Below are positions 1 through 46,597 of a DNA stretch of 46,597 bases, piece by piece; the first letter of the stretch is position 1, and the number at the start of each line of letters is the position of its first letter. This DNA comes from Halonotius pteroides (lineage in GTDB: Archaea; Halobacteriota; Halobacteria; Halobacteriales; Haloferacaceae). The stretch lies in the NCBI RefSeq assembly GCF_003605635.1, contig NZ_QMDW01000019.1, positions 1 through 46,597 of the forward strand, written 5' to 3'. Under the pieces are notes generated by a model. The model worked only from the letters and a program-made list of their open reading frames with translations, searched no databases and was not told the DNA's origin. The translations under genes and the position numbers were made by a program.

Positions 1-371
1 TCGTCCGTCGGTCTGACGGACGAGTTCGATTCATCGTCTGCAAGGATCTACAGGAGGCCGACGAAGAAATCGCAGCCTACGGCGATGGCAGTGTGATTCT
101 CTGTACGGATGGCTATACGATCTACGAAGATATCGAGGAAAAGGAGGGGGTGAACGGCCATCTGGCCGTCACCCACTCCGATACCTACGTCATCGGTGAC
201 GCTCACACGAACACCTGTGAGAACCGGCATAGCTTCCTTCGCCAGTGGCTGGCGAATTTCAGAGGCGTCTCGAAGCATCATCTGCAGAAATATCTCAACT
301 TCCTTGCACTGAAGCTCAATTCACCCGAAGATTGGTTCGAGAAACTCCTATGTTACAATGTATCGGGATGA
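1..371 (+). CDS. IS1595-family (ISH4/ISXO2-like) transposase, C-terminal part
   Basis: This is the C-terminal end of a DDE-type transposase; the reading frame is open from base 3, so the N-terminus lies outside the window. The visible motifs DGYTIYEDI, HSDTYVIGDAHTNT and CENRHSFLRQWL, followed by FRGVSKHHLQKYLNF, are typical of haloarchaeal IS1595-type transposases. The stop is at 369-371. I see no clear terminal inverted repeat between the stop and the next gene. About 120 codons are present, roughly 40% of a usual member. Family assignment is from recall of motifs, not a search. Confidence 0.85.
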   Translation, partial: VRRSDGRVRFIVCKDLQEADEEIAAYGDGSVILCTDGYTIYEDIEEKEGVNGHLAVTHSDTYVIGDAHTNTCENRHSFLRQWLANFRGVSKHHLQKYLNFLALKLNSPEDWFEKLLCYNVSG

Positions 372-411
372 GCGTTGATACTACACGCGGTAGTTACTGA
401 ACGGCAGTCGG

Positions 412-2073
412 CTACAGCGATCGCCGAGAACCAGAGATAACGCCCAACACCCCGACGACTACACCGACCCCGATCGACGGAAGCCCGGCCTCCGGTGGCA
501 TCCAACCGGCGACCCAGAGCAGGCCGGCGGTAATGATGACCACCGCACCACCGGCTGAGGGAGCGACTCGCATAGCACCGCTGCCGAGAACAACGACTGC
601 GAAGATCGACAGCACTGCACGCACCACCTCCTCTCGGCGTTCCTGACGTGTTGGATTCTGGATGGCCTGCTGGCCGCTGATCGTCGCATCGTTCGTGTTC
701 GTCGCCTCGTAGTCGGCGTTCCAGTTCGAGCTGGTGGTGTCGTCTGGCACCGGTACATCCGCGGTCACGTTTTGCCCGTAGGAGCCATTTAAGACTGTAT
801 TCGACGCATTGCCCGCTTCCGAGAGCGTCAGCTCAGCGGCACGCACATTCGAGAGGTTGACCGCGAGTTGGTCGCCGCCCTCGGGGCGACGGTACGCCGT
901 CGAGATGTTGATGCCGGCGATCGATTCGGTCGTGGTGTATTCGACCGGATCGATCGGCAGCGCGGTCGGTTCGCTCCGGCGAGGCGTGACAGTGGTGACA
1001 TGGGTTTGCTGGGCGGTCGGATCGACGATCACCACGCGATACTGCTGGTTGCGCTTGAGTGCGGTCTGAAACCCATCGTCGCCGAGGATATCGCCGGCGA
1101 CGGTCTGATACTGGGTGCCGGCGGCTGTTGGCACGGGCCGCTGAAGACGGAGTTCGGATCGTTCCGCACCGAATCGGCCAGTTTGATCAGCCAGCTGTAG
1201 CCGTGGAGTGACGGCTGCCACCGACTCGTCGGCTGGCAGCAGATACGCCGGCTGTTGGTCGATCCGGGCAGGCAGCCGAACGCGGCGGTCGTAGTAGCCG
1301 CCATCCGACGTGAGTTCAGCAGCAAACCGTGTGTTGGCCGGGAGGCCGGTCATGTTGATCGTTCCATCACGCGTCGTCTGCCGGGTGATCGGCTCGCCGG
1401 AATCGACAGGTGTGAGCGCCACAGCGGTCTCACTGCCGTCGATCAATGAGCCGTCAGTGACATCCCGGATCGATAGCTCAGAGGGGAGCTCAGCCACGCG
1501 AATCGTCTGTTGGCCGCTCGGAAGATCCTGAAACGTCGCTGTCCCACCCGGGTTCGGGGCGGCGTCGGTGGCGACAACCCGGTCGTCAACGACGGCGGCA
1601 ACGCTGTTGTTGGACGAGACGCCGTTGACCGAGACGGTAACCGGCTCGGGAGCCCGGTAGCTGAAATCAGGGCGGTCGTCGGTCAGATCAACCCCGGAGG
1701 TCGTGAACTGGTCGAACTGACCATCCAGCGTGACCGGGGCCATGTCGCTTCGATTGACGGTGACGGGGTTGCGTGTAGCGTCGACCGATTCGATACCGAC
1801 CTGTGTGGTGTCGAAGGCATCGTCGCTGACGGTGGCCGATGCCGGGCCGCCACTGCTGAGTTCGAGGGGGCCGCTCGTCCAAGAGTCGTTGCCGACGGCC
1901 GGTTTCGACTCGACGGCCTTGCTTTCGGTGACCGTGACCGCAAAGCCAGTCTCGGTCTCATAGGTGAGGTCGCTGACGGCCGTGTTTGTAATAACGGAGT
2001 ATGAGATCACAGAAACCGGAATCGCCAGTAGCGCGACGGCGATCACAACGACCAACAGTTCATCCCGATTCAT
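412..2073 (-). CDS. Membrane-anchored surface protein, function unknown
   Basis: A protein of about 553 aa. I chose the ATG at 2073 (MNRDELLVVVIAV) because a hydrophobic segment of about 20 residues follows at once, acting as signal or anchor; an in-frame start at 2124 would add 17 basic residues before it. The next 430 residues are an acidic, Thr/Ser/Val-rich extracellular-looking region with beta-type sequence and repeated short V-x-V stretches. The C-terminal 80 residues hold two to three hydrophobic segments (LSIFAVVVLGSG, GAVVIITAGLLWVAGW, IGVGVVVGVLGVI) and a basic tail SGSRRSL. The topology suggests a large outward-facing domain held between membrane segments. I recognise no enzyme motif. 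It is transcribed toward the transposase fragment. Confidence 0.8.
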   Translation of the reverse strand: MNRDELLVVVIAVALLAIPVSVISYSVITNTAVSDLTYETETGFAVTVTESKAVESKPAVGNDSWTSGPLELSSGGPASATVSDDAFDTTQVGIESVDATRNPVTVNRSDMAPVTLDGQFDQFTTSGVDLTDDRPDFSYRAPEPVTVSVNGVSSNNSVAAVVDDRVVATDAAPNPGGTATFQDLPSGQQTIRVAELPSELSIRDVTDGSLIDGSETAVALTPVDSGEPITRQTTRDGTINMTGLPANTRFAAELTSDGGYYDRRVRLPARIDQQPAYLLPADESVAAVTPRLQLADQTGRFGAERSELRLQRPVPTAAGTQYQTVAGDILGDDGFQTALKRNQQYRVVIVDPTAQQTHVTTVTPRRSEPTALPIDPVEYTTTESIAGINISTAYRRPEGGDQLAVNLSNVRAAELTLSEAGNASNTVLNGSYGQNVTADVPVPDDTTSSNWNADYEATNTNDATISGQQAIQNPTRQERREEVVRAVLSIFAVVVLGSGAMRVAPSAGGAVVIITAGLLWVAGWMPPEAGLPSIGVGVVVGVLGVISGSRRSL

Positions 2074-2272
2074 TAATTGAAACTGACAATAGTGGCGGAT
2101 GGGTTGCCGTCGAGCTGTACACACACCAATAGCTTGCGAACGCGGTTAACACCGTCTATTAGCCTGCTAACGTGTGAATTGGCTGTCTTTTTTCATCCGT
2201 TGTATCCCAAACAGCCCGAACGAATGGTATAATTCACGCAACGCCACCGACTACTCAATAATTTGTCAAAAA

Positions 2273-2294
2273 TAGTCCCGGGCGGATTCGAACC
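2273..2294 (-). repeat. tRNA-Gln 3'-end copy A (att-like)
   Basis: The 22 bases here are identical to the 3' end of tRNA-Gln, from the T-loop to the discriminator base. Identity stops at the 5' side of the T-arm. This is the usual size and place of an integrase attachment site left by an element that inserted into a tRNA gene. Confidence 0.8.
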
Positions 2295-2366
2295 ACGGTC
2301 GCAGCAAAGCTGCTCCCTGTTCCAAATCCACGTCGGGAGATGACCGCTCGCTATCGCTCGCAGAAG

Positions 2367-2390
2367 TAGTCCCGGGCGGATTCGAACCGC
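2367..2390 (-). repeat. tRNA-Gln 3'-end copy B (att-like)
   Basis: This is a second copy of 24 bases of the tRNA-Gln 3' end, 94 bp from copy A and 97 bp from the intact gene. Read on the minus strand, copies A and B are both preceded, about 30-40 bases earlier, by GTGGATTTG. The two spacer blocks therefore share an origin, perhaps the end of an integrase gene. Confidence 0.8.
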
Positions 2391-2463
2391 GAGGACTCGC
2401 TACGTTCGCCCTCTGGGTATCAAATCCACTGTAAGTATTCGTTCTCATTTCGTTCGAACAGAA

Positions 2464-2536
2464 TAGTCCCGGGCGGATTCGAACCGCCGTCATAGGCTCC
2501 AAAGGCCCACATGATTGGCCACTACACCACGGGACT
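2464..2536 (-). tRNA. tRNA-Gln (anticodon TTG)
   Basis: This is a complete cloverleaf on the minus strand. The 7-bp acceptor stem is AGTCCCG/CGGGACT, the anticodon loop is CTTTGGA with anticodon TTG (plus-strand bases 2500-2502), and the T-arm is GGCGG-TTCGAAT-CCGCC. The discriminator base is A. No intron is seen and CCA is not encoded. Two partial copies of its 3' end lie just downstream. Confidence 0.95.
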
Positions 2537-2643
2537 GCATTAGGATATCAAACCGGCGATTACATTAGTCCTTCCTTTTCGTGACACCCCGGTAGGACGG
2601 CGACGCCCACCAGCGATATACGCCATCGGTGTCAGAGACCAGC

Positions 2644-2934
2644 ATGGGACTGCAACGCGTCGGGGTACTTTGTGTCGCCCTTGGGCTCGCAGTGGCGGTG
2701 CTGACGGCCGTACTCGTCGGCCCGGCTGCCGGCGGGACTGAGGCGGCCTGCTTCGACCACAACCCAAGCTACGCGCTGGAGGGGGTCGATGTCGACTCGC
2801 TAACTATCAGCTACACCGACGGCTGCAACGATTTTACCCTCCAACCATTCATTACCGGCGGCGTCGGGCTGACCGGGGTTGGAGCCCTCGTTGGCCTACT
2901 CGGGATCGGGCGGGCACGTGTCAACAGATCGTAG
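2644..2934 (+). CDS. Small two-helix membrane protein, unknown
   Basis: A protein of 96 aa from the ATG at 2644; a GTG at 2629 would add five residues. The first 32 residues form a hydrophobic helix (LCVALGLAVAVLTAVLVGPAAGG). A polar loop of about 40 residues follows with two Cys (AACFDH and DGCNDF) that could form an outward disulfide. A second helix (GGVGLTGVGALVGLLGIG) and a basic tail RARVNRS close it. Both helices and a hairpin topology are clear; the function is not. It is divergent from tRNA-Gln and ends about 80 bp before sucC. Confidence 0.65.
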   Translation: MGLQRVGVLCVALGLAVAVLTAVLVGPAAGGTEAACFDHNPSYALEGVDVDSLTISYTDGCNDFTLQPFITGGVGLTGVGALVGLLGIGRARVNRS

Positions 2935-2976
2935 CTGTCGAGGTTCAAGCTGTCACCCAAGTCGGCCGAAAGGGGC

Positions 2977-2986
2977 GGATTTAAGC
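2977..2986 (+). promoter_or_regulatory. TATA-like box of sucC
   Basis: GATTTAAGCG lies about 30 bp before the sucC ATG at 3012. At the usual archaeal spacing this would give a transcript with almost no leader. Confidence 0.5.
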
Positions 2987-3011
2987 GTCAGTCCGTCTCG
3001 CGTACACACGT

Positions 3012-4157
3012 ATGCGACTGCATGAGTATCAGGCGAAGGACATCTTCGGGGAGGCCGGGATTCCGGTGCCGGAGTCCCAACTCGCAGACAGCGTCGAGGG
3101 CGTCCTCGATGCGGTGTCCACGATCGGCTACCCAGCAGCGATCAAAGCGCAGGTACACGTCGGCGGCCGCGGGAAGGCCGGCGGGATCAAGATCGCCACC
3201 AGCGAGGAGGAAGCACGCGACGCCGCTGAGTCAATCCTCGGAATGGATCTCAAAGGCTACACCGTCGACCGCGTCCTCGTCGAGCAGGGCGTCGACTTCG
3301 TTGACGAGTACTACGTCGGCGTGACGATGGATCGCGGTGCGGGCGAACCCGTCGCCATGGTCTCGACGAAAGGCGGCGTCGACATCGAGGCCGTCGCCGA
3401 GGATGACCCAGAGGCCATCGCCCGAGAGCACATCGACCCCGCCTTCGGCCTCCAGCCGTATCAGGCCCGCAAAGTCGTCTACGACGCCGGCGTCCCCGCC
3501 GAGTACGCCCGTGACGTGTCGTCGATTCTCTCTGCGCTCTACGAGCTCTATGAGGCCAACGACGCCAGCGACATCGAGATCAACCCCGTCATGATCACAG
3601 GCGACGACGACGTGATCGCCGCCGACGCGGTCATGAACATCGACGAGGACGCCCTCTTTCGGCAGCCCGATCTCGCCGACATGGAGGAGGACGCCTCCCA
3701 GAACGACCTCGAACGCAAGGCCGGCGAGTACGGCTTTGACTATGTTCGCCTCTCCGGCAATACGGGCATCATCGGCAACGGCGCGGGCCTCGTGATGGCA
3801 ACGCTCGATCTCGTCGACTACTACGGCGGCACGCCCGCGAACTTCCTCGATGTTGGCGGCGGCGCGAAAGCCGATCGCATCGGCAACGCCCTCGATATGG
3901 TCTTTGCCGACGAGAACGTCGAGAGCGTCGTGTTCAACATCTTCGGCGGGATTACCCGCGGCGACGAGGTCGCGAAGGGGATCAACGAAGCCCTCGAAGA
4001 TTTCGAGGAGATCCCGAAACCGGTCGTCGTCCGACTGGCTGGCACCAACGCCGAGGAGGGGATGGAAATCCTGAACACTGACCTTGTGCAGGTCGAAGCG
4101 ACACTTGAGGACGCCGTCCAACGCGCCGTTGCCAACGCCGAGGAGGTGGCTCAATGA
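3012..4157 (+). CDS. sucC: Succinate-CoA ligase (ADP-forming), beta subunit
   Basis: This is the ATP-grasp subunit of succinyl-CoA synthetase, which makes ATP from ADP in the citric acid cycle while releasing succinate and CoA. At 381 aa it has the standard length. The N-terminal [12 protein letters not shown] is typical. The ATP-grasp fold spans about residues 1-235, with [15 protein letters not shown] as the nucleotide-binding part and EINPVMI near residue 195. The CoA-ligase domain covers residues 240-375, with [12 protein letters not shown] and [15 protein letters not shown]. The stop overlaps the sucD ATG by four bases, so the two subunits are probably made in a coupled way. Confidence 0.97.
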
Positions 4158-5023
4158 GCGTCTTCGTTGACGAGGACACCCGCGTCGTCGTACAGGGAAT
4201 CACCGGCGGCGAAGGGGAGTTCCACACCGAGCAGATGCTGGCGTACGGCACCAACGTCGTCGCCGGCGCGGTGCCGGGCAAAGGCGGCCAGGAGGTCGCC
4301 GGCGTTCCGGTCTACGACACCGTCGACGAGGCCGTCGACGCCGAGGACGCCACCGCCTCGGTCGTCTTCGTCCCGCCGGCGTTCGCCGGCGACGCGGTCT
4401 TCGAAGCCCTCGACACCAACCTCGATCTCGTCGTCGCCATCACCGAAGGGGTTCCGACCCAGGACATGGCGACGGTGAACAAGCGACTCTCCGAGGTCGA
4501 CACGAACCTGATCGGCCCGAACTGCCCGGGGATCATCACGCCGGGCGAAGCCAAACTCGGTATCCTGCCAGGCAACATCTTTGAGGCCGGCAACGTCGGG
4601 CTCGTCTCCCGCTCGGGGACGCTGACCTACCAAGTTGTCTCGAATCTGACCGACCGCGGCATCGGCCAGACAACGGCGATCGGCATCGGCGGCGACCCGA
4701 TTATCGGCACCTCCTTCATCGACGCGCTGGAGGCCTTCGAGGCCGATCCCGAGACCGACGCCATCGCCATGTGCGGGGAGATCGGCGGCGAGGACGAGGA
4801 GCAGGCCGCGAAATACATCGCCGAGAACATGGACACACCGGTCGCGGGCTTCATCGCTGGCCGCACCGCGCCGCCGGGCAAGCGGATGGGCCACGCGGGC
4901 GCGATCGTGTCGGGTTCCGGTACCGGTACCGCCGACTCGAAGATCACCGCGCTCAACGACGCCGGCGTCCCGGTCGCCGACACGCCGGGCGAAGTTGCCG
5001 AAGCGATCGACGACTTCCTGTAG
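4154..5023 (+). CDS. sucD: Succinate-CoA ligase (ADP-forming), alpha subunit
   Basis: Partner of SucC and of standard length (289 aa). The N-terminal CoA-binding Rossmann fold holds [30 protein letters not shown] is conserved. The active-site histidine that carries phosphate lies in [16 protein letters not shown], near residue 246. Cysteine and glutamate contacts of the family are in place (AMCGEIGG). The start ATG sits inside the last codons of sucC (ATGA overlap). Confidence 0.97.
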
Positions 5024-5165
5024 CCGGGGCTGTCGGCGGTTGTATTTTCTGCGACGCGCTATTCGGTAGCCGAGTGGATAGCAGCGTACGACCGCGGTCT
5101 GCTGGCGAATACCTGTCACTGAACATAAGATAGTATAATGAACAGTCAGTTGTAACGATATACAT

Positions 5166-5678
5166 ATGACAGACGCTTCGCCCCCGGATGACACCGGTGA
5201 GAGAAACCCAGTAGCGATCGCCTTCGGCGAGGGCGGCGTCCCGGATGACTGCCAGGTCGCCAGCAACCGGGTTCGCTGTTCGCCGCTGTCCCACCACGCT
5301 GGGCTGTTGCCGATCAAGACTGGCCTTGAGATCGGCAAAACGTTCGATCATGACGGACGCCAAGGCGGTGGGATGATGACCGCCAAGCAGATCATTCAAC
5401 CGGCCTACCAGCTCAAAACTGAGTTTGGCGACCGGGTGATCGGCGGGTTCTTCGCCGACGTGATGACTCCGGATCACGATGCGTACCCGATGACCGTGTA
5501 CTATGGGTTCCGGCTGAAAACGGTTCGCGATGGGTTCAGGTTCAACAGTTCGGTCAGCCAGCAGATAGAGTCCCACTTCGAGAACGCGGCTGTCGTCAAC
5601 ACCGGGGCAACCGAACTAACCGTTTTGACCACCACCGATCCGTTCCCGCATCAACTGGTTGCATCGCTGCGTGGCTAA
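5166..5678 (+). CDS. Haloarchaeal protein of unknown function
   Basis: A soluble protein of 170 aa. The ATG is preceded by an AT-rich stretch with a TATA-like box around 5130-5140, which suggests a nearly leaderless message. The sequence opens with a short acidic tail, followed by a well-structured region containing CSPLSHHAGLLPIKTGLEIGKTF and GGGMMTAKQII. No signal peptide, membrane helix or known catalytic motif is visible. The codon use and acid content match its neighbours. It stands alone between sucD and the helicase gene. Confidence 0.75.
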   Translation: MTDASPPDDTGERNPVAIAFGEGGVPDDCQVASNRVRCSPLSHHAGLLPIKTGLEIGKTFDHDGRQGGGMMTAKQIIQPAYQLKTEFGDRVIGGFFADVMTPDHDAYPMTVYYGFRLKTVRDGFRFNSSVSQQIESHFENAAVVNTGATELTVLTTTDPFPHQLVASLRG

Positions 5679-5722
5679 GCGGGGAACAAGGGTCTAAACC
5701 TGATCACCACCCAACCACGGAT

Positions 5723-8230
5723 GTGACCAGCGAGTCAGATCGAAACTGGGAGCCGTATTTCGGCTTCTCCTCGCCGTACGAAAACCAAGCCGACGCCATC
5801 GAGCAGGCCATCGAGACCGTCGGCGACCGTGGCTATCTCGCCATGGAAGGCCCCTGTGGCACCGGGAAGACGATGGCGGCGTTGACCGCGGCGGCAACCC
5901 TGTTGCGAGAAACCGACAGCTTCGATAACATCTTCGTCGCTACACCGGTCAAACAGCAGCGCCAGCAGTTCATCGACGACCTACGAACCATCAACCGCGG
6001 GATCGAGGAGCCACTCGCCGGCGTTGCCCTTGTCGGCAAAACCGATCTCTGCCCATACGGCCGCGAAGACCTGTTCCCGGACGACGCGAGCGTCCACGAT
6101 CGGTGTGAGGAGCTCCGAGAGTCGACAGCTGACCTCATTCGCGACGACGACAATGACGGCGCGGGCGAGACGACAACGCAGTCCTCGATCGCCTCACAAC
6201 TGCTGGGCAGCGTTGCCGGCGGGAGCGGCGATGATACTGACGCCCCCAAGCCAGCAGCGCGCCTCACCGCCGGCCGTGAGGATACCGAACAGTGGTGGGA
6301 TACTGAGCGGGCGCTTGAACTCGTTCGGACGGCCCAACAGGATCTTCGCGCGGCCCAACAGTCCGGCGGGGATGTCGACACCACGCCACTGGAAACAGCC
6401 GGCGCGAGCGCGCCGTACGGCACCGCTCAGCCGGCCGCGCCCGAATCGATGACCGACGGGGAGGCGACACCGCTGTACTGCCCGTTCGAGGCCGACTGGT
6501 ACGCCCGCGACAAGGGGTCGCCCGTCGGCTTCGAGCAGGGCGTCGATCACGTGCTGTCGGCCGATAAGTTCCTCCCGGCGTCGGTCGAGGCCGGCACCTG
6601 TCCCCACCGGGCGATGGGCGTGCTGTTGGAACACGCGGATGTCGTCATCGGCAACTACAACCACCTCTTTGATAGTCGCACGCGCAACCTCACCGAGCCG
6701 ATCCTTGATGAGCGCACACTTGTGATTCTCGATGAGGCCCACCGGATCGAGGAGCGCGTCCGCGATCTCGTCAGCGACACGGTTGGGCGGGTGACACTCA
6801 CACAGGCCCAGCGCGATCTCGGCGAACTGCTGGATCGTGCCAGCCAACATCCCGACAACAAGGAACTGATCGAGAAACACCTCGCCGAACACGACGTGCC
6901 CTACGAAGCCGTCGAACAGGCCCAAACATTCTACCGCGAGGCGGTCGCGTGGCTGGACGACCACGTCGACAACGCACTCACCGAACGGTTTGAGGGCTAC
7001 GCCGCCGGCTATCCCGACGATCTGCCGGACGAGCGGGTCGAACTCGAGCTCCGTGATCCGGAAACCGAGGAGCGAGATAGCTTCACCGAGTGGGCTGAAA
7101 CGGCCGGCTACGACGGGGCGTTCTTCCGAACGCTCGGGACGGTCGGGGGTGCGGTCGAAGACGCGCTCAGCCAACTCGGGATCGATCGCGACTGCGTGTG
7201 TACCGCCGTCGGCGCGCGGTTCGGCCAGTGGTGGACGCGGGATCACACCGCCTTTTTCAGAGAGATCACACTGGAGCCGACCGACGCCGACAGAGAGCGT
7301 CTCGACCCCGGGTGGCGAACCGCCTACAACGCCTCGCTGGTGATGTACAACTGTATTCCAGCCGAGCAGGTGGGCGAGATCCTCGATGGGTTCGGCGGGG
7401 GCGTCCTGATGAGCGCGACGCTGGAACCGCTAGATGTATTCGAGGCGGTCAGCGGGCTGTCGTCGGTCGCAGATGGAAGCAGCACGGCCGGCGACAGCAA
7501 CAGCCGACCACCTCGTCACGTTGACCGCCGCAGCTATGATCTCCAGTTCCCCGCCGCCAACCGCGAAAGCTGGATCGTCGACGTGGAACCGTTCACCGCC
7601 CGCAATCGCGGCGACCCGACCGGCCCCGACAACGCGACCCGTGATCGCTACGCGTACGTCGCCCGCGAGATCGCCCGCAGTCACGGGAATATCCTGCTGT
7701 GTTACCCCAACTACGCCGAGGCGAAGTGGGCCGCGGGCCGGCTGCGCGAGGAGATCGACAAACCAGTCTATCTCGATGAATCATCGAGTCACGAGGTGAC
7801 CCACGCGCTCCGCGAGGGGTTTGTCGACGACGATCACGCGGTGTTGGTAACGAGCACGCGCGGCACGCTAACCGAGGGCGTCGACTACGAGGGCGAGGAG
7901 TTACACACCTGTGCGGTCTTTGGGATTCCGCTTGTCAACATCGGCTCGCCGCGCGTGCAAGCGGTACGACACGCCTACGGCGATCGGTTCGGGCGCGACA
8001 ACGCCTTTGACTACGCGCTGACGGTGCCAGCCGTCCGCCAGGTGCGGCAGGCGATCGGCCGGGTGTTGCGCGGACCGGAGGAACACGGCGTGCGGATCCT
8101 TGTCGGCGAGCGGTATCTCCCGGATAAGCCACGGTCGGTCGCGCCGTTTTTTTCCGAACAGGAGCGTACAGAGTTCCGACGGTTGACGCCGGAGTATCTC
8201 GGTGGGCAGTTCGGGCAGTTCTGGGGCTGA
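5723..8230 (+). CDS. Rad3/XPD-type ATP-dependent DNA helicase (DEAD_2) with Fe-S cysteines
   Basis: A superfamily 2 helicase of 835 aa, likely moving 5' to 3' on DNA during repair. Walker A GPCGTGKT is near residues 43-50 and the DEAH box VILDEAHR near 335-342. Four cysteines lie between them (about residues 109, 127, 252 and 293, in DLCPYG, HDRCEEL, LYCPFE and GTCPHRA), placed as in the Fe-S domain of XPD-type helicases. Motif VI is RQAIGRVLRGPEEHG near residue 775. The start is GTG at 5723; an ATG two bases earlier is in another frame and meets TGA at once. A low-complexity acidic insert (residues about 135-230) separates the second and third Cys. No nucleotide-excision neighbour is adjacent. 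Confidence 0.92.
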   Translation: MTSESDRNWEPYFGFSSPYENQADAIEQAIETVGDRGYLAMEGPCGTGKTMAALTAAATLLRETDSFDNIFVATPVKQQRQQFIDDLRTINRGIEEPLAGVALVGKTDLCPYGREDLFPDDASVHDRCEELRESTADLIRDDDNDGAGETTTQSSIASQLLGSVAGGSGDDTDAPKPAARLTAGREDTEQWWDTERALELVRTAQQDLRAAQQSGGDVDTTPLETAGASAPYGTAQPAAPESMTDGEATPLYCPFEADWYARDKGSPVGFEQGVDHVLSADKFLPASVEAGTCPHRAMGVLLEHADVVIGNYNHLFDSRTRNLTEPILDERTLVILDEAHRIEERVRDLVSDTVGRVTLTQAQRDLGELLDRASQHPDNKELIEKHLAEHDVPYEAVEQAQTFYREAVAWLDDHVDNALTERFEGYAAGYPDDLPDERVELELRDPETEERDSFTEWAETAGYDGAFFRTLGTVGGAVEDALSQLGIDRDCVCTAVGARFGQWWTRDHTAFFREITLEPTDADRERLDPGWRTAYNASLVMYNCIPAEQVGEILDGFGGGVLMSATLEPLDVFEAVSGLSSVADGSSTAGDSNSRPPRHVDRRSYDLQFPAANRESWIVDVEPFTARNRGDPTGPDNATRDRYAYVAREIARSHGNILLCYPNYAEAKWAAGRLREEIDKPVYLDESSSHEVTHALREGFVDDDHAVLVTSTRGTLTEGVDYEGEELHTCAVFGIPLVNIGSPRVQAVRHAYGDRFGRDNAFDYALTVPAVRQVRQAIGRVLRGPEEHGVRILVGERYLPDKPRSVAPFFSEQERTEFRRLTPEYLGGQFGQFWG

Positions 8231-8330
8231 CGCTACCTGTGTGGTAGCATAAAACAAGGAGCAGCCGGTGGTTCCGCAGCGACCGTCGCCGTCGATCAGT
8301 GATCGACCCGGTCTGGCGTCGCGCCGCCGC

Positions 8331-8663
8331 TCACGCGCGCAGTTCGTCGAGCGCCGCTTGCAGATCGGCCTTATCCTGGACGCCGACAACGCGGTCGGCG
8401 GCCTCGCCGTTGTGGTAGAACTCGATGGTCGGGACGCTGCGAACCCCCTTCTCGCCAGCCAGTTCCTGTAGCTCGTCGATATCGACCTTCAGGACGGCGG
8501 CGTCGGTTTCGGCGGCCAGCTCTTCGACAGTCGGGGCCAGCATCTTACACGGGCCACACCAGTCGGCGTAGTAGTCGACGAGTGCAACCTCATTATCCGT
8601 AATCAGTTCCTCGAAGTGGTCGTTGTCGGACACGTGGATCGGCTCGGTAGCTGCTTGACTCAT
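8331..8663 (-). CDS. trxA: Thioredoxin
   Basis: A small thiol-disulfide oxidoreductase of 110 aa, starting at the ATG at 8663 (MSQAATEPIHV); a longer in-frame start would add a Cys-rich non-acidic tail and is unlikely. The active site WCGPC is near residue 33, followed by KMLAPTVEELA. The cis-proline region VRSVPTIEFYHNGE is present. It is cytoplasmic, with no signal peptide. It is convergent with the helicase gene. Confidence 0.95.
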   Translation of the reverse strand: MSQAATEPIHVSDNDHFEELITDNEVALVDYYADWCGPCKMLAPTVEELAAETDAAVLKVDIDELQELAGEKGVRSVPTIEFYHNGEAADRVVGVQDKADLQAALDELRA

Positions 8664-8745
8664 ACCATCTTCTTCGGTAGCACTACATATAAGCATGAAG
8701 GGCCGATGTTGACAGCACACACAACCGCACCGCTCGACGGCCTGC

Positions 8746-9411
8746 TCAGGCCTCGACCGTGTATTTCAACACCACGCCGTCGTCCAACTGCTCGATGTCG
8801 TCGAGCGTGAGCACGGGGAACTCCTCGGTGAAGCCGTCGCCGTCGGCCAGCGTCGGCGCGTCCCGACCGCCGATGAGCTGTGAGCCAACAAAGACAGAGA
8901 GTTCGTCCACAAGCCCAGCGTCGAAGGCTGAAAAGATGAGCTCGCCGCCGCCCTCGATCATCAGCCGTTCGATCCCTTCATCGGCGAGGCGGTCGATCCC
9001 GGCGGCGAGATCAACGCGGTCGTCACCGACGACGATGACCTCCGCGCCGGCATCGGCCAGCTTGGTTCGTCGCTCCTCGGATGTCTGTTCGGAGACAAGC
9101 AGGTAGGTCGTCGCCTCGTCGTCAAGAATGCGGGCATCGAGTGGGGTTCGGGCCGTCGAGTCGGCGACGACGCGGGCCGGGTTGCCCGGCCGGCCGTGTC
9201 GCTGTCGCTGCACGCGGCGGTCAGTCACATCGAGCGTGAGATGCGGATCGTCAGCTACCACGGTGCCGACGCCGACTATGACGCCGTCCGCGGCCGCACG
9301 GATTCGGTCGACGCGGTCGAAGTCCTCGGGGCCGCTGATAGCGAGTTGCTCACGGCGATGGGAAGCGAGTTTGCCATCGACGCTCATCGCGGCGTTGACG
9401 ACGACATGCAT
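8746..9411 (-). CDS. arfC: 2,5-diamino-6-(ribosylamino)pyrimidinone 5'-phosphate reductase
   Basis: A RibD C-terminal-type reductase of 221 aa. In archaea the family reduces the ribosyl side chain of the GTP-derived pyrimidine to ribityl with NAD(P)H, in riboflavin and F420 synthesis. Typical motifs are VNAAMSVDGKLAS at the N-terminus, DGVIVGVGTVVADDPHLT near residue 45, and IEGGGELIFSAF near residue 152. No deaminase domain is attached, as expected for the archaeal single-domain form. It is divergent from the glutaredoxin-like gene, sharing a 90-bp promoter region. Confidence 0.9.
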   Translation of the reverse strand: MHVVVNAAMSVDGKLASHRREQLAISGPEDFDRVDRIRAAADGVIVGVGTVVADDPHLTLDVTDRRVQRQRHGRPGNPARVVADSTARTPLDARILDDEATTYLLVSEQTSEERRTKLADAGAEVIVVGDDRVDLAAGIDRLADEGIERLMIEGGGELIFSAFDAGLVDELSVFVGSQLIGGRDAPTLADGDGFTEEFPVLTLDDIEQLDDGVVLKYTVEA

Positions 9412-9504
9412 ACCGGCTATCAGCGCGTGATCGATATCGGGGTTTCGGTCGTGAGGCGTGGCTGCGGCACCAAGCTACTTGCCCGCTGAACCCAAATACG
9501 GGGT

Positions 9505-9741
9505 ATGGTTACCCTGTACGCGCTCGATGGGTGTCCGTACTGTGAGGCTGTTCACGATGCCCTCGCCGACCACGGGATCGACTACGAGACGATCTGGACC
9601 GACCCGCTTCACTCCGATCGCAACGAGGTCAAACGCGTCAGCGGGCAGCGAAGCGTGCCTGTCATTACCGACGAGGAACACGGTGTGACGATGGCCGAAA
9701 GCGAAAACATTCTCAGCTTCATCGAACGGAGCCTCGCATGA
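9505..9741 (+). CDS. Glutaredoxin-like protein
   Basis: A short thioredoxin-fold protein of 78 aa with the redox motif CPYC at residues 10-13 (LYALDGCPYCEAVH). The glutaredoxin cis-proline loop is in QRSVPVITDEE, and the C-terminal helix begins at MAESENILSFI. The partner thiol is not shown by the sequence. Its last four bases (ATGA) contain the start of the adenosyltransferase gene, so the two are probably co-translated, although a functional link is unclear. Confidence 0.88.
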   Translation: MVTLYALDGCPYCEAVHDALADHGIDYETIWTDPLHSDRNEVKRVSGQRSVPVITDEEHGVTMAESENILSFIERSLA

Positions 9742-10265
9742 CGATCTACACCGGCCGCGGTGACGAGGGGCTCACGGATCTACGGGATCGCTCCCGGGTG
9801 TCGAAAACGAACGTCCGGATCGAGGCCTACGGCGTTGTCGACGAGGCCAACTCGTTGATCGGCCGGGCGCGACCGACCGGCTACGACGATGTCGACGACT
9901 GGCTCGCCGGCGTGCAAAATCACCTCCATATCATCCAAGCGGAGTTCTCAATGCCGGAAGCCGACGATCCCTCGATCGAGGCGGCTCACGTCGAGGCGAT
10001 CGAAGGCTGGATTGATACCGCCGACGAGGAGCTTGAACCGCTCACCGAGTTCATCCTGCCGGGCGGGGGTGACAGCGGGGCAGCCCTCCATCACGCTCGG
10101 TCGGTGACCCGGCGCGCCGAACGGCGGGCGGTCGAACTCGCCAACAGCGAACCGATCAACGCCGAGGCGTTGGTGTATCTCAACCGGCTATCGGACGCGC
10201 TGTTTACGTTCGCGCGGCTGGTCAATGCACGCGATGAGATCCCAGAAGAGTCGCCAAGCTACTGA
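9738..10265 (+). CDS. pduO: Cob(I)alamin adenosyltransferase, PduO type
   Basis: Transfers the adenosyl group of ATP to cob(I)alamin, the last activation step to coenzyme B12. The 175-aa length suits a single-domain PduO-type enzyme. The ATP-binding N-terminus TIYTGRGDEGLTDL is clear and is followed by VSKTNVRIEAYGVVDEANSLIG. The C-terminal helix carries HHARSVTRRAERRAVEL and YLNRLSDALFTFARLVN, also typical. It overlaps the glutaredoxin-like gene by four bases. Confidence 0.93.
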   Translation: MTIYTGRGDEGLTDLRDRSRVSKTNVRIEAYGVVDEANSLIGRARPTGYDDVDDWLAGVQNHLHIIQAEFSMPEADDPSIEAAHVEAIEGWIDTADEELEPLTEFILPGGGDSGAALHHARSVTRRAERRAVELANSEPINAEALVYLNRLSDALFTFARLVNARDEIPEESPSY

Positions 10266-10440
10266 GTATTGCTGATCAGTACTCGCCACACAGTCGAAGA
10301 GAACCCCGCGACGACCGACGGGACAGACGGGAGGATGCGGTCGTCGTGGTGCGGATGATGCCAACGATGCCGTCGGTAACACGACGGAGGCGATACGATG
10401 CGGTCACAACGGAAGCGGGTGTCCGTTGCCAACCGTATTT
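10266..10440. other. Intergenic, nothing recognised
   Basis: No gene or clear signal is seen between the adenosyltransferase stop and the palindromes at 10441. Short open frames here are basic and Cys/Arg-rich, unlike real genes of this genome. Confidence 0.5.
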
Positions 10441-10490
10441 TTAGGTTTGCCTAATCCAATGTATATGTTTCGATTTAGGCCGACCTAAAT
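10441..10490 (+). promoter_or_regulatory. Two DtxR/IdeR-type operator palindromes around a TATA-like box
   Basis: The first palindrome is TTAGG-TTTG-CCTAA (10441-10454). The second is ATTTAGG-CCGA-CCTAAAT (10473-10490), a perfect 7-bp inverted repeat with the same half-site and spacing. The TATA-like GTATATG (10461-10467) lies exactly between them. Half-sites TTAGG/CCTAA with a short spacer are known for the metal-dependent DtxR/IdeR repressor family, which includes the iron regulators of haloarchaea. Both sites would cover the promoter when bound. Regulator identity and metal are inferred. Confidence 0.6.
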
Positions 10491-10491
10491 A

Positions 10492-10563
10492 ATGGGCGGC
10501 GGATCGGGATCTCAGGCTGTCAGTTTTTATTGGGACGGTAGTAGTCCCGAAAGAAGCTTTTAA
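10492..10563 (+). CDS. Candidate leaderless 23-codon ORF behind the DtxR-type promoter
   Basis: The ATG lies about 28 bp after the TATA-like box, where a leaderless haloarchaeal message would begin. The 23-aa product (MGGGSGSQAVSFYWDG...) resembles nothing I know. A hairpin GGGAC-GGTAGTA-GTCCC (10532-10548) lies inside the ORF. It may instead be a small RNA or the stump of a metal-regulated gene. The frame is short enough to occur by chance. Confidence 0.3.
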   Translation: MGGGSGSQAVSFYWDGSSPERSF

Positions 10564-10566
10564 GTT
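10557..10566 (+). promoter_or_regulatory. TATA-like box of tRNA-Val
   Basis: CTTTTAAGTT is centred about 30 bp before the first base of tRNA-Val, the usual position for an archaeal tRNA promoter. Confidence 0.5.
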
Positions 10567-10591
10567 CAACCGAGTGCGACTTCCTATTGTC

Positions 10592-10666
10592 GGGTCGGTG
10601 GTCTAGTCTGGTTATGACGGCTCCTTCACACGGAGCAGGCCGACGGTTCAAATCCGTCCTGACCCA
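10592..10666 (+). tRNA. tRNA-Val (anticodon CAC)
   Basis: This is a complete cloverleaf. The acceptor stem GGGTCGG/CTGACCC has one G-T pair, the anticodon stem is GCTCC/GGAGC with loop TTCACAC and anticodon CAC (10627-10629), and the T-arm is GACGG-TTCAAAT-CCGTC. The discriminator base is A. There is no intron. A disrupted copy of its 3' half lies about 570 bp downstream. Confidence 0.95.
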
Positions 10667-11239
10667 CTAAATTACTGTAACTCCCAGAATCCACAGACAG
10701 CGTAGGGTATGTTATATATGACACCGGTCTACTATCAAGCGGATTCTTCCGTTCACCGTATGGCACTCTGCTCTGTCCGCTGGTTACTCATAATTAACGC
10801 GCGGATTTATCTATACACCAGAGTCTAGACCGGACATTGGAACCAAATTATGAGAATTTTCCTCAGTGACTATCATACGGTCTTACCTCGAAAAAGAAGA
10901 CGTAGCAAGGGGCTGAGTAGGAGAGCATATCTATCCCCTCAATCCACTATGAAATCCTGTATATTCGAAAGGATGGTTCGGAAAATTATATCCCCGGACT
11001 CAGGATGGTTTATGTTTGAGTAGGGTGCGAATCAACTCCTCACCGTTTCTTGGATCGGACATTGAAGCTTGGCTTCTTCATTAGAACATAGCTCAAGAGC
11101 AGCACCGATTAATCTGCGTCCGAATCGGCTGTATTCTGTTGCTGGTACCACTGATGTTGTTTCACTGCGCAGGGGAGACTGATGGTTTTACCAGTAGTAG
11201 AGATTTTGTCTCAATCGAATAGCACTACTCGATTCTCCA
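10667..11239. other. Gene-poor AT-richer stretch between tRNA-Val and its copy
   Basis: About 570 bp with lower GC than the surrounding genes and no open frame with haloarchaeal composition. On the minus strand near 11090-11200 a short frame ends in QHQWYQQQNTADSDAD, possibly the tail of a decayed gene. Placement between tRNA-Val and a copy of its 3' end suggests the remains of an integrated element. Confidence 0.5.
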
Positions 11240-11344
11240 GGAGCAGGCCGACGTTCCCGCGAGCGAACGAAGTGAGCGAGTGGGAAGCAGCGAGAGTCGA
11301 GCGAAGCGACGACTCTCGCCCGCGTTCAAATCCGTCCTGACCCA
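11240..11344 (+). repeat. Disrupted tRNA-Val 3'-half copy with a 70-bp hairpin insert
   Basis: GGAGCAGGCCGACG (11240-11253) and GTTCAAATCCGTCCTGACCCA (given as 11324-11344) match tRNA-Val from the anticodon stem to the discriminator. They are split in the T-arm by 70 bp. The insert makes two hairpins: TTCCC/GGGAA around GAGCGAACGAAGTGAGCGAG, and GCGAGAGT/ACTCTCGC around a GAGCGAAGCG loop. The upstream half shows that more than a plain integrase core was copied. Confidence 0.8.
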
Positions 11345-11782
11345 TTACCGCGTACTGCGTTTTGAAGAGTAGAAATCAACCAATATCGTATCTGGGATTC
11401 CTACTCCGACTCCTAAGTATCTACCAGCAGTCCATAGCGTCTCGCGTCGTCCTTCGCTACGAATGCTGTATTGAAAACCGTCTTTGAGCGGCCGCTAAGC
11501 CGACAGTACACAGAACCACACGCCGACTGTACCCCATGGAGATCGGTTTTTGCGACAATCGGCTGTCGATAGCGTCTCCACATACCAATTGTGGCGCTAT
11601 TCTTCCGGTATAAGCTCATTTGCTTGGGTCGTGACCACTGTGATCGTATTTTCCATAGTTTGTGTTGAACGTATGTATGGTATTTCTATATAGATTCAGA
11701 TATACATTCTTCTCAAATAGAATATTCATTGTTTTTTAACGATGCAAAACGATTATTACGCAAGATTTGAAGTATTCATACC
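11345..11782. other. Intergenic, AT-rich toward the transducer gene
   Basis: About 440 bp without a sure gene. The last 100 bp (11680-11780) are very AT-rich, with several TATA-like stretches, and form the likely promoter region of the transducer gene. A minus-strand frame at 11413-11619 is listed separately at low confidence. Confidence 0.5.
11413..11619 (-). CDS. Doubtful small ORF
   Basis: A 68-codon frame with a basic product (MSLYRKNSATIGMWRRYRQ...), unlike the acidic proteins around it. It has two Cys but no clear motif. It could be a small gene of foreign origin, a gene remnant, or chance. I cannot assign a function. Confidence 0.2.
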   Translation of the reverse strand: MSLYRKNSATIGMWRRYRQPIVAKTDLHGVQSACGSVYCRLSGRSKTVFNTAFVAKDDARRYGLLVDT

Positions 11783-13675
11783 ATGGGTGCTCAAACTGGG
11801 AACCAAAGCAGTGGGAAGCTACAGCGATTTATCAACAATACCCCGGATGGCAGCCGGATCACAGACGACTCCTTTGAGACCCGTCACCGGAACGTGCTCA
11901 TTGCGATCGCATTGCAACTACCCTTTATATTCGGGGTGAGCCGTCTGACCGGCGTTGAGTCGGTGACCGGAGCCGAGTTGCCAGCCATCCCGTTGACGCA
12001 CTCAATCGCTGGCATCGTCTTTCTTGCAATCCCCCTTGGAATCGCTATCGTTTCATCGTTACCACGACGGGTACGAACCTCACTTGCGTCGTTTGCGTTC
12101 ATGAGTACCGCGGCGATACTCGCATACTTTACCGGCGGCTTCATTGAAGCGCATTTTCTCTACTTTGTTGGTGTTGGCGTTGTCGCACTCTACGAGGACT
12201 GGGTTCCGTTTGCGGTTGCGATCGGCTACGTCGCTACACAACACAGCGTCTTTGGGCTCATCGAGTGGTTTACCGTCTACAATCATCCCGCGGCGATGGC
12301 GAACCCGGTTGTCTGGGGAGGTGTTCATGCGTTTTTCGTCAGTCTACTCTCGGTGGCAATTTTGGTCAACTGGCAATCACTGGCGATCGCACGCAACGAA
12401 ATCGAAGCACAAATGTCGGAAGTTGAGCAGGCAAAGGAGACTGTTGAGCAGAAACGTGCGGAAGCAGAAAAGCAGCGAAAACAGGCTGAAACCCAGCGTG
12501 AGCGCATGGCTGAGCTCAACACGCAGTTGGCTGATTCCTACGGTAGTGTGATCGAAGCCTGCGCACAGGGCGATCTGACACAACGGCTCGATACGGATGT
12601 CGACAACGAAGCGATGGCTGAGATCGCGACCTCGTTTAACGCCATGGTCGACCAGTGGGAAGACACCGTAGAGGAGATCCAATCGTTTGGCGTCGCCGTC
12701 TCGGAGGCAAGTGAGGAGGTGTCGACAAGCGTGACTGAGATCGAAACAGCAGGCGAGGGCGTTGCCCGCTCGGTCGAGGATGTGTCCCGTCGAAGCGATA
12801 CCCAAAATGAGCAACTCCAGAGCGTTGCCGGCGAGATGAGCGATATGTCGGCGACAATCCAAGAGATCGCCTCCTCAGCCGAGGAGGTGTCGACGACAGC
12901 AGCGGAGGCGGTCGATCTGAGCGACACCGGTCGCGAACGGGCCGCAGACGCCACAGCACAGGTCGATGCGATCGAACAACAGGCGGAGGCGGTGGCCGCA
13001 CAGGTGAACACACTCGATGAAAAGATGGCAGAGATCGACGCGATCGTCGATATGATCGACGAGATCGCCGATCAAACAAACCTACTCGCGCTCAACGCCT
13101 CAATCGAGGCGGCGCGAGCCGGCGAGGCCGGCGAAGGGTTTGCGGTCGTTGCCAACGAGGTGAAATCGCTAGCTGAGGCAGCCTCCGACGCAACCGACGA
13201 TATCGAACAGCAGATCGCCGAAGCGCAGTCGGTGACCGATGACACGGTGACAGGAATCGAAACGATGACCGAACAGGTCGCCGAGGGTGCCGACACGATC
13301 GACGCGACGATCGACATCTTCGATGAGATCGCCGACAAGATCGAGGAATCCGGGAGTGGCATCGCCGAGATCTCCAGTGCGACTGACGATCAGGCAGCGT
13401 CATCAACGGAGGTCGCGTCGATGGTCGATGAGGCGGTGACGCTGAGCGACGAGACAGCGGGCGATGCCGCGGATGTGTCGGCAGCAACCGAAGAGCAAGC
13501 AGCCTCGCTGGCTGAGGTCACAGACAGGGTACAAGACCTCTCGGAGCGAGCCGGTGACCTTCGCGATGAGATCGCCACCTTTGAGACATCGAGCATGGTC
13601 GATGCGCCGAGTCCAACCGCGAGTGCGCCAGCCCCCAGGGCTGCTGACGGCGGCCACCCCAGTTCACAGGGCTGA
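11783..13675 (+). CDS. Methyl-accepting chemotaxis transducer (halobacterial type), membrane-bound
   Basis: A sensory transducer of 630 aa that would pass a signal through CheW/CheA to the archaellum. Residues about 30-205 hold six hydrophobic segments, with the stretch [15 protein letters not shown] and [16 protein letters not shown]; this arrangement recalls a membrane sensor region shared by some bacterial receptors, with no large outer domain. A coiled-coil linker rich in Glu, Gln and Lys follows (205-250), then a HAMP-like part ([22 protein letters not shown], about 265-285). The signalling hairpin tip [20 protein letters not shown] is near residues 427-446. No che genes are nearby, so it is an orphan receptor. 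The ATG at 11783 has no Shine-Dalgarno. Confidence 0.9.
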
Positions 13676-13845
13676 TCAGCGAAGGTATTGCCAAGCGCAA
13701 CCGTAAAACACACGTTGCACGCACCGGCCTCGTTTCGCGTGCCCGCACAACCGACCCGCAGAAGCAGCCGTTTACTGCACCCCCGTCACGGTGTGAGGAG
13801 ACGATTCATCCCTGATTTCTCCGAGTAGAGCCGATCTACCCGAAG

Positions 13846-13854
13846 ATTTTTAAT
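13846..13854 (+). promoter_or_regulatory. TATA-like box of the CHH gene
   Basis: TTTTTAAT lies about 27-30 bp before the ATG at 13880. This is the spacing of a leaderless transcript and supports the small gene that follows. Confidence 0.5.
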
Positions 13855-13879
13855 TGTTGAGGACGTGGTAACTGTTGTC

Positions 13880-14035
13880 ATGTGCCACCACGTCGACATG
13901 GACATTGACTGGGAAGAGGCCGTCACCGAACAGGATGCTGACGCACAAACAGAGACACCTGCTGCCGACGCCGAGGAGCCGGAACTCGACGCCGAAGAGT
14001 CGCCCCAAGAGGTCGCACCACCGGCTGACGATTAG
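13880..14035 (+). CDS. Small acidic CHH protein
   Basis: A 51-aa protein opening with MCHHVDMDIDWEEAV. The Cys-His-His triplet at residues 2-4 could bind a metal. The rest is a very acidic Asp/Glu/Ala/Pro tail (pI clearly low) with no hydrophobic core, probably disordered. Small haloarchaeal proteins that begin MCHH are familiar to me but have no assigned function. A TATA-like box at leaderless distance and typical codon use support it. Confidence 0.65.
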   Translation: MCHHVDMDIDWEEAVTEQDADAQTETPAADAEEPELDAEESPQEVAPPADD

Positions 14036-14171
14036 GTAGCCCGCGGTCGCCCGCGAGGGTGGCGATCGTTCCGGTAGCAGCGTCGTCGGTGTATTCCGAC
14101 GCCGTTTGCCGTCGTCGTCCATTTTTACCGTGGATCGCGCTGTCCAGAGATCGACTCACTCAGGAGCGATG

Positions 14172-14179
14172 GCTTTATT
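14172..14179 (+). promoter_or_regulatory. leuA: TATA-like box of leuA
   Basis: CTTTATTA lies about 30 bp before the ATG at 14207. It therefore points to that ATG as the original start of leuA, rather than the TTG at 14271. Confidence 0.5.
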
Positions 14180-14206
14180 ACTGGGGTAGACACTTAGTGC
14201 AGGTAC

Positions 14207-14278
14207 ATGTCTTACCACGACACGGAGGACACGTCGGACTCCCCGGCGGATCGAGTTCTTCGAGGGCACATTGACTAA
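14207..14278 (+). CDS. Short ORF over the leuA start, probable frameshifted leuA N-terminus
   Basis: A 23-codon ORF whose product begins MSYHDTEDTSDSPADR and ends VLRGHID. It overlaps the TTG start of leuA by eight bases in another frame. Its first 16 residues look like a normal acidic haloarchaeal N-terminus. The leuA frame just before the TTG reads RIEFFEGTL (14247-14273), which resembles the usual start of haloarchaeal LeuA proteins. The two pieces therefore look like one N-terminus split by a +1 shift near 14249-14253. It could alternatively be a leader peptide. Confidence 0.55.
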   Translation: MSYHDTEDTSDSPADRVLRGHID

Positions 14279-15437
14279 CACTGACGAATTAGAGTCAGTA
14301 CGACTTTTCGACACGACGCTGCGTGATGGCGAGCAGTCACCACGCACCTCGTTTGATTACAACGACAAACGCGCCATCGCCGAGCTGCTCGACGAGATGG
14401 GCACCCACGTCATCGAAGCCGGGTTCCCCGTCAACTCCGACCCCGAGTTCGAGGCCGTCTCGGACATCGCGGCGGCGACCGATGCGACGACCTGCGGGCT
14501 TGCCCGCGTTGTCGAGACGGACGTTCAGGCGGCGATCGACGCTGGCGTGGACATGGTACACGTCTTCGTTTCGACGAGCGACGTGCAGCTCCAGGATTCG
14601 ATGCATGCGAGCCGCGAGGAGGCGGTCACCCGCGCGGTCAAAAGCGTCGAGCAGGTTCGCGATGCGGGCTTGGAGGTCATGTTCTCCCCGATGGATGCGA
14701 CTCGCACCAACGAGGCGTTTCTCGTCGAGGTCGTCGAGGCGGTCAGCGAGGCCGGCGTCGACTGGATCAACATCCCCGACACCTGTGGCGTCGCAACCCC
14801 CTCACGGTTTGCGAAGCTCATCAGGCTCGTCGGCGAACACACCGACGCCCGGATCGACGTCCACACCCACGATGACTTTGGGCTGGCGACCGCTAACGCG
14901 ATGTCCGGCTTCGAGGCCGGTGCCCACCAGGCACAGGTCTCGGTCAACGGCATCGGCGAACGCGCGGGCAACGCGGCCTTCGAGGAGGTCGTGATGTCCG
15001 CCGAGAGTCTCTACGACGTTGACACGGACATCGATACGACCCGGATCACCGAGCTGGCGAAACTCGTCGAGGAGAAATCGACGATCCCGATACCGGTGAA
15101 TAAGGCCGTCGTCGGCGACAACGCCTTCGCCCACGAGAGCGGCATCCACGCCGCGGGCGTCATGGAGAACACCGATACCTTCGAACCCGGCGTGATGACC
15201 CCCGAGATGGTCGGGGCCTCCCGGGAGTTCGTCCTCGGCAAACACACCGGCACCCACTCGGTGCGGAAGCGGTTAGAGGAGCTCAACTACGAGCCCAGCG
15301 ATTCCGAGGTGCGGGCGGTCACCAAACTCGTCAAGGAGTTCGGGGCCGAGAAGGAGCAGGTCACCGACAGCGTAATCGCACGCTTCGCCGAGGAGGTCGG
15401 TGTCAGCGGGGTCGACTCAGAGGAGGTACGGGTCTAA
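14271..15437 (+). CDS. leuA: 2-isopropylmalate synthase (LeuA/CimA family)
   Basis: Condenses acetyl-CoA with 2-oxoisovalerate, the first step specific to leucine. Related enzymes make citramalate, but the neighbours ilvBNC and leuCDB favour leucine. LFDTTLRDGEQSPRTSF begins at residue 11, with the metal-binding RDGEQ; the metal histidines lie in DVHTHDDFGLATANAM near residue 198; SVNGIGERAGNAAFEE and HESGIHAAGV are typical. It ends after 388 residues and so lacks the C-terminal feedback domain of long LeuA enzymes, as in several archaeal forms. The open frame has only a TTG start at 14271 because no in-frame ATG lies upstream. The conserved N-terminal residues RIEFFEG come before it, so the true 5' end may be frameshifted. 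Confidence 0.9.
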   Translation: MTNTDELESVRLFDTTLRDGEQSPRTSFDYNDKRAIAELLDEMGTHVIEAGFPVNSDPEFEAVSDIAAATDATTCGLARVVETDVQAAIDAGVDMVHVFVSTSDVQLQDSMHASREEAVTRAVKSVEQVRDAGLEVMFSPMDATRTNEAFLVEVVEAVSEAGVDWINIPDTCGVATPSRFAKLIRLVGEHTDARIDVHTHDDFGLATANAMSGFEAGAHQAQVSVNGIGERAGNAAFEEVVMSAESLYDVDTDIDTTRITELAKLVEEKSTIPIPVNKAVVGDNAFAHESGIHAAGVMENTDTFEPGVMTPEMVGASREFVLGKHTGTHSVRKRLEELNYEPSDSEVRAVTKLVKEFGAEKEQVTDSVIARFAEEVGVSGVDSEEVRV

Positions 15438-15543
15438 TGTCCGTTCCCTGCTCGTTTGCAGCCGGTGAGCGGCAGCCCCAGCCAGCCGAGCGGGCAACTG
15501 CATCCTCGTGGTCGATGACAAGCCTGGCACCGGGAACACGCAA

Positions 15544-15553
15544 CTATTATTAT
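15544..15553 (+). promoter_or_regulatory. TATA-like box of the ilvB leader
   Basis: CTATTATTATG is centred about 27 bp before the tandem ATG codons at 15576. It predicts a transcript that begins on or next to the leader ORF, more than 200 bp upstream of ilvB. Confidence 0.5.
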
Positions 15554-15575
15554 GAACCGTGTCATTCCTACGGAT

Positions 15576-15656
15576 ATGATGCCACGGCAACTCCCGCTCG
15601 GCGCGTCGGTCGACCGAGTCGGTGCTGTCGGCGTACGCGGTATTGTAGGGGTCTAA
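15576..15656 (+). CDS. Candidate ilvB leader peptide (26 aa)
   Basis: A leaderless ORF of 26 codons and a stop. The product has six Val, two Leu and one Ile, and the end VGAVGVRGIVGV concentrates Val and Ile just before the stop. Those last codons overlap the left strand of a hairpin (15648-15660). The position in front of the acetolactate synthase genes and the content fit an amino-acid-sensing leader peptide. The enrichment is moderate and the ORF short, so chance is possible. Confidence 0.4.
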   Translation: MMPRQLPLGASVDRVGAVGVRGIVGV

Positions 15657-15719
15657 CCCCGACTCCACCTTTTACTCCTACCCCCGGCGTTCGATACACA
15701 CCCCTAGTAGGTGTCGAAC
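15646..15719 (+). promoter_or_regulatory. Candidate attenuator: mutually exclusive hairpins before ilvB
   Basis: Hairpin 1 is GGGGT-CTA-ACCCC (15648-15660), followed by CC-TTTT-A, a short U-run. Hairpin 2 is GTTCGA (15689-15694) with TCGAAC (15714-15719) and an inner CACC/GGTG. An alternative pairing joins TAGGGGT (15646-15652) with ACCCCTA (15700-15706) and excludes both. The left strand overlaps the last Ile and Val codons of the leader ORF, so ribosome position could choose the structure. Base pairing is read by eye, without energies. Confidence 0.4.
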
Positions 15720-15795
15720 TCACACAAACCCGACAGCAAACCATGCATTCACAACCACACACAGCACGCGACCGACCGACCACAGCAGCAGGCCA

Positions 15796-17583
15796 ATGAG
15801 CGAAACAGCCAAATCACACCCCGACGCCGACGAGGAATCGACAACTGAGAAACCGCCCGCCGAAGCGGCAAGCGAGGCCGACGACAACGCCACGCCCGTC
15901 ACTGATGGCTCGACAGCTATCGTCCGCGCGCTCGAAAACGGCGGCGTGGAACATGCTTTCGGCGTTCAGGGCGGGGCGATCATGCCCGTCTACGACGCGC
16001 TGTGGGATTCCGATATCGAACACATCACCATGGCTCACGAGCAGGGCGCGGCCCACGCGGCTGACGCCTACGGCGTCGTCGCCAACGAGCCCGGCATCGC
16101 ACTGGCCACCTCGGGCCCCGGCGCGACCAACCTCGTTACCGGCATCGCCGACGCCAACATGGATTCGGACGCGATGGTCGCCCTCACCGGCCAAGTCCCC
16201 AGCGATATGGTCGGCTCCGACGCCTTCCAAGAGACCGACACCACCGGCGTCACGATGCCGATCACCAAGCACAACTGGTTTGCGGCCTCCGCCGACAGCA
16301 TCGGCGACACCGTCGGCGAGGCGTTCGCGCTCGCGGAGTCCGGCCGCCCTGGCCCGACGCTTGTCGACCTTCCGAAGGACGTGAGTTTCGAGGAAACCGA
16401 CGTTGAGCCGGGTGAGCCAGCGCTTCCTGCCGGCTCCGAACCGCCGACGACAGCCGATCAAGAGAGTGTTGCGGCGGCCGCCAGCACGATCGAGCGCGCA
16501 GAAAAACCGCTGTTGTTGCTCGGCGGCGGCGTCATCAAGGCCGAAGCCACCGACACCGCCCGCGAGTTCGCGCGCGAACACGGCATCCCTGTCGTGACGA
16601 CGATGCCGGGCATCGGAACCTACCCCGAGGACGACGAACTCTGTCTTTCGTGGGCTGGCATGCACGGAACCGGGTACGCCAACATGGCGATCACCCACAC
16701 CGACTGCCTGATCGGCGTCGGCACCCGCTTTGACGACCGGCTGACCGGCGGTATCGACACCTTCGCGCCGGAGGCTGAGGTCGTCCACATTGATATCGAC
16801 CCTGCCGAAATCAGCAAGAATATTCACGCTGATTATCCCTGTATCGGCGATGCGGGGACGGTGCTCGATCAACTCACCGAAGCGATGGATCGAGAGCCTG
16901 ACGCCCGCGAGTGGCGCGAGCAGTGTCAGACGTGGAAAGACGAGTATCCGATGGATTACTCGATCGACAAGGACGCCCCGCTGCGCCCGGAGTTCGTTGT
17001 CGAGGCCTTCGACGAGGCGACCGACGACAACACCATCGTCACCAGCGGTGTCGGCCAACATCAGATGTGGGCCTCTCAGTACTGGGAGTTCACCGAGCCG
17101 CGAACGTGGGTGTCCTCCCACGGTCTCGGCACGATGGGGTACGGGCTGCCCAGTGCGATCGGCGCACGGTTCGCCGCTGACGACGATCAAGGTGTGGTCT
17201 GTTTCGACGGCGACGGCTCCTTTTTGATGACGATCCAGGAGCTGTCGGTCGCGGTTCGGGAAAACCTCGATATCACGGTTGCCGTCCTCAACAACGAGTA
17301 CGTCGGGATGGTTCGACAGTGGCAGGACGCCTTCTTCGAGGGCCGCCACATGGCCTCCGAGTACAACTGGATGCCCGAATTCGACAAGCTCGCGGAGGCC
17401 TTCGGCGCGAAAGGCTGGCGCGTCAACGATTACGACGAAGTTGCCGACAGCGTCGAGGCCGCCCTCGAATACGACGGCCCCTCGGTCATCGACTTCCATA
17501 TCGACCCCGACGCCAACGTCTACCCGATGGTCGCAAGCGGCGCCCCAAATGGCAAATTCGCTCTCTCGGAGGAACAGCTATGA
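15796..17583 (+). CDS. ilvB: Acetolactate synthase, large (catalytic) subunit
   Basis: Joins two pyruvates to acetolactate for valine and leucine, or pyruvate with 2-oxobutyrate for isoleucine. It has 595 aa, including an acidic N-terminal extension of about 35 residues. The N-terminal TPP domain shows HAFGVQGGAIMPVYD and the active-site Glu in HEQGAAHAADAYG. The central domain follows LATSGPGATNLVTGIAD. The C-terminal TPP/Mg motif GDGSFLMTIQEL is near residue 471 with NNEYVGMV after it. The stop overlaps the ilvN ATG. A 200-bp leader precedes it. Confidence 0.96.
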   Translation: MSETAKSHPDADEESTTEKPPAEAASEADDNATPVTDGSTAIVRALENGGVEHAFGVQGGAIMPVYDALWDSDIEHITMAHEQGAAHAADAYGVVANEPGIALATSGPGATNLVTGIADANMDSDAMVALTGQVPSDMVGSDAFQETDTTGVTMPITKHNWFAASADSIGDTVGEAFALAESGRPGPTLVDLPKDVSFEETDVEPGEPALPAGSEPPTTADQESVAAAASTIERAEKPLLLLGGGVIKAEATDTAREFAREHGIPVVTTMPGIGTYPEDDELCLSWAGMHGTGYANMAITHTDCLIGVGTRFDDRLTGGIDTFAPEAEVVHIDIDPAEISKNIHADYPCIGDAGTVLDQLTEAMDREPDAREWREQCQTWKDEYPMDYSIDKDAPLRPEFVVEAFDEATDDNTIVTSGVGQHQMWASQYWEFTEPRTWVSSHGLGTMGYGLPSAIGARFAADDDQGVVCFDGDGSFLMTIQELSVAVRENLDITVAVLNNEYVGMVRQWQDAFFEGRHMASEYNWMPEFDKLAEAFGAKGWRVNDYDEVADSVEAALEYDGPSVIDFHIDPDANVYPMVASGAPNGKFALSEEQL

Positions 17584-18284
17584 GCGAGAACCAACAGGGC
17601 CTGCAAGGGCCACCGCCGGAGGAACGCCCACACCCGGATGGTCGGCGCAACAGCCAGGGGATTCGGATCGACCCCGAGGTCGAAGCCGAACCCGACACAC
17701 AGACCGCGATGATCTCCGCGCTGGTCGAACACGAGCCCGGTGTGTTGGCTCGCGTAGCGGGGCTGTTCTCGCGGCGGCAGTTCAACATCGAGAGCCTGAC
17801 GGTCGGCCCGACGACCGTCGAGGGCAACGCCAGACTCACTCTCATTGTCGAGGAACCCGAACCTGGTATCGATCAGGCAAAAAAGCAGCTCGCCAAGCTC
17901 AAGCCGGTCATCTCGGTCGGCGAGCTTGAGGGCCGGCCGGTTCGCTCGGAGCTCGTCCTGCTGAAGGTCAACGGCGACGACCCCGACAGGGTGCAAGCGG
18001 TCACCGAGATGTACGATGGCACAACGCTGGATGCCGGCCCGGAAACGATCACCGTCCAGCTGACCGGCGAATACAACGAGATCGAGGACGCCCTCGACGC
18101 CTACCGGCAGTTCGGCATTATCGAGATCGCTCGGACTGGCCCGACCGCACTCGCCCGCGGCAGTACACCCACAACGCCAGGCGAGAAGCCCGCTGCGGAG
18201 GCAACCGCCGTTGGCGTCGAAGCCGACGGCGGGGGCGACGCTGGTGGCGATTCGGCTGAAAGCCAAGCCGAAACCACCAACTAA
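17580..18284 (+). CDS. ilvN: Acetolactate synthase, small (regulatory) subunit
   Basis: Regulatory partner of IlvB with an ACT domain that binds valine for feedback control. It has 234 aa. The start ATG overlaps the ilvB stop (ATGA). The ACT domain is at residues about 40-115, with ISALVEHEPGVLARVAGLF and FNIESLTVG. A second domain follows (residues 120-185, VRSELVLLKVNGDD and QFGIIEIARTGPTALARG). The last 45 residues are an Ala/Gly/Glu-rich tail, typical of haloarchaeal extensions. Confidence 0.95.
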   Translation: MSENQQGLQGPPPEERPHPDGRRNSQGIRIDPEVEAEPDTQTAMISALVEHEPGVLARVAGLFSRRQFNIESLTVGPTTVEGNARLTLIVEEPEPGIDQAKKQLAKLKPVISVGELEGRPVRSELVLLKVNGDDPDRVQAVTEMYDGTTLDAGPETITVQLTGEYNEIEDALDAYRQFGIIEIARTGPTALARGSTPTTPGEKPAAEATAVGVEADGGGDAGGDSAESQAETTN

Positions 18285-18308
18285 GGGGGGCGTCTTTCCG
18301 GAGATACA

Positions 18309-19313
18309 ATGGCAGACGAACTCGACGCCACGATCTACTACGACGACGACGCAGACACCGGCTATCTGGACGACGCCACGGTCGCGGTCATCGGCTACGG
18401 CAGCCAGGGCCACGCCCACGCCCAGAACCTCAACGACAGTGGGATCGACGTTGTCGTCGGTCTCCGCGAGGGCTCATCCTCGCGGGACGCCGCCAAGAGC
18501 GACGGGCTCAGTGTGGCAACGCCACCCGAGGCGGCCGCGCAGGCCGATGTTGTCTCGATTCTGGTTCCCGATACGATCCAGCCGACGGTCTACGACCAGA
18601 TCGAAAACGAACTCGACGCCGGCGACACGCTGCAGTTCGCCCATGGGTTCAACATCCACTACAACCAGATCCAGCCCAGCGACGATGTCGATGTGACGCT
18701 CGTTGCCCCGAAATCACCGGGCCACCTCGTCCGGCGGAACTACGAGGCCGACGAGGGGACGCCAGGCCTCGTCGCCGTCTATCAGGACGTGACGGGTGAC
18801 GCCAAAGACCAGGCACTGGCCTACGCGAAAGCCATTGGGTGTACGCGGGCGGGCACCATCGAAACGACGTTCCGCGAGGAGACCGAGACCGACCTGTTCG
18901 GCGAGCAGGCCGTTCTCTGTGGCGGCGTCACCAGCCTCGTCAAACAGGGGTATGAGACGCTTGTCGAGGCGGGCTACAGCGAGGAGATGGCCTACTTCGA
19001 GTGTATGAACGAGCTGAAACTGATTGTCGACCTCATGTACGAGGGCGGCCTCGGCGAGATGTGGCACTCGGTGTCAGATACCGCCGAGTACGGCGGGCTG
19101 ACCCGCGGCGACCGCGTCGTCGACGACCACGCCCGCGAGCAGATGGAGGCAGTTCTCGAAGAGGTACAGGACGGCACCTTCGCCCGGCAGTGGATCACCG
19201 AGAATCAGGCGGGCCGACCGAACTACGACCAGATAAAAACCGCCGAGGAGAACCACGAGATCGAGGCTATCGGCGAGGAACTGCGCGGCCTCTTCTCGTG
19301 GGCCGACGAGTAA
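18309..19313 (+). CDS. ilvC: Ketol-acid reductoisomerase
   Basis: Moves the alkyl group and reduces acetolactate with NAD(P)H and Mg, the second step of the valine branch. It is a class I enzyme of 334 aa. The dinucleotide-binding motif is [13 protein letters not shown] near residue 30. [22 protein letters not shown] is in the core. The metal and active-site helix reads [15 protein letters not shown] and [21 protein letters not shown] lies a few bases before the ATG. It follows ilvN after 24 bp. Confidence 0.97.
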
Positions 19314-19345
19314 ATACGGTTGCGGATACACGAGCCACTATACGA

Positions 19346-19384
19346 ATGGAACACGATATCGACACTAACGGAGCGATCACATGA
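19346..19384 (+). CDS. 12-codon ORF overlapping the leuC start
   Basis: The ORF MEHDIDTNGAIT ends with ACATGA, and its stop overlaps the leuC ATG. A ribosome finishing it would be placed on the leuC start. It is too short to judge by composition; it may be a coupling ORF or chance. It does not contain a run of branched-chain codons. Confidence 0.25.
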   Translation: MEHDIDTNGAIT

Positions 19385-20841
19385 GCAACGGAACGCTGTA
19401 CGACAAGGTATGGGAGAAACACAAGGTAGCCGAGCTGCCGAGCGGACAGGATCAGCTGTTCATCGGCCTGCATCTCGTCCACGAGGTGACGAGCCCGCAG
19501 GCATTCGGCATGCTCCGGGAGCGCGATCTCGATGTCGCCTACCCGAATCAGACCTTCGCAACAACCGATCACATCGCGCCCACCGAGGCCGAAAAGCGGG
19601 AGCGACCGCTGACCGACGAGCAAAGCGAGGAGATGCTGTCGGCGCTGGAGCGCAACACCAGCGAGAACGGCATCACGTTCTTTGGCTTCGAGTCCGGCAA
19701 ACAGGGCATCACCCACGTGGTCGCCCCCGAACTCGGCCTCTCGCAGCCGGGGATGACCGTCGCCTGCGGTGACAGCCACACGGCGACTCACGGCGCCTTC
19801 GGCTCTATCGGCGTCGGGATCGGCACCAGCCAGATCCGCGACGTGCTGGCAACTGGCTGTATCGCCGCCGACAAACAGAACGTTCGCCGGATCAACGTTG
19901 AGGGCGAACTCGGCGAGGGCGTCTACGCCAAGGACATCATTCTGAAAATTATTCAGGATCTCGGCGTCGACGGCGGCGTCGGCCACGTCTACGAGTACAG
20001 CGGGCCGGCCATCGAAGCCCTCGATATGGAGGGCCGGCTGGCGGTCTGTAACATGTCGATCGAGGGCGGCGCTCGCGCGGGCTACATCAACCCCGACGAA
20101 ACCACCTACGAGTACCTGCAGGGACGGGAGTACGTCCCCGAAGGCGAGGCCTTCGAGGAGCGCAAGGAGTACTGGGAGTCGGTCAAATCCGACGACGACG
20201 CCGAATACGACGATGTTGTCACCGTCGATGCCGACGACATCGACCCGCTGCTCACATGGGGGATCAACCCCGGACAGGTCATCGAGATCACCGACAGCGT
20301 CCCACACCCCGAGGACTTCGAGGCCCGAACGGATCGGGAGGCCGCCGAGCAGGCCCTCGATCACATGGATATCGAGCCCGGCCAGTCGATGCTGGGCTAC
20401 GATGTCGACGTGGCGTTCCTCGGCACCTGTACGAACGGCCGCGTCACTGACTTTGCGGAGGCTGCGAAGATTCTGGAGGGCCACACCGTCGACGACGACG
20501 TGCGCGCACTCGCTGTCCCCGGCTCCGAGACCGTCCGCGAGGAGTGTGAGGCCCGCGGCATCGACGAGACGTTCATCAACGCCGGCTTCCAGTGGCGCAG
20601 GGCCGGCTGTTCGATGTGTCTGGCGATGAACGACGATTCCCTTGAGGGCGACGAGGTCTGTGCCTCCTCGTCGAACCGGAACTTCATCGGCCGCCAGGGC
20701 AGCAAAGAGGGTCGCACCGTGCTGATGAGTCCCGCGATGGTCGCCGCGGCGGCCGTCGAGGGCGAGGTCGCCGACGCACGCGAGTTCCTGAGCGACGATC
20801 CGGCTGGCGGTGCCAGCGGCGTCGAGGAGGCGGCTGACTGA
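19381..20841 (+). CDS. leuC: 3-isopropylmalate dehydratase, large subunit
   Basis: Aconitase-family subunit that, with LeuD, isomerises 2- to 3-isopropylmalate by way of a 4Fe-4S cluster. It has 486 aa. VACGDSHTATHGAFGSIGVGIG near residue 130 gives one substrate and cluster region. The cluster cysteines are in FLGTCTNGRVTDF near residue 347 and AGCSMCLAMN near residue 410. NRNFIGRQGSKEGRTVLMSP is also diagnostic. The last base of its stop is the first base of the leuD ATG. Confidence 0.96.
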   Translation: MSNGTLYDKVWEKHKVAELPSGQDQLFIGLHLVHEVTSPQAFGMLRERDLDVAYPNQTFATTDHIAPTEAEKRERPLTDEQSEEMLSALERNTSENGITFFGFESGKQGITHVVAPELGLSQPGMTVACGDSHTATHGAFGSIGVGIGTSQIRDVLATGCIAADKQNVRRINVEGELGEGVYAKDIILKIIQDLGVDGGVGHVYEYSGPAIEALDMEGRLAVCNMSIEGGARAGYINPDETTYEYLQGREYVPEGEAFEERKEYWESVKSDDDAEYDDVVTVDADDIDPLLTWGINPGQVIEITDSVPHPEDFEARTDREAAEQALDHMDIEPGQSMLGYDVDVAFLGTCTNGRVTDFAEAAKILEGHTVDDDVRALAVPGSETVREECEARGIDETFINAGFQWRRAGCSMCLAMNDDSLEGDEVCASSSNRNFIGRQGSKEGRTVLMSPAMVAAAAVEGEVADAREFLSDDPAGGASGVEEAAD

Positions 20842-21443
20842 TGTCGGGCGAAAACCACATCACGGAAGTCGGCGGCACCGGCGTCCCGATTCCCGGTGAC
20901 GATATCGACACCGACCAGATCCTGCCGGCGCGGTTTATGAAGGAGGTCACCTTCGACAACATGGCCGACTACCTCTTCTATGACGCCCGGCGGGACGACG
21001 GCGAGTTCAACGACCACCCGCTTAACCGATTCGATGGCGCGTCGATCGCGGTCATCAACTCCAATTTCGGCTGTGGCTCCTCCCGGGAGCACGCCCCGCA
21101 GGCGATGATGCGCTGGGGCGTCGACGGCATCGTCGGCGAGTCCTACGCCGAGATCTTCCGCGACAACTGCAAATCGCTGGGGATTCCGGCGGTCACGACC
21201 GACCACGAGACGGTCGTCGAACTGCAGGAATGGATTGAGGACAACCCTGACGGCGAGATCGACATCGATGTCGAAAACGAGGAAGTTAGCTACGGCGACA
21301 CCACCATCGACGTCGAGATCGACGACGCGATGAAGGAAGCCCTCGTTGAGGGCATCTGGGATACGACCGCGCTGATGTACTCGAATCGAAGCAAGGTCGA
21401 GGAAACGACGGCCGATCTGCCGTACGTCGAAGGCGACGACTAA
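20841..21443 (+). CDS. leuD: 3-isopropylmalate dehydratase, small subunit
   Basis: Swivel-domain partner of LeuC, 200 aa. GDDIDTDQILPARFMKEVTF near the N-terminus and FGCGSSREHAPQAMMRWG near residue 75 form the substrate-binding part. YAEIFRDNCKSLGIP is typical. It overlaps leuC by one base. The leu run then stops: the next three genes lie on the other strand and leuB resumes 1.3 kb later. Confidence 0.96.
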   Translation: MSGENHITEVGGTGVPIPGDDIDTDQILPARFMKEVTFDNMADYLFYDARRDDGEFNDHPLNRFDGASIAVINSNFGCGSSREHAPQAMMRWGVDGIVGESYAEIFRDNCKSLGIPAVTTDHETVVELQEWIEDNPDGEIDIDVENEEVSYGDTTIDVEIDDAMKEALVEGIWDTTALMYSNRSKVEETTADLPYVEGDD

Positions 21444-21467
21444 GCCGATAGCAGATTCCTATTTTAC

Positions 21468-21962
21468 TCAGCCAGTGTCCGCTTCACGGAGGACTTTCGA
21501 GTAGAGCCGATCCGAGATCCAGAACCCTGCGTCACGAAGTGCGTCGAGTTCCGTTTGTAACGCAACATTGCCATTGTTGGCTCCGCGTAGCAAAATCCCG
21601 ATGACACCAGTTACAGTGAGGTCGTGTCTTCGAGCAACACGACGGCCATCACTCTCGTCGATGAGGACGAGATCAGCATCCTGGTTGATAGCGTGACAGA
21701 TTGCGGCTGTTTCACCGCTATCCAACTCGTGACCGATTTCAGTGAACAGTTCCGATTCTTCGACTTCCACGATTGAGAGAAAGTCCTTGTCACGTAACGC
21801 GACCAGCGCGTCCACACCTGCGTCTCCCTCGGTGAGCTCTGTCCAGACGTGGGTCGGAGCGGTAATACTGGAAAACTGTGCTTCGAGAAGGTCAAGCCGG
21901 TCGATCAAGGCGAGATTGAGGAGTGGAGAAGTATCCGAAACGACGAGTTCGTCATTCGGCAT
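21468..21962 (-). CDS. PIN-domain toxin-like protein (DUF3368 type)
   Basis: A putative ribonuclease of the VapC-like PIN group, 164 aa. The first acidic residue is in VVSDTSPLLNLALIDRLDLL near residue 9; a middle Glu is in LDSGETAAICHA; LVLIDESDGRRVARRHDL near residue 98 carries the third site. GVIGILLRG follows as in DUF3368 proteins. Its start overlaps the end of the UPF0175 gene by 11 bases, forming a two-gene unit. Codons are less GC-biased than in the leu genes, which suggests transfer. Confidence 0.85.
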   Translation of the reverse strand: MPNDELVVSDTSPLLNLALIDRLDLLEAQFSSITAPTHVWTELTEGDAGVDALVALRDKDFLSIVEVEESELFTEIGHELDSGETAAICHAINQDADLVLIDESDGRRVARRHDLTVTGVIGILLRGANNGNVALQTELDALRDAGFWISDRLYSKVLREADTG

Positions 21963-22197
21963 AATCGAGGTCTTCGGCTAACTCGGCGTCGCCGTAGTGT
22001 CGTAGTATCTCTCGCTCGCCGAGGAGGTCGTGAAACTCGCGTTTCGACAAGCCTGCCAAAGAGCGAGCCTTCCCGAACGAGAGGATGTCGCGGGCGTACA
22101 GGGAAACGGCAAGCTCCTCTTTCAACGCGTCCGACCGCTCTCCCTCGGGGAGCTGTAACGCCTCGTATACTTCGTCGTCGATTTCGATGGTAGCCAT
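21952..22197 (-). CDS. UPF0175-family antitoxin-like protein
   Basis: A small protein of 81 aa. It opens with a beta-strand MATIEIDDEVYEAL and then LPEGERSDALKEELAVSLY, DILSFGKARSLAGLSKREFHDLLGER and a C-terminal acidic tail. This is the UPF0175 pattern, a family often coded before a PIN-domain toxin. It probably binds DNA and neutralises the partner. It precedes and overlaps the PIN gene. Confidence 0.85.
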   Translation of the reverse strand: MATIEIDDEVYEALQLPEGERSDALKEELAVSLYARDILSFGKARSLAGLSKREFHDLLGEREILRHYGDAELAEDLDYAE

Positions 22198-22242
22198 TGG
22201 TGACTATGTGGGACACTTTCGTATTGAGTGTTTGGCAGCGAC

Positions 22243-22650
22243 CTACGCCCCGTCAGCCCCGGAATCAGTGTACCAGTAGGCCCACAGAATCAATACGCCC
22301 TGCAGCGGCAGCCGTCCCCAGCGAATCAGCGGTGAGGGGTCGCCCCCGCTGATTCCATCGACAGCGACCATCGACGTCGCCATATAGATGTTCGCCGGAA
22401 AGATCGCGATTAACACAGCGATCGTCGCCCACGCCGCGTAGCGTCGCGTCCGTGGAATCAACACCCCGACACCGACGGCGATTTCGGCGACGCCGGAGAG
22501 ATAGACCAACACCAGCGGCGCGGGCAGAAACGGCGGGATAATCTGGGCGTACAAATCCGGGACGACAAAATGCAGGACGCCCGCGACGACATAGAGCGGC
22601 CCCATCACGTAGAGCAGCGGGCGTTTGAACCGCGCCAAGCGATCTCGCAT
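22243..22650 (-). CDS. DoxX/MauE-like membrane protein
   Basis: A protein of 135 aa with four hydrophobic helices. It begins LLYVMGPLYVVAGVLHFV, which includes the conserved AGxxHF of DoxX-like proteins, and continues LVYLSGVAEIAVGVGVLIPRTRR, AAWATIAVLIAIFPANIYM and a final GVLILWAYWYTD. The role is unknown; relatives are linked to thiosulfate or quinone metabolism. It lies between the toxin pair and leuB, opposite in direction to the leu genes. Confidence 0.85.
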   Translation of the reverse strand: MRDRLARFKRPLLYVMGPLYVVAGVLHFVVPDLYAQIIPPFLPAPLVLVYLSGVAEIAVGVGVLIPRTRRYAAWATIAVLIAIFPANIYMATSMVAVDGISGGDPSPLIRWGRLPLQGVLILWAYWYTDSGADGA

Positions 22651-22767
22651 TGCCTCTTGCTATGGCAACCGCATGGAAGCGGTTTGGGGTTGCTCCGTTC
22701 GACGACGTAGATCGCCACTACCTCCACACATCGACATGCTCTTTTCAGTGCTGGCAAGAAAACGCGT

Positions 22768-23739
22768 ATGAGTCACCAGATCGCCGTCATCGAAGGCGAC
22801 GGCATCGGACAGGAAGTAATCCCAGCCGCCGTCGAGGTGCTCGAATCGCTCGATCTCGGTCTCGAATTCGTCGCAGGCGACGCTGGCGACGCCGTCGAAG
22901 CCGAAACCGGTGAGGCACTCCCACAGGAGACCTACGACCTCGCGGCCGAATCCGACGCCACGTTGTTTGGCGCGGCCGGTGAGACCGCCGCCGACGTGAT
23001 CCTCCCGCTGCGCGAGGCCGTCGATTCGTTCGTCAACATCCGCCCCGCGAGGGCGTACCCCGGCGTCGATGCCGTCCGCCCCGAAACCGACCTCGTCTTT
23101 CTTCGCGAGAATACCGAAGGCGTCTACTCGGGTCACGAGGACGATCTCTCCGACGACATGTCGACGCTGACCCGCGTCGTCACGACCGCAGCCTCCGAGA
23201 AGCTCGCCGAGTTCGCCTGCGAGTACGTCGACGGCGAGGGCTTCAGCGTTGTCCACAAGGCCAACGTGATGCGGAAGACCGACGGCCGGTTCCGCGATGC
23301 GGTCGTCCGCGTTGCCGACGAGCACGGCGTCGACACTGACGAGGTCCTGATGGACGCGTTTGCGACGCGGGTCTGTCTCGATCCCACGCAGTTCGACACC
23401 ATCGTCTGTCCGAACCTCGCGGGCGACGTGCTCTCGGATCTCGCGGCCGGCCTCGTCGGTGGGCTTGGACTCCTGCCCTCGGCGAACATCGGCGACGACA
23501 ACGCCCTCTTCGAGCCGGTGCACGGCACCGCACCCGATATCGCCGGCGAGGGCGTCGCCAACCCGCTGGCGACGGTGCTCTCAGCGGCGATGCTGCTGGA
23601 TCATCTCAGCTACAGCGAGGAATCCGAGCGCGTCGAGACTGCCGTCGAGACCGTGCTGGCCGAGGGGCCGCGGACAGCCGATCTCGGCGGCGATGCCAAC
23701 ACAGAGGCCGTAACGCAGGCGGTCATCAACGAGCTGTAA
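22768..23739 (+). CDS. leuB: 3-isopropylmalate dehydrogenase
   Basis: Oxidises and decarboxylates 3-isopropylmalate with NAD, the third leucine-specific step. It has 323 aa, the short archaeal form of the isocitrate/isopropylmalate dehydrogenase family. Motifs are [16 protein letters not shown] at the N-terminus, [13 protein letters not shown] near residue 111, [13 protein letters not shown] near residue 163, and the metal/substrate region [19 protein letters not shown] near residue 213. Context favours leucine synthesis over homoisocitrate. The ATG has its own AT-richer upstream stretch, so it probably has a separate promoter. Confidence 0.93.
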
Positions 23740-23913
23740 CGCGGCGGGGACGGTAGCAGCCGGGCTGTTCACACAAACAGCTGCGTGAGTCTCCCAGAAC
23801 GTTTCAGCTTCTGGTCGCCCGGGGGGATTCATTTTCAGATCCGCCAGGTGGTTGGGATCCCCGCGATCAAAACCGTCATAGGAGCACAGAGTCCGTCACA
23901 CCGGGAGCACAGA

Positions 23914-25749
23914 TCACGCCGAGTAGTAGTATTCGCCGTCGCGTTTCTGCTGGCTGTCCTTCTGGCTGCCCGGTTTGTTGATTCGCGGTCGACCTGTTCC
24001 TTCATCACGGCGGAATGTGATATCGAGATCCGCGAGGAAGTCGTTCATCCCGGCGCGCATCTCCTGTGGCGCAGCGGCGTGGCCGTGTTGGGCTGGCTCG
24101 CCGTCGAAGACCATCAGCCGGTCGGCCAACAGGTCAATCATGTAGATGTCGTGGTCGATAACGAGGGCGGTCGCATCGTGGTTCTCGGCGTAGCGGCGGA
24201 TCGCCGAGGTGGCTTGAACGCGCTGTTCGACATCGAGGTGGGCGGACGGTTCGTCTAAGACGTAGAGATCAGCGGGCTCCGAGAGGCAAGCCGCGATAGC
24301 GACCCGCTGGCGCTCACCACCGGAGAGATCCGTCAGCTGCTGTTCCATGATCGAGTTCAACTGGAGCGGTTTGGCGACCTCCGTATCCCAGTAGGAGGTG
24401 CCGAACTCGTCAGTGATCGACGAGAGGAAGCTATCGACTCGCATCGGCTGGTCGATCTCGATGTACTGCGGTTTATACGAGATGTCGAGATCGAAGCCCA
24501 ACCCACCGCTGTCGGGCTCAACCGAGCCGGCAAACAGCTTGGCGAGTGTCGATTTCCCGATTCCGTTGGGGCCGACGACACCCAACACCTCACCCTCATA
24601 GATCATGCCGCTGTCCACATCGAGAGAGAACTCGCCGTCACCGTAGGATTTTGAGATTTCGGGGTACTCCACCAGCGGCGTGCCGCGAGTACTCTCCCGT
24701 GGGGCGTGTTCCTCGAAGGTGATCGACTCCGGTCGGATACGCATGTTCTCATTGTTGAGATAGCCCTCAAGATACTCGTTGATCCCGTTGCGGACGGATT
24801 TCGGATCAGTCATCACGCCGAAAACGCCGGCTTCACCGTAGGCTACGTGCAGTGTGTCAGCCAGGAGATCGAGAATCGCCAGATCGTGTTCGACAACAAG
24901 CATCGATCGCTCGGCGTCGGGATCGTCGGCGAGTTCGCGGATGAGTCGGGCGACGACCATCCGCTGGCCGATGTCGAGATACGGGGTGATCTCATCAAGG
25001 AAGTAGAAGTCGGCGTCCCGTGCCAGCGTCGCCGCGATGGCGACCCGCTGGAGTTCGCCGCCACTGATCGAGTCGATAGGCTGATCCATGATCGGCTGGA
25101 TCGAGAGCCGTTCGACCAACTCGTCGAGCGCGCCGCGTTCGTCGGTCTGCTCAAGCAGTTGGCGGGTGTTACCGTCGAACTGTTTGGGGATCTGGTCGAC
25201 GTACTGGGGTTTCCGGGCGACCGTGATCTCCTCGTCGATCAGTTGGGTGAGATAGTTCTGGAGTTCGGAGCCCCGGTAGCGATCCAAAACGGCCTCCCAG
25301 TCGGCGTCGCCGCCGTATTCGCCGAGATTCGGCACGAGTTCGTCAGCCAGCGCCTTGACCGCCGTCGATTTCCCGATCCCGTTGGGGCCGAGGATGCCGG
25401 TCACGTTGCCCGGTGCGGGAACGGGGAGCCCATACAGCGCAAAGGCGTTGTCGCCGTAACGGTGGGTCGGCTCGTCGTCGAGTTCTTGGGGGAGATTGAT
25501 GATCTCGATGGCGTCAAAGGGGCATTTCTCGACGCAGATACCGCAGGTCTCACCGAGACACAGCTCCTCGGAGATGCGGATCTGCTCGGGGTCGCCCTCG
25601 ATGGGGTCGCCGTCGTCAGCCATCTCACCGCGTTTGGTGATACATTCCTCACCGGTGCGGTTTGGCGGGCAGTAGTTGGCACACTCGTAGTTGCAGCGGT
25701 CAGGTTGACAGCGGTCGAGGTCGACAACTGCGATGCTGTCGTCGGCCAT
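23914..25749 (-). CDS. rli: ABCE1/RLI ribosome-recycling ATPase
   Basis: Splits ribosomes after termination and acts in initiation. It has 611 aa. The N-terminal Fe-S domain has two cysteine sets (CQPDRCNYECANYC and CLGETCGICVEKCPFDA). Two ABC domains follow. The first has GPNGIGKSTAVKAL near residue 129 and ISGGELQRVAIAATL; the second has GPNGIGKSTLAKLF near residue 394 and LSGGERQRVAIAACL. The hinge region NENMRIRPESITFEEHAPR lies between. The C-terminal tail is basic. It is one base from the EMC6-like gene upstream. Confidence 0.97.
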   Translation of the reverse strand: MADDSIAVVDLDRCQPDRCNYECANYCPPNRTGEECITKRGEMADDGDPIEGDPEQIRISEELCLGETCGICVEKCPFDAIEIINLPQELDDEPTHRYGDNAFALYGLPVPAPGNVTGILGPNGIGKSTAVKALADELVPNLGEYGGDADWEAVLDRYRGSELQNYLTQLIDEEITVARKPQYVDQIPKQFDGNTRQLLEQTDERGALDELVERLSIQPIMDQPIDSISGGELQRVAIAATLARDADFYFLDEITPYLDIGQRMVVARLIRELADDPDAERSMLVVEHDLAILDLLADTLHVAYGEAGVFGVMTDPKSVRNGINEYLEGYLNNENMRIRPESITFEEHAPRESTRGTPLVEYPEISKSYGDGEFSLDVDSGMIYEGEVLGVVGPNGIGKSTLAKLFAGSVEPDSGGLGFDLDISYKPQYIEIDQPMRVDSFLSSITDEFGTSYWDTEVAKPLQLNSIMEQQLTDLSGGERQRVAIAACLSEPADLYVLDEPSAHLDVEQRVQATSAIRRYAENHDATALVIDHDIYMIDLLADRLMVFDGEPAQHGHAAAPQEMRAGMNDFLADLDITFRRDEGTGRPRINKPGSQKDSQQKRDGEYYYSA

Positions 25750-26064
25750 CTACGCTCCCACCGCCGACGTGAGCAACACCGTATAGGTGATAAACCAGAG
25801 ACAGAACGTCATGAACGCGACATAGAGGTTGTCCTTGATCCCGAAGTCGCCGATGTCGACGCCGACGATCTTGAGAATCGGAAACTGGATGAGAACCGCT
25901 GTCGCCACGAGGAGAGCCTGCCCCGTGCCGACCGCGGCGGCGGCTGTGGTGCCGAAGATTGTCGCCGATCCGAGCGCGGCCCCCAGCCCGGCCAGACAGG
26001 CGAGCGTCGTGACCGTTACCCCCCGCATATGCTCGGAGAGCCCGGTCGTTGTGTCAGTTGCCAT
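25750..26064 (-). CDS. EMC6-like membrane protein
   Basis: An integral membrane protein of 104 aa, starting at the ATG at 26064 (MATDTTTGLSEHM). Three helices are visible: VTVTTLACLAGLGAALGSAT, ALLVATAVLIQFPILKIVG and LYVAFMTFCLWFITYTVLL. Haloarchaeal proteins of this kind next to RLI have been described as EMC6-like, related to a core part of the ER membrane-protein insertase. Its stop lies directly before the RLI start, which suggests one transcript. Confidence 0.75.
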   Translation of the reverse strand: MATDTTTGLSEHMRGVTVTTLACLAGLGAALGSATIFGTTAAAAVGTGQALLVATAVLIQFPILKIVGVDIGDFGIKDNLYVAFMTFCLWFITYTVLLTSAVGA

Positions 26065-26225
26065 ACGCACCGTTCTGAGAGCCGTCATCAAAAGGAGTTC
26101 GCTTGGCCCTGAGCACCAGCGTCGATGACCTTGGTATGTGTTGCTGCCTGTCGACGACGACCAACACTGTTGGGTCGCGGCTCATCGCAGTGCCACAGAC
26201 CGACAGCCACGCCGTTGTCTTCGTG

Positions 26226-26516
26226 TTATGAGTCGGGCTCTTCGACCGCCTCGTCGTCGACACGGTCGAGATACCGCGAGAGAAACTCCGTCTCCGAGAG
26301 GCCATCGTCCTCGATGTCGACCAAGAGCGATTCAAGCCCCGACCGCGGCTGGTGGGAAAGCTCTCGGAAACAGTCCTTACAGACGTGTTCGAACTCCTTG
26401 TCGTGTCGCTCCCAGCGGTCGCCGGTTTTGTCGTACTCCCGGGCCGCCGAACGCGGCACCGACTCCCCGCAAGCGATGCAGACAACAGTTGTATCACCAC
26501 CGCCGGAGCCTAACAT
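26226..26516 (-). CDS. Zinc-ribbon protein, haloarchaeal, unknown
   Basis: A 96-aa protein with two Cys pairs, VVCIACGE at residues 13-16 and HVCKDCFRE at about 46-49, spaced as in a small zinc ribbon. The C-terminal half is acidic with a helix SETEFLSRYLDRVDDEAV. It probably binds one zinc and contacts a partner protein or nucleic acid. It lies upstream of the EMC6-like and RLI genes on the same strand, 160 bp apart. Confidence 0.75.
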   Translation of the reverse strand: MLGSGGGDTTVVCIACGESVPRSAAREYDKTGDRWERHDKEFEHVCKDCFRELSHQPRSGLESLLVDIEDDGLSETEFLSRYLDRVDDEAVEEPDS

Positions 26517-26742
26517 ACCACCCCGCTATGACTGCAACCCACTTAGCGTTTGTTTCAGCACACAAAGAGGTCTGCTAGCTAAACGCTCCGACGGTGGTAG
26601 CAACCGCAAGAGCGATTAGATCGTCCACCACATGCCGGCCCACGGAGCGGGCGCGTTAAGTCGGTCGAAGCCGTGCCTGTGGTATGAACTATGTTGTCAC
26701 CGCATCGACTCGTTCGCGCTGCTCTCGGGTGATCGATCGCCG

Positions 26743-29691
26743 ATGAGCCGCGATGTCATCGAGGTTCGTGGCGCGGAGGAGCACAATCTGAAGGAAGTCG
26801 ACGCGGAGATCCCACGCGAGGAGCTCACCGTCGTCACCGGTCTTTCGGGGTCGGGCAAATCCTCGCTGGCCTTTGATACGGTCTACGCCGAGGGACAGCG
26901 ACGCTACATCGAGTCGTTGTCGGCGTACGCCCGCAATTTCCTCGGGCAGATGGACAAGCCGAAAGTCGAGGCTGTCGAGGGATTGTCGCCGGCGATCTCG
27001 ATCGATCAGAAAAACGCCGCCAACAACCCCCGGTCGACGGTCGGCACCGTCACAGAGCTTCACGACTACCTGCGGCTGCTCTACGCCCGTACTGGCACCC
27101 AGTACGACCCGATTACCGGCGAGGAAGTCGGCGAGCAGAGCCCCCAGGCGATGATCGAGCAACTGCTGGAGTTCCCGGAGGGAACCCGAGCAAAGATCGC
27201 CGCGCCGATCGTCCGCGACCAGAAGGGGGCCTTCGAGGAGCTGTTCGACAATCTTGTTAGCGAAGGCTACGCCCGCGTCGAGGTCGACGGCGAGCAGTTC
27301 GACCTGACGATGGAGACGCCTGACCTCGACAAGAACTACGACCACACGATCGACGTGATCGTCGACCGCGTGAAACTCACTGCCGACGCGCGCTCGCGGC
27401 TCACCGACAGCGTTGAAACCGCACTTGAGGAAGCTGATGGCGTCCTCAAGGTGATCATTCCTGATCCACCAGCGGAGCCGCCAATCGGATCGAACACGCG
27501 CTCGACGGGCGATCTGGCCGGCGACGGTGACGACCGCCTGACCGTCGAGTTCTCCGAGACGCTTGGCAACCCGAACAGCGAGTTCCAGTTCTCCGAGATC
27601 GAAACCCGCTCGTTCTCGTTTAACAGCCCGTACGGTGCCTGTCCGGAGTGTGAGGGCATCGGCCAAGCAAAGGAAGTCGACGAGGGGCTGGTGATTCAGG
27701 ATCCGAGCAAGCCACTAAAACACGTCTTTGAGGCCTGGAGCTACAACCGGTCGTACTACCGCACGCGAATCGACGCAGTGGCCGCCCACTTCGGTCTCAG
27801 CCTTGAGACACCGTGGGAAGAGATCGACGACGACATCCAACGCCAGTTCCTCTACGGGACGGATCGGCAGGTCGTCTTCGAGCGGTCGACGCGCAACGGC
27901 ACCCGCCGGAAGGAAAAACGCTTCGAGGGTGTGATTCCGAACCTGAGTCGTCGCCACGTCGAAACCGACTCCGAGGGCACCCGCGAGCACATCGAGGAGT
28001 ACATGGCCGTCACCGAGTGTCCCGAGTGCGACGGCACGCGGCTCAAAGAGCAGTCCCGCCACGTTCTCGTTGACGGCACATCAATCACCGAGGTCAATCA
28101 GCTGTCGATCGGCGAGGCGCGGCGTCACTTCGAGGGCATGGAAGAGAACCTCTCGGCGCGCGACCGCACTATCGCCGAGGAGATCCTCAAGGAGATTCGC
28201 GCCCGACTCGGCTTCATGGAGGAGGTCGGGCTGGAGTATCTCACCCTCGACCGCGAAGCCTCGACGCTCTCCGGTGGCGAGAGCCAGCGGATCCGCCTCG
28301 CCACACAGGTCGGTTCCGGCCTCGTCGGCGTGCTCTACGTGCTCGACGAACCCTCAATTGGGCTCCACCAACGCGACAACGACCGCCTGCTCAACACCTT
28401 GGAGGGCTTGCGCGATCTCGGCAACACGCTCGTTGTCGTCGAGCACGACGAGGAAACGATGCGGCGGGCCGACACCATCATCGACATGGGGCCTGGCCCG
28501 GGCAAGCGCGGCGGCGAGATCGTTGTCCAGGGTGATTTCGACGACGTGTGCGACGCTGAGGACTCGACGACCGGTGACTATCTTGCTGGCCGCAAGGAGA
28601 TCCCCGTTCCCGACGAGCGACGCGACCGCGACGACGAACTCCGGGTGCGTGGCGCGCGCCAGCACAACCTCAAAGATCTCGATGTGCCGATCCCGCTGGG
28701 CGTCTTTACCGCGATTACGGGCGTTTCGGGTTCGGGCAAATCAACGCTGATGCACGAAATCCTCTACAAGGGGCTGGCCCGCGAGATGAACGACAACACC
28801 TCGGTCGATCCGGGTGAGCACGACACATTGGAGGGCGTCGAGGAGATCGAAACGGTTCGGCTGATCGACCAGAGTCCCATCGGTCGAACGCCGCGATCGA
28901 ACCCCGCGACCTACACCGGGGTCTTCGACTACATCCGCGACCTGTTCGCCGAGACAAAACTCGCCAAACAGCGCGGCTACAAGAAGGGCCGCTTCTCGTT
29001 CAACGTCAAAGGCGGCCGGTGTGAGTCCTGCGGCGGGCAGGGAACGGTCACCATCGAGATGAACTTCCTCTCGGATGTGCAGGTGCCCTGCGAGGAGTGC
29101 GACGGCGCGCGCTACAACGACGAAACGCTGGACGTGACCTACAAGGACAAGACGATCGCCGACGTGCTCAACATGGAGGTCGCCGAAGCCTACGAGTTCT
29201 TCGAGGCGAACTCCCAGATCCGCCGCCGGCTGAAGCTCCTCAAAGACGTTGGCCTCGGCTACATGTCGCTCGGCCAGCCGTCGACAACGCTATCGGGTGG
29301 CGAGGCCCAGCGTGTGAAACTCGCCGAGGAACTCGGCAAAAGACAGACCGGCGACACGCTCTACCTGCTTGATGAGCCAACCACGGGCCTCCACAAGGAG
29401 GACGAACGCAAACTGATCGAGGTGCTCCAGCGGCTCGTCGACAACGGCAACAGCGTCGTTGTCGTGGAACACGAACTCGACCTGGTGAAAAACGCCGACC
29501 ACATCATCGACCTCGGCCCGGAGGGCGGCGAGGGCGGCGGCGACGTTGTCGCCAGCGGCACCCCCGAATCGGTCGCCCGAACCGATGAGTCGCATACGGG
29601 TCGCTATCTGCGTGATTATCTTCCCGACGTCGATATTGAGGGGCCACGCGCGGATCGACGCAAGCCCGCGAAAGTCGCCGGCGACGACTGA
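26743..29691 (+). CDS. uvrA: UvrABC excinuclease, damage-recognition subunit UvrA
   Basis: Recognises bulky DNA damage in bacterial-type nucleotide excision repair, with UvrB and UvrC. It has 982 aa from the ATG at 26743 (MSRDVIEVRGAEEHNL), which matches the family start; the longer frame adds an unlikely Cys-rich tail. Walker A motifs are GLSGSGKSSLAF near residue 33 and GVSGSGKSTLM near residue 660. ABC signatures are LSGGESQRIRLA near 509 and LSGGEAQRVKLA near 849. Zinc modules are CPECEGIG with CPECDGTR, and CESCGGQGTV with CEECDGAR. No uvrB or uvrC is in the window. Confidence 0.97.
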   Translation: MSRDVIEVRGAEEHNLKEVDAEIPREELTVVTGLSGSGKSSLAFDTVYAEGQRRYIESLSAYARNFLGQMDKPKVEAVEGLSPAISIDQKNAANNPRSTVGTVTELHDYLRLLYARTGTQYDPITGEEVGEQSPQAMIEQLLEFPEGTRAKIAAPIVRDQKGAFEELFDNLVSEGYARVEVDGEQFDLTMETPDLDKNYDHTIDVIVDRVKLTADARSRLTDSVETALEEADGVLKVIIPDPPAEPPIGSNTRSTGDLAGDGDDRLTVEFSETLGNPNSEFQFSEIETRSFSFNSPYGACPECEGIGQAKEVDEGLVIQDPSKPLKHVFEAWSYNRSYYRTRIDAVAAHFGLSLETPWEEIDDDIQRQFLYGTDRQVVFERSTRNGTRRKEKRFEGVIPNLSRRHVETDSEGTREHIEEYMAVTECPECDGTRLKEQSRHVLVDGTSITEVNQLSIGEARRHFEGMEENLSARDRTIAEEILKEIRARLGFMEEVGLEYLTLDREASTLSGGESQRIRLATQVGSGLVGVLYVLDEPSIGLHQRDNDRLLNTLEGLRDLGNTLVVVEHDEETMRRADTIIDMGPGPGKRGGEIVVQGDFDDVCDAEDSTTGDYLAGRKEIPVPDERRDRDDELRVRGARQHNLKDLDVPIPLGVFTAITGVSGSGKSTLMHEILYKGLAREMNDNTSVDPGEHDTLEGVEEIETVRLIDQSPIGRTPRSNPATYTGVFDYIRDLFAETKLAKQRGYKKGRFSFNVKGGRCESCGGQGTVTIEMNFLSDVQVPCEECDGARYNDETLDVTYKDKTIADVLNMEVAEAYEFFEANSQIRRRLKLLKDVGLGYMSLGQPSTTLSGGEAQRVKLAEELGKRQTGDTLYLLDEPTTGLHKEDERKLIEVLQRLVDNGNSVVVVEHELDLVKNADHIIDLGPEGGEGGGDVVASGTPESVARTDESHTGRYLRDYLPDVDIEGPRADRRKPAKVAGDD

Positions 29692-29704
29692 TTGATCTGG
29701 CCTC

Positions 29705-29709
29705 TTTTT
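29705..29709 (+). terminator. Poly-T run after uvrA
   Basis: TTTTT lies 14 bases after the uvrA stop codon. Archaeal intrinsic termination needs mainly a U-run, so this is a plausible end of the uvrA message. Confidence 0.4.
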
Positions 29710-29774
29710 CGCTCGGCCGAACAGCTGAACCCCTGGCGGACTGAAAGGGCGAGACGCTCCCGACGAACCCGGAC

Positions 29775-29936
29775 GTTCACGAGAGCAAGCTCTCGTGAGC
29801 CAACCAGAAATCTCTGATTTCTGGTGACGACGCAAGCATCGCAGTGAGCGAAGCGAACGAGGAGCGCAGCGAGTCCCGGGAGTTCTGCGAGCGCAACGAG
29901 CAGAACCTCGAAAGCCGAGCACAGCGAGGCTTTCGA
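29775..29936. repeat. Array of four modular hairpins
   Basis: Four near-adjacent inverted repeats have different stems. TCACGAGAG/CTCTCGTGA lies at 29777-29798. ACCAGAAAT/ATTTCTGGT lies at 29803-29825. GTTCTGC/GCAGAAC lies at 29882-29906, with loop GAGCGCAACGA. TCGAAAGCC/GGCTTTCGA lies at 29908-29936, with loop GAGCACAGCGA. Between the second and third lies a run of GAGCGAAGCGAACGAG-type sequence and the palindrome TCCCGGGA. The shared GAGC...CGA loops contrast with unrelated stems. Confidence 0.8.
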
Positions 29937-30034
29937 CGGTCGAGAGAGCCGAGGGCTTTCTGGAACGTATCGACCTCAGAAACGCCTTCTCGAAAACAAA
30001 CAAGCTAAACACACGCTTCCGTAAACTAACAGTA

Positions 30035-31120
30035 ATGTACGATTTCGTCGTTGTCGGCGTCGGCCCTGCTGGCGCGCGGTTCGCCCGCCGTGCCGCGGAG
30101 TCAGGCTACAGCGTGCTCGGTCTTGAAAAAGGAACGATCGGCACCCCATTGGCCTGCTCGGGCCACGTCAGCACCGACATCTGGGACTATCTCCCCGACG
30201 CCGCCGAGGACAACCTCCTACAGAACCGCGTCTACGGCGCAAACTTCTACACTGGCGGCCCCGACAGTGATGCCAATCTGTTCTACACAACCGACGAGAT
30301 CTCAAACGTCATCGACCGCGTCGAACTTGACCACACGCTCGCCGACGCCGCCCGCAACGCCGGCGCGGAGATCCGCGAAGGTCATACCGTCACCGGTGTC
30401 GACGAGCGCGACGATCGGGTCGTGCTTACCGCCAGCGTCGCCGATAAAAACGATCCAGTAGAGATCGAGGCCCACATGGTCGCGGGCTGCGATGGGCCCG
30501 TGTCCCGCGTTCGGCAGGCCGTCGAACTCCCTGAGCCGGAAGAAAAGCTCCACGGCGTCCTCGCGTTCACCGATGAGGAGGATCACGGCGACCACGTCGA
30601 TGTCCACCTCACGGTTCCGCGATTTTTCGCGTGGCGCATCCCCCGCGGCGAGGCCGGCGTCGAGTACGGGCTCGCGGCCGCGCCGGGTGCGGATGTCAAC
30701 GACCGCTTCGAGGTTCTCACCGAACAGTACGATGTTGAGACCGACCACTTCTGCTCGGGCGCGATCCCGATTGGGCCACCGGAGACGGTGACGACCGACC
30801 GCGTGTTCCTCATTGGCGACGCCGCCGCACAGACAAAGCCCTTCACCGGCGGCGGAATCCTTTACGGGATGACCGCTGCCGACTGCGCGGCCCGCCATAT
30901 CCAACCGGATCGCCCCGACTCACTCGGGATCTACGAATCGGCGTGGCGCGAAACGCTCTCAAGCGAAATTCGCCTCGGTCACCTGATCCGGCGTGGCTAC
31001 TCGCTGCCGGAGCCAGTTCAACGGCTCGGCCTCCGCGTGCTGTCGGGCGAAATCGGCGTCCACATGGACAAGCCGACCTCGCTGTTCTCGAAGCAACATC
31101 TCAAGCGGGTATTCTCCTAA
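30035..31120 (+). CDS. Geranylgeranyl reductase-family FAD-dependent oxidoreductase
   Basis: A flavoprotein of 361 aa. The FAD-binding Rossmann motif is VVVGVGPAGARFARRAAESG at residues 5-24. CSGHVSTDIW near residue 41 is the substrate-side Cys region seen in geranylgeranyl reductases. GCDGPVSRVRQ and the second FAD motif VFLIGDAAAQTKPFTGGGI near residue 260 follow. Family members saturate isoprenoid chains of archaeal lipids or quinones; the substrate here is not shown. It stands alone after the hairpin array. Confidence 0.9.
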   Translation: MYDFVVVGVGPAGARFARRAAESGYSVLGLEKGTIGTPLACSGHVSTDIWDYLPDAAEDNLLQNRVYGANFYTGGPDSDANLFYTTDEISNVIDRVELDHTLADAARNAGAEIREGHTVTGVDERDDRVVLTASVADKNDPVEIEAHMVAGCDGPVSRVRQAVELPEPEEKLHGVLAFTDEEDHGDHVDVHLTVPRFFAWRIPRGEAGVEYGLAAAPGADVNDRFEVLTEQYDVETDHFCSGAIPIGPPETVTTDRVFLIGDAAAQTKPFTGGGILYGMTAADCAARHIQPDRPDSLGIYESAWRETLSSEIRLGHLIRRGYSLPEPVQRLGLRVLSGEIGVHMDKPTSLFSKQHLKRVFS

Positions 31121-31141
31121 CGTGTTATAGCTGCGCCGTTA

Positions 31142-31582
31142 TCACTGCGGCCACTGCCACGTGCTGAGTGTGTTTGCCGACTGACCTGATGGGTTTTGCC
31201 AGATGACCCGCACGGTGTCACCACCATCCGCATCAGTGTGCTCGATATCGACCGTATCGCCGGCCTCAATCGGGCTGGCCCACCCGGTTTTCGAGACCGC
31301 CGAACCGGAGTCATCGGGATACACTTCGTCACCGTCGACGGTGATCCGAACCCGGTTGTTGTCGATCTGGTCGCCGCTGACATGGGTGATCGTGATCTCA
31401 TCGGCGTCGGTGCGTTCGTATCCGAAGGCCGCCTGCGGCGGCTGTTCGGAGAGCCCACTGGCAAAATCAAGCACCACTGTTCCAAGTACCGTTGCCAGAA
31501 TCACTGTTAGTGCGACCATCAGGATCACGCCGATCACCGGCGAGACGCCACGGCTGTCGGTCGGAAACGAGGGATCGACCAT
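31142..31582 (-). CDS. Type IV pilin-like protein (archaeal pilin N-terminal domain)
   Basis: A secreted pilin-like subunit of 146 aa. A short basic leader ends at SRG, followed by VSPVIGVILMVALTVILATV, the class III signal and assembly helix cut by the prepilin peptidase. The rest is an acidic beta-rich head with repeated V-x-I strands (ITVDGDEVY, DTVDIEHTDADGG). It ends WQWPQ. No pilus assembly genes are nearby, so it would use machinery coded elsewhere. Confidence 0.9.
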   Translation of the reverse strand: MVDPSFPTDSRGVSPVIGVILMVALTVILATVLGTVVLDFASGLSEQPPQAAFGYERTDADEITITHVSGDQIDNNRVRITVDGDEVYPDDSGSAVSKTGWASPIEAGDTVDIEHTDADGGDTVRVIWQNPSGQSANTLSTWQWPQ

Positions 31583-31638
31583 CGGTATCCCGCCGTGGCC
31601 GCGGCTTCGTACTTGAAACTACGGCGTGAGCGGCCGGC

Positions 31639-32079
31639 CTACACAGCGTCGACGGCTTCGTCGTCCTCGAAGGCTGCCAGTTGCCGCACTGTCAACACCG
31701 GTGCCGGACAGATCCGGACGACGTGCTCGGCAACACTCCCAAGCAGAAACCGGTCTTCGCCGTGGCGACCGCGGGTGCCGGTGGTGACCAGATCAGCGTC
31801 AATCTCCTCGGCGTAGGCGTTGATCACCTCGGCTGGCTCACCCTCGCGGACGGTTGTCACGACGGGCTGGTTGGTTTCAGCGTCGACCGCGGTGAGTGCG
31901 TCCTTGGCGTGGGCGGTCAGTTTGTCGTGTTGGTCGGTGTCACCCTCGCCGGCGTCGGTGTCGACCACCGACAGCGCGTGGACGGTTGCATCGAACCGGT
32001 CGGCGACGTCGAGGGCAACCGTGACCGCTCGGCTGACGCTGTCGGAGCCGTCAGTCGCCACGACAATCGTCTCAAACAT
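31639..32079 (-). CDS. UspA-family stress protein, ATP-binding type
   Basis: A universal stress protein of 146 aa. VVATDGSDSVSRAVTVALDVAD is the N-terminal strand and helix. TGTRGRHGEDRFLLGSVAEHVVR near residue 114 is the complete G-x2-G-x9-G-S nucleotide-binding motif. VLTV strand and a short acidic tail end it. It is divergent from a second UspA gene 107 bp away. Confidence 0.92.
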   Translation of the reverse strand: MFETIVVATDGSDSVSRAVTVALDVADRFDATVHALSVVDTDAGEGDTDQHDKLTAHAKDALTAVDAETNQPVVTTVREGEPAEVINAYAEEIDADLVTTGTRGRHGEDRFLLGSVAEHVVRICPAPVLTVRQLAAFEDDEAVDAV

Positions 32080-32185
32080 AGCCGGCGGTTCGACCGCGGC
32101 GGTGATAAATTGGTGGTGTTCAACAACAAGCGGGAGTCGACGGCGGAGGGGAGTGTTTTTGTGGTCGCCGGGAAACAGGTGGGGT

Positions 32186-32635
32186 ATGGCCGATCTGGAT
32201 ATCGAGCTCGTTGTCGTCCCGGTCGACGGGAGCCCGGAGTCGACGACCGCCGTCGAGTACGCGGTGGCGATCGCCGACCGCTACAACGCAGCCGTCCACG
32301 CTGTCTATGTTCTTGGTGAGCCGCGGGTGCGCGGGCTGGCCGACGGGACGGTCACCGACGCCGAGATCGCCACCGATACCGAATCATTCACCGGGACGCT
32401 CGATGCGATCGCTGCCGACGCCGGGGTCAAGCTCTCAACCTCGATCACCCGTGGCTTTTCGACGGAGATCAAGACGCTCCACCCGGGCAGCGTTGTCCTC
32501 GACACAGCCGAGGATCTTGGGGCAGATTTCGTCGTTGTCCCGCGAGAGCCAGCCGGTGACAGCGACACCGATGTGTTGGAGAAAGCCGCCGAATACGTCC
32601 TGCTGTACGCGAGTCAGCCGGTACTATCGGTCTAA
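32186..32635 (+). CDS. UspA-family protein without a canonical ATP motif
   Basis: A universal stress protein of 149 aa from the ATG at 32186 (MADLDIELVVVPVDGS). The Rossmann-like fold is clear (STTAVEYAVAIADRYNAAVHAVYVLG). At the usual nucleotide loop it reads VVPREPAGDSDTDVLEKAAEYVL, without the G-x2-G-x9-G-S pattern. It may bind another ligand or only a partner. It ends one base before the convergent GNAT gene. Confidence 0.9.
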   Translation: MADLDIELVVVPVDGSPESTTAVEYAVAIADRYNAAVHAVYVLGEPRVRGLADGTVTDAEIATDTESFTGTLDAIAADAGVKLSTSITRGFSTEIKTLHPGSVVLDTAEDLGADFVVVPREPAGDSDTDVLEKAAEYVLLYASQPVLSV

Positions 32636-32636
32636 G

Positions 32637-33182
32637 TTAGCCGTCCTCGGCGAGCCGGATCGCCATCTCAAGCTCGAAGCTTTCGGCCCCTGTTGTTTCG
32701 AAGCCGACCTTCTCATACAGCGAGACGGCGGCGTGGTTCCACCGTTCGACGGTGAGCCAAACGCAGTTGATTCCCTCGCTGTAGCCGTAGCCGAGCAGCG
32801 ACTCGATCAGGTGAGTGCCGATCCCGGCCTCCTGATAGTCTTGGAGGACGAAGATCGCCAACTCGTAGTCGTCGTCGCCGTCGGGGACGAGTGTTGAGTG
32901 GCCGGCGGCGGTGTCGCCGTCCCACGCGATCAGATTGTAGCAGTCGTCGGCGAGGATGCCGTCAAGCCAGGTTCGCACCCGCGACTCCCGTCCCGGGGGA
33001 ATGCCTTGGGCGCGATCTGCGGGGTCGAACTCGACGTACATCTCCACTAGTGCCTCGTACTCCGGTTCAGAGCTATCATACGGGCGGATCTCGATGTCAC
33101 GACCGTCCCGATCGTTGAACTGGATGGGCGGTTCCTCAAACGGGCCCGACACGGTCTCAGGGTAGCGACGTTCTGAATTCAT
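32637..33182 (-). CDS. GNAT-family N-acetyltransferase
   Basis: An acetyl-CoA-dependent transferase of 181 aa. The N-terminal DGRDIEIRPYDSSEPEYEALVEMYVEF is a usual GNAT opening. The CoA-binding motif A is ELAIFVLQDYQEAGIGTHLIESLL near residue 115, with Q/E-x-x-G-I-G as the pyrophosphate loop. CVWLTVERWNHAAVSLYEKVGFE near the end is motif B. The substrate is unknown. Its start overlaps the end of the UspA-like gene upstream by four bases, so they share an operon. Confidence 0.9.
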   Translation of the reverse strand: MNSERRYPETVSGPFEEPPIQFNDRDGRDIEIRPYDSSEPEYEALVEMYVEFDPADRAQGIPPGRESRVRTWLDGILADDCYNLIAWDGDTAAGHSTLVPDGDDDYELAIFVLQDYQEAGIGTHLIESLLGYGYSEGINCVWLTVERWNHAAVSLYEKVGFETTGAESFELEMAIRLAEDG

Positions 33183-33541
33183 CGGACGAGCGTCACCGTG
33201 GTGTGTGCGTTGAGAACGACGAACTCAACGGTTTTGTCGATCGTAATCTTTCCCATCGGACTCGTTCGGCCGCCGGCAAGGACGATCTCGTCGAACCCCT
33301 CTGATTCGGCGATATCGACAAGTTCGCTGCCCGGTTGGCCTGAAACGTGGCGTGTCGCGGCTGTGATATCATGCTCTTCTAGTGTTGTCGTCACAGTCGC
33401 CGCAAGCGACTCATCCGTGGCGGCATCGGGGGTGCAGATGGCGACGGTCAGCTCGTCGGCGATCCTTGCCGCCCGCCGGATGGTTCGTTCGATGGCGGCC
33501 GGCGAGTCGTTTGAGCCGCCGACCCCCACGAGTACGTTCAT
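33179..33541 (-). CDS. Short UspA-like protein
   Basis: A protein of 120 aa with a UspA core: VLVGVGGSNDSPAAIERTIRRAARIA, then ESEGFDEIVLAGGRTSPMGKITIDKTVEFVVLNAHTTVTLV. The G-S at the end of the nucleotide motif is replaced by T-V-E-F, so ATP binding is doubtful. At 120 aa it is shorter than most. It is the first gene of a two-gene unit with the GNAT gene. Confidence 0.85.
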   Translation of the reverse strand: MNVLVGVGGSNDSPAAIERTIRRAARIADELTVAICTPDAATDESLAATVTTTLEEHDITAATRHVSGQPGSELVDIAESEGFDEIVLAGGRTSPMGKITIDKTVEFVVLNAHTTVTLVR

Positions 33542-33661
33542 ACAAGTGATAGTTGCGGCGACTCAGTAAAAGCGTTGTCCGTCCAACCGCCGTGCAACCG
33601 CCATCGCGGCTGTGGTGGCACCCACGACAACGTTTTTCAGGTGGCCGTTCGGAGTGGAAAT

Positions 33662-34357
33662 ATGGATGACGACGCAGCCGACGCCGAGTCTCACTCCCGT
33701 TCCGGCGACGGCGATCAGCCGGCCGGTGACGACGGCCAGCCACACGAGGAGCGCGACCGGCCGGCCGGCGATGAGCCCACGACGGCTCCAACTGCGGGAC
33801 AAGCGGCCGACGCTGAGACGGAGATCCCAGCCGATGTCCGCAAATACGAGCGGTTCACAAAGATGGATGGCGCCCAGTACGACCGTGTCAACGAGTTTCT
33901 GCGCGACCGTACCTATATCACCGCCCGTGAGTGGGCCATCGCCCGGCTCTGTGCGGATTTCCGCACCGAAACCGGCGTCGAGATGACGAAGATCGGCGAG
34001 AACCTCCCGGAGTTAGTCCCGTTTATGACCGATACCTACAGCCCCCAAGCGGTCAACCAGGCCCGGTCATCATTTGAGGAGAAGGTGACACAGGCCGGTG
34101 CGACGTTTCTCTACGGGGCGATGTCGGGCTTCTTTAGCGCCGACGAGCTTGACGACCAGATGTACGAGGTGACCGAGGTGGCAAAATTCCTCTTGGAGGT
34201 CGAAGGCGTTGACCTCGCGGTCGCCGATGAACTCGACGCCGAAGAACGGATCTCCTCGGTGATGCGGGATGTCCGCCAGCAGAGCGCGGCACTCCGCAGC
34301 GAGGACGTTGAGTGTCCCAACTGCGGCCACACCCACACACCCGACGCCTCGGAGTGA
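33662..34357 (+). CDS. DUF5806-family haloarchaeal protein with C-terminal zinc knuckle
   Basis: A protein of 231 aa from the ATG at 33662 (MDDDAADAESH). The first 55 residues are an acidic, disordered tail. The conserved part starts at IPADVRKYERFTKMDGAQYDRV and includes TYITAREWAIARLCADFRTE and MTDTYSPQAVNQARSSFEEKV, all helical. The end has CPNCGHTH, half of a zinc site. I recall this as DUF5806, found across haloarchaea with no known role. Confidence 0.8.
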   Translation: MDDDAADAESHSRSGDGDQPAGDDGQPHEERDRPAGDEPTTAPTAGQAADAETEIPADVRKYERFTKMDGAQYDRVNEFLRDRTYITAREWAIARLCADFRTETGVEMTKIGENLPELVPFMTDTYSPQAVNQARSSFEEKVTQAGATFLYGAMSGFFSADELDDQMYEVTEVAKFLLEVEGVDLAVADELDAEERISSVMRDVRQQSAALRSEDVECPNCGHTHTPDASE

Positions 34358-34443
34358 CTCCCCGCGCCCGTGATGCTGTGGTGAACCGGCGGACACACTG
34401 CGTCGGCCGACAGTTTAATTATCACATTAAGATATTATAATGT

Positions 34444-34794
34444 ATGACCACCAATGCATCGTTGGATGAGTCTGCAAACCAACAGCAGTCCGAGCAGACG
34501 GAGATCGTCCTCCTCGATGATGATACCGAACAGGAGATCGGTGCTGTCTCGGGCCGTTCGCCCCCGGTTCCGGCTGTTGGCGACCTCGTCAGCCTCCAAA
34601 ACTTCCAGATCGACGACGGCACCGACACCGAGCGACCCCGCAGCGAGGAGGATATGAGCTTCCGTGTCGTCGACCGCGCGATCCACTACTCGATCGTCGA
34701 TGCGGAAGCCGACGACGAAGGGCTCACCACCGAGGTGTTGCTGTACGTTGTCTCAAAAGAGGAGTGGGCTGTTCGGCGACAACGCGGCAAGTAA
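34444..34794 (+). CDS. Small haloarchaeal protein, unknown
   Basis: An acidic protein of 116 aa. After a 20-residue polar tail it shows beta-type segments (TEIVLLDDDTEQEI, VPAVGDLVSLQNFQ, FRVVDRAIHYSIV, EVLLYVVSKEEWAV) that suggest a small barrel, perhaps nucleic-acid binding. A TATA-like TTTAATTA at about 34413-34420 lies at leaderless distance from the ATG. It has no membrane segment or Cys. Confidence 0.75.
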   Translation: MTTNASLDESANQQQSEQTEIVLLDDDTEQEIGAVSGRSPPVPAVGDLVSLQNFQIDDGTDTERPRSEEDMSFRVVDRAIHYSIVDAEADDEGLTTEVLLYVVSKEEWAVRRQRGK

Positions 34795-34873
34795 CGTGTT
34801 GTTCATCTCACATCCCGCTCACGGCTGACGACGCTGCTGTCGTGTGGATACTGACGCGGCGAGCAAACGATGC

Positions 34874-35056
34874 TTACTGGTGTGCTAGCGGTGCGGCAGC
34901 CTGCCGGACGGTGATATCATCAAGCTGACCAAGCAGCCGGTCACGGGCATCGAATCCGGTCGTCGGAGGCTGAGCTTCGCCGATCATGTGGTTGTGACTG
35001 TCGTGACGCCCAGCGTCGGGGGTGTCGTCTGCTGTGTGTGCGTTTAGTCCATCCAT
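34874..35056 (-). CDS. 60-aa protein, unknown, leaderless
   Basis: A polar protein from the ATG at 35056 (MDGLNAHTADDTPDAGRHDS). A His-rich part HDSHNHMIGE is followed by TGFDARDRLLGQLDDITVRQ, a likely helix. A TATA-like box (CTTATA, 35081-35086 read on the minus strand) is about 27 bp before this ATG, which decides the start against a longer frame from 35116. The function is unknown; the His cluster could bind metal. Confidence 0.5.
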   Translation of the reverse strand: MDGLNAHTADDTPDAGRHDSHNHMIGEAQPPTTGFDARDRLLGQLDDITVRQAAAPLAHQ

Positions 35057-35291
35057 ACGTCTCTGTAGGTGGTAATTCAGTATAAGCGGTCGCCAAGCGG
35101 AGTGAAAGTAAACCACGCCCCAAGAAACGTGGGACTGTCGCTGTCGATAGTGACTGACTGCTCTCTACCGTTTTCGGTGACCGGCGGCTGGGTGCTTGTT
35201 CGGTTGAGAGTCGGGTAACGACAACTGGAGGGGGCAGTATTTCTCTGGGGTTGTTGCCGACGAGGGCTAGTCTCACCCCCCGACAGGTGGG

Positions 35292-35810
35292 CTATAGATC
35301 CTCGGTCGGACAGCTCTGATCGGTGAATGCGTCGGGATTGCTGTAGGTCGCATCCCATTTTGCTCGGATATGTTGATGCACATCACGCTCGGTGCCCGAG
35401 CGCAGAAAGATCCAAAACTCGTCGTCTACAGGTGTTTTGACCGCCCAAGCGCCATCCTCCGCTTGGCGATACTCAACGAGCTTTGGATTTTGGCGGTGAG
35501 GACCGCGGGTGATCATGAGTGAGCCGGTGGTGCGATCAGCGTCGGTGTCGTGCGTTTCGTCGCTATCGACCTCTGTGGGCGTAGTAGCGACCGGTGTGAT
35601 CGTGAGCCGCACAACCACAAGCTGATCTTCTGGGCGATCCAGCTGATCGGCAACCGCGGCCAGCTTCTCGGCTGCCGCTTCGCGGCTCTCGCCGAGTACG
35701 ACACCATCGTCGGTGTGGCAGATATCGTCTCTCTCGCGGTCGTAGACTGCATACTGTTCATCCTGTGTCTCGGTGCGACCTTGCTGAACCGGCTGTGAGC
35801 TTGCAGGCAT
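35292..35810 (-). CDS. Haloarchaeal protein, unknown
   Basis: A soluble acidic protein of 172 aa, start chosen at MPASSQPVQQ; a start 12 codons earlier is possible. It has YAVYDRERDDICHTDDG near the N-terminus, a helix ESREAAAEKLAAVADQL, a strand LVVVRLTITPV, a disordered acidic linker, then WAVKTPVDDEFWIFLRSGTE and a final CPTEDL. I recognise no catalytic motif. Confidence 0.65.
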   Translation of the reverse strand: MPASSQPVQQGRTETQDEQYAVYDRERDDICHTDDGVVLGESREAAAEKLAAVADQLDRPEDQLVVVRLTITPVATTPTEVDSDETHDTDADRTTGSLMITRGPHRQNPKLVEYRQAEDGAWAVKTPVDDEFWIFLRSGTERDVHQHIRAKWDATYSNPDAFTDQSCPTEDL

Positions 35811-36116
35811 TGGTTTCGTCCTCTGGTGGAACATCGTCAACCGCATCGATTACTCCGGGTGCGGTACGATCAGTCAGATCGGTTCGGGTTCAACGTTAGA
35901 ATTCCAGCAAATTAATCATACGGAATAGCCAGCCGGGGGATCGTCGTGAGCGGTCGAAACTGGTGTCAGATAAATTGGTCGCATTGTGATGAGAACCACG
36001 AGAAGAGATGCTTGAGGGCAAACACTACCTGACCACCGCTTGCTGACGCTGCGTGCTGCTGTAGCAACAGCACAGGCGATACAACGAAGTAGGATCCACC
36101 GCTTGATTCACTCAGT

Positions 36117-36695
36117 ATGGCGACACAGTGGGAGGAGTACGAATCCGAGCTACGCGCTGGTGATGCTGACCGGGTCAATGCGGTCGTTGACGAGATCAGA
36201 GAGATGAACATCATGGAGCGTACTGAGGCATTTGAGGGGTGGTTTGCGGGTGCGACCGATCTTTACCGCAGCCACGAGGATGGGTACGTTCGGCAGTCCT
36301 GTGTCCGAGTTGTCCAGCAGTTTGCGCCGAGACTCCCGGCGGCAGTCACGCTTCAGTCATCGGATGTTGCGAGTCCGCCGGCGGAAACCGTCCACGATCA
36401 AACCGATGCTGTCTGTGGGTTTTTACTCGAGGCGATAACCGACGAAGACGGTCGTGTCAGGCAATCTGCCAAGCGTGCGCTCAAAGATTGTATCCGAGCG
36501 TACGACGCACTCGAAGAGACAGCAACAATCGAGGGGCTCATCAGAGAGTTAGAGACGATGGCCGCCGGTGCCTCCGGCAAACAAGCAAAGCACCTGCGAG
36601 AGGCCAAGGAAGACGCCGAGTTCTTCATGCAATCCGGGCTCGGACGTCTCATTGAGGGGTTCGAAAAGGAGTTCGGCGACGCTCTCGACTCTTGA
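36117..36695 (+). CDS. Helical HEAT-like protein, unknown
   Basis: An almost wholly helical protein of 192 aa. The segments YVRQSCVRVVQQFAPRL and RVRQSAKRALKDCIRAYDAL, each with V-R-Q-S, look like HEAT-type repeat units, which usually make protein contacts. The C-terminal part KQAKHLREAKEDAEFFMQSG continues as helix. It probably forms a scaffold or binding surface. The next gene starts about 50 bp later on the same strand, so they may be co-transcribed. Confidence 0.7.
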   Translation: MATQWEEYESELRAGDADRVNAVVDEIREMNIMERTEAFEGWFAGATDLYRSHEDGYVRQSCVRVVQQFAPRLPAAVTLQSSDVASPPAETVHDQTDAVCGFLLEAITDEDGRVRQSAKRALKDCIRAYDALEETATIEGLIRELETMAAGASGKQAKHLREAKEDAEFFMQSGLGRLIEGFEKEFGDALDS

Positions 36696-36743
36696 GTTTC
36701 TGTGAAATCCTCCATCGTCTTCATCATGCTCCAGCGCGTACCC

Positions 36744-37013
36744 ATGGTAATGACTGACGAGATGCCCGCCGATGTCCGATCAACTCTTGGACAACTGCTT
36801 GCGGAAGCCCGCAACTATGCCACAACGGGCGACAGTGACACCGCAGCCTCACTCTTAGAGAGCACCCACACGGTTGCAACGAACAAACTGCCTGAAGGCA
36901 CGCGACGTGATCGCCTTCGGCATGGGTGTCTGTCTGCTTGCGAAGCACTGCCAGACGGAGCACTTGCGACAGCCTACATTGTAGCGATGGAACGGCGACT
37001 GCCTGAGCGATAA
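36744..37013 (+). CDS. Small haloarchaeal protein, unknown
   Basis: An 89-aa helical protein; I chose the ATG at 36744 over an upstream GTG because MVMTDEMPADVRSTLGQLL gives a clean acidic start. The central part TAASLLESTHTVATNKLPEG and RRDRLRHGCLSACEALPDG is conserved-looking, with two Cys. It ends YIVAMERRLPER. I know no function. It follows the HEAT-like gene on the same strand. Confidence 0.65.
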   Translation: MVMTDEMPADVRSTLGQLLAEARNYATTGDSDTAASLLESTHTVATNKLPEGTRRDRLRHGCLSACEALPDGALATAYIVAMERRLPER

Positions 37014-37133
37014 CAACAGCGACCGGTACGAAGCCCCAACGACATTCCACAGGCAACTGTGCTGCAGTGAGATGCGTTTGCTCGCTCCGAGATGAGAGGT
37101 GCTATTTTTGAAGCTTGATCACACACCCTCTGT

Positions 37134-37589
37134 ATGGAGATTTCGGATAACTTAGCATGTCTCTTCACGGCGCAAATACAAGACCACGAGGACACATATC
37201 GGATTCAGGTTCCGACCCAAGAGATCGAACTTGGTGAGATAGAACCGGAAGGAACCTACCGTGTTGCAGTGATGCCAGCTGAGACACAGACAGAGCACAC
37301 GACAGCCAACGACACGGTAAGTGATTCGGCTGACACGGCGGGGCTCTCACAGAGTCGAAGCCAGCGTGCAAATCAGGAGCCACCGGTCGACGTTGGGGAA
37401 ACACGAACTGTCGAAATTGATAGCATCGGCGATCAGGGCGATGGGATCGCACGGGTTGACCGCGGCTATGTCCTCATCATTCCAGAGACAGAGGTCGGCG
37501 ACAGCGTCACGGTTCGGATTGAGAACACCACAGAGAATGTTGCGTTCGCTGAGGTGGTTGATCGACACCAACGACCGCAACACGACTGA
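37134..37589 (+). CDS. TRAM-domain protein
   Basis: A protein of 151 aa. The C-terminal 60 residues are a TRAM domain: VGETRTVEIDSIGDQGDGIARV, then YVLIIPETEVGDSVTVRIEN and VAFAEVVDR. TRAM is an RNA-binding beta-barrel; small TRAM proteins in archaea act as RNA chaperones. The N-terminal 75 residues carry CLFTAQIQDHEDTYRIQVP, a separate strand-rich part, and a Ser/Thr linker, so it is longer than a single-domain TRAM. A TATA-like CTATTTTTG lies about 30 bp upstream. Confidence 0.88.
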   Translation: MEISDNLACLFTAQIQDHEDTYRIQVPTQEIELGEIEPEGTYRVAVMPAETQTEHTTANDTVSDSADTAGLSQSRSQRANQEPPVDVGETRTVEIDSIGDQGDGIARVDRGYVLIIPETEVGDSVTVRIENTTENVAFAEVVDRHQRPQHD

Positions 37590-37789
37590 TGCCGACGCTG
37601 ATGGGTAGTCGGAACGGTTTGAACGTAAAAACGAACGAGAGTAGATAATCACAGTGGGTACCGTAGGCATATCCACCGGTCAGGCGAACCGTCCTCACGT
37701 CCCAACCAGCGAATGAACGTCTCCGTTTGCGTATCCGATGAATGACCTTTTCCAGAGCAATCTTCCTCCTGTAGGCCTTGTGGAGCGAC

Positions 37790-38188
37790 ATGGACGACAA
37801 GCTCGTAGAAGAGATGCTCAGGGATCACTCACGGAATCCACGCCACTACGGTGAACTCAACTCACCTGATGTCGAAGCCGAAGTGACGAATCCGCAGTGT
37901 GTTGGCCCAACGCATCCCGACGGCGACCGTGTCTCACTGCAGGTTACCCTCAGCGATGATGGGAACACCGTCAAGAACGTTCGCTTTACCGGAGACGGAT
38001 GCACGCTGTCACAGGCTGGTGCGTCGTTGTTGTCCGAACAGATGGTTGGTACCGCCGTTTCTGAGATCCTTGGGTGGGATAACGAATACATCGAAGCGTG
38101 TGTTGGAATGGAGTTGATACCCAGCCGACTCCAGTGTGCAGAATTGCTCATTTCGGCGTTCCGCCAAGCCGTTGAAAACCAACAATAG
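37790..38188 (+). CDS. sufU: NifU/SufU-like Fe-S cluster scaffold
   Basis: An Fe-S assembly protein of 132 aa from the ATG at 37790 (MDDKLVEEMLRDHSRNPRH). DHSRNPRHYGEL is the family opening. Three likely ligand Cys are in TNPQCVGPTHPDGDRVSLQV, FTGDGCTLSQAGASLL and SRLQCAELL. The first Cys is followed by VGPTHPDGD in place of the usual G-D, which inserts residues at the metal site. No sufS, sufB or sufC is close by. Confidence 0.85.
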   Translation: MDDKLVEEMLRDHSRNPRHYGELNSPDVEAEVTNPQCVGPTHPDGDRVSLQVTLSDDGNTVKNVRFTGDGCTLSQAGASLLSEQMVGTAVSEILGWDNEYIEACVGMELIPSRLQCAELLISAFRQAVENQQ

Positions 38189-38221
38189 TTCACGAGAACC
38201 GTCGCCACTGTGCGTCGCTTC

Positions 38222-39472
38222 TCACCACTCACCAGCGGTCACAGTGAAGCCAACATCCCGCAGTCGGTCACCGAGTGGATCGCCAATCCCCGAGGCAGGC
38301 GTCAGAATCCCACCGTCCAACGGTGATGCCGTCTCATCTCGTAGCAAACACATCCCAGCCTCTCCGAGCATCCGGGCGGTTGCGCCATAGCCAGGATCCA
38401 GTTCGGCTCCGATCTCGCTCATCACGGTGAACGGCCCGTCGGTCGCTGTCCCGCGACCGATAGCGCGAACAGAGAAGTGCCCCGATTCTATCTCTTCTTG
38501 TGAGGGCCCTGACCCCGGCTCGGGGAAGACGAACCGGCGCAATCCGCGTCGAAGCAGGCTACTTTTCATCGCAGCCGTTCCAACGCCCAAGCCGAGTGCG
38601 ATCCCGCCAGCTGCTGTGGCACCACTGATTCCAAAACCGGTTGGGATACCCTCTGTACATCGAAACTCGCGGCCCCATGGGTACGATAAGAGGGCATTGC
38701 TCCGTCTGATTACCCGCTCGTTGACGGCTGCCATCGGCGAGGGCGCAGTCCATATCGAGCGGATGGAATCTCGCCGTGGGCGTCGTTGTTCGCCTGTATC
38801 GACACCGTAGCGTTCGCCCGGTGGAGCCAGTGAGTACGGATTTGTCAGGGTTTCTCGGGCGATCGGATCAGTTGCGGCCGCTTCGAATAACTCGGCTGCA
38901 CTGGCGAGGGTACCGCCGCTTACCCCACCCTCTCCATCTTCCAGATAGATACGAACGAACTCACAAGCTGCTCCAAACTCCTCGGTAGCGTACGATTGCA
39001 GCAGTTTGACCCCGAGGTCGGCTGGGATCGAATCGAACCCACAGCTGTGGACGATTTTCACGTCGGCTTCCACGGCTTCGTCGTGATAGCGGTCAATCAT
39101 CTCCCGAACCCAGTTGATCTCCCCGGTGAGATCACAGTAGTCGGTTCCGGCGTCGATACAGGCTTCGACGAGTTCCGTCCCGTATGTTGTATAGGGCCCA
39201 ACGGTCGTGCAGACAACCGCTGTTTGGGCAGCCATCTCACGGAGGCTCGCCAGGGCGGTGGCATCAGCAACAACGATGGGGATCTCTGCCCGATCGGTCT
39301 CGTCTGTAAGCTCTTTTCTGAGTCGCTGAAGCTTGGATTCATTTCGACCACCAAGCGCAACAGACAGCTCAGCAGCGGGGTAGCGGCCGGTGAGATGCTC
39401 AGCGACGAGTTGGCCAGCGAAACCGGTGGCTCCCCAGACGACGATGTCGTAGCGATTTGTAGTTGCTGACAC
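38222..39472 (-). CDS. Saccharopine dehydrogenase-like / trans-acting enoyl reductase-family protein
   Basis: An NAD(P)-dependent oxidoreductase of 416 aa with a GTG start. The Rossmann motif is VVWGATGFAGQLVAEHL at residues 11-27. VVCTTVGPYTTYGTELVEACIDAGTDYCDL near residue 85 and IVHSCGFDSIPADLGV near residue 139 are typical of the group that includes mycobacterial trans-acting enoyl reductases. A Gly/Ala-rich segment GISGATAAGGIALGLGVGTAA near residue 275 may touch the membrane. In archaea the substrate is unknown; a lipid is possible. Confidence 0.85.
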   Translation of the reverse strand: MSATTNRYDIVVWGATGFAGQLVAEHLTGRYPAAELSVALGGRNESKLQRLRKELTDETDRAEIPIVVADATALASLREMAAQTAVVCTTVGPYTTYGTELVEACIDAGTDYCDLTGEINWVREMIDRYHDEAVEADVKIVHSCGFDSIPADLGVKLLQSYATEEFGAACEFVRIYLEDGEGGVSGGTLASAAELFEAAATDPIARETLTNPYSLAPPGERYGVDTGEQRRPRRDSIRSIWTAPSPMAAVNERVIRRSNALLSYPWGREFRCTEGIPTGFGISGATAAGGIALGLGVGTAAMKSSLLRRGLRRFVFPEPGSGPSQEEIESGHFSVRAIGRGTATDGPFTVMSEIGAELDPGYGATARMLGEAGMCLLRDETASPLDGGILTPASGIGDPLGDRLRDVGFTVTAGEW

Positions 39473-39566
39473 GAGTTTCTCCTGTTAGTAGGACACCCAG
39501 ACCCTCAACTGTTCGGGCCGGTTCCAACGACAGTGTTCACCTGTGAGAGTAGTACTACACCCCTGT

Positions 39567-40559
39567 TTAGCTAAATGTACTTCGGCCGGCACTCCCTGAG
39601 ACTTCGGCGAGATCGGCGTACACCTCGGCGATACGGTCGCGAATATCCCGACCGGCGACACGCGGGTCAAAGCGATCCTTGTTTGGGGCCCACTCCACAT
39701 CGTTGAAAAACGTATTCCGGTGATCCTCGACGCCCGCCGGTGGAACGATCTCGTCGGGTGCCTCGCGGTAGAGATCGAGGGCGGTGCGGGTGTACTCGTA
39801 TTGGTAGCGGGTGTCCTTGTTGACCTTACAGATCCCGTGGGTCAGCATCTCCTGGAGTTGGTCGGGCTGGACACCTGAGGAGCCGTGCAGGACGAGCGGT
39901 GTATCGAGGCCGTGATCGCGCAGGGCGGTGCGGATCTCCTCGGTCAGGTCAGGTTTGAGTTCGAGATCTTTCCCCTTGGCGACGCCGTGTTGGGTGCCGA
40001 CTGAGATCGCCAGCAGGTCACAGCCTGTGCGGTCGACAAACTCGACGGCCTGTTCGGGATCGGTGTAGAAGGCGTTCTCAGAGACGATCTCGTCTTCGAC
40101 GCCCTTGATCTTCCCGAGTTCGGCCTCGACGAGGATGTCGGCGTCGGCGTCGTCGATCATCTCAACGACCTGCTTGCTGCGGGCGACATTGTCCTCGAAC
40201 TCCTCGTGGGAGGCGTCGATCATGATCGAGGAGGGGATCTCCAGTTCGACCTGTCGCTGAATGGTGTCAAGGTCGGTCTGATGATCCATGTTGAGGAAGA
40301 CACCGATATCGTACTGGGCGGCGATGCGTTCGATGTAGTTGCTCATAACGCGCAGGCCAGCGATGGGGTCGCCGTTGCCGGCGAACGTACAGGCCCCGTT
40401 GCTCATCTGGAGGAGAAGATCGGAGTCGACGCTGGCCGCGCCCTGAATCAGTCCGATCATCGTGTTCGGCTCGGCGATGTTGCTTGCGATCAGCCCGAAT
40501 CCGGAGTCAAGTGCAGCGTCGTAGACTGATGCCAGTTCAGTGCCACCGTAGAAGGTCAT
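39567..40559 (-). CDS. fba: Class II fructose-bisphosphate aldolase
   Basis: A metal-dependent aldolase of 330 aa that splits fructose 1,6-bisphosphate or joins the trioses. The metal and substrate residues are in [14 protein letters not shown] near residue 95, [16 protein letters not shown] near residue 141, GTQHGVAKG near residue 190 and [10 protein letters not shown] near residue 222. It resembles the class II enzyme of haloarchaea rather than the class I type. On the minus strand a TATA-like GATTTATGCC is about 28 bp before the ATG, so the message is probably leaderless. Confidence 0.92.
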
Positions 40560-40993
40560 ATCGACGGTATTCTACAGGGAATGGCATAAATCCCGCCGTC
40601 TCCTGAACCGATCGTTACAGGTAGAATCGGCAGCGTAACACCGAGGAGGAGCGCAACGATTGAGCCTGCCGATGAGCAGCGATGTCACTGTATGGAACCT
40701 ATATGTCGCCCGGAACACTAACGCCCGACCGCATCCTGTGGCGGCGTGCCTTGTCGGTCGGGAAACCCTCGTGCCGGGCGGCTGTCGTTGCGGCCGACAG
40801 CGGGCCGTCTGTTCCGTGCCTGGGTTCGCCGGACTGTCATCGCTCCCGAAAGAGGATCGCTCGGCCGGGGACTTGTGGCACGTACTACAGCGTCGGGACG
40901 CGCTTGGCTTACACCTTCCGTTGCCGTCGGCCGTGGGCGTGAGCAACTATGGAAGCCGAAACATAGTTACGAGTCCCTCCCACAGCACGTTTT
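40560..40993. other. GC-rich intergenic between divergent genes, no gene accepted
   Basis: A 434-bp stretch with promoters at both ends. Open frames occur on both strands, but all products are Arg/Cys/Pro-rich and not acidic. I looked for SRP RNA and RNase P RNA signatures and saw none. The inverted repeat at 40945-40968 is listed separately. Confidence 0.5.
40945..40968. repeat. Inverted repeat AACTATG/CATAGTT
   Basis: A perfect 7-bp inverted repeat with a 10-base spacer, AT-rich within GC-rich flanks. It lies 25-50 bp before the GTG of the DUF6498-like gene, where TATA box and operator would be expected. It could be a regulator site. Confidence 0.45.
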
Positions 40994-42394
40994 GTGCCGC
41001 GTTTGCCCTCCATACCGACGCAGTGGCTCGGCCTCCTCGCGGTTGTCGCCGGCAATCTCTTTCCCCTACTCGGCGTTTCTGTCTGGGGGTGGAGCCTCAC
41101 GTCGCTGCTTGTCATCTACTGGTTTGAAGCCCTCACAACCGCCCTATTGGCCGCGATCAAGGCACTCTTCGCAAAACAGGGCTCCCCGGAGCTGTACGTG
41201 CTGGAGCCGATGACGAATCTACGCGCCAAGCGCGGCGGGCTACAGCCACGATCGGGGTGGCCACCGATCTATCCACGGAACCTCCCGTTTGCGGTCTCGA
41301 TTCTTGGCGTGTGGTGTATCGCGGTGCTGCCGATGAGTCTGCTCGCTTGGCTCTCGCTTGATCTCACTCCGACGGTGTCGGGTGGACTCCTCGTTGCCCT
41401 TGTCGCGCTCGTTGCCTCGCATCTTACGGACTTCCGGGTCGACTACATCGGTACCGAGCGATACACCAACGTGTCGGCTCAAGAACTGACCCGCACACCG
41501 GCCCAGCAGGTGCTGGTGTTGTTCTGCTTGCTCCCGTTTATTACAGGTGAGACAGCAAGTGGGGCCGTACTGATAGGCGGGGTTGTCCTTGCGAAAACGG
41601 CCGGTGAGGCGTATCGCTTCTATGTCGACCACATGGGGCAGCCGCTGGTTGTGGTCACCGACTGGCTGCGGCAGAGCACGCTGATCGAGACTGAGTCGCT
41701 TCAGGAACCGCCGCCGGAGATCGAGCTACCTGACAGCCCTGTCGATGGCCGGGTCACGACTGACACAGCGGCGATTATCCTCGGCAGTATCCCGGACATC
41801 ATGCTGGGGTTGGTAAGCGACGGTGGTATACTGTTAGGGGCGGTGCTCATATTCGGTATCGCCATCGATTCCCCGCTGGTCGTTGGGTTCGCTGTCGCTG
41901 TTTTGCTCGCGATTGTCGCGGTCGCTGTTCTGAGTCGATGGCTGCGGTTCGGCACCATCGAGTACCAGCGGCGCGACCACGAGATCGTGGCCTACGATCG
42001 TCTGCTGGCCGAGCCACAGTGGGTCACCCCTGTGTATCGCGGCGATATCGAGGTCAAAAACGCGATCCCCGATCGGCTGCTTGGGACAGGAACGGTCACG
42101 CTGTCGACACCCAACGACGATGATAAGCCGGTCACACTCGGCCCGGTGCCGGATCTTGACGCTGCGGTTGATGAGCTTGCGTTACCGATCAGACAGCCGC
42201 GTCGCCCTGAGACGGAGTATACCGTCGTCGCTGCCGCTGCCGGCCTGTTGGCTGTGTTTGCCGTGCTTCCGGTTGTCGTACTGACGGCCGGTGATCTCGA
42301 CACCGGAACCGCGATTGCGGTACTCGTTTTCGCCGCGCCACTGTTGTTTCCGCTGGTAGGGGGGCTGCTGTTGAGCGGCCTCTCACGTCTCTGA
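40994..42394 (+). CDS. DUF6498-like multi-span membrane protein
   Basis: A membrane protein of 466 aa with a GTG start. The N-terminal 230 residues hold six or so helices, starting LGLLAVVAGNLFPLLGVSVWGWS and LLVIYWFEALTTALLAAIKALF, the pattern I know from DUF6498. Residues about 255-315 give two more helices. A soluble segment follows (TIEYQRRDHEIVAYDRLLAE, VYRGDIEVKNAIPDRLLGTGTVTL), which looks like a bacterial-PH-type fold. Two helices end the protein (VVAAAAGLLAVFAVLPVVVL and LVFAAPLLFPLVGGLLL). Function unknown. Confidence 0.8.
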   Translation: MPRLPSIPTQWLGLLAVVAGNLFPLLGVSVWGWSLTSLLVIYWFEALTTALLAAIKALFAKQGSPELYVLEPMTNLRAKRGGLQPRSGWPPIYPRNLPFAVSILGVWCIAVLPMSLLAWLSLDLTPTVSGGLLVALVALVASHLTDFRVDYIGTERYTNVSAQELTRTPAQQVLVLFCLLPFITGETASGAVLIGGVVLAKTAGEAYRFYVDHMGQPLVVVTDWLRQSTLIETESLQEPPPEIELPDSPVDGRVTTDTAAIILGSIPDIMLGLVSDGGILLGAVLIFGIAIDSPLVVGFAVAVLLAIVAVAVLSRWLRFGTIEYQRRDHEIVAYDRLLAEPQWVTPVYRGDIEVKNAIPDRLLGTGTVTLSTPNDDDKPVTLGPVPDLDAAVDELALPIRQPRRPETEYTVVAAAAGLLAVFAVLPVVVLTAGDLDTGTAIAVLVFAAPLLFPLVGGLLLSGLSRL

Positions 42395-42433
42395 TCCCCC
42401 GTGTCGAAAACGCGCGTTTGAGGCTTCACCGGG

Positions 42434-42439
42434 TATATA
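42434..42439 (+). promoter_or_regulatory. TATA box of the AIM24 gene
   Basis: TATATA is centred about 30 bp before the ATG at 42467. It supports that ATG over the GTG at 42446. Confidence 0.55.
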
Positions 42440-42466
42440 CGGCTTGTGTCACAACCGGTGGTTGTG

Positions 42467-43135
42467 ATGGAGCTTGACGAATTCACGCAGGCCAACGCCC
42501 CGAAATCCGGTGGCGATGGCTTCCAGTTGGAGAACGCAAAACTGCTCGACATCGCGGTCGAGGGCACCGCCATGGTCAAAGCCGGCTCGATGGTCGCCTA
42601 CACCGGCGATCTCACGTTCACCGGGAAGTCCTCCGCCGAGGGCGGGATCACCGGCCTCGTCAAAGACGCTGTCTCCAGTGAGGGAACGCCGATCATGGAG
42701 GCCGACGGCTCGGGGCATCTCTACGTCGCCGATCAGGAAAAAAAGATCCAGGTGCTCTCACTCGACGCTGACGACTCGATCTCGGTCAACGGCAACGATA
42801 TCCTCGCCTTTGAGTCCCGTGTCGACTACGAGATCAACACCGTTGGCGGGCTCTCGGAGGCTATCGCCGGCGGCCTCACAAACGTGTACCTCAGCGGCCC
42901 GGGGACGGTGGCGCTGACGACTCACGGCGATCCGTTGGTGGCGACGCCACCGATAACAACCGATCCCGATGCGACCGTTGCGTGGAGTACGAACCTCTCG
43001 CCGTCGATCGAGACGAACAAGACAATCGAGATCGGCCAACAGTCCGGCGAATCCTTCCAGATGGCGTTCACCGGCAGCGAGGGGTTCGTCGTCGTCCAGC
43101 CCTACGAGGAAGGCGGTCAACCGGCCCAACAGTAG
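42467..43135 (+). CDS. AIM24-family protein
   Basis: A soluble beta-rich protein of 222 aa. MELDEFTQANAPKSGGDGFQ opens it. AMVKAGSMVAYTGDLTF near residue 40 and EGTPIMEADGSGHLYVADQ near residue 75 are the AIM24/TIGR00266 pattern, with ILAFESRVDYEI, VYLSGPGTVALTTHGDPL and FVVVQPYEEG closing the barrel. The role of the family is poorly known; the mitochondrial member affects membrane organisation. It stands between a membrane-protein gene and asd. Confidence 0.85.
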   Translation: MELDEFTQANAPKSGGDGFQLENAKLLDIAVEGTAMVKAGSMVAYTGDLTFTGKSSAEGGITGLVKDAVSSEGTPIMEADGSGHLYVADQEKKIQVLSLDADDSISVNGNDILAFESRVDYEINTVGGLSEAIAGGLTNVYLSGPGTVALTTHGDPLVATPPITTDPDATVAWSTNLSPSIETNKTIEIGQQSGESFQMAFTGSEGFVVVQPYEEGGQPAQQ

Positions 43136-43220
43136 CACCGTCGGTTCTCAGCGGCGGCCGTGTGAGTATCACCAACGATTTGGATAGATCGACACACGGC
43201 ACCGGGAATCCGACCGACTT

Positions 43221-43226
43221 ATATAT
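43221..43226 (+). promoter_or_regulatory. asd: TATA box of asd
   Basis: ATATAT lies about 25 bp before the ATG at 43248, giving a leaderless transcript and deciding between that ATG and an in-frame GTG at 43227. Confidence 0.55.
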
Positions 43227-43247
43227 GTGAGACGGCTTCGCACGGCA

Positions 43248-44291
43248 ATGACAGTTTCTGTCGGTATCCTCGGCGCAACGGGCGCGGTTGGACAGCGGTT
43301 CATCCAACTGCTCGATGGCCATCCAACCTTTGAGATCGACGCACTCACCGCCAGCGAGTCGAGTGCAGGCAAGTCGTATCAGGCGGCCGCCAAATGGCGC
43401 GCGAACACGCCGATCCCCCGGGATGTCGCCGATATCGAGGTCGGCGAAACGCATCCGGACGCTGTTAGCGATGACATCGATCTCCTGTTTTCATCGTTGC
43501 CGTCAGGCGTCGCCAGCGAAGTCGAACCCAAGTTCCTCGAAGCCGGCTATGTTGTCTCCTCAAACTCCTCGAACGATCGCATGGCGGAAGATGTCCCGCT
43601 GACCATCCCTGAGATCAACCCTGGTCACCTCGATCTCATCGAGGTGCAACGCGATAACCGCGGCTGGGACGGCGCGCTTATCAAAAACCCCAACTGCTCG
43701 ACGATCACGATGGTGCCGACGCTGGCCGCCCTTGATGCAGGCTTTGGGATCGAACGCGCCGACGTGACGACGCTGCAGGCCGTCTCCGGCGCAGGTTACT
43801 CCGGGGTCACGTCGATGGAGATCATCGACAACGCGATCCCGCATATCGGCGGCGAGGAAAACAAGATGGAGACCGAATCCCGCAAGCTGCTCGGGGAGTT
43901 CGACGGCGCGGAGCTCTCCCTGCACGACGCCGAGGTCAACGCCTCCTGTAACCGGATTCCAACGCTTGATGGCCACCTCGAAAGCGTCTTTGTCGATCTC
44001 GCCGACGACCCCTCACCGGCTGCGGCGCGGGAAGCGCTGGAATCGTTCCCCGGAATCGACCTTCCGAGCGCGCCAGACCAGCTCATCCACGTTTTCGGCG
44101 ACGACCAACCTGAGCGACCACAGCCACGGCGTGATCGGAACCGTGACAACGGGATGGCGATCTCCGTCGGCGGCGTCAGCGAAACCCCCAGCGGGCTCAA
44201 ATACAACTGTCTCGCTCACAACACTCTCCGCGGGGCAGCCGGCGCGAGCCTGCTGAACGGCGAACTGCTCGTCGAAGAAGGCTGGATCTAA
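43248..44291 (+). CDS. asd: Aspartate-semialdehyde dehydrogenase
   Basis: Reduces aspartyl phosphate to the semialdehyde, the branch point to threonine, methionine and lysine. It has 347 aa. The NADP-binding motif is GILGATGAVGQRFIQLL at residues 6-22. The catalytic Cys lies in LIKNPNCSTITMVP near residue 150. GAGYSGVTSMEIIDNAIPHIGGEE and CNRIPTLDGHLESV are of the archaeal/fungal branch. The region QPERPQPRRDRNRDNGMAISVGG near the end is also typical. No other gene of the pathway is adjacent. Confidence 0.96.
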   Translation: MTVSVGILGATGAVGQRFIQLLDGHPTFEIDALTASESSAGKSYQAAAKWRANTPIPRDVADIEVGETHPDAVSDDIDLLFSSLPSGVASEVEPKFLEAGYVVSSNSSNDRMAEDVPLTIPEINPGHLDLIEVQRDNRGWDGALIKNPNCSTITMVPTLAALDAGFGIERADVTTLQAVSGAGYSGVTSMEIIDNAIPHIGGEENKMETESRKLLGEFDGAELSLHDAEVNASCNRIPTLDGHLESVFVDLADDPSPAAAREALESFPGIDLPSAPDQLIHVFGDDQPERPQPRRDRNRDNGMAISVGGVSETPSGLKYNCLAHNTLRGAAGASLLNGELLVEEGWI

Positions 44292-44343
44292 GAGCGAAAA
44301 TCGCCCATCGGCTGACACCCACAAGCGGTGTCAGGAACCTGAT

Positions 44344-45081
44344 CTACGTCTCGTCGTCCGTGTGGTCGTCGTTATCGGTGCTATCGCCGTCGGCCTGCTC
44401 ATCAAGCTGCGCCTCGATCGCCTCGGTTTTTGCTTCCAACGTCTCGGTCGCCGCTGACACCTCCTCGCTGACCGTCTCCTCGACGGCCGCTTCGACTGTC
44501 TCTTCGACGCGTTTGGCGACCTCCTCACCAACGGTCTCCTCGACAGTTTTCTCAACTTCATCGCCAACCGTGGCTTCGACGGTTTTGGCGACCTCGTCGC
44601 CGACTGTTTCCTCGACGGTCTCCTCGACGGTTTCGGTAACGCCGTCGTCGACGGTTTTACCGACCGTCTCCTCGACAGTTGCCTCAACGGTGTCGCCGAC
44701 CTCCTTTTCAACCGTGTCGCCGACGGTCTGTTCGACGGTCGCAACGACCTCCTTGTCGACGGTCTCCTCAACAGTTTTCTCGACGGTGTCGCCGACTTCC
44801 TGCTCGACCGTTTCGCCGACGGTCTGTTCGACCGCCTCGCCGACCTCCTTGTCGACGGTTTCCTCGACAGTTTTCTCGACGGCCTCGGCGACCTCCTGGC
44901 TCATCCAGTCGGGATCGAACCGCGACATCTTCCAGACGACGTGGACAGTGTAGGACAACAGCACCCCGAGACCGAAGGCGATCCCCGTTTGGGTGCCGAC
45001 AACCACGAGTAGGGCGACAGCCAGCGAGATCAACAGCCCGAACGCCATATCGACGATAAAATCGACGCGATTCGGCTTCAT
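44344..45081 (-). CDS. Membrane-anchored protein with 37 tandem tetrapeptides V-x-x-x
   Basis: A protein of 245 aa. Two helices come first (FIVDMAFGLLISLAVALLVV and GIAFGLGVLLSYTVHVVW, residues 8-50). From Val64 to residue 211, valine is at every fourth position for 37 units without a break, the other places being mostly Glu, Asp, Thr, Gly and Lys. Two blocks of eight units (residues 68-99 and 100-131) are nearly the same, so 96-bp duplication is recent. A short heptad-like segment TETLEAKTEAIEAQLDEQ and an acidic tail end it. I know no family with this exact period. Confidence 0.85.
   Translation of the reverse strand: MKPNRVDFIVDMAFGLLISLAVALLVVVGTQTGIAFGLGVLLSYTVHVVWKMSRFDPDWMSQEVAEAVEKTVEETVDKEVGEAVEQTVGETVEQEVGDTVEKTVEETVDKEVVATVEQTVGDTVEKEVGDTVEATVEETVGKTVDDGVTETVEETVEETVGDEVAKTVEATVGDEVEKTVEETVGEEVAKRVEETVEAAVEETVSEEVSAATETLEAKTEAIEAQLDEQADGDSTDNDDHTDDET
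44449..44892 (-). repeat. 12-bp/96-bp tandem coding repeats
   Basis: The DNA behind the tetrapeptides has a 12-bp period, GTC or GTT followed by three variable codons. The 96-bp blocks 44785-44880 and 44689-44784 differ at only a few codons, pointing to expansion by unequal exchange or slippage. Confidence 0.8.
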
Positions 45082-45175
45082 TCCCTCACTCCAGCGTGAT
45101 GAGTACAGATCTGCATATCGGTGTTACTTGACCGGCCGGTTTAGTCCTCCCGTCGTGGCCCCACGGTTTACGTCG

Positions 45176-45763
45176 ATGCGACCGGTACGAGCGGGTATGT
45201 ATGTCCGCGATGGCAAAAGCCGGGATGAGACGTGGCTTCGTGATGGGATCGGGGCGATGGGCCTCGGCGAGGCGGTCGGCGAGCCACAGGAGTACGTGAT
45301 CGCGGTTGAGGAAGATTCCGACGAACGGGCCGGATTTGGTCGGCTATGCGTCCACACAGACGGGTCGACTGTCTGTGAACTGATACATATCGGCGTTCAC
45401 CAATCATGGCGCGATCAGGGTATCGGTGCCCACATTATCGAGCGGCTGCTCACCAAAACTGGTGACGCCGGCGTCGAGACGGCGTACATACTGACTGACG
45501 AGCCCGGCTATCCGACTCAGTTGGGATTCGAGCGTGTCGACGATCTCCCTACGCCACTGGCTGATCGGCGGAGAAAAAAAGCGGCAGGAGGAGACGACGA
45601 GGTTGTTGGCCTCGCTATCGACATCGACGACTTCGAGATGCCATCGCGGCTGCGAGATGCGTTCAAAACCGCCAGCGGGGCTGCCGAGGAGCCCACCGTT
45701 GATGCCGAGGAGTTTGGGATCGACGCCGACGGCGCGACCTACAAATACGACACCGGTGGTTGA
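45176..45763 (+). CDS. GNAT-family N-acetyltransferase
   Basis: An acetyltransferase of 195 aa from the ATG at 45176. FGRLCVHTDGSTVCELIHIGVHQSWRDQGIGAHIIERLL (residues about 60-98) contains the CoA loop Q-x-x-G-I-G; TAYILTDEPGYPTQLGFERVDDLP is motif B. The last 60 residues are an acidic extension with FEMPSRLRDAFKTASG. Substrate unknown. The longer frame from 44993 runs antisense through the repeat protein gene and is not used. Confidence 0.85.
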   Translation: MRPVRAGMYVRDGKSRDETWLRDGIGAMGLGEAVGEPQEYVIAVEEDSDERAGFGRLCVHTDGSTVCELIHIGVHQSWRDQGIGAHIIERLLTKTGDAGVETAYILTDEPGYPTQLGFERVDDLPTPLADRRRKKAAGGDDEVVGLAIDIDDFEMPSRLRDAFKTASGAAEEPTVDAEEFGIDADGATYKYDTGG

Positions 45764-45887
45764 ACGAGCGGCCGCCGTGCGTGGTTGGAATAATACGAGT
45801 ACGTATCCCGGTGGATCGCATTTAAACCAGTTGCCCAATACGAGTAATCTATCTACACTTTGGGCACCACACGCATGAACTCAGCAA

Positions 45888-46145
45888 TTACTCTAATGAA
45901 AAATATAATTGACCGAAACGAACCAGGTCTCGGTCATGTTTGTCCGGATCATCAACCCGAAACCGAAGGAACTGGTTTCGCATGTCCATGATCATACGCA
46001 TTAGCTCATGGATCACGTCCGGTTGATCATCGAAACACGAGTCACATTCCTCCCGATGAATCGAGCGAAGCTGTGCGTCGCTGCAATGCCCTATTGACGT
46101 TGGTGAGTATTCCTTGTTGAACGTTTCAGCCAACTGCTCTGTCAA
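45888..46145 (-). pseudogene. Probable gene fragment, unknown
   Basis: An 85-codon frame with only a TTG start; the same frame stays open upstream for about 14 more codons, to a TGA near 46186. The product (EYSPTSIGHCSDAQLRSIHREE, CDSCFDDQPDVIHELMRMIMD) looks like a real protein and has three Cys. It lacks a clear start and meets the IS200/IS605 end sequence. It is probably the rear part of a gene cut by transposition. Confidence 0.35.
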
Positions 46146-46174
46146 TGAATCATCGGTTATGAGCCGAAGAGAAG

Positions 46175-46232
46175 CGATCTTTCTTCAAGGCGAGAATCCC
46201 GCCGTTTACCACGGGCGTGAAACCGACAACTA
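46175..46232 (+). mobile_element. IS200/IS605-type right-end remnant
   Basis: The stretch CAAGGCGAGAATCCCGCCG then TTTACCACGGGCGTGAAAC resembles the right end found just behind tnpB in haloarchaeal IS200/IS605 elements, where a CCCGCCG-TTTA-CGGCGGG hairpin is usual. Here the hairpin is imperfect (CCCG/CGGG). No tnpB lies in front of it, so it is a solo end. Recognition is by recall. Confidence 0.5.
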
Positions 46233-46320
46233 CTGACCGTCCCACCGTTGGTCGAAGGCCGAATACCCCACATAGAAAAACGTTTATTGAGATTGGCTGT
46301 ATAGAAATTAGCACGGCCTA

Positions 46321-46597
46321 ATGAAGTATAACCTCGAAAAAGGATCTCACACGGTGTATGCGCTTCAATATCACTTTGTGACCGTCACAAAGTATCGGAG
46401 CGACATCCTCACCGACGAGATCGCAGAACGGCTTGGTGAGATTGCCAGTGACATCGCCGCAGATTTCGGTGTGAACATCCAGAACGTCAATGGCGGTTCT
46501 GACCACGTTCACATCCTGTTCACGGCAGAACCGACCACTGAGCTTACCAAGTTCATCAACTCGCTCAAGGGTGTCTCGTCCCGAAAAATTCGGGACG
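46321..46597 (+). CDS. tnpA: IS200/IS605-family transposase TnpA, N-terminal part
   Basis: A single-strand transposase of the Y1 HUH type, cut by the window end after 92 codons. MKYNLEKGSHTVYALQYHFV is a typical start. The HUH pair lies in GGSDHVHILFTAEP near residue 61. TKFINSLKGVSSRKIRD leads toward the catalytic tyrosine helix, which is outside. An AT-rich leader (46260-46320) likely includes the left end of the element. Confidence 0.92.
   Translation, partial: MKYNLEKGSHTVYALQYHFVTVTKYRSDILTDEIAERLGEIASDIAADFGVNIQNVNGGSDHVHILFTAEPTTELTKFINSLKGVSSRKIRD

Follow-up and report, generated by a model that had tools for sequence, protein, structure and literature searches.

The window analyzed here, a 46,597-nucleotide stretch of Halonotius pteroides DNA, carries on its plus strand, in order, leuA, an intergenic region, ilvB, ilvN, ilvC, leuC, leuD and a leuB-like gene. 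Its closest named relatives are Halonotius species (IlvB 94% to that of Halonotius aquaticus), and tblastn with leuA placed that gene upstream of ilvB in all 128 haloarchaeal loci compared below. An initial annotation had noted a TATA-like box, a short ORF and hairpins between leuA and ilvB, and we found every one of these elements in place (Table 1). Searching the window against Rfam 15, riboswitches included, gave a single hit no better than chance (E = 3, short of the family's gathering score), lying within ilvB but on the other strand.

Table 1. Genes and proposed leader elements around the start of ilvB, in window coordinates.
Feature	Position	Strand	Basis or remark
leuA-type 2-isopropylmalate synthase gene	14271–15437	+	NCBIfam isopropylmalate synthase models
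Bridge ORF, 120 aa, out of frame (+2)	15437–15799	+	Spans promoter, uORF1 and hairpin
TATA-like element of internal promoter, ATTATTAT	15546–15553	+	Seen as ACTATTATTATG around 15544–15554
uORF1, probably leaderless, leader peptide MPRQLPLGASVDRVGAVGVRGIVGV	15579–15656	+	Comparison of loci; in-frame alternative start at 15576
s1, TGCTGTCGG, inside uORF1, complementary to s1'	15623–15631	+	Excess of perfect-match helices
Control codons ATT (Ile) and GTA (Val)	15642–15647	+	Codon comparison over 128 loci
Hairpin H1, GGGGT 15648–15652 : ACCCC 15656–15660	15648–15660	+	Closing-pair covariation, compensated stems
G-poor pyrimidine tract with TTTT at 15670–15673, candidate termination signal	15661–15677	+	Base composition, 127 loci
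Second hairpin, GTTCGA 15689–15694 : TCGAAC 15714–15719	15689–15719	+	Halonotius relatives only
s1', CCGACAGCA, just upstream of the internal start	15730–15738	+	Complementary, with different sequences, in other lineages
uORF2, 18 codons, from an internal start in the bridge frame	15743–15799	+	TGA overlaps the ilvB ATG
ilvB, acetolactate synthase large subunit	15796–17583	+	NCBIfam TIGR00118; first gene of the regulated set

Leader ORF, control codons and hairpin upstream of ilvB

The check suggested for the proposed leader was an alignment of related haloarchaeal ilvB upstream regions, and across 128 distinct loci (64 named haloarchaeal ilvB loci plus further genomes, with all counts uncorrected for phylogeny) uORF1 and its leader codons are conserved. 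Of the 123 loci with an in-frame ATG for uORF1, 103 have a TATA-like hexamer that starts 30–33 nt above it, a spacing that likely sets the transcription start at or adjoining that ATG. The ORF described earlier as leaderless is retained in relatives, although its aligned start lies at 15579 rather than 15576. It has a median length of 27 codons (123 loci), and its peptide body is unconstrained, with difference rates of 0.107, 0.103 and 0.100 at the three codon positions. Conservation is seen at its C-terminus, which reads (I)-Ile-Val-Gly-(Ala/Val) across haloarchaeal ilvB loci and VGAVGVRGIVGV in the window. Both an ATG below a TATA box and the stop codon are conserved in the comparison, as expected of a leader ORF of the trp/ilv attenuator type, and we regard uORF1 as a putative one.

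Codons for the cognate amino acids occupy a fixed place before the hairpin: the first control codon specifies Ile or Val in 128 of 128 loci and the second a branched-chain residue in 127. The codons chosen are rare ones, with ATT at the first position in 102 of 128 loci compared to 13% of Ile codons in window genes, and a strong preference at the Val position for GTA, which makes up 3.6% of Val codons in window genes. Branched-chain identity also survives nucleotide change, as in the Val-Val of three loci (L305, L306 and L024) and the Val-Val-Val of L313; further variants are Val-Leu-Val in L160 and Ile-Arg-Val in L307 and L154. The arrangement first noted in this single sequence, with Ile and Val codons upstream of ilvB overlapping a hairpin's 5' arm, is conserved class-wide.

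Taken in isolation, the 36-nt hairpin of the window is thermodynamically ordinary (fold z −1.06), so that a single sequence provides weak evidence for H1 and only comparison can decide. Folding an alignment of 92 loci recovered H1 alone. The base closing its stem covaries with the base preceding CCCC (C:G in 91 loci, T:A in 14 and T:G in 10; Fisher p = 4 × 10^-10, uncorrected for shared ancestry), and compensated stems such as GGGCC:GGCCC occur in at least three genera. In the window, the uORF1 stop codon (TAA, 15654–15656) sits in the loop and 3' arm of H1, and across the 128 loci the uORF1 stop falls within a GGGG:CCCC hairpin, either in its loop or in its 3' arm. Counting from the first base of the first control codon, an in-frame stop begins 12 or 15 nt downstream in 121 of 128 loci. 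Between +10 and +21 from ATT, stop codons occur only at offsets 12, 15 or 18, and no TAA, TAG or TGA lies at an out-of-frame offset of this interval in any of the 128 loci, despite a loop of 5–9 nt. What sequence comparison shows to be conserved is that the control codons and the stop codon overlap the hairpin directly.

The combination of uORF1 and hairpin is present in 61 of the 64 named haloarchaeal ilvB loci. Counting matches anywhere in the genome, 374 of 391 Halobacteria genomes contain the exact core motif, which rarely matched in controls; adjacency to ilvB was checked for the 128 loci and the exceptions. In one large family the motif matched 69 of 71 genomes. Of the 17 genomes lacking the exact motif, 10 carry variants that keep the design, 1 has lost the leader, 4 are without it and 2 could not be judged. 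Among the exceptions, Val replaces Ile in L305, L306 and L313; the Val-Leu-Val of L160 and the Ile-Arg-Val of L307 and L154, the latter two with a GGGCC:GGCCC stem, belong here as well. The stem reads GTAGGGCC:GGCCCTAC in L308 and CGGGCC:GGCCCG in L309, L311 combines GGGGCC:GGCCCC with Ile-Ile-Gly-Arg-Val, and L312 has a shifted 3' arm. These variants are the best evidence for selection on both pairing and amino acid identity. The leader before ilvB is lost in L310, and none precedes ilvB in four genomes from two families (L314–L317), whose IlvB proteins are the most divergent haloarchaeal ones (56–58% identity); its absence there may date the element to after that split. No obvious leader was seen at seven ilvB loci of non-haloarchaeal euryarchaea. 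In several genomes of one genus (G016, G188, G212 and G270) there is a second match, ATTGTAGGGGTGCATCCCC, away from ilvB, and ilvB did not adjoin it at either locus checked (L106 and L110).

Bridge frame, internal start and long-range pairings

The same RNA is open in a second frame. The bridge ORF begins over the leuA stop codon (TAATG) and ends over the ilvB start codon (ATGA), and an equivalent is present in 124 of 128 loci; it overlaps the ilvB start (ATGA or GTGA) in 103, and in 58 its ATG lies 2 nt inside the stop codon of leuA. In the 60 nt above uORF1, a stretch that includes the TATA box, stop codons in the bridge frame occur in 0 of 123 loci compared to 38 and 47 in the other frames, and the fifty bridge-frame codons above the motif are open in 98% of cases versus 24% in shuffles. 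A bridge-frame internal ATG, mostly 62–92 nt past the uORF1 stop, is found in 88 of 106 loci, versus 8 and 1 in the other frames and a shuffled expectation of about 29 each. Judged from these frame counts, the bridge frame is kept open and its internal start is under selection. We rejected the bridge ORF as a conserved protein: its sequence is not conserved and has no Pfam or NCBIfam match.

Overlaps of the ATGA and TGATG type have been established experimentally in Haloferax to couple translation by termination and reinitiation (PMC6728339). The bridge ORF has stop/start overlaps of this kind at both of its junctions and, by analogy, may be coupled to both neighbors; unlike the Haloferax pairs, it encodes a non-conserved peptide that overlaps the putative attenuator in another frame. 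We infer that the bridge probably carries leuA-derived ribosomes across the attenuator RNA to ilvB, shielding transcripts initiated at leuA from the attenuator.

As for longer-range structure, TAGGGGT (15646–15652) had been proposed to pair either locally or with ACCCCTA (15700–15706), and covariation of the two pairings had been named as a check. Both sequences are present in the window and the local pairing, H1, covaries and is compensated as described above; the switch was rejected, since the sister species have ACCCGCA (L002) and ACCCTCA (L003) in place of ACCCCTA. The second hairpin was likewise rejected as a class-wide element, being altered in L004 and not seen in other genera.

A different pairing recurs in a subset of lineages and is absent in others. 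An s1:s1' helix of at least 8 bp can form in 25% of loci, compared to 5% of cross-locus pairs and 2% of shuffled sequences, and the 126-nt fold spanning s1 and s1' in the window has a z of −3.29. Strong versions of the helix, formed by unrelated sequences, occur in Halonotius, Halohasta, Natronocalculus and several other lineages (L084–L090, L093–L097 and L155–L157). A thermodynamic duplex scan of uORF1 against the downstream region gave no overall excess over cross-locus pairs; the excess is limited to perfect-match helices near the internal start. Because s1' is transcribed only past the pyrimidine tract, an antiterminator role is closed to the helix, whose effect would be on translation; it argues for a translational layer.

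Termination signal and model of regulation

Immediately past H1, base composition shifts: G accounts for only 2–4% of positions 0–14 nt downstream, and T peaks at 45% at +10 to +14 compared to a background of 18% (127 loci). A conserved, covarying hairpin is thus followed at 10–14 nt by a T peak, which is short or absent in some lineages (TCTCTC in Haloferax, and several Natrialbaceae); not every lineage, then, has a classical terminator. Haloferax termination sites comprise T stretches with a TC dinucleotide, and a hairpin tested there also terminated (PMC7237163), while archaeal FttA favors U-rich RNA (PMC11616081). The tract past H1 appears compatible with both the Haloferax motifs and the FttA preference, and from its position and composition termination there is likely.

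We propose that the internal promoter past leuA produces a transcript starting at the uORF1 ATG, on which a ribosome would translate uORF1. With ample charged Ile- and Val-tRNA, the ribosome would reach the stop codon inside H1 and depart, H1 would form, and RNA polymerase would terminate at the G-poor, U-rich tract 10–14 nt on, either by intrinsic termination or with help from the archaeal factor FttA/aCPSF1. Under a shortage of Ile or Val, the ribosome would wait at the rare ATT or GTA codon and mask the GGGG arm, H1 would not form, and ilvB would be transcribed. In several lineages the waiting ribosome would mask s1 too, freeing the internal start region for translation of uORF2 and then, by ATGA coupling, of ilvB. 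That the element is a leader sensing Ile and Val codons, at whatever level it acts, we hold to be very probable. The complete proposal, a ribosome-operated attenuator of the ilvB operon working by direct occlusion of a hairpin, we favor with modest confidence, and it seems to us somewhat probable that termination is the main level of control. The comparison thus bears out one part of the initial reading of an ilv-type attenuator, namely an Ile/Val leader overlapping a hairpin, and not its two-state switch. Since a class-wide search for a mutually exclusive antiterminator found none and termination is a step we infer, we do not claim membership in the classical attenuator class.

Control could instead be purely translational, with the stalled uORF1 ribosome gating uORF2 and the coupled ilvB, no termination, and H1 acting as a spacer or ribosome-slowing element. 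Selection on the internal start with its ATGA overlap fits this well, as do the position of s1:s1' beside that start, its differing sequences between lineages, and the weak T tracts of Haloferax and Natrialbaceae. However, s1:s1' is missing in many lineages while H1 is nearly universal, and the T peak at a fixed distance past H1 would go unexplained; we consider this account possible but rather unlikely.

Much less probable is a role at the DNA level, in which the inverted repeat would serve a transcription regulator as its operator and the ORF would be incidental. Some loci do have TAGGGG..CCCCTA as a palindrome (50 carry CCCCTA or CCCCCTA), but the spacing of its half-sites varies from 5 to 9 nt while nearly always accommodating the in-frame stop, Val or Leu codons replace Ile, stem changes are compensated, and the repeat lies well within the expected transcript. 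We likewise give very little credence to an arrest peptide that would detect a small molecule by way of the exit tunnel rather than respond to tRNA charging: a C-terminal Ile-Val-Gly invariant in most loci would suit it, yet the rest of the peptide is not conserved, some loci have Val-Val or Val-Leu-Val instead, and the pheS and trpS leaders described below bear their own cognate residues instead. Least probable of all is that the bridge ORF encodes a real protein of which uORF1 and the hairpin are by-products, for although the frame is open in nearly all loci and shows a slight third-position substitution excess above uORF1 (0.205 versus 0.133 and 0.145), its uORF1 and post-hairpin parts show no such excess, it matches no family, and the best-conserved nucleotides track the uORF1 frame and the hairpin.

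Related leaders in haloarchaea and comparison with bacterial attenuators

A leaderless ORF that closes with a run of Phe (GFGFFFPA, GFGLFFGA, RFGVRFFFAS) is common upstream of haloarchaeal pheS. We observed such Phe-rich uORFs 180–275 nt above pheS at several loci (L175–L178, L185, L186, L189, L192 and L193; also L174, L179 and L180), followed by a conserved GGTGGACTCC-like stretch; the pheS leader is absent in the Halonotius genomes examined, including that of the window. A second trpS is preceded by a leader with Trp codons (PWRWW, RWRW). At six loci of this paralogue (L197–L202), a uORF carries TGGCGCTGG (Trp-Arg-Trp) codons inside a stem CCGCTCCC:GGGAGCGG, which in L200 is replaced by a different yet complementary one, CCGCTGGCG:CGCCAGCGG. 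No convincing Trp-rich leader was found before trpE, trpD or trpC. In Haloferax volcanii, transcription starts have been mapped for two such uORFs (PMC4983044), one of 26 aa ahead of pheS (HVO_2948) and one of 23 aa ahead of a Trp-tRNA ligase (HVO_A0127). These entries in Table 2 of that paper are likewise short ORFs in long haloarchaeal 5' regions, and their relatives carry the Phe and Trp codons noted above; in the parts of the paper bearing on these uORFs, codon content and amino acid regulation are not discussed, and Table 2 does not list ilvB.

The similar leaderless leaders before pheS and the second trpS suggest that attenuation may be a general haloarchaeal mode. We tentatively suggest that ribosome-mediated attenuation operates generally in haloarchaea, with Ile/Val at ilvB, Phe at pheS and Trp at the second trpS. 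At ilvB it would take a two-frame form, internal-promoter transcripts being translated in the attenuator frame and leuA-derived ribosomes bypassing the attenuator in the bridge frame. A class-wide ilvB element together with cognate tRNA synthetase leaders makes the question of archaeal attenuation directly testable in Haloferax volcanii. If the proposal is true, archaeal transcription-translation coupling and FttA-type termination would be tied to a physiological signal. The bridge ORF also suggests how the choice of promoter could decide in which of two frames a single stretch of RNA is read.

In bacteria, amino acid attenuation that depends on a translating ribosome is textbook knowledge, and we found no earlier report of it in archaea in the open-access literature searched. 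From its sequence features, the ilvB element rather probably works like a bacterial amino acid attenuator, in a domain for which that literature holds no such case. It shares with the enterobacterial trp, his and ilv attenuators a leader peptide with cognate codons and a ribosome whose position would decide RNA folding; it differs in having no conserved mutually exclusive antiterminator, the ribosome instead masking a hairpin arm directly.

A closer layout is found in the Corynebacterium glutamicum ilvBNC attenuator and in the candidate leaders that precede ilvB in other Actinobacteria (PMC11857589, PMC1262725), which share a leader peptide beginning at or adjoining the transcription start and Ile, Val and Leu control codons, including GUA, near or overlapping hairpins. 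Acidimicrobiia ilvB loci have the same layout (MKPTYTILVLP, MYRLLGIVVT and MSAAALLLVVIV). In our own survey of Acidimicrobiia and other actinobacterial ilvB loci (L066–L081), short leaderless Ile/Val/Leu leaders are followed by strong intrinsic terminators. The haloarchaeal element shares this layout and not the terminator with its immediate T run: the actinobacterial leaders add more hairpins and end in a strong intrinsic terminator (a hairpin plus TTTTT), whereas haloarchaea have one small stop-containing hairpin, a weaker and more distant T tract, an archaeal promoter and polymerase, and the bridge ORF. The actinobacterial ilvB leaders are a possible bacterial counterpart, or source, of the haloarchaeal element.
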